Positions 1 to 64,000 of a stretch of 64,000 nt of DNA are shown piece after piece (within the stretch, counting starts at the first letter, position 1; every line of letters starts with the position of its first letter). A program made the position numbers and the translations under genes. The DNA is from Sulfuricurvum sp. (GTDB lineage Bacteria; Campylobacterota; Campylobacteria; Campylobacterales; Sulfurimonadaceae). The stretch is from assembly GCF_028710345.1 (NCBI RefSeq), contig NZ_JAQTUH010000002.1, positions 1 to 64,000 on the forward strand, given 5' to 3'. The notes beneath the pieces were generated by a model. That model was not told the origin of the DNA. It worked only from the letters and a program-made list of their open reading frames with translations, and made no database searches.

Positions 1-113
1 TGGCTATAGAGAGGGGGAAACGCCCGGTCCCATTCCGAACCCGGAAGCTAAGACCCTCTTCGCTCATAATACTGCATCTTTCAGGTGTGGAAACGTAGGT
101 CGCCGCCTGGCCT
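1..113 (+). rRNA. rrf: 5S ribosomal RNA, 5' end cut by window edge
   Basis: The first bases match the conserved body of bacterial 5S rRNA: the loop-B/C region around CCCATTCCGAACCCGGAAG near 30-50, the AAACGTAGGT segment near 91-100, and the closing GCCTGGCC at the 3' end. Roughly the first 7-10 bases lie before position 1. It is presumably the last gene of a 16S-23S-5S operon transcribed into the window. The 3' end is set by the terminal helix sequence and could be off by 1-3 bases. Confidence 0.93.
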
Positions 114-321
114 TAGAATTTCTCCTTTATTAATAATCACAACCCCTTCTTTTTACAATCACAAATGTTTCTTCTTGCAAATTAAAATCCATCTATTGGC
201 TTTATATTGCTATAACTTAAACATAATTGGCGTATTATAAATAAGTTTTATTTGATAGAATACTCTACTTACTATTTGATTAATACTTATCAATTATAGT
301 ATGACCTTTAAAGGAAATTTA

Positions 322-1851
322 ATGAATCAACTTGTTTTACCATTAACATTTGAAGATATTAACAATCGTTTTAACGCAGTAGATGTTGATTCAAAAATGA
401 TGGAGTTTGTTTCACCAGTTATTGAAACTGAAAAAGAAATTTCAATAATTGCATCTAATATTGATAAATCTGGAAAATTAACTTTTATTTTGGGTCACCC
501 TGGTATTGGAAAGTCAACCTTTTTACATTCTTTAAAATGGCGTAAACATATACCAATACGAGAAGTAATTGATGTTAATGCAAATGATTATTTAGATAAT
601 GGTAATCTCAATTCTTTATATGAAAAAATAAATTTTATTTGTAAAAATGAAATAGTAAATAATGACAAAGGTGTATGTGCTATTGTTATTAATTATTTAG
701 AATATTTGGATGAATATGGTGATGAAATTATTAAAGGATTTTTTAGGCGTTTAAACGGTCTATTGCGTGAAAATCCAGTTTTAATTTTGTGGCCTGTAAC
801 TGATAAGCATGACGTTGACAAGATGCTTTCGTTTTCTAAGCATGTTTCTGGGACTTTGTATCAACGTGATAAGCAAATTATAAATGTCACTGGTCCTGAG
901 AAAAATGAATATGTAAATATTGCTAAAGCAACAATTAAAGTGCTAAATGATGGTGCAGAGTTATCCGATTTTGGATTAACACATGATGACTTAGTAGAAA
1001 CATTTAATAATTTTGTAAAACTACCTTCTATTCAGCAAAATCTACGTGAGTATTATTCTCATGTTATATCTAAGTGGGAATCAAATAGTAATTATTTGTC
1101 TTCTTTAGAGGACAAAATACCAAAACCAACAGAAATATGGTTTATTTTTCCATTTAAAGAAGCAGAATCTATTGTGAACCAATTTGCTAGAAGAGGAACA
1201 AGAATTGATGATGCTTGGACGGCTATTTCAGATAAATTTTCTGATTATATTACTGGTAATACACAAAGAGCAGCAAAATGGAATTCTACAAGATTGCAGC
1301 TTGCACTACATGGAGCATTTAAAACTAGAATAATGTATATTCCTACTAATTTAGTTGTTACTTCAGCAGCCACTTTTTCTGATAATGTAGATTTATTAAC
1401 TCTTATCAATAAGCATACTTTAGATCAACATTGGAAAGATAAAACAGTAACTAAAAAATCTATAATGTCATCTGCTATTTATAAACAGTTAATCAGCGAA
1501 CAATTTCCAGCAGGCAAACGCAAAGGCGGATTAACAGAACAGGCGCTTATTAAAGCTGATCCAATATATAAAGATATCGTTTCATGGATTAGCTCTGGGG
1601 GGTCAGGTAGTGATACTCATTTAAATAAGGCTTTTAGCAAGGGTTTAGAAGCTACTGGTATAAGTAATCTTAAAGTTGAGAAGAAACACCCGTGGATTGA
1701 TAATATTTTCCCAGACATTCAAATTGATTTAGGACATAAAATTATATGTATTGAATTTCATTATACAAATAAAGATGAGCCTTATATTATTGCTGATTAT
1801 GTATTGCGTAAATTAGATACGTATATGACACAAATAGAGAATATAAAATAA
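322..1851 (+). CDS. P-loop ATPase with PD-(D/E)XK-like C-terminal segment, putative defence protein
   Basis: A 509-residue protein that I cannot assign to a named family. A clear Walker A motif, GHPGIGKST, sits at about residues 58-66, preceded by a short hydrophobic strand as in AAA/STAND ATPases. A hydrophobic strand ending in INYLEYLDE near residue 140 may be a degenerate Walker B. The last 60 residues contain a PD followed about 12 residues later by hydrophobic-E-F-H, the layout of a PD-(D/E)XK nuclease core with His in place of Lys, and then a helix with VLRKLDTY. The ATG at 322 was chosen over the one at 301 because AAAGGA at 310-315 is spaced 6 bases before it. The gene is single, AT-richer than the housekeeping genes, and lies directly behind an rRNA operon and before a toxin-antitoxin pair, which suggests acquired defence DNA. 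The ATPase call is firm; the nuclease and defence role are inference. Confidence 0.6.
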   Translation: MNQLVLPLTFEDINNRFNAVDVDSKMMEFVSPVIETEKEISIIASNIDKSGKLTFILGHPGIGKSTFLHSLKWRKHIPIREVIDVNANDYLDNGNLNSLYEKINFICKNEIVNNDKGVCAIVINYLEYLDEYGDEIIKGFFRRLNGLLRENPVLILWPVTDKHDVDKMLSFSKHVSGTLYQRDKQIINVTGPEKNEYVNIAKATIKVLNDGAELSDFGLTHDDLVETFNNFVKLPSIQQNLREYYSHVISKWESNSNYLSSLEDKIPKPTEIWFIFPFKEAESIVNQFARRGTRIDDAWTAISDKFSDYITGNTQRAAKWNSTRLQLALHGAFKTRIMYIPTNLVVTSAATFSDNVDLLTLINKHTLDQHWKDKTVTKKSIMSSAIYKQLISEQFPAGKRKGGLTEQALIKADPIYKDIVSWISSGGSGSDTHLNKAFSKGLEATGISNLKVEKKHPWIDNIFPDIQIDLGHKIICIEFHYTNKDEPYIIADYVLRKLDTYMTQIENIK

Positions 1852-2025
1852 GTTGAATTATATTTGTCTAAAATTACTATCTCTACAATAGGAGTCATGT
1901 ATTCAATCTTCACTTTTTAACTTCATTTCCTTTAATCATTTCTCCTGAACGAATGGAGAAGTGTTACAGTTCACCCCAACTCAGAAGAGTGTTGAGCGAG
2001 TAAAAAAGAATAAACTTATGTCTGC

Positions 2026-2053
2026 TATAATTATATAAAAATGAAATCATTTT
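2026..2053 (+). promoter_or_regulatory. Candidate promoter and BrnA operator upstream of brnT
   Basis: A consensus -10 box TATAAT lies at 2026-2031. Just downstream is a perfect 16-base palindrome, AAAATGA-AA-TCATTTT, at 2038-2053, ending 22 bases before the brnT start. BrnA-type antitoxins are known DNA-binding autorepressors, so a palindrome between the -10 box and the first gene is a natural operator candidate. The position is seen; the function is inference. Confidence 0.4.
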
Positions 2054-2075
2054 GAATTCTTGAAGTGGAGAAGTT

Positions 2076-2369
2076 TTGGATTATAATTTTGAATGGGATT
2101 CCAACAAAGCCAAAAGTAATAGTGTAAAACACAAGATTGATTTTGACCGTGCTGTATCCGTGTTCAAAGACAAAAATGCTATCTCCATTTATGATGATGA
2201 ACACAGTGAGAGCGAGGATCGTTGGGTAACAATCGGCATGGATTATGAAACAAGAACTTTGGTCGTTGTCCATACTTTTATCAGTATTGATGAAAACAAT
2301 TGTAATATACGAATAATAAGTGCCAGAAAAGCAACGAAAAATGAACAAAAAATATACACGGAGCAATGA
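2076..2369 (+). CDS. brnT: BrnT family ribonuclease toxin
   Basis: A 97-residue protein with the BrnT pattern: an N-terminal FEWDSNKAKSN segment, the NSVKHKIDFDRAVSVF helix, a central D-E-H-S-E-S-E-D-RW turn and the C-terminal IRIISARKATKNEQKIY strand-helix. The family folds like RelE and cleaves RNA; the Arg/Lys-rich C-terminal motif belongs to the active site region. Translation starts at a TTG, with GGAG at 2067-2070 six bases upstream; no ATG is available in frame near the conserved N-terminus. It is followed directly by its antitoxin gene, the order typical of brnTA (toxin first). Confidence 0.88.
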   Translation: MDYNFEWDSNKAKSNSVKHKIDFDRAVSVFKDKNAISIYDDEHSESEDRWVTIGMDYETRTLVVVHTFISIDENNCNIRIISARKATKNEQKIYTEQ

Positions 2370-2370
2370 G

Positions 2371-2577
2371 ATGAAAAAAGAGTATGATTTTTCAAAAGGT
2401 GTTCGCGGGAAATTTTATAATGAAAATGCACGGTTTAATATCCCCGTCTATTTGGAGCCTGAGGTTGAAAGTTTTATCGCCAAACTAGCGAAAGAACAAA
2501 AAACAAATATGAGCCAAATCGTCAATGCTCTATTGTTTAAAGACAAAGAACTGATTGAAATGGGAAGTGCACGTTAA
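2371..2577 (+). CDS. brnA: BrnA family antitoxin
   Basis: A 68-residue protein beginning MKKEYDFSKGVRGKFY, the typical BrnA N-terminus that wraps the BrnT toxin. A ribbon-helix-helix-like segment follows (FNIPVYLEPEVESFI, then a helix with KTNMSQIVNALL), which binds DNA as a dimer. In-frame upstream ATG/CTG codons exist at 2320 and 2341, but the ATG at 2371 is preceded by GGAG (2360-2363) at good spacing and matches the family start. It begins one base after the brnT stop, so the pair is translationally coupled. It should neutralise BrnT and repress the operon. Confidence 0.85.
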   Translation: MKKEYDFSKGVRGKFYNENARFNIPVYLEPEVESFIAKLAKEQKTNMSQIVNALLFKDKELIEMGSAR

Positions 2578-2606
2578 GCTTTTACTTTCACCCATTTTCT
2601 CAAATA

Positions 2607-3542
2607 TTACGGTATATAAATCTTATCTATCATCTCTTGATATTCTTTGCGACAATCACTCTCAGATGTAATACCACCACCACTTTTATAGACTAACTTT
2701 CCATTATTATTTTCGATAAATCGTATCGCAACGGCACTGTAGAGGTTTTTGCCATCACAGTAGCCAAAGACTCCTGTAAAATAACCTCTCTCATATGCTT
2801 CTATTTCTTGTATGATTTCTGTCGTTTTTTTCTTGGGTGTACCGCTGATGCTTCCCGCTGGAAGTAGTGATTTGAGGAGTGAGCCGATATTTTTATCCCA
2901 ATCAGATGCTAATGTGCCGCTAATGTGTGAACTTACCTGATGGAGCGTTTTCTCTCCTGTGTTGATGGTGGTGATGGAACGGAACTCTTCGACCGTGATA
3001 TTGGTTGCGACAATCCCTAAATCATTGCGGAGTAAATCAACAATCATCGTATGTTCGGCGAACTCTTTGGGGTCGTTTAAAATCGTCTCGATGGCATTGG
3101 GGTGAGATGCATCGATGGTTCCTTTCATCGGATAGGTGTGGATTTTTTCTTCTTCGATGATGATAAAGGGTTCGGGTGAAAAACAGACAAAGTGATCTTT
3201 TACCCGTAGTTTATAGGGGGCGTGTGCCATAGAGTATATCTCAGCTAACGAGTATGTTGATGTAATCGGTGTCGGCTGTGTGAGGTTTAGGAGATAGCTG
3301 TTACCTGCTTTGATATGCTCTTGGACGAGGGAAAATTTATTGTGGTACTCGTGAAAAGAGATGGGTGTATATAGGGGTTTGTGGGGGAGATTGTTAGAGG
3401 GGGCTGGGCTATTAAAACTAAACTCAATATCGTGGTTCTCTAGCTTCTCCAGTGGATAGCAATGGAGTTTTGAACCGGTAAAATCGGTATAAAAAAAACA
3501 AGGAACCCCTTTTGAGACGAGTTCGCTGAGTCTATCAAACAT
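2607..3542 (-). CDS. pabB: Aminodeoxychorismate synthase component I
   Basis: A 311-residue chorismate-binding enzyme of folate synthesis that aminates chorismate to 4-amino-4-deoxychorismate. The C-terminal signature is intact: PMKGT at about residues 138-142, IVDLLRNDLG near 167-176, and SISGTPKKKT at 231-240. The Lys in PMKGT is diagnostic for PabB (anthranilate synthase TrpE has PIAGT). It is shorter than E. coli PabB because the N-terminal lobe is reduced. The chosen start at 3542 overlaps the pyrB stop as TAATG; a longer reading to 3614 would run inside pyrB. It is the third gene of a bioD-pyrB-pabB operon. No pabC fusion is present. Confidence 0.9.
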   Translation of the reverse strand: MFDRLSELVSKGVPCFFYTDFTGSKLHCYPLEKLENHDIEFSFNSPAPSNNLPHKPLYTPISFHEYHNKFSLVQEHIKAGNSYLLNLTQPTPITSTYSLAEIYSMAHAPYKLRVKDHFVCFSPEPFIIIEEEKIHTYPMKGTIDASHPNAIETILNDPKEFAEHTMIVDLLRNDLGIVATNITVEEFRSITTINTGEKTLHQVSSHISGTLASDWDKNIGSLLKSLLPAGSISGTPKKKTTEIIQEIEAYERGYFTGVFGYCDGKNLYSAVAIRFIENNNGKLVYKSGGGITSESDCRKEYQEMIDKIYIP

Positions 3543-4411
3543 TAGGCAATGAGTGCTTTTAAGACAGCCATACGGATGGAGACGCCGTTTTTTACTTGTT
3601 CGAGCACTTTGCAACGGGAATCTTTGAGAAGAGCATCGTCTATATCAATGTTACGGTGTACGGGTCCTGGATGGAGGATAATGATGTTACGTTTACCCAG
3701 TAACTCTTGAGTGATACAAAAATCGCTGGCGTAATCTTTGAGTGAACCGTAGGTTTGGTGAGAGTGTCGTTCGGTTTGGGTGCGTAGCGACATAATCGCA
3801 TCGACGTTGTCTATGACATCGTGGAGTGAGTGGGTGGTTGGTAGAGAAGTGGTCGGTAAAAAATGTGGAGGGGCTACAAGGGTGATATCCATCCCAAAAC
3901 GGGTGAGAAGCTCGATGTTACTGTTGGCGACACGCGAGTTTTTGATGTCGCCGACGATAGCGATTTTTTTCCCTTTTATCTCCCCAAAATGTTGTTTGAG
4001 GGTGAACAGATCGAGGAGTGCTTGGGTGGGATGAGCATGAGCGCCGTCACCCGCATTGATAATAGAGGCTTTGGTGTGTTCTGCTAGAATATTTGGGACT
4101 CCGGCATGGGCATGACGGACAATCATCGCGTGAGGACCCATAGCATCGAGGTTGAGAGCGGTATCGACGAGGCTCTCCCCTTTTTGGGTAGAACTTTTTT
4201 GTACATCGAGATGAACCACTTCGGCTCCAAGGCGTTTTGCGGCGATTTCAAACGAGCTTTTGGTGCGGGTAGAGTTTTCAAAAAAGAGGGTGATAATGAT
4301 TTTTTCCCGTAAAATAGGATCAAAGTGTCCATCGCTAAATTGTAAGGCATCGTTTAAAACGCTATTGATTTGCTCTACTGAAAAGTCATCGGTTCGGATG
4401 AGATGTTTCAT
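3542..4411 (-). CDS. pyrB: Aspartate carbamoyltransferase catalytic subunit
   Basis: A 289-residue enzyme forming N-carbamoyl-aspartate in pyrimidine synthesis. It has the carbamoyl-phosphate site [12 protein letters not shown] (about residues 44-55), the mobile loop SSTQKGES (73-80), the HPTQALLDL motif near 128 and HPGPVHRN near 248. The length is typical of the short catalytic chains in Campylobacterota. It overlaps bioD by 4 bases at its start and pabB by one at its end, so all three are probably cotranscribed. No regulatory subunit gene pyrI is nearby. Confidence 0.96.
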
Positions 4412-5079
4412 TCGTTATCCTTAGAGTGTGGTGTAATTTTATCCAATAATGCTTGAGCGAGTGCTGGTGTATTGTGTCCGATAAAGTAGAGGTTTTCAAA
4501 ACTATTTTTAAAATAGGGGAGAGAGGTTTGTTTAAAGCTCTCATCATCATGTCGGCAGTTAAAAGTCCATAAATAAGGGATGTCTACGTGTGATAATTTC
4601 TCTAAATTCAATAGTGTATCGTTGATACATCCAAGTCGGCAATGGGTTACGAGAAGGATAGTAGCGTCAAAATGGGTCGCTAAATCAACCATCATGAGTT
4701 TATCATCCAAAGGGGTCATTAACCCTCCCGCCCCCTCTATCAAGACGATATCACACAATTTTTCAATTTTTTCCAACGCATCATCAAAGATTTTAAGATT
4801 CAGAGATTTATTTTTATTGGCAACATAGGGTGCGGCAGGAAGTGATAATGCTAAAGTGACGACATCCCCAACCCGTAATGATTTAAGGGCCAGATTGAGG
4901 GTTGATGCGTGTTTTAAAAGTAAACTGCCATCGGCAGGTAAACCGTTCACACCTGTCTCGATGGGTTTATAGACTCCGACACGGTAACCCATCTGGGTAT
5001 AGGCGTCGAGCAACTGAAGGGTAGTATAAGTTTTACCGATATCGGTATTGGTAGCGCTAATAAAAATTCGTTTAGACAA
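4408..5079 (-). CDS. bioD: ATP-dependent dethiobiotin synthetase
   Basis: A 223-residue enzyme that closes the ureido ring of dethiobiotin from diaminopelargonate, CO2 and ATP in biotin synthesis. The P-loop variant [11 protein letters not shown] sits at residues 7-17, the substrate-binding Lys is in VYKPIETG near 37-43, and the [11 protein letters not shown] motif is at about 112-122. It is the first gene of the minus-strand bioD-pyrB-pabB operon, diverging from the PLP enzyme gene at 5127 across a 47-base gap. Other biotin genes are not in the window. Confidence 0.94.
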
Positions 5080-5096
5080 GGTTGGGCTCTTTTAGC

Positions 5097-5102
5097 TATA
5101 AT
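5097..5102 (+). promoter_or_regulatory. Candidate -10 box for the PLP enzyme gene at 5127
   Basis: An exact TATAAT lies 24 bases upstream of the 5127 start in the 47-base gap between divergent bioD and the PLP enzyme gene. No good -35 is visible, as is normal for sigma-70 promoters in Campylobacterota. Confidence 0.45.
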
Positions 5103-5126
5103 TGGCGACATTTTAATACAGGTTAG

Positions 5127-6365
5127 ATGATGAATCGCTTTGAAGAGTATACAACACAATTTGTTCAGCAAGTAGGAAAAAAAGAGGGACCGATTAGCCC
5201 TGTGATGATTAACTCGGCATCCTTTGGGTATGGAGATTGTGAAAACGGTGAGGGAATCTTTGATGGCTCTGTAAAAAAACCGCTTTATTCACGCATGGGA
5301 AATCCAACGTCGGCGCAATTGGAGCAGATTTTAGCTCAGATGGACGGTGGTGTTGGTGCGGTCGCGGCATCCAGCGGTATGGGGGCTACGGCGATGGCAA
5401 CGTTGAGTCTCCTCAAAAGTGGTGATGAAATCATCAGTATCGGTGGATTATTCGGGGGGACGTATTCGTATTTTTCCGAAACGCTGGTGCGTTTTGGGAT
5501 TATGACGAAATTTTTTGATGTGGACGAATTGGACGCTATCGAAGCTTCTATTACTGATAAAACAAAAATACTTTTTTTAGAGAGTGTCGGAAACCCCAAT
5601 ATGAGACTTCCCGATATACAAGCCATTGCCGCCATTGCCCAACAATATGGGGTGGTATTGATAGTGGATAATACCATTACCCCATTATGTGTCAAACCGA
5701 TTGCATTGGGTGCCGATATCGTGGTGTATTCGACAACGAAAATTATTACGGGCAATGCGTCTGCTCTGGGTGGGGCGGTTATTTTTCGTGCTATTAATGA
5801 AGGAGAGGATAAGTTTAAAACCACTCGATACGGTGAAGTCCATCCGTTTATCAAAAAAATGGGGGCAATGGCGCTCATAGCAAATGCTAAAAAAAGGGCA
5901 TTACGCGATTTTGGGATGTCGGCAAACGGATTTGGAAGTTACATGACGATGTTAGGGTTAGAGACCTTACCGCTTCGTATGGATAGAATCGTCTCTAGTG
6001 TTGAGAAAATAGCCCTTGCGCTCGATAGTGCAGGATTTGCAATCAATCACCCTGTGTTACCAAGTCACCCTCATTATGCTCGTTATAAAGAGCAGTTTTC
6101 ATCAGGTTGCGGAACATTGTTAACTATCGATATGGGCTCCAAAGAGGCGGCGTTTGCATTTTTAAATTGTTCAAAATTAATCACGATTACCGCCAATATA
6201 GGAGATACCAGAACTCTTGGACTTCATATGGCATCGACGATTTATCGTGATTTCGATGATGCTACACGAAAATTTTTAGGGATTACGGAGGGGCTTATCC
6301 GAATTTCTATCGGTTTGGAAAACCCTGATGATATTATTAATGACTTTATCCGTGCACGTGGGTAA
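5127..6365 (+). CDS. Cys/Met metabolism PLP-dependent enzyme (MetY/methionine gamma-lyase-like)
   Basis: A 412-residue trans-sulfuration family protein of fold type I. The cofactor Lys is K205 in YSTTKIITGNASALGG; the phosphate-binding ASSGMGA is at about 81-87, YSRMGNPT at 54-61 and the pyridine-stacking Asp in LIVDNTITP at 178-186. The C-terminal IGDTRTLGLHMAST and GLIRISIGLENPDDI motifs fit the family. Members include O-acetylhomoserine sulfhydrylase, cystathionine gamma-synthase and methionine gamma-lyase, and I cannot separate these by eye. It is monocistronic, with its own TATAAT box. Confidence 0.85.
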   Translation: MMNRFEEYTTQFVQQVGKKEGPISPVMINSASFGYGDCENGEGIFDGSVKKPLYSRMGNPTSAQLEQILAQMDGGVGAVAASSGMGATAMATLSLLKSGDEIISIGGLFGGTYSYFSETLVRFGIMTKFFDVDELDAIEASITDKTKILFLESVGNPNMRLPDIQAIAAIAQQYGVVLIVDNTITPLCVKPIALGADIVVYSTTKIITGNASALGGAVIFRAINEGEDKFKTTRYGEVHPFIKKMGAMALIANAKKRALRDFGMSANGFGSYMTMLGLETLPLRMDRIVSSVEKIALALDSAGFAINHPVLPSHPHYARYKEQFSSGCGTLLTIDMGSKEAAFAFLNCSKLITITANIGDTRTLGLHMASTIYRDFDDATRKFLGITEGLIRISIGLENPDDIINDFIRARG

Positions 6366-6443
6366 TATTTATGTTAATTATTCCTTTTAAGCCAAAAAAA
6401 ACGTGAGGCTTGATAAAGTATTTTTTTAAAGCTGAGGATAACC

Positions 6444-6746
6444 GTGAGTACAAAAACAGAGCATCAACATGAACATTCTTTGGATCTTCGAGAACCAAAA
6501 AAATATCATGTCTATTTATTAAATGATGATTATACGTCGATGGAGTTTGTAATCGATATCTTGATGGGGATTTTTCGCAAAAGTTATTCCCAAGCGCATC
6601 AGATTATGATGCAAGTGCATCAAAGCGGTCGAGGATTGTGCGGAACCTATTCGTATGAGATTGCGGAGACGAAAATCCATCAGGTGAGCTCGCTGGCACG
6701 TGAGAGTGGATATCCGCTAAAAGCGATACTAGAGGAGGCGTCATGA
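6444..6746 (+). CDS. clpS: ATP-dependent Clp protease adaptor
   Basis: A 100-residue adaptor that binds N-terminal bulky hydrophobic residues and delivers such substrates to ClpAP. It has the core YHVYLLNDDYTSMEFV, with the N-degron pocket residues N-D-D, the Met-rich helix near residues 40-60 and the C-terminal ClpA-binding strand. The start is a GTG preceded by a GAGGAT-like ribosome site. It overlaps clpA by 4 bases (ATGA). Confidence 0.95.
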   Translation: MSTKTEHQHEHSLDLREPKKYHVYLLNDDYTSMEFVIDILMGIFRKSYSQAHQIMMQVHQSGRGLCGTYSYEIAETKIHQVSSLARESGYPLKAILEEAS

Positions 6747-8920
6747 TTAGTGCTGAACTCAATACCATTTTTCAAAAGGCGGTGGCATTAGCACGCCATC
6801 AGCGACACGAATATCTCACCATAGAGCACGTCATGCTCTCCCTATTAAACTCGGCGGAAGGTGCATCGATTATCCAAACATGCGGTGGTGATATCGAGGT
6901 AATCCGCGAATCTTTGGGGCAGTATTTATTGCAAACACTAGAGCCTTTACCCGATGAGGTCAATCAAGAGCCGTTTGAGACGGTGGCGTTAGCGCGGATG
7001 ATTGATGAGATGATGCGCCATGTTAAAAGTGCTCAAAAACAGCATGCCGATGTGGGGGATTTTATCGCGGCGGTGTATGAAGAACACCATACGTATGCGT
7101 GTATGTTGCTCGAAGAGTTTGGGATTACACGGGTTGATTTACTCGAAGCGATTTCACATCGTGAGATAGAGACCGTAGTTGAATCGAATGAAACTGAGGG
7201 TGCATTGGCAAAATACGCGATTAATCTCAACGAACAAGCAAAACAAGGGAAAATAGACCCCGTAATCGGACGTGTTAATGAAATCGAACGCTCTATTCAA
7301 ACCCTTTGCCGTCGTCGAAAAAATAATCCCCTTTTGATTGGAGAACCGGGTGTCGGTAAAACGGCGATTGCAGAGGGATTGGCACTGAGAATACTCTCCG
7401 GCGATGTTCCGAAAATCCTCCAAAATGCAGAAATTTTTGCCCTTGATCTGGGGGCGATGTTGGCAGGGACGAAATATCGGGGTGATTTTGAAAAACGGCT
7501 CAAAGCGGTAATCGATGAAGCCAAAGAGCACCCTAATGCAGTTTTGTTTATCGATGAAATACATACCATAGTCGGTGCAGGTGCGGTTGGCGGGGGGAGT
7601 ATGGATGCCTCTAATCAGCTCAAACCGGCACTTGCTTCGGGTACATTAAAATGTATGGGGGCAACGACTCATGCTGAATATCGAAGTGTTTTTGAAAAAG
7701 ATCGCGCATTAAGCCGACGATTTGCCCGTATCGATGTGAATGAACCTAGCAGTGAAGAGAGTTTTTTAATCCTCAAAGGGCTTAGAGAACGGTATGAAAA
7801 ACATCACGGGGTAAAATATACCGATAAAGCATTGCGCAGTGCGGTAGAACTCTCTAAAAAATACATTACCGATCGATTTTTACCCGATGTTGCGATTGAT
7901 TTAATCGATGAAGCGGGAGCTTCTTTTCATCTTCATCATCATAAACGAACCACCGTATCGCATAGTGATATTGAGACGATTATTGCCAAAATGACAGGTG
8001 TACCAATCTCTAAAATGTCAGGTGATGATACCCTTAAGCTAGCTGGGTTGGAAGGGGAATTACAATCATTGGTCATCGGACAAAACAGTGCAATTACTCA
8101 AGTGGTTCGCTCAATAAAACGCTCATACGCCGGATTGTCACAGCCGAATAAACCGATTGCCTCCTTTTTATTTTCAGGGCCTACGGGGGTTGGAAAAACA
8201 GAGCTAGCTAAATCGCTTGCCTTCTGTATGGGAATCCACTTTGAGCGGTTCGATATGTCCGAATACATGGAAAAACACTCGGTGAGTCGTCTTATCGGTG
8301 CACCTCCGGGATATGTGGGTTTTGAGCAGGGGGGATTGCTCAGTGAAGCGATTCGTAAACACCCTTATACCGTTTTGTTGCTGGATGAGATTGAGAAAGC
8401 CCATCCCGATCTTGTTAATGTATTGCTTCAGGTAATGGACAATGCTACATTGACCGATAATAACGGCTATAAAGCCAATTTTTCCAATGTTGTACTTATT
8501 ATGACCTCTAATGTAGGAGCAACTGAGCGAACCGTGATGGGATTTAATGCCGACAGTTCCATTTCACGTCATGAAGCATTGAAGAGCTTTTTTACCCCTG
8601 AATTTCGTAATCGTCTTGATGCTGTTGTTGAGTTTGCACCGTTGCCGATGTCGGTGGTAGAGGGAATTGTCGATAAATTTATCCGTGAACTCAATATTCA
8701 GCTCAAAGCTAAAAAAGTATCCATCGAATTAAGTGCCCGTGCAAAAGGGTATTTAGCCTCTATCGGTTATGATAAAGCAATGGGTGCACGCCCTTTATCG
8801 CGCGTGATTCAAGAGAAAATCAAAGATCCGTTAGTCGATGAGGTATTGTTTGGAAAACTCCTCAAAGGTGGCAGTGTGACAATCGATTTTGACGAGATTC
8901 TTAGGTTTGATTTTCACTGA
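6743..8920 (+). CDS. clpA: ATP-dependent Clp protease ATP-binding subunit ClpA
   Basis: A 725-residue Hsp100 unfoldase. The N-domain with two Clp repeats spans about 1-145. AAA-1 has Walker A GEPGVGKT at 200-207 and VLFIDEIHT; AAA-2 has Walker A GPTGVGKT near 479-486 and VLLLDEIEKAHPD. The M-domain of ClpB is missing, so this is ClpA rather than ClpB. It feeds ClpP (not in the window). It sits between clpS and aat with 4-base and near-zero spacing, making a coupled N-degron operon. Confidence 0.96.
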   Translation: MISAELNTIFQKAVALARHQRHEYLTIEHVMLSLLNSAEGASIIQTCGGDIEVIRESLGQYLLQTLEPLPDEVNQEPFETVALARMIDEMMRHVKSAQKQHADVGDFIAAVYEEHHTYACMLLEEFGITRVDLLEAISHREIETVVESNETEGALAKYAINLNEQAKQGKIDPVIGRVNEIERSIQTLCRRRKNNPLLIGEPGVGKTAIAEGLALRILSGDVPKILQNAEIFALDLGAMLAGTKYRGDFEKRLKAVIDEAKEHPNAVLFIDEIHTIVGAGAVGGGSMDASNQLKPALASGTLKCMGATTHAEYRSVFEKDRALSRRFARIDVNEPSSEESFLILKGLRERYEKHHGVKYTDKALRSAVELSKKYITDRFLPDVAIDLIDEAGASFHLHHHKRTTVSHSDIETIIAKMTGVPISKMSGDDTLKLAGLEGELQSLVIGQNSAITQVVRSIKRSYAGLSQPNKPIASFLFSGPTGVGKTELAKSLAFCMGIHFERFDMSEYMEKHSVSRLIGAPPGYVGFEQGGLLSEAIRKHPYTVLLLDEIEKAHPDLVNVLLQVMDNATLTDNNGYKANFSNVVLIMTSNVGATERTVMGFNADSSISRHEALKSFFTPEFRNRLDAVVEFAPLPMSVVEGIVDKFIRELNIQLKAKKVSIELSARAKGYLASIGYDKAMGARPLSRVIQEKIKDPLVDEVLFGKLLKGGSVTIDFDEILRFDFH

Positions 8921-8923
8921 TTG

Positions 8924-9565
8924 ATGATTCCACGTCTTAATCACCAACTCTCATTTCCACATCCTGCCACAGCATCCGAAGAGGGGATTGTTGCTTATGG
9001 CGGTGATCTTTCCCCTTCTCGACTTATGCTAGCGTATCGAAATGGGATTTTTCCTTGGTACGGTGCGGGTGATCCCATACTGTGGTGGTCACCGAACCCA
9101 CGTCTTATTTTAGAATTGGATGAGTTTAAACTTCACCGCACTCTTCGTAAAAAAATACCTCAATTTGAGGTTCGATTTGACACTGCTTTTTCAGATGTGA
9201 TTCGTGAATGCTCTTCTGCTCCAAGAGCAGGGCAAAAAGGGAGTTGGCTATTACCTGAAATGGTAGAGGCATACGAAACTCTTCATGCTCTAGGGTATGC
9301 ACATAGTGTGGAATCGTATCAAAATGGCGTACTGGTTGGCGGATTATACGGTGTGATGGTCGGAAAAATATTTTGCGGTGAGTCGATGTTTGCTAAAGTG
9401 AGTGATGCCTCCAAAGTCGCTTTGGCAGTATTGGTCGAACGATTAAAAAAGGAAGGATTTATTTGCATCGATTGTCAAGTACCGACGGCTCATCTTAAAA
9501 GTCTGGGGGCTAAAGAGATTTCACGGAATGAATTTTTGGAACGACTTATAGGTGCAAATACCTAA
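8924..9565 (+). CDS. aat: Leucyl/phenylalanyl-tRNA-protein transferase
   Basis: A 213-residue GNAT-fold enzyme that transfers Leu or Phe from aminoacyl-tRNA to proteins with N-terminal Lys or Arg, creating N-degrons for ClpS. It has the family signature GIFPWYGAGDPILWWSPNPR near residues 45-64 and the GGLYGVMVGKIFCGESMF motif near 144-161. A TTG at 8921 is directly behind the clpA stop; the ATG at 8924 is taken as the start. It is cotranscribed with clpS and clpA, so substrate tagging, recognition and unfolding are encoded together. Confidence 0.94.
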   Translation: MIPRLNHQLSFPHPATASEEGIVAYGGDLSPSRLMLAYRNGIFPWYGAGDPILWWSPNPRLILELDEFKLHRTLRKKIPQFEVRFDTAFSDVIRECSSAPRAGQKGSWLLPEMVEAYETLHALGYAHSVESYQNGVLVGGLYGVMVGKIFCGESMFAKVSDASKVALAVLVERLKKEGFICIDCQVPTAHLKSLGAKEISRNEFLERLIGANT

Positions 9566-9657
9566 ACTGTTATTTCTTTGTGAGTCTAGTCACTATTTTA
9601 ACTATTTTTTTGGCATAATAATTTTTACTTTTAATAAACTCTTTGGAGCACAACCTT

Positions 9658-10641
9658 ATGTATATCCCTACTGAACGTTTTTCCCTCTGGGCTGATTTTA
9701 TCGAACGAACATTTTTAGAAGAGGGGTTTAAAGAACTCGTCACAAATGGGATAATTAATGGAGCAACATCGAATCCAGCGATTTTTAAAAGTGCTATTTT
9801 GACATCAAGTGCCTATAAAGAGCAGATTGAGACCTTAGTCGATCTGACTCCAAAAGAGAAATATGAGGCAATCGCTATTTATGATATTCAAAAAGCAGCC
9901 GATATTTTGCGCCCTTTATATAATGTAGGAGATGATGGGTATGTAAGCATCGAAGTTGATCCATTTTTGTGTGATGATGCCGATGCTACGATCGCAGAGG
10001 GGATTCGATTGTTTGAAACAATTAGTAGACCTAATGTAATGATTAAAGTTCCTGCAACGGAGGCGGGATATAGCGCAATGGAAGTATTGGCTGCGCAAGG
10101 TATCCCTGTTAATGCAACATTGATTTTCTCATTACAGCAAGCATTGAAGTGTGCAGAAGCTTTTGCGCTTGCAGCATCTAAAAGTGGCGATGTTGTGGAT
10201 ACTGTAATCAGTGTATTTGTCAGTCGAATAGATCGTGCTATTGATGAAAAACTTATTGCATCAAAGATTGAACCGGGATTGATGGGGATTATGAATGCTG
10301 CGGAGATTTATAATCATGTAGAAGAATTACATATTCCAAAATGTCGAATTCTTTTTGCCAGCACCGGTGTAAAAGGGGATGATTTGCGGGCATCATATTA
10401 CATCGATGAGTTACTTGCATCCAATAGTGTTAATACTGCACCTATTGCTACGATTGAAGCATATGTTGCACGGGGAGATAAGATGATAAAGTTACCTCTA
10501 AGTTATGAAAAGATAGATGCACATAAAGTAAAAGTGACCAATGCAGGTGTTGATATGGATCGCGTTATTGAGGTACAGATTCAAGAAGGTTTAGATGCCT
10601 TTAAAGTAGCGTTTACAGAAATTTTGAGTGCATTGGAGTAG
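9658..10641 (+). CDS. tal: Transaldolase
   Basis: A 327-residue TIM-barrel enzyme of the non-oxidative pentose phosphate pathway. The Schiff-base Lys is K130 in NVMIKVPAT; the N-terminal motif NGATSNPAIF at 34-43 is the family signature, and ISVFVSRIDRAID is the second conserved strand. It belongs to the long TalB-like/type seen in Campylobacterota. The start is the ATG at 9658 with TTGGAG about nine bases upstream; a TTG at 9643 would extend it but overlaps the ribosome site. It is followed after 5 bases by a pilT-like gene. Confidence 0.93.
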   Translation: MYIPTERFSLWADFIERTFLEEGFKELVTNGIINGATSNPAIFKSAILTSSAYKEQIETLVDLTPKEKYEAIAIYDIQKAADILRPLYNVGDDGYVSIEVDPFLCDDADATIAEGIRLFETISRPNVMIKVPATEAGYSAMEVLAAQGIPVNATLIFSLQQALKCAEAFALAASKSGDVVDTVISVFVSRIDRAIDEKLIASKIEPGLMGIMNAAEIYNHVEELHIPKCRILFASTGVKGDDLRASYYIDELLASNSVNTAPIATIEAYVARGDKMIKLPLSYEKIDAHKVKVTNAGVDMDRVIEVQIQEGLDAFKVAFTEILSALE

Positions 10642-10646
10642 AAAAA

Positions 10647-11837
10647 ATGGAAGAACAGTATCATATAAATGTAGAAGAACTAAAATTTGATGTACTTAAA
10701 AAAATACGGGGATATTTGCGCCGTATGGTGGATGCGGGTGGAAGTGATTTGCATATTAAAGCAAACGGAGTCGTCAGAGCAAGGGTTAATGGTGAGGTAA
10801 TTCCCCTCTCCGGTGAGATATTTTCAAAAGAAGATGCGTTGACGTTTGCAAAAGAGCTTTTACGATCAAGATTTCATGAGTTGGTGGAAAAGAAAGAGCT
10901 CGATTTAGTTTACCCTTTTGATGAACAGACACGTTTTCGTATTAATATCTTTTTTCAAATGGAAGGGATATCAGCAGTATTTCGTCTGATCCCGGTGAAG
11001 ATTTTAACCATAGATGAGCTCAATTTACCACAGATTGTCCACAGTTTTCCTCAAATGGAACGTGGGTTGGTTTTGGTAACAGGGGTTACTGGTAGTGGTA
11101 AATCAACGACACTTGCTGCAATTATTAATGAGATTAATTGGAATAAGCGTAAGCATATTATCACCATTGAAGATCCGATCGAGTTTGTTCATAAAGATCG
11201 AAAATGTATTGTTAATCAACGCAGTATTGGGCAAGATACTCACAGTTTTGGTGCCGCATTACGTGCTGCGTTACGTGAAGATCCTGATATTATCCTTGTC
11301 GGGGAGATGCGTGATATGGAAACAATCGAAATTGCACTTCATGCTGCCGATACAGGACATTTGGTTTTTTCAACCTTGCATACTTTGGATGCGAAAGAGA
11401 CAATTAACCGTATTGTTTCTGTATTTCCATCGGTTGAACAAAATCGTGTCCGCATAACGCTCTCATCGGTTATTAAAGGGGTAATTTCTCAACGACTGAT
11501 TCCTACAGTAGATGGGAAACGTGCGGCAGCGTTAGAAGTGCTGGTACGTACGTCACGTATAGAGCAATTGATAGCAGAAAATCGTGATATTGAGATTCCG
11601 GATACGATTGCTGAGGGGAAAGAGCTTTATGGATCGCAAACATTCGATCAAGGTATATTAGATCTCTACCTTTCTGGGCGTATTAGCCGTGAAGAAGCGT
11701 TGAATTATGCAACATCACCGTCGGATCTAAAGCTGAAAATGGAAGGCCTTGCTGGTGTAATTGACAAAAACCAACTTAATAAAGAAGATGAACCGAAAGA
11801 GTTTACTGAACATGAAGTATTTGCCCTTAAAAGGTAA
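10647..11837 (+). CDS. pilT: PilT/PilU-type twitching ATPase
   Basis: A 396-residue secretion-ATPase of the type IV pilus retraction family. Its N-terminal PAS-like domain (about 25-120, with GGSDLHIKANGV at 31-42) is followed by Walker A GVTGSGKST at 146-154, the Asp box IITIEDPIEF near 175-184, Walker B ALREDPDIILVGEMRD near 211-226 and the His box STLHTLDA near 242-249. It is about 40 residues longer than usual PilT, with a charged C-terminal tail. No pilin or other pilus genes are in the window, so PilT and PilU cannot be told apart here. Confidence 0.88.
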   Translation: MEEQYHINVEELKFDVLKKIRGYLRRMVDAGGSDLHIKANGVVRARVNGEVIPLSGEIFSKEDALTFAKELLRSRFHELVEKKELDLVYPFDEQTRFRINIFFQMEGISAVFRLIPVKILTIDELNLPQIVHSFPQMERGLVLVTGVTGSGKSTTLAAIINEINWNKRKHIITIEDPIEFVHKDRKCIVNQRSIGQDTHSFGAALRAALREDPDIILVGEMRDMETIEIALHAADTGHLVFSTLHTLDAKETINRIVSVFPSVEQNRVRITLSSVIKGVISQRLIPTVDGKRAAALEVLVRTSRIEQLIAENRDIEIPDTIAEGKELYGSQTFDQGILDLYLSGRISREEALNYATSPSDLKLKMEGLAGVIDKNQLNKEDEPKEFTEHEVFALKR

Positions 11838-11870
11838 ATGATATTTATAATATTTTAAACAAATTTTAAG

Positions 11871-11876
11871 TACAAT
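11871..11876 (+). promoter_or_regulatory. Candidate -10 box upstream of rplY
   Basis: TACAAT lies 30 bases upstream of the rplY start, after an AT-rich stretch with T-runs typical of Campylobacterota sigma-70 promoters. It would start the long rplY-to-dxs gene run. Confidence 0.4.
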
Positions 11877-11906
11877 TCGCCTCATTTTATTTTTGAAGGA
11901 CACATT

Positions 11907-12443
11907 ATGCTAGAAGGCATTCTTAGAGAGAGTATTGGCAAGCCGGTTACAAAAGGGCTTCGTCGTGATGGTTATCTTATTGCCAACATCTATGGAAAAG
12001 GGCTTGAAAATATTCATGCTGCGTTCAAAATGAACGACTTTATCCGTACTGTACGTAACAAAGAGAGCGTTGCATTTCCTGTGAGTATTGCAGGTAATGA
12101 GATGAACCTTGTAGTTCAAGGGTATGAGTCTCACCCCGTTTCTGGAAACTTGTTACACGTAGATTTGATGGTAGCACAACCAGGTGTCGTAACCCATTAT
12201 CATATCCCTGTTAAACCTGTTGGAAGTCCAATCGGTTTGAAAAACAAAGGGATGTTGTTTGTGGCTAAAAAACGCCTTCGCGTAAAAGCAGCGATTGAGA
12301 ATATTCCTAACTTCATTGAAATCAATGTTGCACCACTTGATTTGGGTGATTCTGTATTGGTTCGAGATCTTCCACGTATCGAAAACGTTACATTTACCGA
12401 TTCTGAGCGTGTAGCGGTTCTCAGCGTTATCAAAGCGAAATAA
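11907..12443 (+). CDS. rplY: 50S ribosomal protein L25 (CTC type)
   Basis: A 178-residue two-domain L25. The N-terminal 5S-rRNA-binding domain spans about 1-90 (with GYLIANIYGKG and the LVVQGYESHPVSGNLLHVDL strand) and the C-terminal TL5 domain about 95-178 (GVVTHYHIPVKPVG, then NIPNFIEINVAPLDLGDSV). This is the long general-stress-protein form, not the short E. coli form. It is followed by pth after 2 bases, a pairing widespread in bacteria. Confidence 0.95.
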   Translation: MLEGILRESIGKPVTKGLRRDGYLIANIYGKGLENIHAAFKMNDFIRTVRNKESVAFPVSIAGNEMNLVVQGYESHPVSGNLLHVDLMVAQPGVVTHYHIPVKPVGSPIGLKNKGMLFVAKKRLRVKAAIENIPNFIEINVAPLDLGDSVLVRDLPRIENVTFTDSERVAVLSVIKAK

Positions 12444-12445
12444 TC

Positions 12446-13000
12446 ATGCTAATCGTCGGACTGGGAAATCCCGGCTCGGCATACACATCCACCCGTCATA
12501 ATATCGGGTTTATGGTGATTGATGAATTGTGCCGTCGACATAGTGTTCACGATGTTTCAAAGAGCTCTTTTGATGGAGAGTTGTTTAAAATGAGTGGACA
12601 TTTTCTCCTCAAACCTACTACTTATATGAATCTCTCCGGTAAATCAATCCTTGCGGTTAAAAATTTTTATAAAATTGATGATGTCATTATTATACACGAT
12701 GATTTAGACCTCCCTTTCGGTGCTCTTCGTTTTAAACATGGCGGAGGACATGGCGGTCATAATGGACTGAAATCTGCGGATAGTGTTTTAACCCCAGCAT
12801 ATACACGTGTACGAATGGGGATAGGGAAGCCTGAACATAAATCGCAAGTTGCGGATTATGTATTGCACCCTTTTTCAACACAAGAGCAAGGAATTTTGAA
12901 GGGATGGATTTCTAAAGCTGCCGATGCTGTTGAGTTATTATTAATTTCTCCTCTTGAAGAGGTCTCATCAAAGTGTTCTCTCAAAGCTTTAGAGGTATAA
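12446..13000 (+). CDS. pth: Peptidyl-tRNA hydrolase
   Basis: A 184-residue enzyme that releases tRNA from abortive peptidyl-tRNA. It has the conserved N-terminus LIVGLGNPGSAYTSTRHNIGF with catalytic His18, the KPTTYMNLSG motif, the DDLDLPFGALRFKHGGGHGGHNGLKS region and VRMGIGKP. The length is typical. It is cotranscribed with rplY upstream and a lipopolysaccharide-permease gene downstream. Confidence 0.95.
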   Translation: MLIVGLGNPGSAYTSTRHNIGFMVIDELCRRHSVHDVSKSSFDGELFKMSGHFLLKPTTYMNLSGKSILAVKNFYKIDDVIIIHDDLDLPFGALRFKHGGGHGGHNGLKSADSVLTPAYTRVRMGIGKPEHKSQVADYVLHPFSTQEQGILKGWISKAADAVELLLISPLEEVSSKCSLKALEV

Positions 13001-13037
13001 TAAAAGTAATACACGTAGTTTAATAAATGGATTTGGT

Positions 13038-14129
13038 ATGCTTTTTTTTAAAACAATAGCGTTTTTATATCTTCGTTATTGTTTCATCATACTGATTGCC
13101 CTTACTGGTTTTATGGTGGGTTTTGATATGATGAACAATAGTGAGGGGCTCCCTCATTCTGCCAATTTATTAATTTTATACAGCCTCTATAAATGGCTCT
13201 ATGCCCTCGATATGATGTTACCTATTACGTTAGTATTTGCATTTATAGCAACTATCATAGAGCTGATTCGTTCCAATGCACTTACCTCTTTTTATGCCCT
13301 AGGCTATTCACGATTTAAAGTATTGTTTCCTATTTTAACAATAAGTATATCGATATTATTTTGCTATATTGCTGCACATACTACCTCTTTTGCCCGTGCA
13401 AACGAATATGCAGATAATCTGCGGGACAGCTCACAATTTTTGATACCGACAAATAACCTTTTTTTTACTCATGAGGGAAATTATATCTATTTTGGGACAC
13501 TCAATCCATTGACACAACAAGCACATAATATTCGAGTATTTACCTTTCATAATGGGACACTTAAGGAGGCATTAAGTGGTGAAGAGGCTTATTACGCTGA
13601 TCATTATTGGAATATTCCCAATGCGCATTCGTTAAGACCTCCTGAAGATTTAGATTTAGAATCTTCGGCAGTTGAGATAAAAGATCTTAAAAATATCCGT
13701 GTTTTACACAACTTTCGTCCTAAAATTTTGGATCAGATTTATGAGGGCAAGGTAAATTATACGATTATTGATGCTTTGGATGCTATGAATCTCTTGGAAA
13801 AACAAAATATTGATCTCTCAAAAGTAAAAAGCTCGTTGTACCGTAATTTTGTCACCCCTTGGTTTGCTTTGATTATGATAGTAGTGATCTATGCAGTTGC
13901 CCCTATTAGTCCTCGGTTCGCGAATCTTTCGTTGTACAGTTTCGGAGCTATTCTCATTACATTAATCGTCTGGGGTCTTTTATTTATGAGTGGAGAACTC
14001 GCTAATAATAAAACACTCTCCCCTGAAACCGGAATTTTAGTTCCAATCGGTTTATTGGGAATTTTTAGCACACTTTATCTAAGCTCATTTTGGATAAAAT
14101 CGCGAATAAATTTAATTCAAAAAGGGTGA
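13038..14129 (+). CDS. LptF/LptG family (YjgP/YjgQ) permease
   Basis: A 363-residue inner-membrane protein. Two helices near the N-terminus (about 5-30 and 60-80) and a third near 100-120 precede a periplasmic jellyroll-like region of about 130-260. Three C-terminal helices follow at about 275-295, 305-325 and 335-352. This is the topology of LptF/LptG, which with LptB moves lipopolysaccharide toward the outer membrane. LptF and LptG cannot be told apart by eye. The gene sits between pth and lysA, the same place as a permease gene in C. jejuni as I recall it. Confidence 0.83.
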   Translation: MLFFKTIAFLYLRYCFIILIALTGFMVGFDMMNNSEGLPHSANLLILYSLYKWLYALDMMLPITLVFAFIATIIELIRSNALTSFYALGYSRFKVLFPILTISISILFCYIAAHTTSFARANEYADNLRDSSQFLIPTNNLFFTHEGNYIYFGTLNPLTQQAHNIRVFTFHNGTLKEALSGEEAYYADHYWNIPNAHSLRPPEDLDLESSAVEIKDLKNIRVLHNFRPKILDQIYEGKVNYTIIDALDAMNLLEKQNIDLSKVKSSLYRNFVTPWFALIMIVVIYAVAPISPRFANLSLYSFGAILITLIVWGLLFMSGELANNKTLSPETGILVPIGLLGIFSTLYLSSFWIKSRINLIQKG

Positions 14130-14132
14130 TGC

Positions 14133-15335
14133 GTGATACCATTTGAATCGTTAGCACAAACCTATCAAACTCCTTTGTATCTTTATGATTTTGATGCGAT
14201 GAGTGAACAATATGAAAAACTCAAAGAGGCATTTCGAGGACGTAAATCGATTTTGGCGTATGCGGTGAAAGCCAATTCCAATCTTAGTGTTATTAAACAT
14301 TTTGCTTCGTTGGGCTCGGGTGCCGATTGTGTCTCTATCGGAGAGGTGCGCCGTGCATTAATGGCGGGAGTTCCGCCGTATCGTATTTTATTTAGCGGTG
14401 TCGGTAAGCGTGATGATGAGATTCGTGAAGCGATTGAGAGCGATATATTGTATATCAATGTCGAGAGTGAGGGCGAACTGGATCGTGTTGAGATGGTAGC
14501 GCGTGAATTAGGTAAAACTGCCCGCATTAGTGTCCGTGTGAATCCAAATATTGACCCTAAAACACATCCGTATATCTCTACCGGATTACACGATAATAAA
14601 TTCGGGGTAGAGATTAATGCCGCAAAACGGATGTATATCAAAGCGAAAAATTCCGATCACTTAGATCCTGTAGGGATCCACTTTCACATTGGAAGCCAAT
14701 TAACGGAACTAGAGCCGATTTACGAAGCGGCAGTCATTGTTGCCGATTTGATGCGTTCACTCAGTGCGATTGACGTCAATCTTAAATTTTTTGATATCGG
14801 TGGGGGGTTGGGTGTCCGTTATAACGAAGAGATTACGATTGAACCCTATGAGTACGCACAAGCGATTTTAGGTGCGCTCAAAGGGCTTGATGTAACGGTT
14901 ATTTGTGAGCCGGGACGATTTTTAACGGCAAATGCCGGTTATTTTTTGACAAAAGTTTTGTATGAAAAGCAAAATGGTTCCAAACGGTTCGTGGTGGTTG
15001 ATGGTGCGATGAATGATTTGATCCGTCCGAGTTTATACAAAGCGTATCACCGTATTGAAGCCTTAGACAAAGAGGGTGAACTATCGCTAGCAGATGTCGT
15101 AGGACCGGTGTGTGAAAGCGGTGACTTTTTAGCCAAAGATTATCCGTTGCCACGACTAAATCATAATGATCTTTTGGTCGTTCATAGTGCCGGAGCTTAT
15201 GGATTTGGAATGGGGAGTAACTACAATACGCGAGGTCGCTCCGCAGAGATAGCGTTTCAAAACGGTGAGGGGCGATTAATCCGTCAACGTGAAAGTTTCG
15301 ATGATATTATAGCTCTAGAGCGTGAGTACCTATAA
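14133..15335 (+). CDS. lysA: Diaminopimelate decarboxylase
   Basis: A 400-residue PLP enzyme making L-lysine from meso-diaminopimelate. The cofactor Lys is K46 in YAVKANSN; the HIGSQL motif, the glycine loop IGGGLGVRY, the CEPGRF motif and CESGDF (substrate Cys) all appear in order. The start is GTG, 3 bases after the upstream stop. It overlaps the next gene by one base (TAATG), so it is translationally coupled to the HAD gene. Confidence 0.96.
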   Translation: MIPFESLAQTYQTPLYLYDFDAMSEQYEKLKEAFRGRKSILAYAVKANSNLSVIKHFASLGSGADCVSIGEVRRALMAGVPPYRILFSGVGKRDDEIREAIESDILYINVESEGELDRVEMVARELGKTARISVRVNPNIDPKTHPYISTGLHDNKFGVEINAAKRMYIKAKNSDHLDPVGIHFHIGSQLTELEPIYEAAVIVADLMRSLSAIDVNLKFFDIGGGLGVRYNEEITIEPYEYAQAILGALKGLDVTVICEPGRFLTANAGYFLTKVLYEKQNGSKRFVVVDGAMNDLIRPSLYKAYHRIEALDKEGELSLADVVGPVCESGDFLAKDYPLPRLNHNDLLVVHSAGAYGFGMGSNYNTRGRSAEIAFQNGEGRLIRQRESFDDIIALEREYL

Positions 15336-16108
15336 TGTATTTTATTGACGTACAGGGGACATTGATAGACGATCATACCAAACTTCCGATTCGTGGTGCG
15401 GTAGAGTTTATCGATCATTTAAATAGTTCAAAAATCCCCTATATGGTCATCACTAACAGCACTAAAAATCCTAGCGTAGAATTTTTAGCGTATCTCAATT
15501 CCATCGGACTCAATATCCCTCAACGCCATTATTTGGATCCATTGATGGTTTTAGAAGAACATATTGCCAAAAATGAAACAATAGCGGCGTATGGTTCAGA
15601 CGAATTTTTAAATGTTCTCAAATCGATGGGATACGCTCTCGATTTTGCCTCTCCAGATGTTGTTTTAATCGCTATTAAAGAGAATTTCACTTCTGATGAA
15701 TATGCCCAAATGATTGAGTTTATATTGGGCGGTGCAAAGCTTATCGGTATGCATGAAACATCATTGTATGCAAAAAATCATAAACGTTATCCCGGAGTAG
15801 GGGCAATTTTAAAAATGGTCGAATTTGCAACACAACGTTCCTATACGGTGGTTGGAAAACCGAGTAGAGCTTTTTTTAAGGCGTCATTGGAAGGGTTGAA
15901 TCAGCAAGGGGTGCATCACAGTTTTTCGGATGTGACTATTATTAGTGATGATGTAACCGGTGATATTCTCCCCGCGCAAGAGTTAGGGATGAAGGGTGTA
16001 TTCGTCCTAAGCGGTAAATACCGCGTGGCTGAGGAGATTATTCCCAATTTAAAAGTGCAACCTGATGCAATTTATGCGGATATGCAAGCAGTACTGGAGA
16101 GTCTATGA
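15335..16108 (+). CDS. HAD-IIA family hydrolase-like protein with substituted acid/base residue
   Basis: A 257-residue NagD-like HAD protein. Motif I reads FIDVQGTL (residues 3-10): the nucleophile Asp5 is present but the usual second Asp is Gln7. Motif II is VITNSTKN near 38-45, motif III is the Lys in VGKPSRAFF near 178-186, and motif IV is IISDDVTGDI near 210-219, all intact. In HAD phosphatases the second Asp is the general acid/base, so hydrolysis may be weak or the role altered. It lies between lysA and pheA with 1- and 4-base overlaps. The substrate is unknown. Confidence 0.82.
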   Translation: MYFIDVQGTLIDDHTKLPIRGAVEFIDHLNSSKIPYMVITNSTKNPSVEFLAYLNSIGLNIPQRHYLDPLMVLEEHIAKNETIAAYGSDEFLNVLKSMGYALDFASPDVVLIAIKENFTSDEYAQMIEFILGGAKLIGMHETSLYAKNHKRYPGVGAILKMVEFATQRSYTVVGKPSRAFFKASLEGLNQQGVHHSFSDVTIISDDVTGDILPAQELGMKGVFVLSGKYRVAEEIIPNLKVQPDAIYADMQAVLESL

Positions 16109-17187
16109 AAACATTAGAAGAGTGTCGAGAGATTATTGATGCATTGGATAATGAGGTTATCCAACTTTTAAATCGTCGTATGGAAGTGGTACGACGAGTC
16201 GGTGAGATAAAGCATCAAAATAATGGTGCAGTCTATCGTCCGGAGCGGGAAAAAGCGATTGTCGATCGTTTAAGCAAATTGAGCCATGATGCGGGGGGGC
16301 TACTCAACGCACAAGCAATAGAGGCTATTTTTTTAGAAATATTTGCTGTTGCCCGTAATCTTGAGTTACCTGAAAAAATAGCTTATCTTGGGCCAGAGGG
16401 GAGTTTCACCCATCAAGCGGCGGAATCACGTTTTGGTGCGATGAGCGATTATCTCTCATTAGGCTCTATTGATGCCGTTTTTAAAACGCTTGAAGCTTCC
16501 CGTGCGAAATTCGGAGTTGTCCCTATCGAGAATTCTCGTGATGGCGTTGTGGGAGAAACACTCGATTTACTGGGCAAAAGCAGCGTTAAAATTGTGGCAG
16601 AACTCTATATGCCGATTCATATGGCATTTGCGAGCAAAGCTGAAAAGGTACACCATATCAAACGAATCTATTCCAAAGATAAAGGGTTTGGTCAGTGTCG
16701 AGAATTTCTACAAGAACACGGCCTTGATCGGGTAGAGCATATACCTGTAGAATCAACAGCAAAAGCGGCAGTTTTAGCATCAAAAGATCCTGAATCGGCT
16801 GCAATATGTTCCCATATCGCGGCAAAATTATACGGCGTTCCGACACTGTTTGAAAACATCGAAGATACCCATAATAATGCGACCCGTTTTTTTATTTTGA
16901 GTGATTTTAAAAATGCTCCGAGCGGTCAGGATAAAACATCAATATTGGTTCGATTGAAAGATGCCCAAGAATCGGGTGCATTGTTTCACTTTTTGGAAGA
17001 TTTTAACAAAGCGCGCATTAATCTTAGTAAAATTGAGAGTCGTCCTGCACGGGATAATGAAGGGTTTGGGTACTGGTTCTTTATCGATTTCTTTGGTCAT
17101 ATTGATGAAGAAAAAGTTAATGAAATAATGGTTAAACATACCGATGAAGTGACATGGCTTGGAAGCTACGTAAAAGGAGAATTATGA
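16105..17187 (+). CDS. pheA: Bifunctional chorismate mutase / prephenate dehydratase
   Basis: A 360-residue P-protein of phenylalanine synthesis. An AroQ chorismate mutase domain occupies about 1-85 ([15 protein letters not shown]), the dehydratase domain about 93-270 ([14 protein letters not shown], then [18 protein letters not shown], and the Thr-containing NNATRFFIL), and an ACT domain the last 80 residues with the Phe-binding ESRP ([18 protein letters not shown]), suggesting feedback by Phe. It overlaps the HAD gene by 4 bases and hisC by 4 (ATGA). Confidence 0.95.
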
Positions 17188-18278
17188 AATTTAATAGCAC
17201 ATTAGACTCGATTAAAAGTTATGAAGCGGGTAAGCCGATTGAGTTAGTGGTTCGTGAATACGGTATCAACAAAGAGGATATCGTCAAACTAGCAAGTAAT
17301 GAAAATCCGTTTGGATGTTCCCCGAAAGTAAAAGAGGCGGTACGTTCAATTATCGACAATATGGCACTCTATCCTGATGATTCAATGGTCAAACTTAAAA
17401 CAGCTTTATCCAATAAATACGGCATTAAAAGTAATGAATTAATCATCGGTGCAGGAAGCGATCAGGTGATAGAATTTGCTATTCATGCCAAAGCACATGA
17501 AGGTTCTTGTGTTTTGATGAACAGCGTAACGTTTGCCATGTATGAAATCTATGCAAAACAAGTGGGTGCACAAATCATCCGTACCGCATCTCGCGAACAT
17601 AAAATGGAGGAGTTCTATACTCTGTATTTGGAACATAAGCCTTCTATTATTTTTCTTTGTACCCCTAATAATCCTACCGGTGATGGGCTATTGGCTGAGG
17701 AAATGCTCGCTTTTATCGATAAAATTGATAACGATACACTCGTCATTATCGATGGTGCGTATATGGAATATGCCCGTTTTAAAGATACTGCTTATGCCGT
17801 GGAACCACGTGATTTGGTTGCAAAATATGAGAATGTTTTGTTTTTAGGAACATTTTCAAAAGCGTATGGATTAGGGGGGATGCGTGTTGGATATGGTATC
17901 GCGTCAGCGCCTATTATCGAGGCACTTTATAAAGTCCGTCCGCCGTTTAATATTACTACACTCTCTCTTGAAGCAGCATCGGTTGCTCTTGAAGATGAGG
18001 CGTTTGTTCAAGAATGTATTGCGGATAATTTTAAAGAGATGGCTCGATATGAAGAGTTCGCAAGCGTAAAGGGGATCGATGTGATTGAGAGTTATACCAA
18101 TTTCGTCACTTTATCGCTTCCTGAAGAAAAAAATTCATCAAAAATTGCGCAAGAACTCTTAAAAAAGGGTATGATTGTACGTGATTTAAGCAGTTACGGA
18201 TTGAACGCAATTCGCGTAACCATTGGTACATCGGCTCAAAATGACCGATTCTTTCAACTAACAGAACCTTTATTGTAA
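17184..18278 (+). CDS. hisC: Histidinol-phosphate aminotransferase
   Basis: A 364-residue fold-type-I aminotransferase. The PLP Lys is K226 in [18 protein letters not shown], with ASNENPFG at 37-44, CTPNNPTG at 159-166 and IIDGAYMEY at 188-196. It may serve both His and aromatic amino acid synthesis, since it is coupled to pheA. The start is the ATG at 17184 with AAGGAG just upstream, overlapping the pheA stop; a longer frame to 17154 has no ribosome site. Confidence 0.93.
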
Positions 18279-18295
18279 AGTAGGCATTCAGCGGT

Positions 18296-20014
18296 ATGGA
18301 TTTTAAGGCACTTTTTTTACAGCTTGTTGTCGTATTTGGAAAACTTACGAAAGCCCAAAAAACGATTATTGGTGCAGCTGTATCAGGAATCGTCGCATTT
18401 TTAATTTTTTTAGTTGTCTACACATCCGATTCCCCTAAAGAGAGCGGTAAGGGGTATCAAGTTCTTTTTGATTCGCTCACTCCAAAAGATGCGGCGCAGG
18501 TCGTAGACCAGCTCGAAAAAGATAAAATACCCTATCGTATCCCACGTGATAATGTTATCGAAGTTCCTAAGGAAGTTGTTTACAAAGAGCGTATTACAAT
18601 CGCCTCAATGGGAATTCCAAAAGAGGGACATGTAGGATTTGAACTCTTTGATAAACAAGAGTTCGGTGCAACCAATTTTGACCAAGATGTTAAGTTTAGA
18701 CGTGCATTAGAGGGTGAATTAGCTCGCTCAATCGATTCGCTTGCCCCGGTTGAGAAATCGAGTGTCTCTTTGGCTCTTCCTAAGGAGACACTATTTGTTT
18801 CAGAAGAGGTTCCCCCCTCTGCATCCGTTATGGTACAGTTACGCGAAGAGAGTAAACTTACCCCTAAGCAGATTCGTGGAATCAAAAAACTGGTTGCTGC
18901 CGCTGTCCCTAAACTCAAAGTAGAAAATGTAACATTAATTGATTCCGAGGGTGAAAGTTTAGGTGATAATGACGCTGAGTCGATGATGGGTGAACTCTCT
19001 CAACTTCAGCAACAATACAAAACCAAAGAAGAAAAAAAGCAAGAAGAAAAAATTATTAACGTCCTCTCCCCGTTTATCGGTGGAAAAGAGCGTGTCGTAG
19101 CGAAAGTAACGATAGAGTATGATTTCTCAGAACAAAGTTCAACGTCGGAAAAATTTGATCCTGAAAACGTTGTGCGCAGTGAACAAACCAGTGAAGAGAA
19201 ACGTACTGGATCTGCACCGGCTAGCGTCGGTGGTGTTCCCGGGGCAGTTAGCAATATCGGTCCTGCTCCGGATATGAATAATTCTTCTTCCGGCAGTGGA
19301 GAAAAATACGAAAAAACAACCGGAACAACCAACTTTGAAATTTCTAAAACTGTTTCAACAACCAAGATGGAATTTGCACGAATTAAGCGTATTACTGCTG
19401 CGGTTGTTGTGGATGGAAAGTATGAGCCAAAAAAAGGCTCTAACGGTGAAGCAGGTGATGAGATTGAGTATGTAGCTTTGGATCAAACGCAGATTGATGC
19501 CATTACCTCTTTGGTTAAGCAATCGATAGGGATAGATGATAAGAGAGGTGATTTAGTTACGGTTCGAAATTTTGAGTTTCAAGGCACAAAAGGGAGCTTA
19601 AATTCACAAAGTGGAGCTTCGAAAACTACTGCATTTTTAACGAACTATATTGAACCGCTAACGCCGATTTTAAAATATATTGTTGTGGCTATTATCCTCT
19701 TTATTGCTTATAAAAAAGTTATTCTTCCTTTTGCAGATCGTATGCTAGAATTTACGCGAGAAGAGGAAGAATTCGAAAAACCTGTCCTGGAAATTACTGA
19801 TGATGAAGATGAAGATTTGGTTGAAAAAGTGCAGCAAATGCGTAAAAAAGTTGAAAATCAACTTGGTCTTGGCGAAGGGTTTAATGAAGATGAACTCAAA
19901 TATGATGTATTGTTAGAAAAAATACGTGAGATTGCAGAAGATCGCCCAGATGAGATTGCATCGTTGATTCAAGCGTTAATCAATGAAGAAGCCTTACCAA
20001 TACGTGGTCAGTAG
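18296..20014 (+). CDS. fliF: Flagellar MS-ring protein FliF
   Basis: A 572-residue protein that builds the MS ring in the inner membrane, the base of the flagellum. TM1 lies at about 24-44, the YscJ-like ring-building motifs follow (VLFDSLTPKDAAQVVDQL, then ERITIASMGIPKEGHVGFELFD), and a Ser/Gly-rich low-complexity linker falls near 300-350. TM2 is at about 460-478, and the acidic C-terminal tail (DDEDEDLVEK) binds FliG. It lies 17 bases after hisC and leads fliF-fliG-fliH. Confidence 0.96.
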   Translation: MDFKALFLQLVVVFGKLTKAQKTIIGAAVSGIVAFLIFLVVYTSDSPKESGKGYQVLFDSLTPKDAAQVVDQLEKDKIPYRIPRDNVIEVPKEVVYKERITIASMGIPKEGHVGFELFDKQEFGATNFDQDVKFRRALEGELARSIDSLAPVEKSSVSLALPKETLFVSEEVPPSASVMVQLREESKLTPKQIRGIKKLVAAAVPKLKVENVTLIDSEGESLGDNDAESMMGELSQLQQQYKTKEEKKQEEKIINVLSPFIGGKERVVAKVTIEYDFSEQSSTSEKFDPENVVRSEQTSEEKRTGSAPASVGGVPGAVSNIGPAPDMNNSSSGSGEKYEKTTGTTNFEISKTVSTTKMEFARIKRITAAVVVDGKYEPKKGSNGEAGDEIEYVALDQTQIDAITSLVKQSIGIDDKRGDLVTVRNFEFQGTKGSLNSQSGASKTTAFLTNYIEPLTPILKYIVVAIILFIAYKKVILPFADRMLEFTREEEEFEKPVLEITDDEDEDLVEKVQQMRKKVENQLGLGEGFNEDELKYDVLLEKIREIAEDRPDEIASLIQALINEEALPIRGQ

Positions 20015-20023
20015 GAGGTTGAG

Positions 20024-21049
20024 ATGACATTAACACAACAGCAGCAGGCACATTTTGATGAGATGGGGATGGCCGAAAAAGTAGCCATATTATTATTGCA
20101 ACTTGGAGAAGACGCAACGGCACAAATTTTTGGACGGATGAATGTAGAATCGATTACAGAAGTGTCGAAATTTATTGCTAATAATAATTCGATAGAAAAA
20201 AATGTGGGTGCTGCCGTACTCGAAGAGTTTTATGCCATTATCCAATCGAATCAATATCTCAATACGGGTGGTTTAGAATACGCAAAAGAGATTTTGTATA
20301 AAGCATTGGGACCAGAAGAGGCAAAAAAAATATTAGAGCGTCTCTCAAAAACGATGCAAGGTTCTCAAAACTTTTCATACCTTTCTAAAATTAAACCACA
20401 ACAACTTGCCGATTTTATTGCTACCGAACATCCACAAACAATTGCCCTGATTTTAGCCCATATGGATCCATCGGCTGCGGCTGAAACGCTCTATATTTTT
20501 CCACAGGAACTTCGTGGTGAAGTAGTGATGCGTATGGCAAAACTCGGAGATATCTCACCAGCTATCATTAAACGTGTAAGTGCCGTATTAGAATCTAAAC
20601 TCGAATCTCTTGCAACCTATAAAGTGGAAGTGGGTGGACCACGTGCCGTTGCGGATGTCTTTAACCGTTTGGGTGCTAAAGTTTCTAAAGAGACGTTGTC
20701 ACAAATCGAACAGCTTGACCAAGAACTTGCGGCATCGATTAAAGAGATGATGTTTACGTTTGAAGATATTGTTAATCTCGATATTAACAGTGTCCGCGAA
20801 ATTCTTAAAGCAGTTGATAAAAATGACCTTATGCTGGCAATGAAAAGTTCCCCTGAAGAGCTTAAAGAGAAGTTCTATGCGTGTATGTCTCAACGTGCGA
20901 AAGACACGTTTGTGGAAGAGTTACAGTACTTGGGTGCCGTTAAAATGAAAGAGGTTGAGACGGCTCAGCGTAAGATTGTTGATGCCGTACAAGCCTTGGC
21001 AGAACAAGGTGTACTTGAACTCGGTGCAACCGAAGAGATGATTGATTAG
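20024..21049 (+). CDS. fliG: Flagellar motor switch protein FliG
   Basis: A 341-residue C-ring protein that contacts the stator and sets rotation direction. The N-domain binds FliF; the middle domain carries EHPQTIALILAHMDPSAAAE near 137-155; the C-terminal domain has the charged torque helix with DLMLAMKSSPEELKEKFYACMSQRA. The length matches the family. It lies between fliF and fliH in the same transcription unit. Confidence 0.97.
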   Translation: MTLTQQQQAHFDEMGMAEKVAILLLQLGEDATAQIFGRMNVESITEVSKFIANNNSIEKNVGAAVLEEFYAIIQSNQYLNTGGLEYAKEILYKALGPEEAKKILERLSKTMQGSQNFSYLSKIKPQQLADFIATEHPQTIALILAHMDPSAAAETLYIFPQELRGEVVMRMAKLGDISPAIIKRVSAVLESKLESLATYKVEVGGPRAVADVFNRLGAKVSKETLSQIEQLDQELAASIKEMMFTFEDIVNLDINSVREILKAVDKNDLMLAMKSSPEELKEKFYACMSQRAKDTFVEELQYLGAVKMKEVETAQRKIVDAVQALAEQGVLELGATEEMID

Positions 21050-21051
21050 AG

Positions 21052-21840
21052 ATGGAAATGGAAGAGGTTGTCATTACGAAAGAAAATCTCCCAGGACACT
21101 CAATAGGGAAGTACCAATTTAAAATCCTTTCAGGATTAAGTGGTTCGAGTGTTCATGAAGCGGCTGAGGAGCTGGCGATTCAACAGCATCATCATGAATC
21201 TCGCGATACAGATGAATCCTCTCATAAAACTTCAGCAAAAGATGAGCTGATTGAGTCCCTTCTAAAAAAAGCGGATGATATGAGTTCCAATGTCATTAAA
21301 ATGCAGATGCGTTTAGAATCGCTTCAAGAAGAGCATGCCCTTGCATTAGAAGAGGTCAAAAAAAGTAGTTATGAAGAGGGTGTTGCCGCTGGGATTGCGC
21401 AAGAACAAGCACAAAGCAGTAGTCGTAATACTAATGCCCAAGATCAGTTGTCCAACTCGGTAAAAACGTTAGAAGCTGCTGCTGCACAGTATGCGCAAAC
21501 CTTGGAAAATATTCAACGTGAGTTGACCCATACCGCTTTGGATATTGCTAAAGAGGTAATTGCCATCGAAACACACGAAAACAGTGGAAAAATCGCGGCA
21601 AAACTCTCAGAGTCATTGATTGAAGAGCTTTCAGATGCTTCAAAAATCACGTTACGGGTTAATCCTGCCGATCATGGGGTAATATCTGAAAAGGTGGGGT
21701 CATTAGCCCATGTGGAAGTGTTGTCGGATCGTGCTATCAGTGTTGGCGGTGTGGTTGCGATTAGTGATTTGGGGAATATTGATTCGCAGATTAAAAAACG
21801 ATTTGAACGGTTAAAGCGATCATTATTGCTTGAATCATAA
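21052..21840 (+). CDS. fliH: Flagellar assembly protein FliH
   Basis: A 262-residue regulator of the flagellar export ATPase FliI. An N-terminal GHSIGKYQFK segment is followed by a long coiled coil with YEEGVAAGIAQEQAQ near 103-117 and a C-terminal V-ATPase-E-like domain (IAKEVIAIETHENS, then ITLRVNPADHGVI). The identification rests on this layout and on position behind fliFG. Two possible ATGs (21052, 21058) differ by two residues. Confidence 0.9.
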   Translation: MEMEEVVITKENLPGHSIGKYQFKILSGLSGSSVHEAAEELAIQQHHHESRDTDESSHKTSAKDELIESLLKKADDMSSNVIKMQMRLESLQEEHALALEEVKKSSYEEGVAAGIAQEQAQSSSRNTNAQDQLSNSVKTLEAAAAQYAQTLENIQRELTHTALDIAKEVIAIETHENSGKIAAKLSESLIEELSDASKITLRVNPADHGVISEKVGSLAHVEVLSDRAISVGGVVAISDLGNIDSQIKKRFERLKRSLLLES

Positions 21841-21851
21841 TTAGGTTTACT

Positions 21852-23672
21852 ATGGATATTAAAAAATTTACGTTGAGTGAACTCGAAGTACTCTCCCAAA
21901 AAATTCGTGATCGGATTTTAGAAGTCGTGAGTTCCAATGGCGGTCATTTAAGCTCTACATTGGGAGCAACAGAGATTATTGTTGCCATGCACAAAGTCTT
22001 TGACTCGACACGAGACCCTTTTATTTTTGATGTTTCTCATCAAGCGTATGCCCATAAACTGCTTACAGATCGTTGGGATGAATTTTCTACTTTACGACAA
22101 TTTGGAGGGATGAGCGGTTATACCAAACCTTCTGAATCTCAAAGCGATTATTTTGTGGCGGGACACAGTTCTACCTCTATCTCATTGGGTGTGGGGGCTG
22201 CCAAAGCGATAGCTCTTAAAAATGAGCAAGAGAGTCGTGTCTCTGTAGTGGTGATTGGTGATGGTGCGATGTCGGCAGGGATGGCGTATGAAGCGATGAA
22301 TGAGTTGGGTGATCGTAAATATCCGATGGTGATTATCCTTAACGATAATGAGATGTCTATCGCTAAGCCTATCGGTGCAATCAGTCGAATGCTTAGTTCT
22401 GCTATGGCAAGCCCTTTTTATCAACGTTTTAAACGTAAAACAGAACAGTTTGTTGATAATTTTGGGGATAGTGCCCATTATCTCGCGAAAAGGTTTGAAG
22501 AGTCGTTTAAACTGATTACTCCTGGGATATTGTTCGAAGAGATGGGGATTGAGTATATTGGACCGATTGACGGACATGATTTAAAATCACTCATCGAGAC
22601 CTTTGAAATTGCCAAAGGGATGGGTAAACCAGTTCTCGTTCATGTACAGACGATTAAAGGGAAAGGGTATGAGATTGCTGAGGGGAAACATGAAAAATGG
22701 CATGGTGTCTCCCCGTTTGATCTTAAAAGCGGTACAGCGAATGCAAAAAGTTCGGTAAAAAGTGCTACCCAAATATACGCCGATGCCTTGATGAATCAGG
22801 CGGATAAAAACCCAAAAATTGTTGGTGTGACGGCTGCTATGCCTAGCGGTACGGGATTGTCTGCTTTGATGGAGAAATATCCTGAGCGTTTTTGGGATGT
22901 TGCGATAGCGGAGCAGCACGCAGTAACGTCGATGGGAGCTTTGGCTAAAGAGGGATTTAAACCGTTCTGTACGATTTATTCTACCTTTTTACAGCGGGGA
23001 TTTGATCAAGTGATTCATGATGTGTGTTTGATGGATTTACCTGTGGTGTTTGCACTCGATCGTGCGGGGATCGTCGGCGAAGACGGTGAAACTCATCAAG
23101 GTGTGTTTGATATTAGTTTTTTACGACTTATCCCTAACATAACTTTGTGTGCACCGCGTGATGAGCAATCCTTTCATCAAATTATTGATTTCGCTTCATC
23201 GTATCAGCATCCATGCGCACTCCGTTATCCGAGAGGGGCATTTTTTGAAGCGGATTTACCGGAATCGGTCCCGTATGAGAGTGGAAAATCGCAACTGTTA
23301 CTCTCCAATGATTCTGATCGGTTATTTATCGGATATGGTAACGGTGTAGGACGTGCGGCGCAAACGATAGAGCTTATGGAGGAAAAACCCTCATTACTCG
23401 ATTTGCGTTTTGTAAAACCTCTGGATCATGAGATGTTGGCTCAAATGGCACAAAAATATAAGCAATGGTATGTGTTTAGTGATTCGGCACGTATTGGCGG
23501 TGTCGGGAGTGCCTTGCTTGAGTGGTTATCAGAAGAAAAAATTACCGATGTCCAGTTAGTTACATTCGAATATGACGATGAATTTATTAAGCACGGTAGT
23601 ACAAAACTCGTCGAGGAATCACTAGGACTTCTCCCAGAACAATTAGCTCAAAGAGTTATCGGAGCATTATAA
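21852..23672 (+). CDS. dxs: 1-deoxy-D-xylulose-5-phosphate synthase
   Basis: A 606-residue ThDP enzyme starting the MEP isoprenoid pathway from pyruvate and glyceraldehyde 3-phosphate. The conserved SNGGHLSSTLGATE sits near 28-41, the ThDP/Mg site GDGAMSAGMAYEAMNELGD near 136-154 with NDNEMSIAKPIG, and the C-terminal half holds DVAIAEQHAVTSMGALAKEG and DRAGIVGEDGETHQGVFD. It is the last gene of the long run starting at rplY. Its 3' end overlaps the convergent pgeF gene by 17 bases. Confidence 0.96.
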   Translation: MDIKKFTLSELEVLSQKIRDRILEVVSSNGGHLSSTLGATEIIVAMHKVFDSTRDPFIFDVSHQAYAHKLLTDRWDEFSTLRQFGGMSGYTKPSESQSDYFVAGHSSTSISLGVGAAKAIALKNEQESRVSVVVIGDGAMSAGMAYEAMNELGDRKYPMVIILNDNEMSIAKPIGAISRMLSSAMASPFYQRFKRKTEQFVDNFGDSAHYLAKRFEESFKLITPGILFEEMGIEYIGPIDGHDLKSLIETFEIAKGMGKPVLVHVQTIKGKGYEIAEGKHEKWHGVSPFDLKSGTANAKSSVKSATQIYADALMNQADKNPKIVGVTAAMPSGTGLSALMEKYPERFWDVAIAEQHAVTSMGALAKEGFKPFCTIYSTFLQRGFDQVIHDVCLMDLPVVFALDRAGIVGEDGETHQGVFDISFLRLIPNITLCAPRDEQSFHQIIDFASSYQHPCALRYPRGAFFEADLPESVPYESGKSQLLLSNDSDRLFIGYGNGVGRAAQTIELMEEKPSLLDLRFVKPLDHEMLAQMAQKYKQWYVFSDSARIGGVGSALLEWLSEEKITDVQLVTFEYDDEFIKHGSTKLVEESLGLLPEQLAQRVIGAL

Positions 23673-24405
23673 CGCCGGCAATTCGTCCGGTGACCTTTTT
23701 GTCGGCACGATACGAAAAGTAGGTGTTATTTTGGCAAGAGGTACAGTGATCTATCACCTCAAAATTTTCTATCTTCAACGCTTTTAACTGTTCCAGTAGG
23801 ATCGTATTCACATCCAAAAAAAGCTTTTTATCTTCTTTTCGTAACGCACTAGTGTATCCTTGAACTTCACACTCGATAGCTATGGCTTCATTGATCTCAT
23901 AGCAGCATCCGTGAATAGAAGGACCCAAGATGATATGTATATCTTTGTGCGTACTATCATAGGTATTGATCATCTTTTGAATCGTTTTTACTAAAATTTT
24001 ATTTAGCGCCCCCGCGCGTCCAGCGTGGACAACTCCTATAACCTGTTTGTTCGGGTCATATAAGAGAATGGGTGTGCAATCAGCACTCATCACCATCAGT
24101 GGAATATTGGGTTTATCTGTAATAAGTGCATCACATTCGGGTGGTGTATCGAAGCGTATATTCTCATCGACGATGACAATGGTATCGGAGTGAATTTGTC
24201 GCATATGGATGAGTGAGTGACGATTGTATCCGACGAGAGAGGCGAGGATATCATGATTGGCTATAACATCCATCGGATTATCACCGACATGAAAGGCGAG
24301 ATTGGCACTTGAATAGGGTGTTCTTGAGACTCCACCCTCCCGTGTAGTAAAGGCAGAGATAACGTTAGGGAAAGTAGATAAGAGGGTGGAAGTAACTATT
24401 TTCAT
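23656..24405 (-). CDS. pgeF: PgeF/YfiH laccase-domain protein (peptidoglycan editing factor)
   Basis: A 249-residue protein of the polyphenol-oxidase/laccase-like family with metal-binding His and Cys motifs: HMRQIHSD near 66-73, SADCTPILLYD near 107-117, VVHAGRAGAL near 125-134 and GPSIHGCCYEI near 160-170. E. coli YfiH removes L-Ser-containing muropeptide errors; family members also act on nucleosides. It converges on dxs and overlaps its end. The start is the ATG at 24405. Confidence 0.87.
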   Translation of the reverse strand: MKIVTSTLLSTFPNVISAFTTREGGVSRTPYSSANLAFHVGDNPMDVIANHDILASLVGYNRHSLIHMRQIHSDTIVIVDENIRFDTPPECDALITDKPNIPLMVMSADCTPILLYDPNKQVIGVVHAGRAGALNKILVKTIQKMINTYDSTHKDIHIILGPSIHGCCYEINEAIAIECEVQGYTSALRKEDKKLFLDVNTILLEQLKALKIENFEVIDHCTSCQNNTYFSYRADKKVTGRIAGVIMLR

Positions 24406-24449
24406 TAAATGAGTATACAGCGACTCTCTTTCAGATAGGGTTAATGAGC

Positions 24450-26054
24450 CTACGTTCTATACGTCGATATCTGAGCCGTCATACTTTCAGCTACATGTTG
24501 TAAATGTTCGGCTGCAGCTGCAATCTCTTCAACACTGCGTGCATTGGATATAGACATAATACTAATTTTATTAATCTCTTCGATGATATCATCATTTCGT
24601 TTTGTATTATTTTTAGATTTGAGTACAACTTGATTCATCTCATCAACAGCTGATGTAAGAGTATTCACCGCCATCTCAGTATTTGCTTCTGCTTCACTAG
24701 AGAGGGAAGAGAGTTCCTGCATACGCATAGTATTGTTGTTCATCTGTTCTGACATATCCATAATGGATTGGACAATAACATTAACCGTAGCGTTGGTTTC
24801 GCTCAAACTTTTTTGTGTTCTCTCAGCTAGTTTACGTACTTCGTCAGCAACGACGGCAAATCCTCGCCCGTGTTCGCCTGCACGAGCTGCTTCAATAGCT
24901 GCATTGAGAGCTAAAAGGTTCGTTTGGTCGGCAATATCAGAAATAACGGTGAGGACGTTTTTGACTTGTTCAGCTTCATGTGTAAGAGAATTAAGTCGAC
25001 CGTTCATATTTGCTTCAATCTCTACTGTTTGGTTCAGTGATTCAATGGTTTCTCTAAGAGAGAGTTGCGCAGTTATAAGGTTATTCCGTGCTTGAATAGA
25101 CATTTGACTTACTTCATTTGTTTCTATAAGAGTTAAGTTCATCTCATTTTTGATAATGTTAGCATTTTCTGTTGTATGCGTAACAATTTGAGATGTCATT
25201 TCTACCTGTTTTCCAATAGAAATTGTAGTTGCAGAAAGTTCAGTTGCAACGGATAAATTTTCAGTTGATGCATTCTGACTATTAGCAAAAGTAGTTCGTA
25301 ATGCATTGGTCAAATCATTAATATTATCTGCTACTTCTGTCAGTTCATTTTTACCCGATAGTACTATTGTATGAGTAAGGTCTTTGGTGCTTACCATGGT
25401 GTGAACACTTTTATTGAGAGTTTTTACAGAGTGACTGATTATAGTAATTGTTAAATAAGCAACAATAAACCCAGCTATGGTAGAAATAACTCCCAATATA
25501 AATATAATAGTTGCTGAGAAATCTGATTTATCCCTAGAAAGAGTTAAATTAGTTGATGCTTCTTTAACTTGATCTTCTTTTAATTTATCAATATTTTTTG
25601 CTAATTTTAAGGTCATTTCATCAAATTTTTCCATAGCGTTATTCCCTTCGGAGTCACTTTTTCCATAGGCCTCTTTCATCGCTTTACCAGTCTCGACTAA
25701 TAATATTGCATCTTTTTTGAGCGCTTCAATGTTATTTAATCCCAGTGTATTGCCCTCATTTTTGAACATGGTTTCAAAGGAAACCATATCTTCTAAAAAA
25801 AGTGAGTACGCTTTATCAGCTTCTTTAACAGCTTCTTCTTCTTGGGTTAATGAAGCATCGGTCAAAAATTGCTGAATTTGGCAGGACTGAAATTTGGCAT
25901 CGGATGCTATAAAAGCTTGCGGTACTGATTCGGTTGATACTTTATTGATCATGGTGCTAACACTATGGCTATTAATTGTTCCAATAATGGCATTAAGTGC
26001 TACCAAAAAAATAACAGAACCGATTCCATAGGTTAGTTGTTGTTTTATAGTCAT
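24450..26054 (-). CDS. Methyl-accepting chemotaxis protein
   Basis: A 534-residue chemoreceptor. TM1 is at about 10-30, a four-helix-bundle-type periplasmic domain of about 31-180 (4HB_MCP-like, few aromatics) follows, then TM2 at about 181-203, HAMP at about 205-257 and a cytoplasmic signalling domain. The hairpin tip is conserved: [35 protein letters not shown]. There is no obvious CheR-binding pentapeptide at the C-terminus. The ligand is unknown. It is monocistronic, downstream (minus) of the tRNA-Pro gene, and separate from any che cluster. Confidence 0.92.
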
Positions 26055-26221
26055 TAGTAAACTCCCATATTAATAAATTAAGATATATAATATCTAAAAC
26101 TAATCATATTCTGATCACATATGAAAAAAAATAATAAAACTAATATCAATTTGTCCCTTAACTCCCTTTTTAGGTAAAATTAATCGACATTTTATTATTC
26201 TAGCACTTCACTTTTTTACGT

Positions 26222-26299
26222 CGGGGCGTAGCGCAGTTTGGCTAGCGCACTACCTTGGGGTGGTAGAGGTCGCCTGTTCGAGTCAGGTCGCTCCGACCA
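26222..26299 (+). tRNA. tRNA-Pro (anticodon GGG)
   Basis: A complete cloverleaf can be drawn. The acceptor CGGGGCG pairs with CGCTCCG (one G-T), the D-stem GCGC/GCGC encloses a long D loop, the anticodon stem CTACC/GGTAG has loop TTGGGGT and anticodon GGG at 26257-26259, and the T-stem GCCTG/CAGGT has loop TTCGAGT. The discriminator is A and the CCA end is encoded (26297-26299). A hairpin follows as terminator. Confidence 0.95.
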
Positions 26300-26304
26300 T
26301 GTAG

Positions 26305-26326
26305 AAAGCCTATAAATAGGGCTTTT
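26305..26326 (+). terminator. Rho-independent terminator after tRNA-Pro
   Basis: AAAGCCTAT-AA-ATAGGGCTTTT can form a hairpin with a single bulged base and a short T-run, five bases after the tRNA CCA end. Confidence 0.6.
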
Positions 26327-26435
26327 GACATTTACAAATCATCTCAACTCTCTTCTTGGGTCTCCTCAATGCTGTAATACCCTTTTAACGGATAGTTTTA
26401 TATAATTAAGAAAACCTTATTTATGAAAGCATTAC

Positions 26436-27983
26436 GTGAAGAAAAAATTACATACTGAGTTTTACACCAATCAATCCTATTTTTATTTCGGTACATTGAT
26501 ATCGATTTTGACGATGTTGCCGCAGTTGATGTTTTCTCCTAATTCGACACACACTCTCTTTTTAGCGATTACACTTCTCTTGTTAATCACGATTCCAAAA
26601 TTCAGCAAAATACTTTTTTCTGTGTTTATTATCTTTATCAATCTAAGCAATATCGTGATCGGGCATATTGCATTGCATTGGGGATATGCATTGGCGGATA
26701 TTAAACCAAGAATCGAAGTTGCGTTTTTATCACCGATGTATGAGAGTAGAGAATACATCGCACGTTATATCGATTACCGAGATTATGGGTTAGCCCTTTT
26801 TTCGTTGTTTGTGTTGTTTCTATTGTTCAAATTTTTGCGCCATTTTACCCACTCGTACAGAGTTTTCAGGATCATCGGAGCAGGGGTTTTTGTTTTAATC
26901 CTTCTGAGTGTTACGTTTTATATCAATCCGATTCGAGAGTTTGAACCGTTTAGCGTTCCGTGTGAAATTTGTACCGTGTTGGATGATAAGGAGAAGATTG
27001 ATCAAATCATAAAAGCCAGAGAAGAGTATATAGCACATATTGCTATTCCCAAAGCGAGTACGAAAAATCAGCTTTATGACAAGATTATCATCGTCATGGG
27101 AGAGAGTGTCAATAAAAGCCACATGGCACTCTATGGATATACATTACCAACTACCCCGTTTCTAAGCTCACTGCAAGCTTCCAAAAAACTTTACGCTTTT
27201 AATGCGATTGCTCCGACCAATCAAACACGCTACTCCATCCCTATCGATTTGACGGATGCGAATGTTCACTATTTTGAGAAACGGTATTTGCACTCTTGCT
27301 CGATTATAACCCATTTTAAAGCCAATCAATACGATACCTATTGGATTTCGAATCAAGGGAGTGTCGGGAAAAATGACTCCTCCATAGCTTCCATCGCGTA
27401 TGAAGCAAATACGACCTTTTATGCCAATGTAAACTATCTCGATGCAAAAACGGATGAGGTACTTCTGAACTATTTAAACTCTCTTCAACCCAACTCGAAA
27501 AAAGAGATGATGGTTTTGCATCTGATGGGGTCTCATTCGGACTATGTCAACCGATACAACAAAGAGACGGCATTGTTTAAAAACGCTAAAAATATCGTCG
27601 AAGAGTATGATAACTCTATCCACTACAGCGACACTATTTTAAGCCAAATTTTCGAGAAATTTAAACATCAGAAACTATTGCTAATTTATCTCTCCGATCA
27701 TGGGGAAAATATTAACCTTGAAAACAACGGACACGGCTTTTCACCGTCATTTAAAGACGAATATACGGTTCCGTTCGTAATCTACAGTAGTGTCAAAAAC
27801 CCACGATTGGATGAGATTTATCGAGATAATAAAAAAGGGACTTTTAATCTGGAAAATTTCAACTCAATGATCCAATACATCAGTGGTATCTCTAACCATA
27901 AAAATCTATCCTATTCTCATGATGTTATCTCGGTTGAACCGAGTAATATCGTTGATTTTGATCAGATGGAATTTTACAATTAA
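26436..27983 (+). CDS. Phosphoethanolamine transferase-like membrane sulfatase-fold protein
   Basis: A 515-residue inner-membrane enzyme of the EptA/CptA/OpgE family. Four to five hydrophobic helices in the first 165 residues precede a periplasmic alkaline-phosphatase-like domain. The nucleophile motif is IVMGESVNKSHMALYGY, with Ser224 in the place that is Thr in EptA. NAIAPTNQTRYSIP and the metal-binding YLSDHGEN and NGHGFSP motifs follow. Family members move phosphoethanolamine onto lipid A, core sugars or, in Campylobacter, also flagellar rod protein. The start is a GTG without a strong ribosome site, so the N-terminus is uncertain. The target is unknown. Confidence 0.82.
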   Translation: MKKKLHTEFYTNQSYFYFGTLISILTMLPQLMFSPNSTHTLFLAITLLLLITIPKFSKILFSVFIIFINLSNIVIGHIALHWGYALADIKPRIEVAFLSPMYESREYIARYIDYRDYGLALFSLFVLFLLFKFLRHFTHSYRVFRIIGAGVFVLILLSVTFYINPIREFEPFSVPCEICTVLDDKEKIDQIIKAREEYIAHIAIPKASTKNQLYDKIIIVMGESVNKSHMALYGYTLPTTPFLSSLQASKKLYAFNAIAPTNQTRYSIPIDLTDANVHYFEKRYLHSCSIITHFKANQYDTYWISNQGSVGKNDSSIASIAYEANTTFYANVNYLDAKTDEVLLNYLNSLQPNSKKEMMVLHLMGSHSDYVNRYNKETALFKNAKNIVEEYDNSIHYSDTILSQIFEKFKHQKLLLIYLSDHGENINLENNGHGFSPSFKDEYTVPFVIYSSVKNPRLDEIYRDNKKGTFNLENFNSMIQYISGISNHKNLSYSHDVISVEPSNIVDFDQMEFYN

Positions 27984-28060
27984 CGATTCCCTCGACGTTA
28001 AAATAGAATCTCTTGATGATACGGTACAATACAAATTATATATTGTGAAGAGATTGTTTA

Positions 28061-29479
28061 ATGAATCAAAAGCAAACCTATTCCGTCCGTTTGGATGGAG
28101 ATGACATTGAAACAAAACGGCGTGAAGTTCGCTCCTATTTTCACCAAAGCTACGATTTGTTTGAATCGTTGTTTGAATTGCTAAAGAGCGATAAAGTCTA
28201 TTATCTGCAATCCGAGCCGACCCGCCATCCGATGATTTTTTATTTCGGGCATACGGCGATTTTTTATATTAATAAATTAGTCGCTTCGGGTGCATTAAAA
28301 GAGCGTATTAACCCCCATTTCGAAGAGCTGTTTGCCGTCGGTGTGGACGAGATGACGTGGGATGCCAGCAGTGATTCCTTCAGATGGCCGAGTGTGGATG
28401 CCGTGAGGGAATACCGTAACCGTGTGCGTGAACTTGTCGATTCGATGATAACCTCTTTACCGATGAATTTACCGATTACCCAAGCAGATCCGTTTTGGGC
28501 GATTTGGATGGGGATAGAGCATGAGCGTATCCACATCGAGACATCGAGTGTCCTGCACCGTCAGATGCCGCTTGAGCATATCCGTGAGAGTGAAAAATTT
28601 CCGATGTGTCCGGTTGCAGGGGATGCATTGGAAAATGGATTGGTTATTTTTAAACCCCAGACGATTCGTTTGGGCAAAGGGGATGGTGATAATGGTCGGT
28701 ATGGTTGGGATAATGAATACGGAGAGCAATCCTATGAAGTTGGGCCGTTTCAAGCCTCGAAATATTTGGTGAGTAACGGCGAGTTTATGGATTTTGTGGT
28801 GGCGAAGGGGTATGAAACATCGCGTTGGTGGGATGAAGAGGGGTTGAAATTTTTAGAGATACGTAGCGCTATTTGTCCCCCTTTTTGGATACCCCAAGAG
28901 GATGGAAGTTATAAATTTCGTACGTTGAGCAGTGAAATAGAGATGCCCTATAATTGGCCGGTAGAGGTCAATGCCCTCGAAGCTGAAGCGTTTTGCCGAT
29001 GGAAAAGTGTCCAAGAGGGGATAGTGTATCGCCTCCCCAGTGAAGCGGAATACGCTGTGTTGGTTGAGGTGTGTGAAGTGGATGAGGCGGTATTTGATGA
29101 TACGCACTCAAATCTCAATTTCGCCCATTACGCCTCATCGGTTCCGGTGGATACCTATGCGCATGGGAAATTGTACGATGTGATTGGAAACGTGTGGCAG
29201 TGGACACAGACCCAGATGGCACCGTTCGAGGGATTTTTTACCCATCCGTGGTATGCTGATTTTACCGAGCCGACGTTTGATGGGAAACACAACATGATAA
29301 AAGGGGGTTCTTGGGCATCAACAGGCAACGAGATACTCAAGAGTTCACGCTATGCGTTTCGTCGCCATTTTACGCAACATGCTGGTTTTCGGTATGTGGT
29401 AGGTGAGGGTGAAAACGAGAGCAAAAAATATGAAAATATAGCGCAGATGTTTGATGGGTGGAAAAAACGGTATGGATGA
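28061..29479 (+). CDS. ovoA: 5-histidylcysteine sulfoxide synthase (OvoA, without methyltransferase domain)
   Basis: A 472-residue nonheme-iron enzyme joining cysteine to C5 of histidine in ovothiol synthesis. The DinB-like N-domain supplies iron ligands His64 in FGHTAIFYIN and His154/His158 in EHERIHIETS. The OvoA-type sequence RINPHFEELFAVGVDEMTWD near 92-111 separates it from ergothioneine EgtB. A formylglycine-enzyme-like C-domain follows, with EVNALEAEAFCRWKS, YRLPSEAEY, DVIGNVWQWT, KGGSWAS and RYAFRRHF. Well-studied OvoA proteins carry an extra C-terminal SAM methyltransferase; here the protein ends after the synthase domains. It overlaps ovoB by 8 bases. Confidence 0.88.
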   Translation: MNQKQTYSVRLDGDDIETKRREVRSYFHQSYDLFESLFELLKSDKVYYLQSEPTRHPMIFYFGHTAIFYINKLVASGALKERINPHFEELFAVGVDEMTWDASSDSFRWPSVDAVREYRNRVRELVDSMITSLPMNLPITQADPFWAIWMGIEHERIHIETSSVLHRQMPLEHIRESEKFPMCPVAGDALENGLVIFKPQTIRLGKGDGDNGRYGWDNEYGEQSYEVGPFQASKYLVSNGEFMDFVVAKGYETSRWWDEEGLKFLEIRSAICPPFWIPQEDGSYKFRTLSSEIEMPYNWPVEVNALEAEAFCRWKSVQEGIVYRLPSEAEYAVLVEVCEVDEAVFDDTHSNLNFAHYASSVPVDTYAHGKLYDVIGNVWQWTQTQMAPFEGFFTHPWYADFTEPTFDGKHNMIKGGSWASTGNEILKSSRYAFRRHFTQHAGFRYVVGEGENESKKYENIAQMFDGWKKRYG

Positions 29480-30641
29480 GTTTCGTTTCATTGACCGCTC
29501 TACTACCAATGCCGAAAAATATACCCTGCGCGAGAAGCTTTTCGGAGTGAATGAGGTGCAGCCTCTGTGGGTTGCCGATATGGATTTTGCAACTCCGAAA
29601 TGTGTTTTAGATGCGGTGAGTGAGCGGTTAAAACATCCGATAATCGGGTATGAGATACTGCCTTCCTCTGCTTACGAAGCACAAATCGAGTGGTTTAAAG
29701 AGCATCATGATTTTGTGATGGAGCGGGAGTGGTTGAGCTACTCTCCATCGGTTGTTGCTTCACTGGGGTGTGCGATACGTGCATTGAGTGAGGTAGATGA
29801 TGAGGTGATCGTGATGGATCCCGTCTATCCCCCATTTTACTCGATGGTGCGGGATAATCATCGTCGTTTGATTCTTCATCCGTTGCACCAAGATGATGAA
29901 GGTGTTTACCGCTTTGACATTGAAAAGTTACGCTCTCAAATCACCTCGAAAACCAAACTCTTAGTCCTCTGTTCACCGCATAATCCGATAGGACGTGTAT
30001 GGTCACGTGAGGAGTTGGTTGAATTAAGCGGCTTGTGTTTGGAATATGGCATTGTGATTATCAGCGATGAGATACATTGTGATTTGGTTTACCCTGAACA
30101 CAAACATATCCCGATAGCCTCTCTCTCATCTGATGTGTGTAATGCGACCGTTACCCTTATGGGGAGTGGTAAAACCTTTAATATGGCGGGATTTTCGATT
30201 TCGACGGTGTGTATTGCTGATGAAACGATGCGAAAACGCTATGCTGAAGAGCAACACCGTCTCCATTGGGGTGATGGTGCACTCCTCTCTCATGTGGCGT
30301 TTGAAGCGGCCTATCGGCACGGTGGTGAGTGGCATCAAAAACTGCTATATCGTTTGGATGAAAACCGTCAAAAAGTGGTACGTGCGTTTGAAAATACGGA
30401 AATAAGAGTAAATGCCCCGCAAGCAACCTATCTGGCATGGCTTGATTGTCGTGCACTGGGGATGGGTAATCGGGCATTACGGGAGTTTTTTGTGCAACAA
30501 GCGGGGGTAGGGTTGAGTGCAGGGATCAGTTTCGGACGGGAAGGATCTGGCTTTATGCGTCTGAACTTTGCCCTCTCCTTTGAAATGCTGGAGCGTGCAT
30601 TGGAGAAAATTACCCACGCACTAGAAAATTTGGAGCGATGA
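29472..30641 (+). CDS. ovoB: PLP-dependent C-S lyase, probable OvoB sulfoxide lyase
   Basis: A 389-residue MalY/PatB-type fold-I PLP enzyme. The cofactor Lys is about K234 in GSGKTFNMAGF; PLWVADMDFATP sits near the N-terminus, LCSPHNPIGRVW and IISDEIHCDLVYP in the middle, and RLNFA near the end. Such enzymes cleave C-S bonds of cystathionine and relatives. Translational coupling to ovoA makes OvoB, which releases 5-thiohistidine from histidylcysteine sulfoxide, the best role; cystathionine beta-lyase is the alternative. The start at 29472 (ATG inside ATGGATGA) fits the conserved N-terminus better than the upstream codon at 29451. Confidence 0.8.
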   Translation: MDEFRFIDRSTTNAEKYTLREKLFGVNEVQPLWVADMDFATPKCVLDAVSERLKHPIIGYEILPSSAYEAQIEWFKEHHDFVMEREWLSYSPSVVASLGCAIRALSEVDDEVIVMDPVYPPFYSMVRDNHRRLILHPLHQDDEGVYRFDIEKLRSQITSKTKLLVLCSPHNPIGRVWSREELVELSGLCLEYGIVIISDEIHCDLVYPEHKHIPIASLSSDVCNATVTLMGSGKTFNMAGFSISTVCIADETMRKRYAEEQHRLHWGDGALLSHVAFEAAYRHGGEWHQKLLYRLDENRQKVVRAFENTEIRVNAPQATYLAWLDCRALGMGNRALREFFVQQAGVGLSAGISFGREGSGFMRLNFALSFEMLERALEKITHALENLER

Positions 30642-31057
30642 TGAGCGAGACATTAGCCAAGATAGAGGATTTTTTATCCGAACACCATCTCCTCTCCTTG
30701 GCAACCATAGGGGATGAATTATGGTGCTGTTCTCTTTTTTACGTTTTTGATGCGGATACGGTAGCCTTTATCGTCGCAACCGACCCTGAGACACTTCACG
30801 GACAAAATATACGCTACAACCACACGGTAGCCGGAACAGTAGCGTTAGAGACCAAAACGGTCGGGAAGATTCAAGGGATTCAGTTTCGCGGTGTGATGCG
30901 TTTAGCCGATGAGCATAAAGAGCTTTATTACAAAGCGTACCCTTATGCGTTGGCAATGAATCCGACGTTGTGGAGTATCCGTCTCGATGAGATAAAATTT
31001 ACTGATAATCGATTGGGATTTGGGAAAAAACTCACTTGGAAGAGGGAAGAGTTTTAA
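30638..31057 (+). CDS. Small PNPOx-like FMN-binding split-barrel protein (YhbP/UPF0306-like)
   Basis: A 139-residue single-domain protein with a pyridoxamine-phosphate-oxidase-like split-barrel pattern: an N-terminal helix with LSEHHLLSLATI, DELWCCSLFYVFD, then VAFIVATDPETLHGQNI, then VAGTVALETKTVGKIQGIQFRG. E. coli YhbP is a structural relative of unknown function. It overlaps the ovoB stop (ATGA), so it forms a three-gene unit with ovoA-ovoB. A redox role on thiohistidine is possible but unproved. Confidence 0.72.
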   Translation: MMSETLAKIEDFLSEHHLLSLATIGDELWCCSLFYVFDADTVAFIVATDPETLHGQNIRYNHTVAGTVALETKTVGKIQGIQFRGVMRLADEHKELYYKAYPYALAMNPTLWSIRLDEIKFTDNRLGFGKKLTWKREEF

Positions 31058-31224
31058 GCTCAAACAATACGCAACTTTTCCCGCTCGAACTAAGGACGAC
31101 TTGTGAGGGTATAAATTTACTTTTAAACCCATAGGCTCTGCATCCATGAGGCTGGTGTGGCTCCCATGTGACAAAATAATGGACACATTTTTGACAGATA
31201 ATTTTTTGCATAGGAAATTTTACC

Positions 31225-31230
31225 TATAAT
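31225..31230 (+). promoter_or_regulatory. Candidate -10 box upstream of dut
   Basis: TATAAT lies 35 bases before the dut start in a 207-base gap that otherwise shows no gene I can support. Confidence 0.35.
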
Positions 31231-31264
31231 TTGCATAAATTTAAAATCTGATTATAGGATACTC

Positions 31265-31951
31265 ATGAATAAACTACTCAGTATGCTCACATTGCAGCAA
31301 GAACTTAATGACTCTACCAACGGGATAGGTTGGGAAAAAGGGGTTACCAAGAACGGGAAAGTCATCAATTGGCGTCGATGTATCACGATGGAGTGTGCGG
31401 AGATGATTGATTCGTTCGGATGGAAACACTGGAAAAGCATTGCCCAAGAGACTGATTATGCTAATCTGCAAATCGAGATTGTCGATGTGTGGCATTTTGT
31501 GATGAGTTTAGTCCTCGAATTTACCAAAAATAGCGGTGCTGAGTCCATCGAAGAGTTGGCAACTCGTATTTCTCAAACCCCAGAGTATCAAAAATTAGTC
31601 GATAATGCACCACTTGCTTTTGCCGAAGATACACTGTTGATGGTAAAGATTGAAAACGTGATGCGCCTCTCTCTCATTCCAATCTCTCCCGAAATGATTG
31701 GTGCATTAATCGAGGAGTTTTTTGAATTGGTGTACATGGGTGGATTGAATCTGACACAACTTTATCGTCTGTATGTGGGTAAAAATATCCTCAACCAATT
31801 CCGTCAAGATCATGGCTACAAAGAGGGGACGTATCTCAAAATGTGGGATGGGTTAGAAGATAATGCAGTCATGAAACGTGCATGGGAAGATGAGCCCGAC
31901 ATGAGCCCGCAAGAATTATACGCTGTTTTAAAAACCGTTTATCCGGCGTAA
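31265..31951 (+). CDS. dut: Dimeric all-alpha dUTPase (dUTP diphosphatase)
   Basis: A 228-residue MazG/dUTPase-superfamily enzyme hydrolysing dUTP to dUMP. The metal-binding acidic pairs are visible: TMECAEMIDSFGWKHWK near 43-59 (EXXE/D) and QIEIVDVWHFVMS near 67-79 (EXXD). The DHGYKEGTYLKMWDG segment near 179-193 is characteristic of the dimeric type found in Campylobacter. It is monocistronic and converges on lpxL. Confidence 0.92.
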   Translation: MNKLLSMLTLQQELNDSTNGIGWEKGVTKNGKVINWRRCITMECAEMIDSFGWKHWKSIAQETDYANLQIEIVDVWHFVMSLVLEFTKNSGAESIEELATRISQTPEYQKLVDNAPLAFAEDTLLMVKIENVMRLSLIPISPEMIGALIEEFFELVYMGGLNLTQLYRLYVGKNILNQFRQDHGYKEGTYLKMWDGLEDNAVMKRAWEDEPDMSPQELYAVLKTVYPA

Positions 31952-32018
31952 AATTTTCAACTTCAACGCCAAAGGAATCCATCCTTTTGGCTACGCTAAT
32001 CGCTTGGATTACTAAAGC

Positions 32019-32034
32019 CTGCCCTATCGGGCAG
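32019..32034. terminator. Hairpin between convergent dut and lpxL
   Basis: CTGCCC-TATC-GGGCAG forms a perfect 6-bp stem that spans the lpxL stop codon. T-rich sequence follows on the plus side (AATATATTTCTT). It could serve both convergent genes; the poor T-run makes it moderate. Confidence 0.4.
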
Positions 32035-32908
32035 AATATATTTCTTGATACTCACCCTTCCATCGCTTGTGACACCAGAACCATAGTTTTGGATGTTCGC
32101 GAATCACCTTTTCGAGTCCGTTCACTTGTTTTTGGGTTGCTTCTATAATCGAGTGTTCATCACTATTTTCTACGCTAATGGGCTCTTCAAAACGGAGCGT
32201 GTAGTGTTCTTCATCCTCACTTGTGATATAGACACCCACGATAGGGGCATTAAATTTTGCCGATAAAGATGCTGCCGATGAAGTGTGGTAAGTTTCATGT
32301 CCGAAAAAGAGGGTTTTGACCCCGACGCGTGCGTTACTCGCTTGGTCGATCATGAGAAGAATCGAACGACCGTTTTTAAGTGCTTTGGCGACGTGTTTGA
32401 GTGCGCCATTTTTTTCGGCAAGCTCCATACGGTGATTGGTACGGGCTTCGAGGAGATAGGGGTCAAATGACGATGTACTAAACTCTTTGTAGATGGATGA
32501 GACGGGAGTAATCAGTGATGAGAGTGCGGCACCACCAAGCTCCCAGTTTCCAAAATGGGCAGATACAAAGATGATCCCTCTGTGCTGAGCTAATAGCGCA
32601 TCGACTTTTGAGCGATTTTCAAAGCTCACTACTGATGCAACCTCTTCTGCACTATTACGTCTGTTTTCCATCGTTTGGAGAAAATTGAGGGCAAGATTAC
32701 GGTAACAGTACGATTCAATCTCTTTTTTTATTTGGGGATTCAGTGACTCTCCAAACGCAAAATTTACATTGGCTTTAATGATCCGATTACGAGAGTGTGC
32801 TAGATGATGAACGAGAGATGCGAGGGAGGTAAAGATGGACTTTCTCCAGCTTTTCGGTAGATGCATCAAGCACCAATCAAAGAGTAAAAAAAGGCGGTAT
32901 CCAATCAT
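32024..32908 (-). CDS. lpxL: Lipid A late acyltransferase (LpxL/HtrB family)
   Basis: A 294-residue inner-membrane acyltransferase adding a secondary acyl chain to lipid A. It has one N-terminal hydrophobic stretch and the catalytic HX4E motif in FVSAHFGNWELGGAAL (near 117-132), followed by a conserved MIDQASNARVGVKTLFFG segment. Whether it adds lauroyl or another chain cannot be read from sequence. It overlaps the upstream waaC by 4 bases, so acylation and core heptose addition are encoded together. Confidence 0.91.
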   Translation of the reverse strand: MIGYRLFLLFDWCLMHLPKSWRKSIFTSLASLVHHLAHSRNRIIKANVNFAFGESLNPQIKKEIESYCYRNLALNFLQTMENRRNSAEEVASVVSFENRSKVDALLAQHRGIIFVSAHFGNWELGGAALSSLITPVSSIYKEFSTSSFDPYLLEARTNHRMELAEKNGALKHVAKALKNGRSILLMIDQASNARVGVKTLFFGHETYHTSSAASLSAKFNAPIVGVYITSEDEEHYTLRFEEPISVENSDEHSIIEATQKQVNGLEKVIREHPKLWFWCHKRWKGEYQEIYSAR

Positions 32909-33885
32909 AAAAGCTCCTTGAGCAATTTCACAATCGATTCAGGGGAGATGTCACGAATCGAAAAATCGTTACGGTTAATTTTAAAAATATTGACTTGTGA
33001 GGGGGATTTGATAAAACGGTTGATTGACGTTGGATAAATCATCCGCTCATTTGTGGGTCCAAAGAGGGTGATAGAGGCTCGGTTCATCGCCCACGCGATG
33101 TGGGTTGGCCCCGTGTCATTACCGATAGTAAGACGGCATTGATCGATAAAATCAACCAATTCGATGAGGGACATTTTTGGGGCAATGGTTGCATTGTTAC
33201 AGTGTTGGGCTATCCATTGGGCATCTTCATATTCCGTTGAACTCCCCCAAATCAGATGACACGGATAGGGGAGGAGATCGCAGAGGGTGGCGAACTGCTC
33301 TTTTGGATAACATTTTGATGGCCATGATGCCCCGATTACAAGGGCGATTTTAGCCTCATTAGGAGAGGATAAACCTGAAAAAATAGGTATTTTTTCCTCT
33401 ATCAATGCATCGGAGTAGGGGATGTTTAATGCTTCGCAGATTACCATCACATTGCGTTTGATGACATTAAGATCATAAGCGATAGTGGAGGTGGTGTCAT
33501 AAAACCATGAGGCAACCCCTTCACGGGCACTTTTGAAATCAAAACCGTGTACTTTACCGGGTAAAAATGTCGCAACGAGTGCCGATTTGAGTAATCCTTG
33601 TGCATCGATAATGTAATCGTATTTCTCCCGTGATCGAAGGGTATGGACCATCTCTTTGAGAAGTGAAAAATGTTTTGTTTTTTTGAGCCGTTTGAGAGGG
33701 ATAGGGATCACTTCATGGATAAGGGGGTGGTTTTTTAGTATGGGAGCAAACGCCTCTTCGACAAACCAATCGATACGTGCATTGGGGTAATAGGCGTGGA
33801 TAATTTGCAATACTACAGCGGTGTTGACAATGTCTCCAAGTGCGCTGAGACGGACGATGGCGATACGGAGTTTGGAATTATTCAT
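32905..33885 (-). CDS. waaC: Lipopolysaccharide heptosyltransferase I
   Basis: A 326-residue GT9 glycosyltransferase adding the first heptose to Kdo2-lipid A. The N-terminal IVRLSALGDIVNTAVVL (near 9-25) with the Asp of ALGD is the family catalytic base, and the C-terminal TIGNDTGPTHIAWAMN with TLFGPTNERM is the ADP-heptose site. It is coupled to lpxL downstream and has a 178-base promoter region shared with the divergent gene at 34064. Confidence 0.92.
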   Translation of the reverse strand: MNNSKLRIAIVRLSALGDIVNTAVVLQIIHAYYPNARIDWFVEEAFAPILKNHPLIHEVIPIPLKRLKKTKHFSLLKEMVHTLRSREKYDYIIDAQGLLKSALVATFLPGKVHGFDFKSAREGVASWFYDTTSTIAYDLNVIKRNVMVICEALNIPYSDALIEEKIPIFSGLSSPNEAKIALVIGASWPSKCYPKEQFATLCDLLPYPCHLIWGSSTEYEDAQWIAQHCNNATIAPKMSLIELVDFIDQCRLTIGNDTGPTHIAWAMNRASITLFGPTNERMIYPTSINRFIKSPSQVNIFKINRNDFSIRDISPESIVKLLKELL

Positions 33886-33968
33886 AAGGATAACTATAGC
33901 GCAACTAAGCTATAATCACCATAATACTCAATGTTATACACCAAAACGAATACATCCGTTTTGGTGGC

Positions 33969-34022
33969 AGGGACAAATGTCCCTACAACCCCCTGAAGCT
34001 ACAAAAAAACTATGTTTTTTTG
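33969..34022. repeat. Two perfect hairpins in the waaC / 34064 divergent gap
   Basis: AGGGAC-AAAT-GTCCCT (33969-33984) and C-A7-C-TAT-G-T7-G (34002-34022, 9-bp stem) stand 17 bases apart between two divergent genes. The second ends 42 bases before the start codon at 34064. Neither is where a terminator is needed, so a regulatory or leftover element is possible. Confidence 0.45.
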
Positions 34023-34063
34023 AGAATTTAAGGGTTTAGTTATAAAATATAAGAAGGTAAAAA

Positions 34064-34972
34064 ATGGTCGTTCAAGACATACAGCAGTTTTCTGAAATTC
34101 GTCCCAAAGCACGTGCCTATTTTTGTTATCTTTTCCAAAAAAATCTTCCGAACCATCTCCCCTCAGCAACCGTAGAAGCAATCACAGCACGTTTGCGTAA
34201 AATCAAAGGGGATTTACAAGGAACCGAAGCGGTTTATCTTCTTGATGAGACGGGAACTCAAGTGGGACCCACCTATCTCAAAGAGGGGAAGAAAGAGGAT
34301 GATAACGGAAAAAATCGCTCAACTCGCGCCTATTATTACCGTGCGATGCATGAGCGACGATGTACGATTACCGATCCTTACCCTTCATTACTCAACGATG
34401 AACTAACGGTTACGGCATCAGAGCCTATTTTTGACGAGCACGGCGAGATTATTTATGTCGCCTGTTTGGATATGCCGCTTACCGAAGTGCTCCGTATTGC
34501 CCATCCATTAGCCGCCGAATCGATTGCCGGAAAATTCTTTCGCACTATCTATGCCCTTTTTTCCCTCGCATTAGCGTTTGTTGCCCTCCTGTTGTTTGTC
34601 AAAGGATTTGAGGGATTTTTGTCTCACGGTATCGGCGGTTATGATAAGATTGAGATCAAAGATATTTTTGAATCGACGATTTTACTCACCCTCTCTCTTG
34701 CTACGTTTGATTTGGTCAAAACGTTGTTTGAAGAGGAGGTATTAGGTCGGAGTAAAAAAGATCCTGAATCGGAAGTGCATAAAACGATGGTACGCTTTTT
34801 GGGCTCAATCATTATCGCCCTCTCCATCGAAGCGCTAATGCTCGTCTTTAAATTTGCGATGACCGATCCAGCTATGCTGATTAATGCCATTTATATTATC
34901 GGAGGGGTTTCTACCTTGCTTATCGGATTGGCAGTCTATATAAAACTTACACGTTTAAAGGATCCTTCGTGA
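34064..34972 (+). CDS. Cache/PDC-like sensor membrane protein without output domain
   Basis: A 302-residue protein. The first 150 residues resemble a Cache/PDC sensor fold: AVYLLDETGTQVG, then RAYYYRAMHERRCTITDPYPS, then EPIFDEHGEIIYVACLDMPL. Four hydrophobic helices follow at about 159-179, 203-221, 244-264 and 271-294. There is no signal peptide or first TM helix, so the Cache domain appears cytoplasmic unless exported otherwise, and no kinase, GGDEF, HAMP or MCP module follows. The stop overlaps the hisH start (GTGA), so it is coupled to histidine genes. The function is unknown. Confidence 0.65.
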   Translation: MVVQDIQQFSEIRPKARAYFCYLFQKNLPNHLPSATVEAITARLRKIKGDLQGTEAVYLLDETGTQVGPTYLKEGKKEDDNGKNRSTRAYYYRAMHERRCTITDPYPSLLNDELTVTASEPIFDEHGEIIYVACLDMPLTEVLRIAHPLAAESIAGKFFRTIYALFSLALAFVALLLFVKGFEGFLSHGIGGYDKIEIKDIFESTILLTLSLATFDLVKTLFEEEVLGRSKKDPESEVHKTMVRFLGSIIIALSIEALMLVFKFAMTDPAMLINAIYIIGGVSTLLIGLAVYIKLTRLKDPS

Positions 34973-35580
34973 TAGGGATAGTCGATTACAATATGGGCAA
35001 TCTTGCCAGTGTTAAAAATGCATTTGATCTGTTGGGTGAGAAGGTTGTTGTGGAATCCGATCCTCATAAACTTATCCAGTATGATCGACTGATTTTACCC
35101 GGTGTGGGAGCATTCGGGGATGCGATGGAGCATCTAAAAATGCACGGGATGGATGAAGCAGTACGTGAATATGCCGCAAGCGGGAAATATCTTTTGGGTA
35201 TTTGTTTGGGGATGCAGTTATTGTTTGATTCAAGTGAAGAATTTGGACTCTCCAACGGACTTGGATTGGTAAAAGGGCGCGTTGTAGCGTTTGACAGCAG
35301 CCGTTTTCATACACCATTAAAAGTTCCCCACATGGGCTGGAACCGAATGTTTACTAAAGAACACCCGCTATTTAGCGGATTAGATGAAGCCCATTATCTC
35401 TATTTTGTCCACTCGTATCATGCTTTGTGTGAAAACGAAAAGGATAGCATCGGAGAGTCTGTGTATGGTTACCGTTTTACCAGTGCTGTTGCTCATAACA
35501 ACGTGATGGGGATTCAGCCTCATCCTGAAAAAAGCCACCAAAACGGTTTAAAGATTCTTAAAAATTTTATCAATTTATAA
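34969..35580 (+). CDS. hisH: Imidazole glycerol phosphate synthase, glutaminase subunit
   Basis: A 203-residue class I glutamine amidotransferase that gives ammonia to HisF. The nucleophile Cys is in LLGICLGMQLLF (near 75-86), and the His/Glu pair is in GIQPHPEKSH near 181-190. The start GTG overlaps the previous stop. hisA follows after 10 bases; hisF is not in the window. Confidence 0.95.
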   Translation: MIGIVDYNMGNLASVKNAFDLLGEKVVVESDPHKLIQYDRLILPGVGAFGDAMEHLKMHGMDEAVREYAASGKYLLGICLGMQLLFDSSEEFGLSNGLGLVKGRVVAFDSSRFHTPLKVPHMGWNRMFTKEHPLFSGLDEAHYLYFVHSYHALCENEKDSIGESVYGYRFTSAVAHNNVMGIQPHPEKSHQNGLKILKNFINL

Positions 35581-35590
35581 AAGGGTATGA

Positions 35591-36289
35591 ATGACAATAT
35601 TTCCGGCAATCGATCTTAAAGACGGTAAAGCGGTACGTTTGACCAAAGGGCTTATGGAGAGTGCAAAAATCTACTCCGATACCCCTTGGGAATTGGTGAA
35701 AACGTTTGAAGAGATGGGGGCGCAGTGGGTTCACTTGGTCGATCTTAACGGTGCATTTGCGGGTGAGCCGAAAAACTTAGAACAAATTCGTCTGATTCGT
35801 GAAAATTGTAATGTTAAACTACAGCTTGGTGGCGGTATCCGTGATGAAGAGACGATTAAACGGTATTTGGAACTCGGTATTGATCGTCTTATCCTTGGCT
35901 CCATTGCCCTACGTAACCCTGAATTCGTAAAAACGATGGCGGCGAAGTACCCTATCGTCGTCGGAATCGATGCGATTGATGGTTTTGTCGCGGTTGAGGG
36001 ATGGGGTGAAGTGAGTGAGATGCGCGCTACCGATTTGGCACGCGCTTTTGCCGATGCGGGAGTAGAAGCGATTATTTGTACCGATGTGGGACGTGATGGT
36101 ACACTTTCGGGTGTAAATGTCGATTTTACATTGGAGATTGCACGTGCTTCTGGTGTACCAACGATTGCCAGCGGTGGTGTAAAAGGTGATTCGGATATCG
36201 AAGCGTTGCTCCAAAGTGGCGAAATATCGGGTGTAATCGTCGGAAAAGCTTTTTATGAGGGAAGAATTGAGCTAAAACGGTTCTTTTAA
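35591..36289 (+). CDS. hisA: ProFAR isomerase
   Basis: A 232-residue TIM-barrel enzyme of histidine synthesis performing an Amadori rearrangement. The catalytic Asp is in [14 protein letters not shown] (near 4-17) and a second in [13 protein letters not shown] near 158-170. The phosphate sites [13 protein letters not shown] and IASGGVKG are both present. It is coupled to hisH. Confidence 0.95.
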
Positions 36290-36321
36290 ACTTCACACAA
36301 ACTTCATTTGGCTATTATTTG

Positions 36322-36327
36322 TATAAT
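36322..36327 (+). promoter_or_regulatory. Candidate -10 box for cheY
   Basis: TATAAT (in GTATAATTAAT) lies 37 bases before the cheY start in the 75-base gap after hisA. Confidence 0.5.
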
Positions 36328-36364
36328 TAATCTTGAATAAGACATCGATTACAAAGGAAAAACT

Positions 36365-36739
36365 TTGAAATTATTGGTTGTAGACGATAGCTCAACAATG
36401 CGTCGTATCATTAAAAATACTCTTTCACGTCTTGGTTATGAAGATGTTCTTGAAGGTGAAGACGGCCTTCAAGGGTGGGCAGCACTCAATGAAAATAGCG
36501 ATGTTGGTATGTTGATTACCGATTGGAATATGCCGGAGATGAATGGACTTGAATTGGTTAGAAAAGTGCGCGGTGATGCACGTTTTTCTGATTTACCGAT
36601 TATTATGGTTACAACAGAAGGTGGAAAAGCGGAAGTTATTACTGCCCTGAAAGCTGGCGTTAATAACTATATCGTAAAACCTTTCACCCCTCAAGTCCTC
36701 AAAGAAAAACTTGCAGCAGTCCTTGGCACAGAGGGTTGA
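36365..36739 (+). CDS. cheY: Chemotaxis response regulator CheY
   Basis: A 124-residue single receiver domain. The acidic pair is in LLVVDDSSTMRR, the phospho-acceptor Asp in ITDWNMPEMNG (near residue 53), the Thr in MVTTEGG and the Lys in YIVKPFTP. It carries phospho-signals from CheA to FliM. The start is TTG with AAAGGA spaced 6 bases upstream. It leads cheY-prmA-ftsH-psd-like-pssA, an order I recall from C. jejuni. Confidence 0.95.
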   Translation: MKLLVVDDSSTMRRIIKNTLSRLGYEDVLEGEDGLQGWAALNENSDVGMLITDWNMPEMNGLELVRKVRGDARFSDLPIIMVTTEGGKAEVITALKAGVNNYIVKPFTPQVLKEKLAAVLGTEG

Positions 36740-37569
36740 TGCAAGATTACTATTATATGTTGGTGGTTAAACCATCATCTCATTTGGAACTTTTTAGCGA
36801 TTTTTTAGTTGATATTCTCCCTGTCGGATTTGAAGAGATCGATGATGGATTTATAATCCGTAGTGAAGAAGATTTAGAGACAGTAAGTTGGGGGATTGAA
36901 CAGTTTGCTGAAGCTCTCCAAAGTGCGTTAGGTCAAGTAATCGATTTAGATCTTACCTTAACGAAAGAAAAAAATGATGATTGGATTGCGCAGTATCAAA
37001 GTGCAATTACACCTATTGAAATTGCCCCCTTTTATATCCATCCGACGTGGGAAGAACCTCGAGAGGGGATGCTTAACATTGCGATAGATCCTGCTCTAGC
37101 GTTCGGAACGGGTCACCATCCGACAACAGCGTCATGTCTTCGAGGTATTGCCAAATATATCAAAGAGGGTGATGCTGTCATGGATGTCGGTTGTGGTAGC
37201 GGTATCTTAGCAATGGCGGCAATCAAAAAAGGAGCTATTGTTGATGCGTGCGATACCGATCCATTATCGGTTGAAAATGCAATTGTCAATGCAGAACAAA
37301 ACCACCTCTCATATCGACGTCTTTGGGAAGGGCCTATTCAAGAGACCAATGATGTTTATGATGTTATCGTTGCCAACATTGTTGCCGATGTTCTTGTATT
37401 TATTGCCAGCGACCTGAAAAAACGGTTACGCGAGGGAGGGATATTGATCCTCTCAGGAATAATGGATAAATATGAAGATAAAGTTCTAAAAGCGTATAAA
37501 GGCTATGAATTAACCGAGCGAATCGTAGAAAATGAATGGGTGACGCTCGTAGTAACCAAAAAGGAATGA
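36739..37569 (+). CDS. prmA: Ribosomal protein L11 methyltransferase
   Basis: A 276-residue SAM methyltransferase that trimethylates L11. The SAM motif VMDVGCGSGILAMAAIKKGA sits near 147-166, the DPLAFGTG-type motif is IDPALAFGTGHHPTT near 115-129, and the NPPY-like catalytic motif is VIVANIVADV near 210. The ATG at 36739 overlaps the cheY stop by one base; a TTG at 36736 is the alternative. Confidence 0.92.
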   Translation: MQDYYYMLVVKPSSHLELFSDFLVDILPVGFEEIDDGFIIRSEEDLETVSWGIEQFAEALQSALGQVIDLDLTLTKEKNDDWIAQYQSAITPIEIAPFYIHPTWEEPREGMLNIAIDPALAFGTGHHPTTASCLRGIAKYIKEGDAVMDVGCGSGILAMAAIKKGAIVDACDTDPLSVENAIVNAEQNHLSYRRLWEGPIQETNDVYDVIVANIVADVLVFIASDLKKRLREGGILILSGIMDKYEDKVLKAYKGYELTERIVENEWVTLVVTKKE

Positions 37570-37573
37570 TGCC

Positions 37574-39529
37574 GTGGCACAACCAGAACAACCAACTCCT
37601 CCAAATAAGAATGATAATTTTTTTAATAAAAATCCCCTTATTACTTTCGCCCTTTTTTCAATTGTCGTCATTATGCTTTTCAAAGTATTTATCGGGGATG
37701 AGAGTGATTTAGCATCAAAAGTTAGTGGTTCTCAAGTAACTAAAACCCAAGAGGTAAGTTACGCAGAGCTAAAAAAACTAATTGAAAATAAGCAAGTTGA
37801 AAAAGTAGCTATCGGACAAACCTATATCCGAGCATTGGGTAATAGCGGGGGCACTAAAATTGCTTACACCACACGTCGCATTTTAGGGGAAGATACCTCT
37901 CTTATTGTTTTATTGGACAAACAACAAATTGATTACAGCGGATTTAATGAGAGCAATTGGTTTACCGAGATGTTTGGATGGTTGTTTCCTTTCCTTATTA
38001 TTATTGCTATTTGGATGTTTTTTGCCGGACGGATGCAAAAAAGTATGGGTGGTGGAATTTTAGGGATGGGAAGTTCTAAAAAACTGGTAAATTCTGAAAA
38101 ACCCAAAACCAAATTTGATGATGTTGCCGGTGCACAAGAGGCAAAAGAAGAGGTACTTGAAATCGTTGATTTTCTCCGCTCACCCGATCGTTATGTCGAA
38201 CTTGGGGCAAAAATACCTAAAGGGGTTTTGCTTGTCGGTAGTCCGGGTACGGGTAAAACGTTACTTGCTAAAGCAGTAGCGGGTGAAGCGGAAGTACCGT
38301 TTTTCTCGGTATCGGGTTCTAGCTTTATTGAGATGTTCGTTGGTGTTGGTGCAGCGCGTGTACGTGATTTGTTTGAACAAGCCAAAAAAGATGCCCCTTC
38401 AATTATCTTTATTGATGAGATCGATGCTATCGGTAAGAGCCGTGCTGCCGGAGGTATGATGGGGGGAAATGATGAGCGTGAACAAACTCTCAATCAACTT
38501 CTCGCAGAGATGGACGGTTTTGGAACTGATACCCCTATTATTATTTTAGCGGCAACGAATCGACCAGAAATATTAGACCCTGCATTGCTCCGTCCGGGGC
38601 GATTCGATCGTCAAGTATTGGTTGACAAACCTGATTACCAAGGGCGTATCGATATTCTCAATGTTCACGTTAAAGGGGTCAAAATTGACAGTGATACTGA
38701 TCTTGAAGAGATTGCTCGCCTTACAGCCGGTCTTGCCGGTGCAGATTTAGCGAATATCGTCAATGAAGCGGCATTGTTAGCAGGTCGCAAAAGTCAAAAA
38801 ACGGTTCGACAGAGCGATTTACGTGAAGCGGTTGAACGTGCCATTGCCGGATTATCTAAAAAGAGCCGTCGTATTGATGAAAAAGAGAAACGTATTGTTG
38901 CGTATCATGAAAGTGGCCATGCATTGTTGGCAGAGACGACCAAGGGAGCTAAAAAAGTCTCTAAAGTCTCTATCGTCCCTCGTGGTCTTGCGGCATTAGG
39001 ATATACCCTTAACACCCCTGAAGAGAACAAATATCTAATGCAACGACATGAATTGATTGCTGAAATTGATGTATTGCTCGGTGGACGAGCTGCCGAAGAG
39101 GTCTTTATCGGTGAAATCTCGACTGGTGCAGCAAACGATTTGGAACGTACTACTGATATATTAAAAGCAATGGTGCAAATGTACGGTATGAGTGATGTTG
39201 CGGGATTGATGGTACTTGAAAAACAACGCAGCAGCTTTTTGGGTGGTGGTATGACTCAAGCCAAAGAGTACAGTGAAAAGATGTCGGAAGAGATGGATGG
39301 GTTTATTAAAAATACCCTCTCTGAACGTTATATTATCGTAAAAGAGCGTCTTGAAGAGTATCGCGATGCTATCGAAAAAATGGTAGAATTATTGTATTTA
39401 AAAGAAAATATAACGGGTGATCAAGTTCGTGAGATTATTGAAGCTTTTGAAAAAGAAAACTCAATCGATACAAAACTTACGCCGCGTAAAGAGACACCCT
39501 CTAGTAATAAAATAGTCATTGACGAATAA
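37574..39529 (+). CDS. ftsH: ATP-dependent zinc metalloprotease FtsH
   Basis: A 651-residue membrane AAA protease. TM1 is at about 20-40, a small periplasmic domain follows, then TM2 at about 133-153. The AAA domain has Walker A GSPGTGKT near 222-229, Walker [12 protein letters not shown] and the SRH region with [10 protein letters not shown], and the zinc motif HESGH near 446-450 lies in the protease domain. It degrades misfolded membrane proteins and, in many bacteria, controls LpxC. The start is GTG, after AAGGA. Confidence 0.97.
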
Positions 39530-39542
39530 TAGGAGTTATTAA

Positions 39543-40187
39543 ATGAGTGTTCAAAACGATACCTTTATCCTCTCCAAGCAAGGGTGGTTACCGATTGCTC
39601 TAGCCGGAACTTTGTTTATTTTTTTCAGCATGACGGCATTGCACCTTTTCCAATTTATTTTCGGTGCATTGTTGATCGCTTTTTTAATCTTATTTCGTAA
39701 CCCTGAGCGTAGTGCTGCTTTAGGTGAAACCTCGAGTATTATCAGCAGTGTAGATGGGGTTGTTTTGGGTATCGAAGAGACGCTTATTAATGATAAAACA
39801 ATGAAAAAAGTAACCATACTTAATAGCTTGTGGAATGTCTCAATGTTACGTGCTCCATTTGATGGTGTAATGGAGTGGTGTAAAGTTCGACACGGTGTAT
39901 CCTTAGGCTTGTATCACCCACTAGCGGAAATGTTGAATGAGAAAATATTAATCGCATTCAAATCACTTTCCGGTCATGAAGTGTTTATTGAGCATACGAG
40001 TGCTCAAAGCTGTTTTTCTATCGCTGTAGAGAATGAAGAAGCACAAAAGATGAAAGAGGGGTCACGTTATGGTTTTTTAGCCCGTGGTCGTACTGTGATG
40101 TATATTCCTAATGAAGTAACATTAAATGTTCATGCAGGGGCAGATGTACGTGCGGGTGAAAGCGTAATCGGACGCTTTGATGCGTAA
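39543..40187 (+). CDS. Phosphatidylserine decarboxylase-related protein lacking catalytic motif
   Basis: A 214-residue membrane protein with two N-terminal hydrophobic segments (about 15-50) and the overall pattern of the short-type Psd: FRNPERS, SSVDGVVLGIEET, then RAPFDGVMEWCKVRHG and EGSRYGFLARGRTVMYIP. The position where active Psd has Gly-Ser for self-cleavage to a pyruvoyl group reads Arg-Gly (about 181-182), and the His-containing NVHxNRAP motif reads NVSMLRAP. It is therefore probably not a working decarboxylase. It sits between ftsH and pssA, where C. jejuni, as I recall, also has a psd-related gene. Confidence 0.75.
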   Translation: MSVQNDTFILSKQGWLPIALAGTLFIFFSMTALHLFQFIFGALLIAFLILFRNPERSAALGETSSIISSVDGVVLGIEETLINDKTMKKVTILNSLWNVSMLRAPFDGVMEWCKVRHGVSLGLYHPLAEMLNEKILIAFKSLSGHEVFIEHTSAQSCFSIAVENEEAQKMKEGSRYGFLARGRTVMYIPNEVTLNVHAGADVRAGESVIGRFDA

Positions 40188-40908
40188 AGATCCACCCCCC
40201 ATCGCCTATCTTTTTCCTAACTTTTTTACTGCTGCTTCTATTTTTTCCGGATTTTATTCTATCACCCTCGCTTTGCAACACTCCTTTGATATAGCTGCAT
40301 GGTTTATCTTTCTTGCCCTTATTTTTGATGGTTTAGATGGACGAGTTGCCCGTTTGACCAATACGGCTAGCCATTTTGGTGTTGAATTTGATTCCTTAGC
40401 CGATATTGTTGCGTTCGGGGTTGCTCCGGCATTTTTGATGTATCTGTATGTTGGAGTTGACTATGGTCGTCTTGGGATTGTCGCGAGCGCTTTGTTTATT
40501 ATTTTTGGTGCGGTTCGATTAGCCCGTTTTAATGTGATGACCTCTCGAATTGAACCCTCTGTCTTTATTGGATTGCCGATTCCAACTGCAGCTGTAATGA
40601 TTGCTACGGCTATTTTATTGTTAGAACATTATCCTCATCTCCTTTATCTTAAACTCTTTTTGCTAGTTCTTTCGGTAGTACTTGCTATTTTGATGGTGAG
40701 TAATATCCGCTACCCAAGTTTTAAAAAACTCAATATGCGTAGTATCCATTTTACCCGTTTTTTAATCGGAGCAATTGTTCTTGCTTTAATGGTATTTATC
40801 TATCCGATAGAGGGGATGGCAATTTTAGGGGCATTGTATTTGGTATATGGTCCATTGAGAGCCTCTTACTATCTGCTCCGCCGACTGTTTGGGATTAAAA
40901 ACAGTTAA
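40180..40908 (+). CDS. pssA: CDP-diacylglycerol-serine O-phosphatidyltransferase
   Basis: A 242-residue membrane CDP-alcohol phosphatidyltransferase making phosphatidylserine. The family motif D-G-x2-A-R-x8-G-x3-D-x3-D is complete in FDGLDGRVARL with HFGVEFDSLAD (near 48-76). About seven hydrophobic helices are present. It starts inside the end of the Psd-like gene and overlaps the convergent TPR gene by 4 bases. The ATG at 40180 is preferred over a TTG at 40177. Confidence 0.93.
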   Translation: MRKDPPPIAYLFPNFFTAASIFSGFYSITLALQHSFDIAAWFIFLALIFDGLDGRVARLTNTASHFGVEFDSLADIVAFGVAPAFLMYLYVGVDYGRLGIVASALFIIFGAVRLARFNVMTSRIEPSVFIGLPIPTAAVMIATAILLLEHYPHLLYLKLFLLVLSVVLAILMVSNIRYPSFKKLNMRSIHFTRFLIGAIVLALMVFIYPIEGMAILGALYLVYGPLRASYYLLRRLFGIKNS

Positions 40909-43244
40909 AGTGGATGATAGGTATTGGGTTCGCTTGCGAGCTTATCGGTATCGATACTAAAATCAAACATATTGGATTTGAATCCGCTATTCCCCATTTT
41001 ATTAAACTGGATAATGGCTGCAGGATTGTTTTGTACTTGCATATAGAGTAATCCTAGTGCGTAGCGATTTTCTAGATAGTTTGGATTGGTCATTTTAGAG
41101 AGTTCGAGCAGTGCAATGGCATTTTGAACATGTTCAGCTCCGATGGATGCAGAAGCAGCCATGAAGAGTGTACGTTCATCTTGTACCCCATAAGTATCGA
41201 CCACCTCATTATACAGAGTGTACGATTTTTCAAAATCTTGGTTGTAAAAATAGGCCAATGCCAAGGCAGAGGCAATATTAGCACGATTCTCTGTTGTGTT
41301 TTGATATTTAGTTTCCAGTCTTTGTATCATTGGTGCTAACATCCCTGTAATGGCAGCGATAGTGATTCCTCTCTCACGAACAATTTGGGGACCAAAATAG
41401 AGGTCGTCATAAGTGAGTTTTTGATTTTTAAGATAATTGAGTGCCGATCTCGCGTATGCTTTTGGTGCTTCATCTTTATAGTGAGTATCGATGTAAAGTA
41501 AATGGGGCAGAAGATCATGTGGTTGCATATAGGTGAGTTTCTCAGACGCTTTACGGGCGCTATCGTCGATTCCGAGCTCGGTAGCAATAATAATTTTCAT
41601 CACTTGATACAACGGTCGTTCTTTGTAATGATTGTCTAACCAACGGCTCGCTGAGGGGTAATTATTTTCAGACATTGCAAAGAGGGTTCGATAGAGGTCA
41701 AACTCTTCTGTTGTCCCTTCTTGCAGTAGATTGTCTTTTATGATAGAGATAAGCTTCGGATTTTTTTTCATTATCATTTCAGAAGACATAACGGCAAAGA
41801 TACCTGAGAGATAATTGTTAGCATCTGCATGGTAGGAGCGCAAAAAATAGTCGTTTGCTTTTGTGTAGTCTCCTAACTGAGCATAGGTGAGAGCTAAATC
41901 ATAATTTAAAATTGAATGACTTGGATGCTCTTTAACCAATTTCAAAAATTGTGCATTTGCATCCCGAAGGTGATAACTGAGTGCTTTTTGGATGGCAAGT
42001 GCGATTCCGTAATCGACATCCGAAGCGTTAGAACTTTTTTCGAGATACTCTTTAGCGGATGCAACATCATCGATATAGATATTTGCATTTCCTTTTCGAA
42101 TATAACTGATTGTTTGAGAAGCGTTAAAAATTTTATATGGGGCAAAGGCAAATATTTTAGGATACGTTTGAGGATGTACCTTTGCATTGAGAGTGCGATA
42201 TGCTTTTTGCAGTGAATCGGGAGAAAAGAGGGTAGGTCTGAGTGTTACTTTGATAGGATAGGGGGTATAGACATCATCAGGATAACTATCGGTCACTTTT
42301 TTTAAAATTCCTCCAGCCTCTTGATGCTGACCAAGTTTTAGATCGACAAAGGCGAGTGAGAGGTACTCTTGTATTGGTTTTTTACTTTGAAAGACGGCGT
42401 TATTGAGGTATTCACGCGCACGGATAAGATTACCGTTATTGGCATAGAGGAGACCTAGTGAAAAAGAGTCAGTCTCTTGAAGTGGTTTTTCAAGACTTCC
42501 GATTGCTCCCGTGTAATTTCCATATAGGGTGTCGATAGAGGCTTTGAGTTTGTTTTGGGTGAGTTGATATTCTGATGTGCTAGGGTGGTTTAGTGCACTG
42601 AGTGCCTCAAAATAGTTCCCACGGTAGTAGTTAATTAAAGAATAATAATAAGAGTAGAGAGGTGAATTAGTTTCCGAACTTAAATAGGCTTGTGCAAGAT
42701 CGATATAGTAATTAAAATTCTCTTTTTGTTCCAAATGAAGACAACAAACTGCCGCATTGATAGCACTGACACAGCGATTTTCAGACATGGAGATAGAGCG
42801 TTTAAAGTTTTCAAGAGCAGCTTGATACTCTTTTTCTTTGAGACGGACAACTCCGAGGTTGTACTGAGAGATGGACTCAGAGTAAAGGGCGATTTTTTCA
42901 AACAGTTTTAATGCTTCACCTTGATTGCCGTTAGCATACATATAGTTCGCACGTTCAATCATATTTTCAAGCTGGCTTGGTTCTATTGCAGGTTCTTGTT
43001 CTTTATTTGAGGCTATTAGGGGCTCTTCTTGTACTATTGCTTCACCGTTACCTGAATGAGAAAGAAAAGCAAAGGTTAGCCCACCGCCCCCAAGTAAGAG
43101 GAGAAGTGCACCAGCGATAATGGCAATTTTCTTTTTATTAAGAGGAGTTTTAGTAGCAGCTGAATCACCTTCTGTGCTCGATTGGGCTTCGACGCCGGCG
43201 GCATCGGCCTCTTCGATGATGATAATCTCTTCTTGATCAGCCAT
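40905..43244 (-). CDS. Large TPR-repeat inner-membrane protein
   Basis: A 779-residue protein. The acidic cytoplasmic N-terminus (about 1-33) is followed by one TM helix at about 40-61 and then a long periplasmic region of TPR-like helix pairs (AIEPSQLENMIERANYMYANG, then SISQYNLGVVRLKEKEYQAALENFKRSI, then LNYDLALTYAQLGDYTKANDYFLRSY, and others). Such proteins act as scaffolds. In Campylobacterota large TPR proteins of this layout support flagellar motor disks (PflA-like), but I have no motif to prove it here. It is probably cotranscribed with the upstream serS gene (18-base gap). Confidence 0.7.
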   Translation of the reverse strand: MADQEEIIIIEEADAAGVEAQSSTEGDSAATKTPLNKKKIAIIAGALLLLLGGGGLTFAFLSHSGNGEAIVQEEPLIASNKEQEPAIEPSQLENMIERANYMYANGNQGEALKLFEKIALYSESISQYNLGVVRLKEKEYQAALENFKRSISMSENRCVSAINAAVCCLHLEQKENFNYYIDLAQAYLSSETNSPLYSYYYSLINYYRGNYFEALSALNHPSTSEYQLTQNKLKASIDTLYGNYTGAIGSLEKPLQETDSFSLGLLYANNGNLIRAREYLNNAVFQSKKPIQEYLSLAFVDLKLGQHQEAGGILKKVTDSYPDDVYTPYPIKVTLRPTLFSPDSLQKAYRTLNAKVHPQTYPKIFAFAPYKIFNASQTISYIRKGNANIYIDDVASAKEYLEKSSNASDVDYGIALAIQKALSYHLRDANAQFLKLVKEHPSHSILNYDLALTYAQLGDYTKANDYFLRSYHADANNYLSGIFAVMSSEMIMKKNPKLISIIKDNLLQEGTTEEFDLYRTLFAMSENNYPSASRWLDNHYKERPLYQVMKIIIATELGIDDSARKASEKLTYMQPHDLLPHLLYIDTHYKDEAPKAYARSALNYLKNQKLTYDDLYFGPQIVRERGITIAAITGMLAPMIQRLETKYQNTTENRANIASALALAYFYNQDFEKSYTLYNEVVDTYGVQDERTLFMAASASIGAEHVQNAIALLELSKMTNPNYLENRYALGLLYMQVQNNPAAIIQFNKMGNSGFKSNMFDFSIDTDKLASEPNTYHPL

Positions 43245-43262
43245 AAGCTCTCTTTCGTAGAA

Positions 43263-44507
43263 TTAGAGGTATTTTTGCAATACAGCAGGGATGATGATAC
43301 TGCCGTCTTCTTGTTGGAAATTTTCCATAATAGCTATCATCGTCCGTCCGACCGCTAAACTTGAACCGTTTAAGGTGTGCGCGAGGATATTTTTTCCCTC
43401 TTCTTTATAGCGGATTTTTGCACGACGTGCTTGGAAGTCCCGTGTGTTGGAGACGGAGCTGATTTCACGGTAAGTGTTTTGCCCCGGAAGCCACACTTCG
43501 AGGTCTACCGTCCTAGCCGCACCGAATCCTAGATCCCCAGTGCAGAGGGTAACGAGACGGTGAGGAAGTCCCAGCGCTGCGAGGAGATCAGAAGCACACG
43601 CAACCATCTCTTCAAAAATAGCATCACTTTGATCGGCGCGGGTGATCGAGACGAGTTCGACTTTGTGAAACTGATGCTGACGGATCATACCGCGCACGTC
43701 ACGTCCGCCGCTTCCTGCCTCTTTACGAAAACACGACGTATATCCTGTCATTTTGATCGGTAACTCCGCACCGTTTAGGATTTCGTCTTGGTAGAGGTTG
43801 GTGAGAGGGACTTCTGCCGTCGGGATGAGATAGAGCTCTTCCTCTTCGACTTTGAAGAGATCCTCTTCGAACTTCGGAAGCTGACCTGTCCCCTCTAACG
43901 CACGACGATTGACGAGCATCGGAACGCTGAACTCTTGAAAACCGCGCTCACGGTTAAAATCGAGCATAAAATTGATAAGGGCACGTTCCAACCGAGCACC
44001 CATTCCGCCCACGACGCTGAAACGGCTTTTTGCGAGTTTAACCCCCCGTTCGAAATCGATCCAACCGTTAGCTTCGGCGAGTTCCCAGTGCTCTTTTGGA
44101 GTGAATGTGAATGTTGGAGGGGTGAGGACTTTGCGAATTTCGATGTTGTCGTTTTCATCTTCACCATCAGGTACGTCCGCATCGGGGATATTAGGGACAC
44201 GCATGATGATTGCATCGAGGGCTTCTTCGGCAGAGCGTTGTGTATCGAGGAGATCACCCAGGGTTACTTTGTTCGCATCGACTTCGATTTTCAACTCGTC
44301 GGTACTTTTTCCCTCTTTTTTGTATTGACCGAAAAGTTTGCTCAACTCATTTTGTTTGGCTTGCAATGTCTCGTAGGCTAGTTTGGCGGTTTTGAGGGTT
44401 TCGTTGGCGGATTTTAGCTCTGCAATCGTCTCGGCGGAGACTTTTTTGCGCATAAGTGCGCTTGCGGTTTCGTCAAAATTTTTCTGGAGAAGTTTTACAT
44501 CGATCAT
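43263..44507 (-). CDS. serS: Seryl-tRNA synthetase
   Basis: A 414-residue class II synthetase. An N-terminal coiled-coil tRNA arm lies at about 25-105, and the catalytic core has motif 2 with [30 protein letters not shown] near 255-284 and motif 3 with [18 protein letters not shown] near 378-395. The length is typical. It is upstream of the TPR gene on the same strand. Confidence 0.97.
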
Positions 44508-44697
44508 AAAGGCTCATTTCATGGATTTAATAATGATCGATTATAGCCAAAAGAGGCTGAAATTAGGTGAAAGATGGATCGATGAAAAAGCATGAAAAAA
44601 CAAGATAAAATAGCGTTAATTTTGTAAAAAAATTGCATAGAAAATGAGTATCATTCCAATGTTAATCTAAAATTTGAAACAAAAAGGTGTATTAAAA

Positions 44698-45195
44698 ATG
44701 ATTAAAGTTTTTTTCAAAAAAATAGTAGCAAATATTATCCCTTTGAGTGTATTTACAGCTGTATTTGGAATTATTATTTTTCAGTTATTTGCTTTTTTTG
44801 AACCTTATTTGTATCCTTTACACTGGTTACAAGCTGATGCAAAAGTGGTAAATTCAAATGTAATAATAGGTGCTTATCCTAGGGAAAATGATTTGTATAC
44901 TCTAAAAAATAAGCTCCATGTTACAACGGTAATTTCATTGTTAAATACGTCTGGAATTCCACAAGAAAAAGATTTGTATGATGTAGAAAAAGAAAATTGT
45001 AAAGCATCTCATTTAAAGGTAATGAATTTTCCATTAGATTCTGATAAATTAAATACGGTAGGTGCACAAGAAGAGATCAATAAAATTATTGGATATGTAC
45101 AAACACATAAAGAGGAAAAAATTTATATCCATTGTTATTTGGGGAAGCATAGAGCAATAAAAGTTGGTCAAGCAATAGAAGCAACGTTGAAATAG
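44698..45195 (+). CDS. Membrane-anchored dual-specificity/tyrosine phosphatase-like protein
   Basis: A 165-residue protein with one TM helix at about 12-34 and a small Cys-phosphatase domain. The CX5R signature is IHCYLGKHRAIK, with Cys146 and Arg152. The conserved NVIIGAYPRENDLYTL near 54-69 and TVISLLNT near 77-84 are typical of atypical dual-specificity phosphatases. The start is the ATG at 44698 with AAAAAGGTG upstream; a TTG at 44674 would extend it. The gene is AT-rich and unlinked to a kinase; its place next to the polysaccharide locus may matter, since such phosphatases often control capsule export. Confidence 0.75.
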   Translation: MIKVFFKKIVANIIPLSVFTAVFGIIIFQLFAFFEPYLYPLHWLQADAKVVNSNVIIGAYPRENDLYTLKNKLHVTTVISLLNTSGIPQEKDLYDVEKENCKASHLKVMNFPLDSDKLNTVGAQEEINKIIGYVQTHKEEKIYIHCYLGKHRAIKVGQAIEATLK

Positions 45196-45210
45196 TTTCA
45201 ATAATATGTG

Positions 45211-46614
45211 TTACGTTGTGATCTCTTTACGATTGATTTTTCCCCAACCTTTGCGCCAAAATTGGAATGTTGCAATAAAGCGTTCAATAGTCATAAGTTG
45301 ACGGTAGCCAAAAGATTCCATTAAGCCAAAGAGTGCGAGTTTAAGCAAATCTTTACTTGATGAATAACGTTTATGGATAAAATTATCCAAGAAAATCGAG
45401 CTTAAAGTGATATAGCTTCCCCATGTAAATGCAAATAAAAAGATATAGATACTGATTTCTCTATCGATTAAGCCAAAAATATAAAAGATAATAAAACTGA
45501 TGTATCCAAACATTTCTATGGTTGGTCCGAGTGCTTCGACAAAGAAAAAATAGGTCATTCCAAGCAACCCCACCTTTTTATACTTGGGATTGAGCATCAT
45601 AACTTTGTTATACCATAAAACATCAATCAATCCTCTGTGCCATCGGTTGCGTTGTTTCATAAGTGATGTCCAGTCATCCGGTACTTGTGTCCAGCATATA
45701 GGGTCGGGAACCGATAAAATTTTATAAGGAATATCATGTTCAATACAGTAACGATGTGTTCTAACAACTAAGTCCATATCTTCTCCTACGGTATGTCGGT
45801 ATCCTCCAATTTTTAAAACGATATCTTTACGAAAAATTCCAAAAGCACCTGAAATGATAAGTAAAGCATCAAAGAGATTCCATGCTGATCGTCCTGCTAA
45901 AAATCCTCGTGTGTATTCAACGGATTGAAAAAGTTCGATCCATTTGGAGGGTGTTTTGATAGAGGTGACTTGCCCGTTGACAACGGTGCAACCGTTTAGT
46001 GGACGAACAGTTCCTCCGACTGCTACTACTTCTTTATCGTGAGCAAAAATAGATCCTGCACGTAAAAGGCTATCATGTTCTAATAAAGAGTCAGCATCAA
46101 CAACACAAAATAAAGGGTAGTTACAAGCATTGATTCCACAATTGATTGCATCAAATTTTCCGCCGTTGTCTTTATCGATAAGCCATAAATTTGGGTTTAA
46201 TAAAGAGATATAAACTTGTCGGATTGGCTGATGATATATTTCAAGTTTTACCGGTTTGTCAACAGGGATAAAATGAAATGCATCGATTAAGCGACTTATT
46301 GTTTCATCTTTTGATCCATCGTTAACGATAATTATCTCGTACTCAGGATAGTGCAAAGCTAGCTGAGAACGGATACTACTAACTATAGTTGCTTGTTCGT
46401 TGTAAGCAGGAACAATTAGGGAAATTGGTCTGTATAAAGAAGTAGAAAGTGTTTGGTGAAGTCTGAATCGACTACCGTATACTTCTCGTTTGATAATATC
46501 GTCTAATGCAATAAAGGTAAAGGCGGAATAGGTACTATTAAGAATGAGAAAGTAGATAAAAATAATGATCTGGATAATAATAACGATAATGAATAGTAGA
46601 TCAAGCATGTGCAT
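45211..46614 (-). CDS. Processive GT2 glycosyltransferase (PgaC/BcsA-like polysaccharide synthase)
   Basis: A 467-residue membrane synthase. One N-terminal helix (about 4-24) is followed by the GT-A domain with SLIVPAYNE, EIIIVNDGSKDET, the UDP-binding Asp pair in LFCVVDADSLLEHD, the catalytic Asp in VGEDMDLVVRTHRY and the processive signature QRNRWHRG. Three to four C-terminal helices follow. The chain made could be poly-GlcNAc or another beta-linked polymer. It lacks a PilZ domain. It overlaps the HEAT-repeat gene by 14 bases and is the last gene of the locus. Confidence 0.87.
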   Translation of the reverse strand: MHMLDLLFIIVIIIQIIIFIYFLILNSTYSAFTFIALDDIIKREVYGSRFRLHQTLSTSLYRPISLIVPAYNEQATIVSSIRSQLALHYPEYEIIIVNDGSKDETISRLIDAFHFIPVDKPVKLEIYHQPIRQVYISLLNPNLWLIDKDNGGKFDAINCGINACNYPLFCVVDADSLLEHDSLLRAGSIFAHDKEVVAVGGTVRPLNGCTVVNGQVTSIKTPSKWIELFQSVEYTRGFLAGRSAWNLFDALLIISGAFGIFRKDIVLKIGGYRHTVGEDMDLVVRTHRYCIEHDIPYKILSVPDPICWTQVPDDWTSLMKQRNRWHRGLIDVLWYNKVMMLNPKYKKVGLLGMTYFFFVEALGPTIEMFGYISFIIFYIFGLIDREISIYIFLFAFTWGSYITLSSIFLDNFIHKRYSSSKDLLKLALFGLMESFGYRQLMTIERFIATFQFWRKGWGKINRKEITT

Positions 46615-48172
46615 CTTCGATTAAGTGAAGTGAAAAAATGGCACATTCTTTAGCATATAAATCTTGTCCGGAAGTAGCAATGGTATGTAGAATATCAATA
46701 CCACCATTTAGTTTGGAGAGAGAACGTGAAATATTGTATCGAACGTAAAATGAATCATCACTAAGATGGAGAGAAGAGAGATAGGTTAAATCGTCTCCTT
46801 TATAAGATGATAGACTTTTTGCCGCTACAATACGGAGAGTCTCATTATTGCTTTTTAAGGCATTAGCTAAAATGGTTTTATCAGTTATATGTCCAAAAGC
46901 TCCTAAAGCTCTTACAATCGTTATTTTGATACTATCATGAACCGTCATAAAATATAGTTCTTGTAATTCCGGAATAATCGATTCATACCCAATAATCGAG
47001 ATAGCTTCAATAAAAGCTTTGAGTGTTAAATAGTTCGATTGTAATTGCAACCAATAAAATATTGTAATAATCGCCATGTGATTATCGAGTTCGATAAATC
47101 TTTGTATTGTATTGCTTAATAGATATTCGGTAAATTTACCGGATGTATCGGTTTTGTTTAGAGCTGATAAGAACAGTTCAGATTCTTCAGGATTTAGAAT
47201 AAAACTAAGACCTGTCAATGCACTATTACGGATAGAGATATCGGCTGAAGGGTCATTTATAAGAGATAAAAAGAATGGATGATTCTGTTCATAATGACAC
47301 ATTGCAAGACGATCTACTGCATTAAGCCGTTGATTTGTATTTTGGTTTGATATGGCTATATTGAGATAATGATCCAATACACCGTATTGTATAAGTGCAT
47401 TATGTAATACAGATTTATACAAAGGGTCATTAAAGGTTTCAAGAAGCTCAATAACAATATCACTGAATGCTTCATATTCAAGCTCTTTGTGCAGTGTTGG
47501 GATAGTGTGCTCTGGTAACTCAGCAAAGAGTGAGAGTGTTAACTGATCTCGATAAAAATTTTTTAAATTTTCGATTTTTATTATTTTTGATTCAATTTTT
47601 ATTTTATGAATAAATAAGACAATAATTGTTATTAAAGAGAGAGCGACAAAAAAGAGGATGCCGATTATCAGGAAGTGGCGGAAAAAAAGTGTTATTGACT
47701 TTGAATGATTGATGATAGAGATGTATGTCGATTTAGGAGGTTCAATTGATGGGATTTTTTTATTTTCTGTGACAGGTGAGAATGTACTTACCGATTGAGG
47801 ATATTTTGGCATTTGTGTGATCTCTTCAGTTTGCATATGCCAAGTTGTCGTTGGCATAATGATGGCATGTTCAAAACCTATTGCAATATACTTTTTTAAA
47901 TCTCTATTGAGTTCATTAGGTGTTTTGCTTATACCGTATTGGGCAACAATATAAGATCCGATTTTGTAAAGTTTAATCTCTTTATGATTTGCTAAAGAAT
48001 GTTGTTGCAGTTCATTTTTGGAAGCTTCGATCGAGGTTGAAGAAAAAAGTCTGATTGTATAGACCCGTTCTTTTGAGATAGATGGTGATGTTTGTGCATA
48101 AAGTAGATAAGGCAATAGTAAGAAGTAGAATAGGGTAGTATTTTTTTTTATTTTATAGGAAAAAAATTGCAT
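46601..48172 (-). CDS. SPOR-like / transmembrane / HEAT-repeat protein of the polysaccharide locus
   Basis: A 523-residue protein with three parts. A signal peptide (about 1-26, ending YAQ) and a periplasmic SPOR-like domain at about 37-106 (YTIRLFSSTSIEASK, then IGSYIVAQYG) come first. One strong TM helix lies at about 165-188. A cytoplasmic array of HEAT-like helical repeats fills about 200-523 (NQRLNAVDRLA, ISIRNSALTGLSFI, SIKITIVRALGAFG, DDSFYVRYNISRSLSKL). It directly adjoins the YaiO-type barrel gene and overlaps the GT2 gene, so it likely bridges the periplasm to the synthase, perhaps filling the PgaD place. No catalytic motif is seen. Confidence 0.72.
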   Translation of the reverse strand: MQFFSYKIKKNTTLFYFLLLPYLLYAQTSPSISKERVYTIRLFSSTSIEASKNELQQHSLANHKEIKLYKIGSYIVAQYGISKTPNELNRDLKKYIAIGFEHAIIMPTTTWHMQTEEITQMPKYPQSVSTFSPVTENKKIPSIEPPKSTYISIINHSKSITLFFRHFLIIGILFFVALSLITIIVLFIHKIKIESKIIKIENLKNFYRDQLTLSLFAELPEHTIPTLHKELEYEAFSDIVIELLETFNDPLYKSVLHNALIQYGVLDHYLNIAISNQNTNQRLNAVDRLAMCHYEQNHPFFLSLINDPSADISIRNSALTGLSFILNPEESELFLSALNKTDTSGKFTEYLLSNTIQRFIELDNHMAIITIFYWLQLQSNYLTLKAFIEAISIIGYESIIPELQELYFMTVHDSIKITIVRALGAFGHITDKTILANALKSNNETLRIVAAKSLSSYKGDDLTYLSSLHLSDDSFYVRYNISRSLSKLNGGIDILHTIATSGQDLYAKECAIFSLHLIEDAHA

Positions 48173-49231
48173 TTACCAAAAATATTTGAGAAAAATTTCT
48201 CCACCACTTCTTCGATATAAATTGGTTCTTCTCCCATCTGTTAATGATGATCCTACTGACCATGAAGGGCTAAATCGCCAATCTCCACCTATTGTTTGAG
48301 AGAAAGTACGTGTATGTAAAAGCGGATCAACTCCGGTGACTTCATAACCATTTCCGAGGGTAAGGGCATAGTAAAGGTGAAGATGCTCTATCTGATCATA
48401 AGCTAATGTAGAAACGCTGGCATAAGAGTGGGAAGAAGGGACCCAATAAAGGTCTTCAGTTAATCGCATACCGTTATTCCATGGTAGCGGAAGTGCAATA
48501 GAAGGTTTGTATATATCGACTGAAGTATTTTGAAATATCATGTGACGGTATACTAATCCAAGTTCGGTATCGTGAAAGACTCCTTGATAAATTCCAGCAG
48601 AGTAATCTAACGTAGGTAAAAAATATGGATTTGAAGATTGATATACAGAAAGAAATCCCCATCTCTTAGAACTTTTATCGCCTAAATCGCTATATATTTC
48701 TAAGCCGTTTTGTCGATCTGTTAGGGCATAACGATGAATGGAAGCTGTGCTTCCTATCCATGTCATTCCTAATGCGTGTATTCCTGCTTGAAGGGTGAAG
48801 TCTTGTTCAGAATTATGATTTGCTCCATAACTATAAGCTTCACCTTTTAGTAAGACAAAGTTCTTTTTTGCAGCGAATTGATCATTTAATGAAGTATTTG
48901 AAACTTCATCCATTTTGACCAAGTAGGATCTATTGTGGGTCATATCATAAAGTGTTTGATAATAAAAAGTTGCCTTTGGATAGTTGTGGCTCCAATATTG
49001 CAACGATGCTAAAAGTTCAATGATTTCAACATTTTTTGGATAGTGTTTATCCATTGCTTCCAGCCGATTTATTGCTTGTGGAAAATCATTTTTAGAAATT
49101 AAAGCAGAAATATTTTTAATACTTTCATCATAGTTTTCGATAGAATAGTTAGAGGAACTATCGGTTAATGATTCTCCTCTGAGAGATAATGATAGGATGA
49201 ATAAGATAAAAAGGGTACTAAAATTATGCAT
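48173..49231 (-). CDS. TPR + YaiO-family outer-membrane beta-barrel protein
   Basis: A 352-residue exported protein. A signal peptide (about 1-18), a short TPR region at about 40-110 (DFPQAINRLEAMDKHYPKNVE, then LLASLQYWSHNYPKATFYYQTL) and a C-terminal barrel of alternating aromatic strands of about 125-352, ending in FLKYFW as outer-membrane barrels do. TPR plus barrel is the layout of PgaA, the poly-GlcNAc exporter, but this is smaller. It starts inside the end of the receiver gene (8-base overlap) and precedes the HEAT gene without a gap. Confidence 0.78.
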   Translation of the reverse strand: MHNFSTLFILFILSLSLRGESLTDSSSNYSIENYDESIKNISALISKNDFPQAINRLEAMDKHYPKNVEIIELLASLQYWSHNYPKATFYYQTLYDMTHNRSYLVKMDEVSNTSLNDQFAAKKNFVLLKGEAYSYGANHNSEQDFTLQAGIHALGMTWIGSTASIHRYALTDRQNGLEIYSDLGDKSSKRWGFLSVYQSSNPYFLPTLDYSAGIYQGVFHDTELGLVYRHMIFQNTSVDIYKPSIALPLPWNNGMRLTEDLYWVPSSHSYASVSTLAYDQIEHLHLYYALTLGNGYEVTGVDPLLHTRTFSQTIGGDWRFSPSWSVGSSLTDGRRTNLYRRSGGEIFLKYFW

Positions 49232-49616
49232 GTAAACGTTTTGACTCTTTTAAGGTATTGTCAATGACTGATAATAGTTTTGCAGGGTTAACAGGTTTGG
49301 TAAGATAATCATAGACATTTCTTAGCTCATGTCGCTCTTTGTTATGGGCTTGTGAAAGTGCAGAAAGGATCACAATGGGAATGTTGATTAATTCAGGGTC
49401 GTTGTGTGCAGCATAAGCAACATCAAATCCCGTCATTTTAGGCATATTAAGATCCAATAAGGTTAAATCAGGATGGAACTCTTTCATTTTTGCAAGCCCC
49501 TCTTCTCCGTCGAAGGCAGTGAGTATTTGATACCCGTTACGTGATAAATAGTTGACGAGAAAAGAGATAATTGTTTTGTTGTCATCAACGCATAATATTA
49601 AAGGCTGTGTTTGCAT
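49224..49616 (-). CDS. Single-domain response regulator of the polysaccharide locus
   Basis: A 130-residue CheY-like receiver. The acidic pair is in ILCVDDNKTII (near 8-18), the phospho-acceptor Asp in LTLLDLNMPKMTGFD near residue 55, the switch Ser in VILSALSQ and the Lys in YLTKPVNP. There is no output domain. It overlaps the barrel gene, so it likely controls assembly or activity of this exopolysaccharide system by protein contact. The partner kinase is not in the window. Confidence 0.88.
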   Translation of the reverse strand: MQTQPLILCVDDNKTIISFLVNYLSRNGYQILTAFDGEEGLAKMKEFHPDLTLLDLNMPKMTGFDVAYAAHNDPELINIPIVILSALSQAHNKERHELRNVYDYLTKPVNPAKLLSVIDNTLKESKRLHA

Positions 49617-49701
49617 AGGTAGTAAAACTTTAAGTTATAAAATAATTATTGACATTATACTCTATTGTAGGTTAGCCAATAATTAACTAATTATTATATG
49701 A

Positions 49702-50544
49702 CTAGATATCATCAAGACTGTGAAATACCCATCCTTTGAAGGAGGTGTGGTGAATACTCATCATTAGAACCTCTTCTAATCTATCCTTATGATTAAAAAA
49801 TGATAGCTGTTGAGCATTTGATTCTTTGGATGGGGAGAGATCAACTGCTAGAAAGATCGATTTTTTAGAGGTATCGGCATAGTTTAGTTCGTGTTCAACT
49901 GTTGCCAATAAATCATTGGGATTAGTACGATAGGACATAATAACGGTTTCATCAGCAATGTCAATTACTTGATCGCTCAGTGGACGATGGTTGATACTGA
50001 TTGAATCAAGCCAAAAAGGGATAGAAATAGAGAGTTTTAACCCTTTTTTGTGTAATTCTTCAGAAACTGCTTTCAGTTTTAAGAGATAACGGTGCCATAA
50101 ATTCTCTTGGCTAGCAGGAGTATAGTCAGGTCGGGTATAGATCTCAATATCAAGATGAAGACCTTGGATAGCTATATGTTCTTTGAGTGCTTGATCAAGA
50201 ATTGATAAATCGTATTGGATAGATGAGGGATCGTCAATGGACGCTGTATTACCATCTAAAAGCCAAAAGGAATAGTGATTAAGTTGTCGAGCGTCTTGAC
50301 GAAAAGATTCGTCTATCTCTGTATTATGTCGTTGTAGATATACGGTACTGATGGAATAGAGTGACGTTTTGGAAAGATTATCCAAACGGTTCCATGCCCA
50401 TACTCCATTGGTTGTTTCTTTTAAAGGAATAGTAGGTTTAGAACATCCATAAAATAAAAGTAATGTGAAGAGTATTTGGATGAGAGTATGTAACTTAAGG
50501 AACAATGTCAAATACCCATTGATTTTTTCCGCTATGTAAGTCAC
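49702..50544 (-). CDS. GH18-like TIM-barrel lipoprotein
   Basis: A 280-residue protein with a hydrophobic leader and a lipobox LLFYGC (Cys34 on the GTG start), so it is probably lipid-anchored. The mature part looks like a small glycosidase barrel: VWAWN near the start, IQGLHLDIEIYTRP near 127-139, which resembles the GH18 strand DxxDxDxE with D132 and E134 kept, LSISIPFWLDS, and ETVIMSYRTNPND near 194-206, matching the GH18 MxYD strand. The start overlaps the deacetylase gene by 50 bases; in-frame TTG codons nearer the leader are alternatives. It is a putative polymer hydrolase. Confidence 0.6.
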   Translation of the reverse strand: MTYIAEKINGYLTLFLKLHTLIQILFTLLLFYGCSKPTIPLKETTNGVWAWNRLDNLSKTSLYSISTVYLQRHNTEIDESFRQDARQLNHYSFWLLDGNTASIDDPSSIQYDLSILDQALKEHIAIQGLHLDIEIYTRPDYTPASQENLWHRYLLKLKAVSEELHKKGLKLSISIPFWLDSISINHRPLSDQVIDIADETVIMSYRTNPNDLLATVEHELNYADTSKKSIFLAVDLSPSKESNAQQLSFFNHKDRLEEVLMMSIHHTSFKGWVFHSLDDI

Positions 50545-52354
50545 CGATAATTTTTTGATTCTGAACTTGTACGTCTGATGTAATAGCGCGTAAATGGACT
50601 TTGCTGTTAACGGTAAATGTTATCCCTTTAAAATCAGCAGGAGCATTAGTGGTGATAATAAGGTGGTTGCCTTGATATTGATAATTCCAATTAAGCGTAT
50701 CTCTAAAATGCCAAAAATCTCCTGCTTGTGACATAGTTGTGCGCCAAACATCATTTGGTAGAGCATGAAGAAATTTTTCTTCAAACGATAAATCTAGGTT
50801 TTTAAGTTTCCACCATGTGCAATCAGGGTGTATTAATAACACAAAAACGGCACCATTGTTATGAAGTTTAGTAAATAGTTGTATTGCTTTATTAAGACGA
50901 AAAATGAGGGGAGGCAACATTTCATCTTCATAACTCAATGGAAATTCAAATATTTTGCTTTCTAGATTTAGGGTATATTTATCATAAGGATAACGATAAG
51001 GAAAATAAGAGAGAACATCTTCAGCCGAAAAGTTAGAACCTTGTTGATATTCCAGCTGCTCCATAATAGTGGGTAACTCTTTGTGGTATAAAAGTTCACC
51101 GCTTCTAAAGGATGCGACCTTTCCCCCCTTCATCCCATCTATAAGCTCTTTGCTCACTTTTAATTCACCGCAAAGAGTTGGATTGTTGTGATCTTCAGTA
51201 TCGTTGAAACTGATTGGCTGATATTCAGGATAAGATTCTTTACATGTACCTATAGGGAGCTTGTTGAAATTTCGTGTGTGAATTACAGTATGGGAACCTA
51301 TTTCAAATCCATTCTTTATCAACCAAGGGAAAATATGTGTTGTTTTAGGGGTAAAAAAAGCGATATCTTTATCATCAGTGAGATATTTTGTTTGGATAAA
51401 AAAAGTGCTTGGGGTATGTTCACGGATTTCAGTTTCGGCAAACTTTTTCACCCCCTCTTCAATGGAATATCGGTAATCAATGTCATGTGTAATCAAAAGT
51501 GTTGATTGGTATCCATGTGGGGCAGTATGGAGGGTTACTCCTATCGGAAATGTTGATTCATACATCCCTTTTACAAACAAAGAAAGATAGTCAGAAAGCG
51601 GTTCAAAATCGTTACAATAGTGATGATTGGCATTGTAATCTCTCCCAACTAAATTTCGAAGTCGTAAATCGTAGGAAGATATTCCAATTAAGGTAATATC
51701 CCCTTTTTTATACGTATAACGAATGGCGGCGGCATTGCCATCTTCATAACGTGCAAGTGTAATATCATTTGGGTGGGTTGTAATGGAAGTTGTATAAGGT
51801 GCTTTATCTTCCATAGTAGATAAGGTGTAGTTCTGCTCATTGGGATCATCGAAATATCGGTGACATGTATCGGGCTGAAGAGAAAAACTTTTGTGTATGT
51901 GTCCAGTGTTAAGAGATCGTGATTGCAAAATTGGGGCAAGTTTTGATTCAAGATCATGGTTGGCACCGACGATAATTAAACGACCACCTTTGTCTAAAAA
52001 ATCTTCTAACATTTTCACTCGTTCAGAAGTAAACCAGTTTGGAAGAAAAGATCCTGCATCTAAATAGGCTATTTTTCCGGAAAAAAAAGCTAGATTTTCA
52101 GAGAAAACGAATGGTACACCGGAGATTCGTAATATTCTACTAATCATTGATGAAGACTCTGGATTACATAATAATGCGATTGATGTTTCCGTTGTTGCTA
52201 AATCTTCTGAGATGCTTGGTGTAGTTAACTGCGATAAAGTGATGGGTATTGAAGTCAGAGTGTCAATTTTTGCGATAGGTTTTGGATTAAAAAAAGAGTA
52301 AAGCATCATTAATAGTACAATGATTGGGAGTAAAATAATTAAAAAAATGCGCAT
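50495..52354 (-). CDS. Membrane-anchored polysaccharide deacetylase-family protein
   Basis: A 619-residue protein with an N-terminal TM anchor (about 5-22). An unassigned Rossmann-like segment at about 58-150 follows (ETSIALLCNPES, GRLIIVGANHDLES), recalling amidotransferase-type folds. The NodB-type deacetylase domain of about 280-460 has metal Asp in LLITHDIDYRYS (D291 and D293) and the HX3H motif GSHTVIHTRNF (H355, H359). A beta-rich tail of about 530-619 ends the protein. The ATG at 52354 has GGAGA six bases upstream; a TTG at 52369 is less likely. It is the first gene of the locus, overlapping the GH18-like gene. Confidence 0.75.
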   Translation of the reverse strand: MRIFLIILLPIIVLLMMLYSFFNPKPIAKIDTLTSIPITLSQLTTPSISEDLATTETSIALLCNPESSSMISRILRISGVPFVFSENLAFFSGKIAYLDAGSFLPNWFTSERVKMLEDFLDKGGRLIIVGANHDLESKLAPILQSRSLNTGHIHKSFSLQPDTCHRYFDDPNEQNYTLSTMEDKAPYTTSITTHPNDITLARYEDGNAAAIRYTYKKGDITLIGISSYDLRLRNLVGRDYNANHHYCNDFEPLSDYLSLFVKGMYESTFPIGVTLHTAPHGYQSTLLITHDIDYRYSIEEGVKKFAETEIREHTPSTFFIQTKYLTDDKDIAFFTPKTTHIFPWLIKNGFEIGSHTVIHTRNFNKLPIGTCKESYPEYQPISFNDTEDHNNPTLCGELKVSKELIDGMKGGKVASFRSGELLYHKELPTIMEQLEYQQGSNFSAEDVLSYFPYRYPYDKYTLNLESKIFEFPLSYEDEMLPPLIFRLNKAIQLFTKLHNNGAVFVLLIHPDCTWWKLKNLDLSFEEKFLHALPNDVWRTTMSQAGDFWHFRDTLNWNYQYQGNHLIITTNAPADFKGITFTVNSKVHLRAITSDVQVQNQKIIGDLHSGKNQWVFDIVP

Positions 52355-52435
52355 TCTTTCTCCGAACAATTAATGAAAAAAGTTTTCTTGCGTGTATTAT
52401 CGACAATAAGGACTTAATATTTAGCTCAAAATCAC

Positions 52436-52729
52436 TTAAGAGACCCGTACTCGCCCCGTCGTGATTTTATGGATGACATGGGTGATATAGGTTTGATAAG
52501 GGATTCCCTCATTGAGTGCCATCGCCTTGAGTTTCGTGATATCGTCTTCGAATAGACGGATACTGATTGCTTTACGCTTGGAACGTTGTTTAATCGTCTC
52601 AGAAGCTGCGATTTTTAGCGATTTTTTGAGTTGCTCTAATTCATCGATAGGTAGTGAAATATACTCACCATTTTCCACCGCGTTGACGATGGCTAGCTCT
52701 TCATCCGTGTAGAGTGTTTTGGTACGCAT
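52436..52729 (-). CDS. RHH-type antitoxin (CopG/BrnA-like)
   Basis: A 97-residue protein. The first half is an acidic, helical toxin-binding region (YTDEELAIVNAVENGEYISL); the second half is a ribbon-helix-helix DNA-binding fold with the basic strand KRKAISIRLFEDD and the helix pair GIPYQTYITHVIHKITTG. It begins 3 bases after the toxin stop, in the toxin-first order. It likely neutralises the toxin and represses the operon via the direct repeats near 53033-53051. Confidence 0.82.
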   Translation of the reverse strand: MRTKTLYTDEELAIVNAVENGEYISLPIDELEQLKKSLKIAASETIKQRSKRKAISIRLFEDDITKLKAMALNEGIPYQTYITHVIHKITTGRVRVS

Positions 52730-52732
52730 CGG

Positions 52733-52999
52733 TTACTCCTTAAAGTATTTTTTGGTTTCTTTTCGGCTGGGATAGATCGTTTTGAGAAAAAACGTATCTC
52801 CCTCTTTGACAAACGGAACGATATAGGCGTAATTCATAATTTCGACAATTAAACAGTATTGACCCTGATGGTTAGCACTTGGGTTTTTGACGATGTCGAG
52901 AAGTTTGTTGTCTTGGATGCTGGTGACGACATCCTCGAAACAGACATTTCGGCTCTCTTTTAGGAGGGTGTTTTTTTCATCGTTCCAATCAAAAACCAT
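52733..52999 (-). CDS. BrnT-like toxin
   Basis: An 88-residue protein: VFDWNDEKNTLL at the N-terminus, NVCFEDVVTSIQ next, the IVKNPSANHQGQYCLIVEIMNYAYIVPFV sheet and the C-terminal TFFLKTIYPSRKETKKYF. It resembles the BrnT/RelE-like small toxins but of another subgroup than the pair at 2076. The ATG at 52999 sits behind GGTGGGGGA; a GTG at 53011 is in frame upstream. It pairs with the RHH antitoxin downstream. Confidence 0.78.
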   Translation of the reverse strand: MVFDWNDEKNTLLKESRNVCFEDVVTSIQDNKLLDIVKNPSANHQGQYCLIVEIMNYAYIVPFVKEGDTFFLKTIYPSRKETKKYFKE

Positions 53000-53032
53000 T
53001 TGATCCCCCACCTGCTAAAGATATTGTTTTAT

Positions 53033-53051
53033 AATTGTATATCAATTGTAT
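53033..53051 (-). promoter_or_regulatory. Direct-repeat operator candidate for the second toxin-antitoxin operon
   Basis: Two identical 8-base copies of AATTGTAT (53033-53040 and 53044-53051), 11 bases apart centre to centre, one helical turn, lie 34-52 bases upstream of the toxin start. On the minus strand they contain TACAAT -10-like boxes. RHH antitoxins typically bind tandem sites with one-turn spacing. Confidence 0.45.
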
Positions 53052-53164
53052 GTAAAAGGACATAAGATTCTTGAAAACTTTTGAAAAAAGCTGGATTCCC
53101 AATCAAGTCGGGAATGAAGAGCGAGTGAAAGGGGCTGAAAATAGGTCAAATTCGTTCCGTAGCC

Positions 53165-53247
53165 ACCTACGTTCACCCTGAGCTTGTCGAAGGCTGAATT
53201 CATGGTTCTTCGACATACCTGAAGGGCACGTGAGCTCACCATGAATG
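53165..53247. repeat. REP-like imperfect inverted repeat
   Basis: The left arm GTTCACCCTGAGCTTGTCGAAGG (53171-53193, written here as one element) is mirrored by a diverged right arm containing CTTCGACA (53209-53216) and GAGCTCACCATGAA (53232-53245), with about 15 extra bases between the two halves of the right arm. A shorter exact pair TTCATGGT/ACCATGAA (53199-53206, 53238-53245) also exists. The arm resembles the intergenic CCTTCGACAAGCTCAGG-type element seen in many bacterial genomes. The whole 53012-53410 gap shows no gene beyond this repeat and the operator. Confidence 0.6.
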
Positions 53248-53410
53248 GAAAATTTGGTTATTAAAGAAGTAAAGTAATTTAAAGAGAGAAAAGTATATTA
53301 TGGTATTCAACGTTTAAAGATTTAATATCACTATTACCCACGGATTCAAGATGCATCATGTATTAGATGTGTGTGATGACGAAAATTAATTTCCACCTAA
53401 AGGTAGCCTA

Positions 53411-56071
53411 ATGAAAAAGATATTAACGCTTATTTTTCCCCTAACTATTACACTATATGGGGCGAGTTTCGATTGTATGAAAGCAAATTCTAACGTTGAG
53501 AAAATAATCTGTTCGGATAACGGGCTATCGGTACTAGATGAAAATCTCTCCAAAGCATTTAAAGAAGCAGTAAAAAGCACTAACGACAAAAACCGGCTCA
53601 AAAATGAGCAGTTTACATGGTTGAAAAAGCGGAATGAATGTAAAGATTCTAGTTGTCTGTATGAGGCTTATACAATTCAGCTAAAATACCTTAAAAATAA
53701 AGTGCAAACCCCATTTTCAACGACACAAAAAGCTCTCACACGTCCAGCATTAATGTCCGAAACACTTTATACTGATACCTATTATTCTCAAGCACCGAGT
53801 GACTCACTGGTATGGGCAAAAGCACTTTTGGGCTTAAATATTTCCGGATTTGCCCCTCATATAGAATCCAATACATGGACTGAATGCAACTATAAGAGCG
53901 GATTGATGACGTTGAGGGAAATTCAATCTCAATCAGGTAAGGATAAAACGTATCTGAAATTGTGGGCGGAGAATCAAAACCGGGTCTTTTCAGCATGTGA
54001 AGGAGGACCAGAGGACGATGTAATACCGATTCAACCTGTGGGGAAATTACCGCAGAGGGCACAAGGAGATTTTCTCTATCAACTCGGAAGTTGGAATTTT
54101 TATCGAAAAGACTACGTTGCGGCAATGGAAAACTATAAAGAGGTCGAAAAGCTGAACGATTCACCGCAGCGGCCGATGGCAGCCTATATGGTTGTGCGTA
54201 CGCTTGCGTATCAAAACCATGCCGAAGAAGCGTATCATAAAATCGGAGAGATTTTAGCCGATCCTTCCTTGCAAAGCATTCACGATATCGCTAGAAATTA
54301 TCGCTTTGTTATTATGAGTAATATGCGCTCTTTTAATTTGGAACTTACCCCAGAACTGGCAATGGAGCATTTAAACTGGCTTCAAAAGATTGTTCGCCTC
54401 TCTGCTGAAAATATAGAGCAACCGGAGAAATCGTTTACTGAGCAAAAAGATGCTTTGGCACAGTTCAATGTTTATTTTGCACCTTATGCACCTGATGGGA
54501 AAGGGGTTGATTGGTGGTTAACCTCTTATGAACCAGAAGGGCCCCGAATGCGTGCCGTAAAAGCTCTGGCATCTCAAAATCCTCTCATCGACTGGATGCA
54601 GGCAAAATGGGCATATAACGTATTCAATTACGATTGGCTTTGGTCGTTGCATCAACAAGACAACCCTTATTGGGAACAAAACCGGCATATAGTTACCCAT
54701 GCACTTACGCAGTGGAAAAAGACCAAAGACGGATCGTGGTTGCAAATTGCTATTCAACGCGTCCATCCAAAGGATGATTTGGCTTCTAAAATTCTCTCCG
54801 ATGCCGAACCTTATCTGAATAGTGCATGGAAAAACGAAACCCCAGAATATCGGATTTGGCTCTTTGATCTATGGAACAATGCTGTACGTATCCGCTTAGG
54901 ACGAGATGAAATTGACAAAGCTGATGCACTGATTTTCGGGCATTGGGATTATTTTGAAAAAGAGTTGCTCTATTTTCCAGAATCGATGGAGTACAGCTAT
55001 CGTAGAGATGATGTTAGACGAGTGTTAAATAAAACATTGCAGTGGTTAATCTATACAGGTAGGATTCAAAATGCACGCTCTTTGCTCGACGGTATACAAA
55101 AAAAGCTTCCTAACGAGTTTAATCAGTGGAAAAGCTTATTAGCGACAACACCGGATGAATCGGTCAGTGTCGCGATACTCACTGATTTTTATCGTTATGA
55201 ATTTTATAAGTACGATAATGACGATAAAGTTTGGCGCGAGATGATCGAACTTTTACCGTTTCAAATGCTTTATTCCATGACGACGGACGATCGGATTAAG
55301 CGAGAGTATCGAGGGATGATCGCTCGCACCCTCTTTACAAGAGCGGTATTGCTCCGATACGATAACGATCAGATCGATAAATACGCAGCTTTGGCCGCCA
55401 AGCTCAATCCTTCGATTCGTGAGTCGCTTTTGGCGAGTGTCGCCGGGCATAATCGGGATAAATACATCGCATTTCTTCTAAAAATGCCTCGTTTTCGCCC
55501 GGCACTCTATTTGGAGTATGCGGATGATCCGGAACGTAAAGGTGAAGAAAAAGGGATAAGACTCGATGCCATCGACGTATACAATCACAACGATAACAAC
55601 TGGTGGTGCCGATTTGATGAGGAAATGTTTAAAAAACGCATTTTCAATGCCATGGTGATCGTTCCAAACGACAACAATATCCTCTCATTTCACACCAGAA
55701 ATACAATAGAAGATCAAAGCCGAAGGGGTGAGTTGGAACCTTATCTCGATAATCAGCAAAAATTGCTAAATAATCATCCCTATATGGCATTTATAGATAA
55801 AAAAGAGATAGAGGCGTTGGAAAATATTCCATTGGGACCGCAATATCTCAGCGAAGCGGTGATCAAACGTGAAATGGAATCAGGTCTTGCTAAAACTGCT
55901 GAAGACCAAAACGAGCGGGCAGCCAATTTAAATCGTGCTGTCAGAACGACACGATACGGATGTAATCGTAATTGTCTGCATGGCGAATACTCTAAAAAAG
56001 CCTATGATCTGTTACACGAGCGGTATGAAGACACCCCATGGGCAAAAGCAACGCCGTATTGGTTTAAATAG
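53411..56071 (+). CDS. Large exported protein with N-terminal LprI-like (DUF1311) domain
   Basis: An 886-residue protein with a signal peptide (about 1-18, ending LYGA). The LprI-like lysozyme-inhibitor domain spans about 20-95, with its four conserved Cys (FDCMKANSNVEKIICSDNG, then NECKDSSCLYEAYT). The remaining 790 residues are rich in Trp and helical pairs, resembling an alpha-solenoid with TPR-like units (LYQLGSWNFYRKDYVAAMENYKEVEKL), ending in a Cys-bearing tail with GCNRNCLHGEYSKKAYDLL. I do not recognise this tail. It is monocistronic and periplasmic by prediction; the function is unknown. Confidence 0.65.
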   Translation: MKKILTLIFPLTITLYGASFDCMKANSNVEKIICSDNGLSVLDENLSKAFKEAVKSTNDKNRLKNEQFTWLKKRNECKDSSCLYEAYTIQLKYLKNKVQTPFSTTQKALTRPALMSETLYTDTYYSQAPSDSLVWAKALLGLNISGFAPHIESNTWTECNYKSGLMTLREIQSQSGKDKTYLKLWAENQNRVFSACEGGPEDDVIPIQPVGKLPQRAQGDFLYQLGSWNFYRKDYVAAMENYKEVEKLNDSPQRPMAAYMVVRTLAYQNHAEEAYHKIGEILADPSLQSIHDIARNYRFVIMSNMRSFNLELTPELAMEHLNWLQKIVRLSAENIEQPEKSFTEQKDALAQFNVYFAPYAPDGKGVDWWLTSYEPEGPRMRAVKALASQNPLIDWMQAKWAYNVFNYDWLWSLHQQDNPYWEQNRHIVTHALTQWKKTKDGSWLQIAIQRVHPKDDLASKILSDAEPYLNSAWKNETPEYRIWLFDLWNNAVRIRLGRDEIDKADALIFGHWDYFEKELLYFPESMEYSYRRDDVRRVLNKTLQWLIYTGRIQNARSLLDGIQKKLPNEFNQWKSLLATTPDESVSVAILTDFYRYEFYKYDNDDKVWREMIELLPFQMLYSMTTDDRIKREYRGMIARTLFTRAVLLRYDNDQIDKYAALAAKLNPSIRESLLASVAGHNRDKYIAFLLKMPRFRPALYLEYADDPERKGEEKGIRLDAIDVYNHNDNNWWCRFDEEMFKKRIFNAMVIVPNDNNILSFHTRNTIEDQSRRGELEPYLDNQQKLLNNHPYMAFIDKKEIEALENIPLGPQYLSEAVIKREMESGLAKTAEDQNERAANLNRAVRTTRYGCNRNCLHGEYSKKAYDLLHERYEDTPWAKATPYWFK

Positions 56072-56085
56072 TGGGTGTAATTAGC

Positions 56086-56988
56086 TCAGGACAAAATCGC
56101 CTTGGCTAACTCAAACTGATTGGCAGTCATAATATGAATTTTCGGATGGAGTGCTTTGAGCTCTTCGAAAAGGGTTTTGCTAAGGCTAAATCCGACACGG
56201 TACTCTTCTTCTGGGCTGATGAGTGAGGCTTCTTCGAGGGCTTCGACCCACTCATGCGGTACAAATATCCCCGGTACATTTTCATCCAAAAAGCGGGCAG
56301 TACGGAGTTTAGTTATCGGGAAATAGCCCAAAACAAGAACGCAATTTGCGTTATTTTCGCGGTTGGCTTCGCTCATCATATCGAGCAGTTTGCGGGCATT
56401 TTCGAGATCGTAGACGGGTTGGGAAATGATGGCGATGGCTCCGTGGGCTACTTTTTTCGCCATCCTTTTTTGAAGCGTTGCGGCACTTTTGGCATAGGCA
56501 TCGATAACGGCGAAGGGATAAATCTCTTGGACGGGGGCGAGAAGTTTTTGTTCTGCCAAGTCGGTTCCGTTGTTGAGTGCTGTGATGATATCGAGGAGGA
56601 GTTTGCTATTTCCCTCGAAAACCCCTTTGGCGTGCGGTTGATCGGAGTAGTGGGCGCTGTCGCCTGTGAGGGCGAGGATGGCGCGGACGTTGGATTCGTT
56701 GGCACCGAGGAGATCGGATTGGAGGGCAATGCGGTTACGGTCGCGCATGCTCATCGTGGCGAGCGTGGGGAGTCCGAAACGATCTTGGAGTTTCATCGCG
56801 GCAAAGAGGGCGTTGTATTTGAGTTTAGCCAGCGGGTTATCGGTGGTGCTGAACCCATCGACAAGTTTATCGAGACCCAGTGCAGCGATTTTCTCGATTG
56901 TCGGGGTGAACTGGGCTGAACGTGACGGTGTCGTCTCTAAGGTGATATAGGTTCCGTGACGGAGTTTATGGAGTAATGATTCGAACAA
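56086..56988 (-). CDS. metF: Methylenetetrahydrofolate reductase-family protein
   Basis: A 300-residue TIM-barrel flavoprotein-type sequence: ITLETTPSRSAQFTPTIEKI at the N-terminus (the Glu near residue 18 aligns with the catalytic Glu), SNVRAILALTGDSAH near 100-114 (folate/FAD strand), GAIAIISQPVYDLENARKLL near 180-200 and VLVLGYFPITKLRTARFLDENVPGI near 218-242. It reduces methylene-THF to methyl-THF for methionine synthesis. The N-terminal half departs from E. coli MetF, so a related folate-binding role is possible. It diverges from serB. Confidence 0.8.
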   Translation of the reverse strand: MFESLLHKLRHGTYITLETTPSRSAQFTPTIEKIAALGLDKLVDGFSTTDNPLAKLKYNALFAAMKLQDRFGLPTLATMSMRDRNRIALQSDLLGANESNVRAILALTGDSAHYSDQPHAKGVFEGNSKLLLDIITALNNGTDLAEQKLLAPVQEIYPFAVIDAYAKSAATLQKRMAKKVAHGAIAIISQPVYDLENARKLLDMMSEANRENNANCVLVLGYFPITKLRTARFLDENVPGIFVPHEWVEALEEASLISPEEEYRVGFSLSKTLFEELKALHPKIHIMTANQFELAKAILS

Positions 56989-57002
56989 AAGCTACCCTTG
57001 GA

Positions 57003-57020
57003 TATAATTACATCATTATA
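57003..57020. promoter_or_regulatory. Back-to-back -10 boxes between metF and serB
   Basis: TATAAT (57003-57008, plus strand) and its reverse complement ATTATA (57015-57020) form an exact inverted pair in the 52-base divergent gap. The spacing fits a -10 box for each gene (32 bases to serB, 26 to metF). Confidence 0.45.
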
Positions 57021-57040
57021 ACAAAAGTAGGAAGTTAATT

Positions 57041-57673
57041 TTGATAAAGTTAGCGGTATTTGATTTTGATTCGACGTTGATGGATGGCGAGACCATCGAT
57101 TTTTTTGCCGAAGCGCTCGGAATCGGTGAGCAGGTGAGTGCTATTACGGAGCGGGCGATGAATGGGGAACTTGATTTTTTCGAGTCACTTCAACAACGTG
57201 TCGGGCTTTTAAAAGGGTTGGAATTTGGTCTCGTCGAAGAGATTTGCCAAAACTTGCCCTATATGAACGGTGCTATTGAGACGATTGCAGAACTCAAAAA
57301 ACGAGAGATTAAAGTAATCTGTTTTAGCGGTGGGTTTCGCACTGCTACCTCGTATGCTAAAAATATCCTCGGATACGATGCCGATTTCTCAAATGTTTTG
57401 CACGCCAAAGATGGGAAACTCACGGGACTGGTCGGCGGAGATATGATGTTCGATTATTCCAAAGGGGATATGTTGCAACGTCTGCAAGGGCTTTTTGGAA
57501 TCAGTGAAGAGGAGACGATGGTTGTCGGTGATGGGGCAAATGATCGATCGATGTTTGCCCATGCGGGGACACGCGTTGCGTTTTGCGCCAAAGAGATTTT
57601 AAAAAAAGAGGCGAATGTTATCATTGATACAAAAGACCTCACCCAGATTATCACAAAGGTATTTACATGTTAG
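57041..57673 (+). CDS. serB: Phosphoserine phosphatase (SerB-type HAD)
   Basis: A 210-residue HAD phosphatase. Motif I is FDFDSTLMDGETID with Asp8 and Asp10, motif II is ICFSGGFRTAT near 94-104, the Lys is in YSKGDMLQRL near 141-150, and motif IV is VVGDGANDRSMF near 160-171. It makes serine from phosphoserine. No N-terminal ACT domain is present, normal for the short form. The start is TTG with AGGAAG upstream. It overlaps the next gene by 7 bases. Confidence 0.9.
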   Translation: MIKLAVFDFDSTLMDGETIDFFAEALGIGEQVSAITERAMNGELDFFESLQQRVGLLKGLEFGLVEEICQNLPYMNGAIETIAELKKREIKVICFSGGFRTATSYAKNILGYDADFSNVLHAKDGKLTGLVGGDMMFDYSKGDMLQRLQGLFGISEEETMVVGDGANDRSMFAHAGTRVAFCAKEILKKEANVIIDTKDLTQIITKVFTC

Positions 57674-58002
57674 AGAACTCATTATGGTTGCGTTACAACC
57701 CGACAAAAACAATTCGTGAAGTGTTGACCCGTATTTATGAATGCGATGCGGTTGAGATTAGTGATGATGAACGCGATTTGTATGCATCGCTTAAACGCCA
57801 TTTGACGAAAAAAGAGCTCAAGATGGTGATGATGAATGAGGCGGGAATGAGCAGTGATGAGATTGCAGCTGAAGTGGGTATCAAGGTAGAGGATTTAAAA
57901 CTAGCTCAACATAAAGCTTATCGTAAAGTCCGTCAAGAGAAGATTCGCACTGAAGTACGGGCCAATAAAGTCAAAGAAGAAGTCATTGAAGAGGAAGAAT
58001 AA
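57667..58002 (+). CDS. Small helix-turn-helix-like protein coupled to serB
   Basis: A 111-residue charged protein that I do not recognise. Residues about 45-85 read as a sigma-70 region-4-like helix-turn-helix (LTKKELKMVMMNEAGMSSDEIAAEVGIKVEDL); the C-terminus is a Lys/Glu-rich helix ending in EEEE. The start overlaps serB by 7 bases, so it is coupled. It might bind DNA or RNA polymerase; there is no other clue. Confidence 0.65.
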   Translation: MLENSLWLRYNPTKTIREVLTRIYECDAVEISDDERDLYASLKRHLTKKELKMVMMNEAGMSSDEIAAEVGIKVEDLKLAQHKAYRKVRQEKIRTEVRANKVKEEVIEEEE

Positions 58003-58096
58003 AAAAACTCTTTTAAATTTGTTTTATTAATAGTCTATTTATACTTTACGTGATATCATTGTGTTGATAAGCAAAAAATCAATATAAGGGAATCGT

Positions 58097-58429
58097 ATGA
58101 TGAAATCAACTTCGTTTTTACTTGCAGCGGTAGTTGCTGTTGGAATGATGAGTACAACTGTATCTGCTGATGATAAAAAAGGTCAAAAAGCATATTTGAA
58201 AACCTGTAAAAACTGTCATGGTAACGGTACAAAAGGTGCAGCGATGCATACACAAGATGAGTGGGAAGACCTTTTTGCAAACGGCGGAGAAAAAATGATC
58301 AAAGCACACGCAAAAGATAAATCTTCAGCATATTTCAACGGTGAAGCTTTCAAAGATCAAGCAAAAGATCTACGTGATTTCTTATTCATGTACGGTTCAG
58401 ATTCAGGAAATGTCCCTTCTTGCGGATAA
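58097..58429 (+). CDS. Small c-type cytochrome, paralog 1
   Basis: A 110-residue periplasmic monoheme protein. The signal peptide ends at VSA (residue 24) and the heme motif is CKNCH at 37-41. The usual distal Met is not obvious: Met50 is replaced by Leu in the paralog, while His51 and His71 are kept in both. The C-terminal NVPSC ends in a conserved third Cys. About 65 percent of the mature residues agree with the gene at 58560, so this is a tandem duplication. The upstream ribosome site is AAGGGAA. A terminator follows. Confidence 0.88.
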   Translation: MMKSTSFLLAAVVAVGMMSTTVSADDKKGQKAYLKTCKNCHGNGTKGAAMHTQDEWEDLFANGGEKMIKAHAKDKSSAYFNGEAFKDQAKDLRDFLFMYGSDSGNVPSCG

Positions 58430-58438
58430 CTTCTCATT

Positions 58439-58466
58439 AGCACCCATTTCTGGGTGCTCTTCTTTA
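58439..58466 (+). terminator. Rho-independent terminator between the two cytochrome genes
   Basis: AGCACCCA-TTTC-TGGGTGCT is a perfect 8-bp stem followed by CTTCTTTA, ten bases after the first cytochrome stop. It separates the two paralogs into distinct transcripts. Confidence 0.8.
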
Positions 58467-58559
58467 GCTCCATATTACCTTCAAGATAATAAAAATTAAT
58501 CCTTAATTTATACTAACTAAGATACTATTATTGCCATATTTATAATAAAAGGAAATATA

Positions 58560-58889
58560 ATGATCCATTTATCTCCATTTTTTGCTGTATCCTTTGCTTT
58601 GATGTGCTTCATGAGTACTACTGCATCAGCCGATATTGCTAAAGGTCAAAAGTGGTACGTTAAAAATTGTAAAGAGTGTCATGGGGATGGATCAAAAGGT
58701 GCAGCACTACATACTCAAGATGAGTGGGAAGAACTATTTGGCAATAGTGCGAAGCTGCTTATTAAAAAGCATGAAGGAAGTAAAGTCGAGTTGTATTTTA
58801 AAGGTGATGAATTTAAAGATCGATCGAAACATATTCGTGATTTTTTATTTGAATACGGTTCTGATTCTGGAAACGTCCCTGCCTGTTAA
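58560..58889 (+). CDS. Small c-type cytochrome, paralog 2
   Basis: A 109-residue paralog of the cytochrome at 58097. The signal peptide ends at ASA (residue 24) and the heme motif CKECH is at 37-41. The mature chain contains no Met at all (the last is residue 18, in the leader), so the sixth ligand cannot be Met; conserved His51 and His71 are the candidates. The C-terminal Cys109 is the last residue. It has its own upstream region with AAAGGAAA. Its stop overlaps the convergent lipoprotein gene by 4 bases. Confidence 0.88.
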   Translation: MIHLSPFFAVSFALMCFMSTTASADIAKGQKWYVKNCKECHGDGSKGAALHTQDEWEELFGNSAKLLIKKHEGSKVELYFKGDEFKDRSKHIRDFLFEYGSDSGNVPAC

Positions 58890-59491
58890 ACTTTTTGTTG
58901 GTTAAGTGTTATACTTAACCACTCTATCACTTGATGATTCACTTTATCCATATTTTTTTTCAATGCTTCAATTCCCCCTTTGGCATTATTAGACGCCGAT
59001 GGATGGGTTGAATAAAAATGTTTTGTTGCAATTACTTTTTTGGATTCCAAATCGATTAATCGATAGCTTATATCAATTATCCCCTCACTACTTCCATCCT
59101 CTTTTATTGTATGTTGAAAAATGGCTAGATTGGATTCAAGAATGTAATCTGTTTTTGCCCATGAAGCTGATGGAGCAACAGTAGAAAATAAGTTGCTGTG
59201 TTGAAGCGCAAGAAACAGAGTATTTTCTATCATACTAGAGGGGGTATCGCTCCATGCACTGTAGAGATAATTTCCTGATTCTTGAGTGGATGAGGAGTAA
59301 TGAATCGATTTGGTAGCAAGAGAGGATAATGTGATGGGTGCATTGAGTTTAATGCTTTTAGGTAAGCTGGTAGAAAAAGGAGTTATACCTGATGGTGCTG
59401 GAGTCAACAATGAGTATTCTGTAATCGCAGGAGTGTGAATAGAACATCCGCTAAAGAGTGCTAAGATAAGAAGTGGGAAGATTTTTTTCAT
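58886..59491 (-). CDS. ABC-type transport auxiliary lipoprotein (PqiC/LipF-like)
   Basis: A 201-residue lipoprotein with lipobox LFSGCSIH (Cys near 16), then YSLLTPAP and the conserved SIHYSSSTQESGNYLYSAWSDTPSSMIENTL typical of this auxiliary family, where W-S-D-x-P is conserved. It likely anchors in the outer membrane and contacts MlaD. It is last in the mlaE-mlaF-mlaD-lipoprotein operon (one-base overlap with mlaD). A small perfect hairpin (58900-58920) lies within its 3' end. Confidence 0.82.
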   Translation of the reverse strand: MKKIFPLLILALFSGCSIHTPAITEYSLLTPAPSGITPFSTSLPKSIKLNAPITLSSLATKSIHYSSSTQESGNYLYSAWSDTPSSMIENTLFLALQHSNLFSTVAPSASWAKTDYILESNLAIFQHTIKEDGSSEGIIDISYRLIDLESKKVIATKHFYSTHPSASNNAKGGIEALKKNMDKVNHQVIEWLSITLNQQKV

Positions 59492-60450
59492 TATTTTTCT
59501 CCTGGTCCTGGGGTTGGATTAGATGTTTTAAATAAGATGTCTGAAGGGCTCTCTTTGAGTGTTTTCAAAGTTTGTTCCATCTCCACTAATGTCGCACGGG
59601 ATTGTGCTAAGAGGGCATTGAGCTCTTGGGTGGAGGTTTGGATATCATAATCTCCTCGCGCCATACTACTTTGAATAGTCTCAATAAGGGCATTTGTTTT
59701 TTTTGAGGTCTCTTTCCATGCGTTCATACTAGGTCCGAAGCTATCTTTCATGGTGGTTCTAAAGGTTGCCATAGAATCATTGACGGTATCGGAGGATTTT
59801 CCGACTCTTGCCATCATATCATCCATATTTTTTCCAGTTTGGATAGAATTTTTGAGGAGGATATCGATTTCATCTTGATAATCCGCCATTTGGATTGAAA
59901 TATTTTTGAGATTTGCCAAGGTTTGTGAAAAGTTTTGGGCATTTTTATCATTTAAGATAGCGTTTGTTTTATCAAGTGTATAGGAAAATTTTGTGACAAC
60001 GCTACTAAGTGTTTCATCGAGTCGTTTAATTAATGAGGGTGAGGTCGGGATAACGGAGATATTTTTATCGGATGTTTGTAGTAGAGGGGCATTTTTTGCA
60101 CCTCCGGCGATTTCGATAAATGCGAGTCCCGTGATACCGAAAAATTTGAGCATAGCGGTAGAATCATTTTTAATAGGGGCTGTTTTTTTGATTTTTAAAA
60201 TAAGGACAACTTCTTCACTGTTCTGAGGATTGATTTGGATTGATTCCACTTGACCTACATCAACACCGTGAAATTTAACGGAGGCTTCGGGAGCGAGCCC
60301 TGATACCGATTCGGTAATATAGACTTTAAAGCGTTGGTATTCATTATCATCGTCGTTGTATTTGCCAAGCCAAAAGACAAAAATAACCATGGCAATGGTA
60401 AAAAAAAGGACGAATACCCCTACGATTGTGTAATTAACCTTGGACTCCAT
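59491..60450 (-). CDS. mlaD: MlaD-family (MCE domain) lipid-transport protein
   Basis: A 319-residue protein anchored by a TM helix at about 7-29. The MCE domain spans about 37-120 (FKVYITESVSGLAPEASVKFHGVDVGQVESI), followed by a long predicted helical tail of about 150-300 with coiled-coil character. MCE rings carry phospholipids between the membranes. It overlaps mlaF by 17 bases. Confidence 0.9.
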   Translation of the reverse strand: MESKVNYTIVGVFVLFFTIAMVIFVFWLGKYNDDDNEYQRFKVYITESVSGLAPEASVKFHGVDVGQVESIQINPQNSEEVVLILKIKKTAPIKNDSTAMLKFFGITGLAFIEIAGGAKNAPLLQTSDKNISVIPTSPSLIKRLDETLSSVVTKFSYTLDKTNAILNDKNAQNFSQTLANLKNISIQMADYQDEIDILLKNSIQTGKNMDDMMARVGKSSDTVNDSMATFRTTMKDSFGPSMNAWKETSKKTNALIETIQSSMARGDYDIQTSTQELNALLAQSRATLVEMEQTLKTLKESPSDILFKTSNPTPGPGEK

Positions 60451-61189
60451 GTGTCTCCTTTTGAAAGAAATAATCGATTATGGGATGATTGATTTTAAGT
60501 ACTTCAGGAAGTGTCCCCTCGGCAATCACCCTCTTTTCTCCTAATAAAACAAATCGATCTACAATATGATGTATAGTATCCAAATCATGGGTAACGATCA
60601 CTATAGTGAGTCCTAAAAGATCGCGAAGCTCTTTAATAAGGGCATCAAATTGACGTGAACTTAACGGATCAAGCCCTGAAGTGGGTTCATCTAAAAAGAG
60701 AAGTTTAGGATCAAGGGCGAGAGCGCGAGCAAGGGCTGCACGTTTAATCATCCCTCCGCTGAGTTGGCTTGGGTAAAGATGGACAGCGTGTGCCGGAAGT
60801 CCGACAAGATCAATTTTTAGTTTGACAAGCTCTTTAATCAATTTTGGTGGGAGATCGGTGTACTCTTTGTAGAGTAACTCAATATTCTCACCGACGGTGA
60901 GGGAGGAGTAGAGTGCACCTGATTGGAACAATACCCCCCATTGTCGTTGAAGAATTTGGGATTGCTGAAGATTTAGATTTTTTAAATCATATCCTAATAC
61001 CGAGAGTGAACCTGAAGATGGTTTGCCAAGGAGAATCATCTCTCGAAGGAGTGTTGATTTTCCTGAGCCGCTTCCACCCAAAAGGGCATATATCTCATTT
61101 TCATAAATCGTGCAATTAACTCCGTTATGAATTAGATTATTGCCAAAAGAGGTTACGATATTGCGTCCTTCGATAACTACTTTTTTCAT
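60434..61189 (-). CDS. mlaF: MlaF-type ABC ATPase
   Basis: A 251-residue ATPase of the lipid-transport complex. Walker A is GGSGSGKST at 38-46, the signature LSGGMIKRAALARAL near 143-157, Walker B LLFLDEPTSGLDP near 164-176 and the switch His in IVIVTHDLD. It overlaps mlaE by 4 bases. Confidence 0.94.
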   Translation of the reverse strand: MKKVVIEGRNIVTSFGNNLIHNGVNCTIYENEIYALLGGSGSGKSTLLREMILLGKPSSGSLSVLGYDLKNLNLQQSQILQRQWGVLFQSGALYSSLTVGENIELLYKEYTDLPPKLIKELVKLKIDLVGLPAHAVHLYPSQLSGGMIKRAALARALALDPKLLFLDEPTSGLDPLSSRQFDALIKELRDLLGLTIVIVTHDLDTIHHIVDRFVLLGEKRVIAEGTLPEVLKINHPIIDYFFQKETHGVQG

Positions 61190-62304
61190 AATTGTAGCTC
61201 TGTGAGGAGAATAGAGAAAATAGCGTCACAAGCGATGACCAAAAAAATAGAGTTTACGACACTCTTGGTCGTGTATTGACCGATACTCTCTGTATTGGAG
61301 GAGACTTGAAACCCTCGATAGGTTCCTACCAATGCGATAAGCATCGCAAAAAAAGGTCCTTTGACTATACCGATGACGAAATGTTTCATCGGCAGTGATC
61401 CTTGCAAGCGATGTATAAACTCACTGTAAGAGAGATGTGCTTGAGCGTTGGCAACGACCATCCCTCCGAAGATTCCTACCAAATCGGCAAAAAAGATAAG
61501 CAATGGCATGATAATCATTAGCGCAATCACGCGAGGCCATACGAGAAAGAGGTAAGGGTGAAATCCCATCGTTTTCATAGCATCAATCTCTTGGGTCATT
61601 TTCATCGCCCCAATTTGAGCCGTAAAGGCTGAACCACTCCGTCCGGCAATAACGATTGCTGTGATGAGAGGGGCAAGTTCACGGGTTAAAGAGATACCGA
61701 TCATATCAACGATGAGAATATCGGCACCAAATTTTTGGAGCTGTTCGACACTTTGATAGGCGATGACGACTCCGATTAAAAAAGCGCTGAGTGCGATAAT
61801 AGGGAGTGCGTCGGCACCGGAGGTAATAATGTGGGAGCTAATCGAGCGATAACGGATTAGCCACGGTTTACGAAGAGAGTGTAACAACACCATAAATGCT
61901 TCACCGAGAAAACTAAAGAAATTAAGAGTTTCTCGTAATGATTTGATACTCTCAACCCCAAGGCGAAAAAGAAATGTGGGACGTATAGGTGGAATCTCAT
62001 CGGCATGTGGATGGGGGTAGAGGAGGTGATAGAGTCGTAATTGCTCATCATTTGCACCGATGAGTTTTGAGGGGAATCCTAACGCTTCAAATTCACGGTA
62101 ATAGAGTTGTAAAAGGGCAATTCCGGCAGAATCAATCGTTGTAATCGCCGTTATGTCCCAATGTAAAGGTAAAGTTGGAGTAAAATTTTCTAATATCTCG
62201 GCAAGTGGGCGTAAAGTATGAAGTTGCCATTCCCCACTGCAGACAATACGGATATGATCATTTGCAGTATGTAGTTCACATGATGGGAGCGGCGTCTTTT
62301 GCAT
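61186..62304 (-). CDS. mlaE: MlaE-type permease fused to an N-terminal STAS domain
   Basis: A 372-residue membrane protein. The first 100 residues look like a STAS domain (WQLHTLRPLAEILENF, then DITAITTIDSAGIALLQLYYREFEALG), which is the separate MlaB in E. coli. The rest is the MlaE permease with five to six helices and the EQLQKFGADILIVDMIGISLTRELAPLITAIVIAGRSGSAFTAQIG region. The fusion joins MlaB and MlaE functions. It is the first gene of the operon. Confidence 0.9.
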   Translation of the reverse strand: MQKTPLPSCELHTANDHIRIVCSGEWQLHTLRPLAEILENFTPTLPLHWDITAITTIDSAGIALLQLYYREFEALGFPSKLIGANDEQLRLYHLLYPHPHADEIPPIRPTFLFRLGVESIKSLRETLNFFSFLGEAFMVLLHSLRKPWLIRYRSISSHIITSGADALPIIALSAFLIGVVIAYQSVEQLQKFGADILIVDMIGISLTRELAPLITAIVIAGRSGSAFTAQIGAMKMTQEIDAMKTMGFHPYLFLVWPRVIALMIIMPLLIFFADLVGIFGGMVVANAQAHLSYSEFIHRLQGSLPMKHFVIGIVKGPFFAMLIALVGTYRGFQVSSNTESIGQYTTKSVVNSIFLVIACDAIFSILLTELQL

Positions 62305-62328
62305 ATCTTATTGTAACGCAAGTTTGTT

Positions 62329-64000
62329 TTAAAAAGTGGCTTTTAACCCAGCATATACCATTCGCCCACGTAGTGGTCCCCAGATGTGGGCTGAGTCAAA
62401 TCCACCAGTGGCATCATAAAAAAGTGGTGATTCGGTATCCGTTTGGAGGGTATCAAAAAGATTTTTTGCCCCCGCGTATACGGTAAAGTTTTTATTGAGC
62501 TCTTTTGAAATTTTCAGATCGACGGTTGTGTAGGATGGAGCTGTTGTGTTTTTTGGCGATGTCGCGAGAGCATCGTTGTAACGATCACTATACCCATAAG
62601 GGGTTAAATCACGTGCTCCTACCCATGTGGCTTCGGTATACAATTCCCATCCATTGGCATCATAATCGATACTAAAACGGGCACGTTGTTCGATAGCGGC
62701 GAGTGAGAGATGGGATTTATAGGCATTATCATAGCGATACATTTCATAAGCACCTGAGAGGTTTAATCCTTCGATGACTTCATAGCCGATGGAAATATCG
62801 CCATTTTTAACGCTGCCGGATTCAGTGCTATTGCGCAATATCGGTGTTGCGGCAGAGTTGTCGATGTAGGCGAGATTTTTAACCTGTGTATAAGCAGCGG
62901 ATGCGGTAATATTTAATCCATGTGTATCATACGAGAGGGCATAACTTGCCCCTTTGGATTTTTCCAGTTCGGTGATTGCCATATCAAATCCGCTATCAAG
63001 TAGTCCGTGCTCCGATTCGAAAAAGGTCAACGGCGCACGATACCCCATTCCGGCACTGAGTCGTGATGTTAACTCATTGGTGTGGTTGTGTCTCCAAAGC
63101 AAACGCGGTACGAGCATGGTCTCATCGATTTCATTGCCCTGAGCCGTTTTGGCACGCCAATCAGCAGTTATTTTTGCACCGCGTAGTGCAAGGGTGAGCT
63201 CATTTTTATCATCAATCATCCATGCATCTTGGGCATAAAGACCTAATGCGGTGTAATCAAAATCATCTTTATCCATCCCTGCAACATCGAAAAATGCGAC
63301 CGATTGTGAGCGTGCCGTTTCGATTTTAGCATCGGTTCCATACGTTAAGAAATGGTTGTTGTTGAGGGCGTGATCGATTTTTAGATCGCCGAAATAGGTT
63401 TTATCGGTATTGAGATAATCGGCACCTTCGTAGAGAGAATCTTGGAATTGTTCAGCATACGCGAGAGTTGTTTGGAGATTCATGGTACCGTTGAGTGTAT
63501 GACGCTGTTTGAGGTAGATTTCATCGCGCTTTGTGTTGATACGCTCTAATACCGACATAGGCTGGCTGATGAGAGGATTGTTAACATTACCGCCTGCAAA
63601 TGTAGGGTTATTGTTAGCTGGGTCATAGTTCGCTACCGCAGAACTTTCTGAAACCATCGATCCACCAAACGAGTTAGAGGTAAAATGGCTCGCTTTGAGT
63701 TCAATCGAATCATACGGTGAAAACTCATGGGTTACCATAAGAGAGAGTGATTGATTCTCCAAACTCGGCGATTCGCTGACGCTATTGTGATCGTTATCTA
63801 CTTGATTTTGCGTGTGATAGGAGGCGGAGACGAGTATACCGGTTTTTTTATCGCTACTCATCGCCTCACCCAAAACAGAGTAGTTTTTAGTCCCTAATGT
63901 CCCTATAGAGAGATCCGTTTCCATAGCATTGTTGCGTGGTTTGCGAGGAATAATGTTGATCGTTCCCCCGATAGCTTCAGGTGCTGTGAGCGATGTCCCT
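62329..64000 (-). CDS. TonB-dependent outer-membrane receptor, 5' end beyond window
   Basis: At least 557 residues of a receptor whose N-terminus lies past position 64000. The open frame continues upstream of the first ATG (63924) with the plug-domain motif PEAIGGTINIIPRKPRNN. A long run of alternating beta strands follows, ending VYAGLKATF with the terminal Phe of outer-membrane barrels. TonB receptors import siderophores, metals or cobalamin; the ligand cannot be told. It ends 25 bases before the mlaE start on the same strand. Confidence 0.9.
   Translation of the reverse strand, partial: GTSLTAPEAIGGTINIIPRKPRNNAMETDLSIGTLGTKNYSVLGEAMSSDKKTGILVSASYHTQNQVDNDHNSVSESPSLENQSLSLMVTHEFSPYDSIELKASHFTSNSFGGSMVSESSAVANYDPANNNPTFAGGNVNNPLISQPMSVLERINTKRDEIYLKQRHTLNGTMNLQTTLAYAEQFQDSLYEGADYLNTDKTYFGDLKIDHALNNNHFLTYGTDAKIETARSQSVAFFDVAGMDKDDFDYTALGLYAQDAWMIDDKNELTLALRGAKITADWRAKTAQGNEIDETMLVPRLLWRHNHTNELTSRLSAGMGYRAPLTFFESEHGLLDSGFDMAITELEKSKGASYALSYDTHGLNITASAAYTQVKNLAYIDNSAATPILRNSTESGSVKNGDISIGYEVIEGLNLSGAYEMYRYDNAYKSHLSLAAIEQRARFSIDYDANGWELYTEATWVGARDLTPYGYSDRYNDALATSPKNTTAPSYTTVDLKISKELNKNFTVYAGAKNLFDTLQTDTESPLFYDATGGFDSAHIWGPLRGRMVYAGLKATF

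Follow-up and report, generated by a model that had tools for sequence, protein, structure and literature searches.

Among synthase-dependent exopolysaccharide systems, those studied best (cellulose, PNAG, Pel, alginate, and NGR) are gated post-translationally by c-di-GMP, and in known systems this control of the synthase is carried by PilZ, PgaD, or MshEN domains. The Sulfuricurvum locus that we describe here shares with pgaABCD a processive GT2, an exporter of the TPR-plus-barrel type, and periplasmic deacetylase and hydrolase functions. It differs, however, in having no PgaD and no PilZ or other c-di-GMP part that we could find, in a deacetylase that is PelA-like, in a GH18-like hydrolase encoded by a separate gene, in a YaiO-type barrel protein far smaller than PgaA, and in a core that includes a receiver and a HEAT-repeat protein. 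With Pel it has in common a deacetylase containing mixed alpha/beta, carbohydrate esterase, and beta-rich domains, but this deacetylase lacks the GH166 domain of PelA and keeps an MT3-type arginine that PelA lacks, while the locus synthase is a GT2 rather than a GT4 and is not accompanied by PelD, PelE, or PelG. The exporter belongs to the barrel family of Escherichia coli YaiO (TIGR04390), whose neighborhood in that organism (yaiP, yaiS) presumably holds neither a HEAT protein nor a receiver. A small GT2 synthase paired with a TPR/beta-barrel exporter is also found in E. coli NfrA/NfrB, the N4 glycan receptor; NfrB, in contrast, has its own MshEN domain and is gated by c-di-GMP (PMC8669472), and the system is not known to include a HEAT protein, receiver, or deacetylase. 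A survey of synthase-dependent operons makes no mention of HEAT, YaiO, or response regulators (PMC7112194). Two further leads, Rubrivivax EmbRS (PMC3684757) and the lipocone paper (PMC12419801), were set aside, as neither describes this gene set. We found no published description in open-access full texts, in keeping with the proposal of an earlier note on this DNA that the locus is a candidate undescribed system.

The window, by which we mean the whole 64,000-nucleotide stretch that was analyzed, comes from a host genome assembly of 3.01 Mb in 46 contigs. All six minus-strand open reading frames that the earlier note placed between 45211 and 52354 are present (Table 1), as are its 85-base gap before the receiver gene (49617 to 49701) and its mostly overlapping or abutting neighbors: 14 nucleotides are shared by GT2 and HEAT, none separate HEAT from the barrel, 8 are shared by barrel and receiver, and the hydrolase reading frame overlaps the end of the deacetylase gene. 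Its reading of an exopolysaccharide locus for chain making, trimming, and export is supported, as a synthase-dependent system. Its genes are indeed conserved as a set, but the unit is not one of six genes: the core comprises four (REC-YaiO-HEAT-GT2), to which the deacetylase and hydrolase are additions, and a seventh, a DSP gene, had been overlooked. The seven genes very probably serve to build, trim, and export a sugar polymer involved in adhesion or biofilm formation.

Table 1. Features of the locus, in window coordinates
Feature	Coordinates	Strand	Length (aa)	Evidence
Membrane-anchored DSP/PTP-like phosphatase	44698..45195	+		PF03162 1.2e-7; HCYLGKHR motif intact
Processive GT2 synthase	45211..46614	-	467	Glyco_tranf_2_3 2e-21 (Pfam)
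Membrane HEAT-repeat protein	46601..48172	-	523	HEAT_2 2e-14
Putative outer-membrane exporter, short TPR + YaiO-type beta barrel	48173..49231	-	352	TIGR04390, PF19413
Single-domain response-regulator receiver	49224..49616	-	130	Response_reg PF00072 1.4e-22
GH18-fold hydrolase, probable lipoprotein	49702..50544	-		AF2 model, structure match, alignment of 23
PelA-like polysaccharide deacetylase	50495..52354	-		AF2 model, structure matches, alignment of 43

The locus forms an AT-rich island, with a GC content of ~34 to 36% against 40 to 44% in most of the flanks. Two further Sulfuricurvum genomes carry the full gene set in identical order, with per-protein identities to the window locus of 75 to 96% (L031/L045) and 51 to 86% (L032/L047); a close GT2 (at least 86% identical) occurs in only three of the same-genus genomes searched. 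Because the flanking genes of L032 differ and its DSP gene sits at the opposite end of the locus, the seven genes appear to travel as a unit. Promoter-like sites are no more frequent than in shuffled sequence. At the margin of the low-GC island, just upstream of the deacetylase gene, there is a toxin-antitoxin pair of the BrnT-like and CopG/BrnA-like types (52436 to 53011, minus strand).

The conservation of these genes as a set is far beyond chance, and the neighborhood comparison across Campylobacterota and other phyla that the earlier note called for finds the set co-conserved far past the Campylobacterota. The core order REC-YaiO-HEAT-GT2 recurs in at least seven phyla, and its carriers include Methylobacterium, Stutzerimonas, Massilia, and rhizobial plasmids. 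Among plasmids, neither the window HEAT protein nor the window deacetylase gave a match when used as query; a HEAT protein from Methylobacterium led to Mesorhizobium and Devosia. Among 80 deacetylase loci, the core, whole or mostly, adjoins the deacetylase in Acidobacteriota, Bacteroidota, Campylobacterota, and several members of the alpha-, beta-, and gammaproteobacteria, and many other loci have the deacetylase without the core alongside. In Nitrospira, the deacetylase of one locus (L080) is flanked by HEAT and REC genes. When 35 genomes chosen for a deacetylase lying away from the core were searched with the GT2 alignment, 34 proved to encode the core GT2 elsewhere (E < 1e-170), and the HEAT gene was directly upstream of it in 29 of the 30 loci retrieved, Gemmatimonadota and Verrucomicrobiota included. 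The core GT2 occurs in 9 of 248 background genomes; the comparison with 34 of 35 (Fisher p 2e-34) is only indicative because the background is one phylum and the test set spans several. Pooled adjacencies, in which a few contigs are counted twice, number 57 for HEAT to GT2, 47 for YaiO to HEAT, and 33 for REC to YaiO. Over 20 loci, the distance matrices for the four families are correlated (r 0.83 to 0.93), an agreement that shared species history may partly explain. Only one of the nine background genomes with the GT2 has the deacetylase and two have a relative of the hydrolase, so the core can do without this finishing module; since many genomes hold the core without either enzyme, the polymer need not be deacetylated there, or other enzymes act. 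A second, related type of locus, found within the same genus and family (L039 to L042), runs HEAT, GT2 (36 to 39% identical), a large TPR protein, and a TPR/YaiO-like barrel; in L039 a Polysacc_deac_1 protein of a different deacetylase family lies between the last two. Elsewhere (L178:8528-15000), a sulfatase gene and then a relative of the hydrolase come after the core GT2 and barrel, which suggests a sulfate-carrying polymer in that lineage.

How the core might be controlled is indicated by its receiver and HEAT protein. The window receiver conserves the phospho-acceptor D55 and K107, and the aspartate is kept in 31 of 33 core-linked receivers, so that from its residues the receiver looks active. 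In relatives, hybrid kinases whose sensors are of the PAS, Cache, or MASE1 type adjoin the core, and one of these kinases ends in Hpt. On the Mesorhizobium and Devosia plasmids, genes for kinase or PAS proteins and receivers precede the core, and an Hpt gene in convergent orientation lies directly downstream of the GT2; in another locus (L189) a REC-Hpt-REC protein precedes the barrel. A Pfam scan, which leaves room for other c-di-GMP sites, found no PilZ match in the GT2 or the other locus proteins. The receiver and the missing PilZ of the earlier note are thus both confirmed, and its reading of control is probably right: control appears to be phosphorelay-based, replacing the usual c-di-GMP signal.

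The window HEAT protein has a signal peptide, a small N-domain, a single TM helix (residues 168 to 186), and HEAT repeats that are expected to face the cytoplasm; if so placed, the receiver, the HEAT protein, and the active site of the GT2 would share a compartment. Across the family, the protein consists only of a TM helix at the N terminus plus HEAT repeats. The TM helix and HEAT repeats of the earlier reading are borne out, and its SPOR-like domain is unconfirmed: Pfam gives no SPOR hit for the window protein, and among relatives of the N-domain only one matches PF05036, below the cut-off (E 0.085). That N-domain occurs only in the Sulfuricurvum copies and perhaps in L043, and related domains are found in TPR proteins of another genus. 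L043 is itself a REC-HEAT-GT2-YaiO locus in a same-genus bin with 5% contamination, and its proteins look Bacteroidota-like, so it may lie on a contaminant contig.

We infer that the receiver acts via the HEAT protein on the synthase. The receiver could instead serve a separate output (transcription, motility, or a distant kinase sink, for example), with the HEAT protein as a scaffold or a bridge to the barrel only. No kinase gene lies within the window locus, where the receiver stands alone, and the periplasmic extension of the window HEAT protein could reach the barrel. The HEAT proteins of most relatives, however, lack a periplasmic part, so that bridging is not general and the proposed SPOR bridge role is weak, and REC is the first core gene in most lineages, directly before the barrel. 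We regard a separate output as unlikely and consider it probable that this is a synthase-dependent system making a partly deacetylated N-acetylhexosamine polymer, with a receiver-HEAT switch on the GT2.

The chemistry of the system bears on a second alternative, namely that the locus is a diverged pga (PNAG) system whose PgaB is encoded by two genes and whose chemistry and c-di-GMP logic are otherwise those already known. The window GT2 has the D, DxD, xED, and QxxRW motifs (as VNDGS, DAD, GED, and QRNRW) and the TM helices of a processive polysaccharide synthase, with three hydrophobic segments detected, and these motifs are intact among full-length core GT2s. Its nearest named NCBIfam family is PgaC_IcaA (TIGR03937), and the barrel protein has a weak match to PgaA (TIGR03939), in its TPR part; a deacetylase and a TIM-barrel hydrolase are, moreover, both present. 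These scores nonetheless fall far below the equivalog cut-offs (114.3 bits versus 422.3 for PgaC and 15 versus 366.65 for PgaA), and the core GT2s form a sharply bounded subfamily (E < 1e-170, versus one at 1e-85, in 249 genomes). The barrel protein instead exceeds the cut-off for TIGR04390 (36.7 bits versus 32), which supports the call of a TPR-plus-barrel gene, and also matches PF19413 (E 0.0018). PgaD is absent, and the receiver and HEAT genes are part of the core. The earlier note had seen here a PgaB function split in two, and the deacetylase and hydrolase are in fact separate genes; their folds, however, are PelA-like and GH18, not those of the PgaB-type deacetylase-GH153 fusion, and rule out a split PgaB. 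We regard this second alternative as unlikely.

The deacetylase starts at the ATG at 52354 (the mechanical open reading frame runs from a TTG at 52369, from which residues are numbered) and consists of a membrane anchor, a mixed alpha/beta domain, a CE4-type domain, and a beta-rich C terminus. Its Polysacc_deac_1 match (E 5e-4, 20.5 bits) is below the gathering cut-off of 23.1. The AF2 model has a mean pLDDT of 89.9; its best local structure matches are CE4-type (3qbu, Z 23.4, rmsd 2.2, 231 residues), and residues 58 to 624 align with residues 279 to 847 of PelA (9cgy, Z 18.4, 434 residues, rmsd 6.1). Agd3/CE18 is not among the 50 structure matches listed, which excludes nothing. PelA is composed of hydrolase, mixed alpha/beta, deacetylase, and beta-rich domains (PMC12022489); as modeled, the locus enzyme is built like the last three of these, with the hydrolase domain absent. 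The metal triad (D-H-H), base aspartate, MT3 arginine, and catalytic histidine of CE4/NodB enzymes are in place, with D296, D298, H360, and H364 in at least 90% of the 43 aligned relatives and R422 and H514 invariant, so that the earlier call of NodB motifs holds.

The hydrolase likely starts at a TTG just before the deacetylase stop, a start that would yield a lipoprotein-like signal. Its sequence gives no Pfam GH18 match, and its one sequence relative of known structure, 10yv, is labeled putative GH97. Its AF2 model (pLDDT 89.9) is a GH18-type TIM barrel that matches Cwp19 (5oq3, Z 19.1, rmsd 3.1, 223 aligned residues), and D132, E134, W178, and Y205, among them the DxE pair and tyrosine of GH18-like enzymes, are invariant across 23 relatives. 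The GH18-like lipoprotein of the earlier reading is borne out in its fold and probable in its anchoring. GH18 enzymes rely on substrate assistance by the 2-acetamido group, which points to an N-acetylhexosamine polymer; both this sugar and its linkage we infer. A second relative of the hydrolase is encoded elsewhere in the host genome (G000:C8:47218-47724). A Pel-like alpha-1,4-GalNAc/GalN polymer, made with a GT2 in place of PelF, is very improbable: the deacetylase does match the PelA structure over its whole length, but the locus open reading frames that we scanned include no GT4 PelF, PelD, PelE, or PelG, a GH18 fold replaces the GH166 domain, and GT2 synthases are inverting whereas PelF-type GT4 enzymes are retaining.

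The DSP gene belongs to the Campylobacterota version of the system. It lies on the opposite strand, convergent with the GT2 gene and 15 bases past its stop, and is linked to the locus in relatives L031 to L038 and L044 to L050. In other Campylobacterota (L033, L044, L046, and L035) the GT2 gene overlaps the DSP gene, and, where present, those for the deacetylase, the hydrolase, and a receiver form a convergent group. The window protein and its two Sulfuricurvum relatives retain an intact Cys-X5-Arg motif, but the cysteine is replaced in all other relatives; a Cys-less DSP-like protein, a pseudophosphatase, stays beside the GT2 in L033, L035, L036, L038, L044, and L046. A conserved noncatalytic role, maybe as a synthase partner, is likelier than one in signaling. 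The DSP protein is unlikely to be the phosphatase of the receiver, as its domain is predicted to be periplasmic and its catalytic cysteine is gone in other genera.

The gene set, the folds, the active-site residues, and the co-conservation are established computationally. In the mechanism that we propose on top of them, the GT2 would polymerize a nucleotide-sugar, most likely an N-acetylhexosamine, and move the growing chain through the inner membrane. In the periplasm, acetyl groups would be removed from it by the anchored PelA-like deacetylase. Chains would be trimmed or cleared by the GH18-fold lipoprotein through substrate-assisted cleavage, which requires an N-acetyl group, and export would fall to the TPR-YaiO barrel. 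The HEAT protein, whose gene almost always adjoins that of the synthase, would be the adaptor by which the phosphorylated receiver turns the synthase on or off, and the DSP-like protein would assist the synthase in Campylobacterota, probably as a binding or structural partner. This is a real, widespread, and apparently undescribed form of synthase-dependent exopolysaccharide system. Whether it represents a distinct, widespread class of exopolysaccharide machine, in which a phosphorylated receiver, not c-di-GMP, gates the GT2 via a membrane HEAT adaptor and the PelA-like deacetylase and GH18-fold hydrolase are an exchangeable finishing module, is in our estimation evenly balanced. PelA-like and GH18-like finishing enzymes can, on this evidence, combine with a GT2 synthase. 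If the proposal is true, there would be a second, testable way to switch a polysaccharide synthase, and its matrix polymer may be common to many environmental bacteria.
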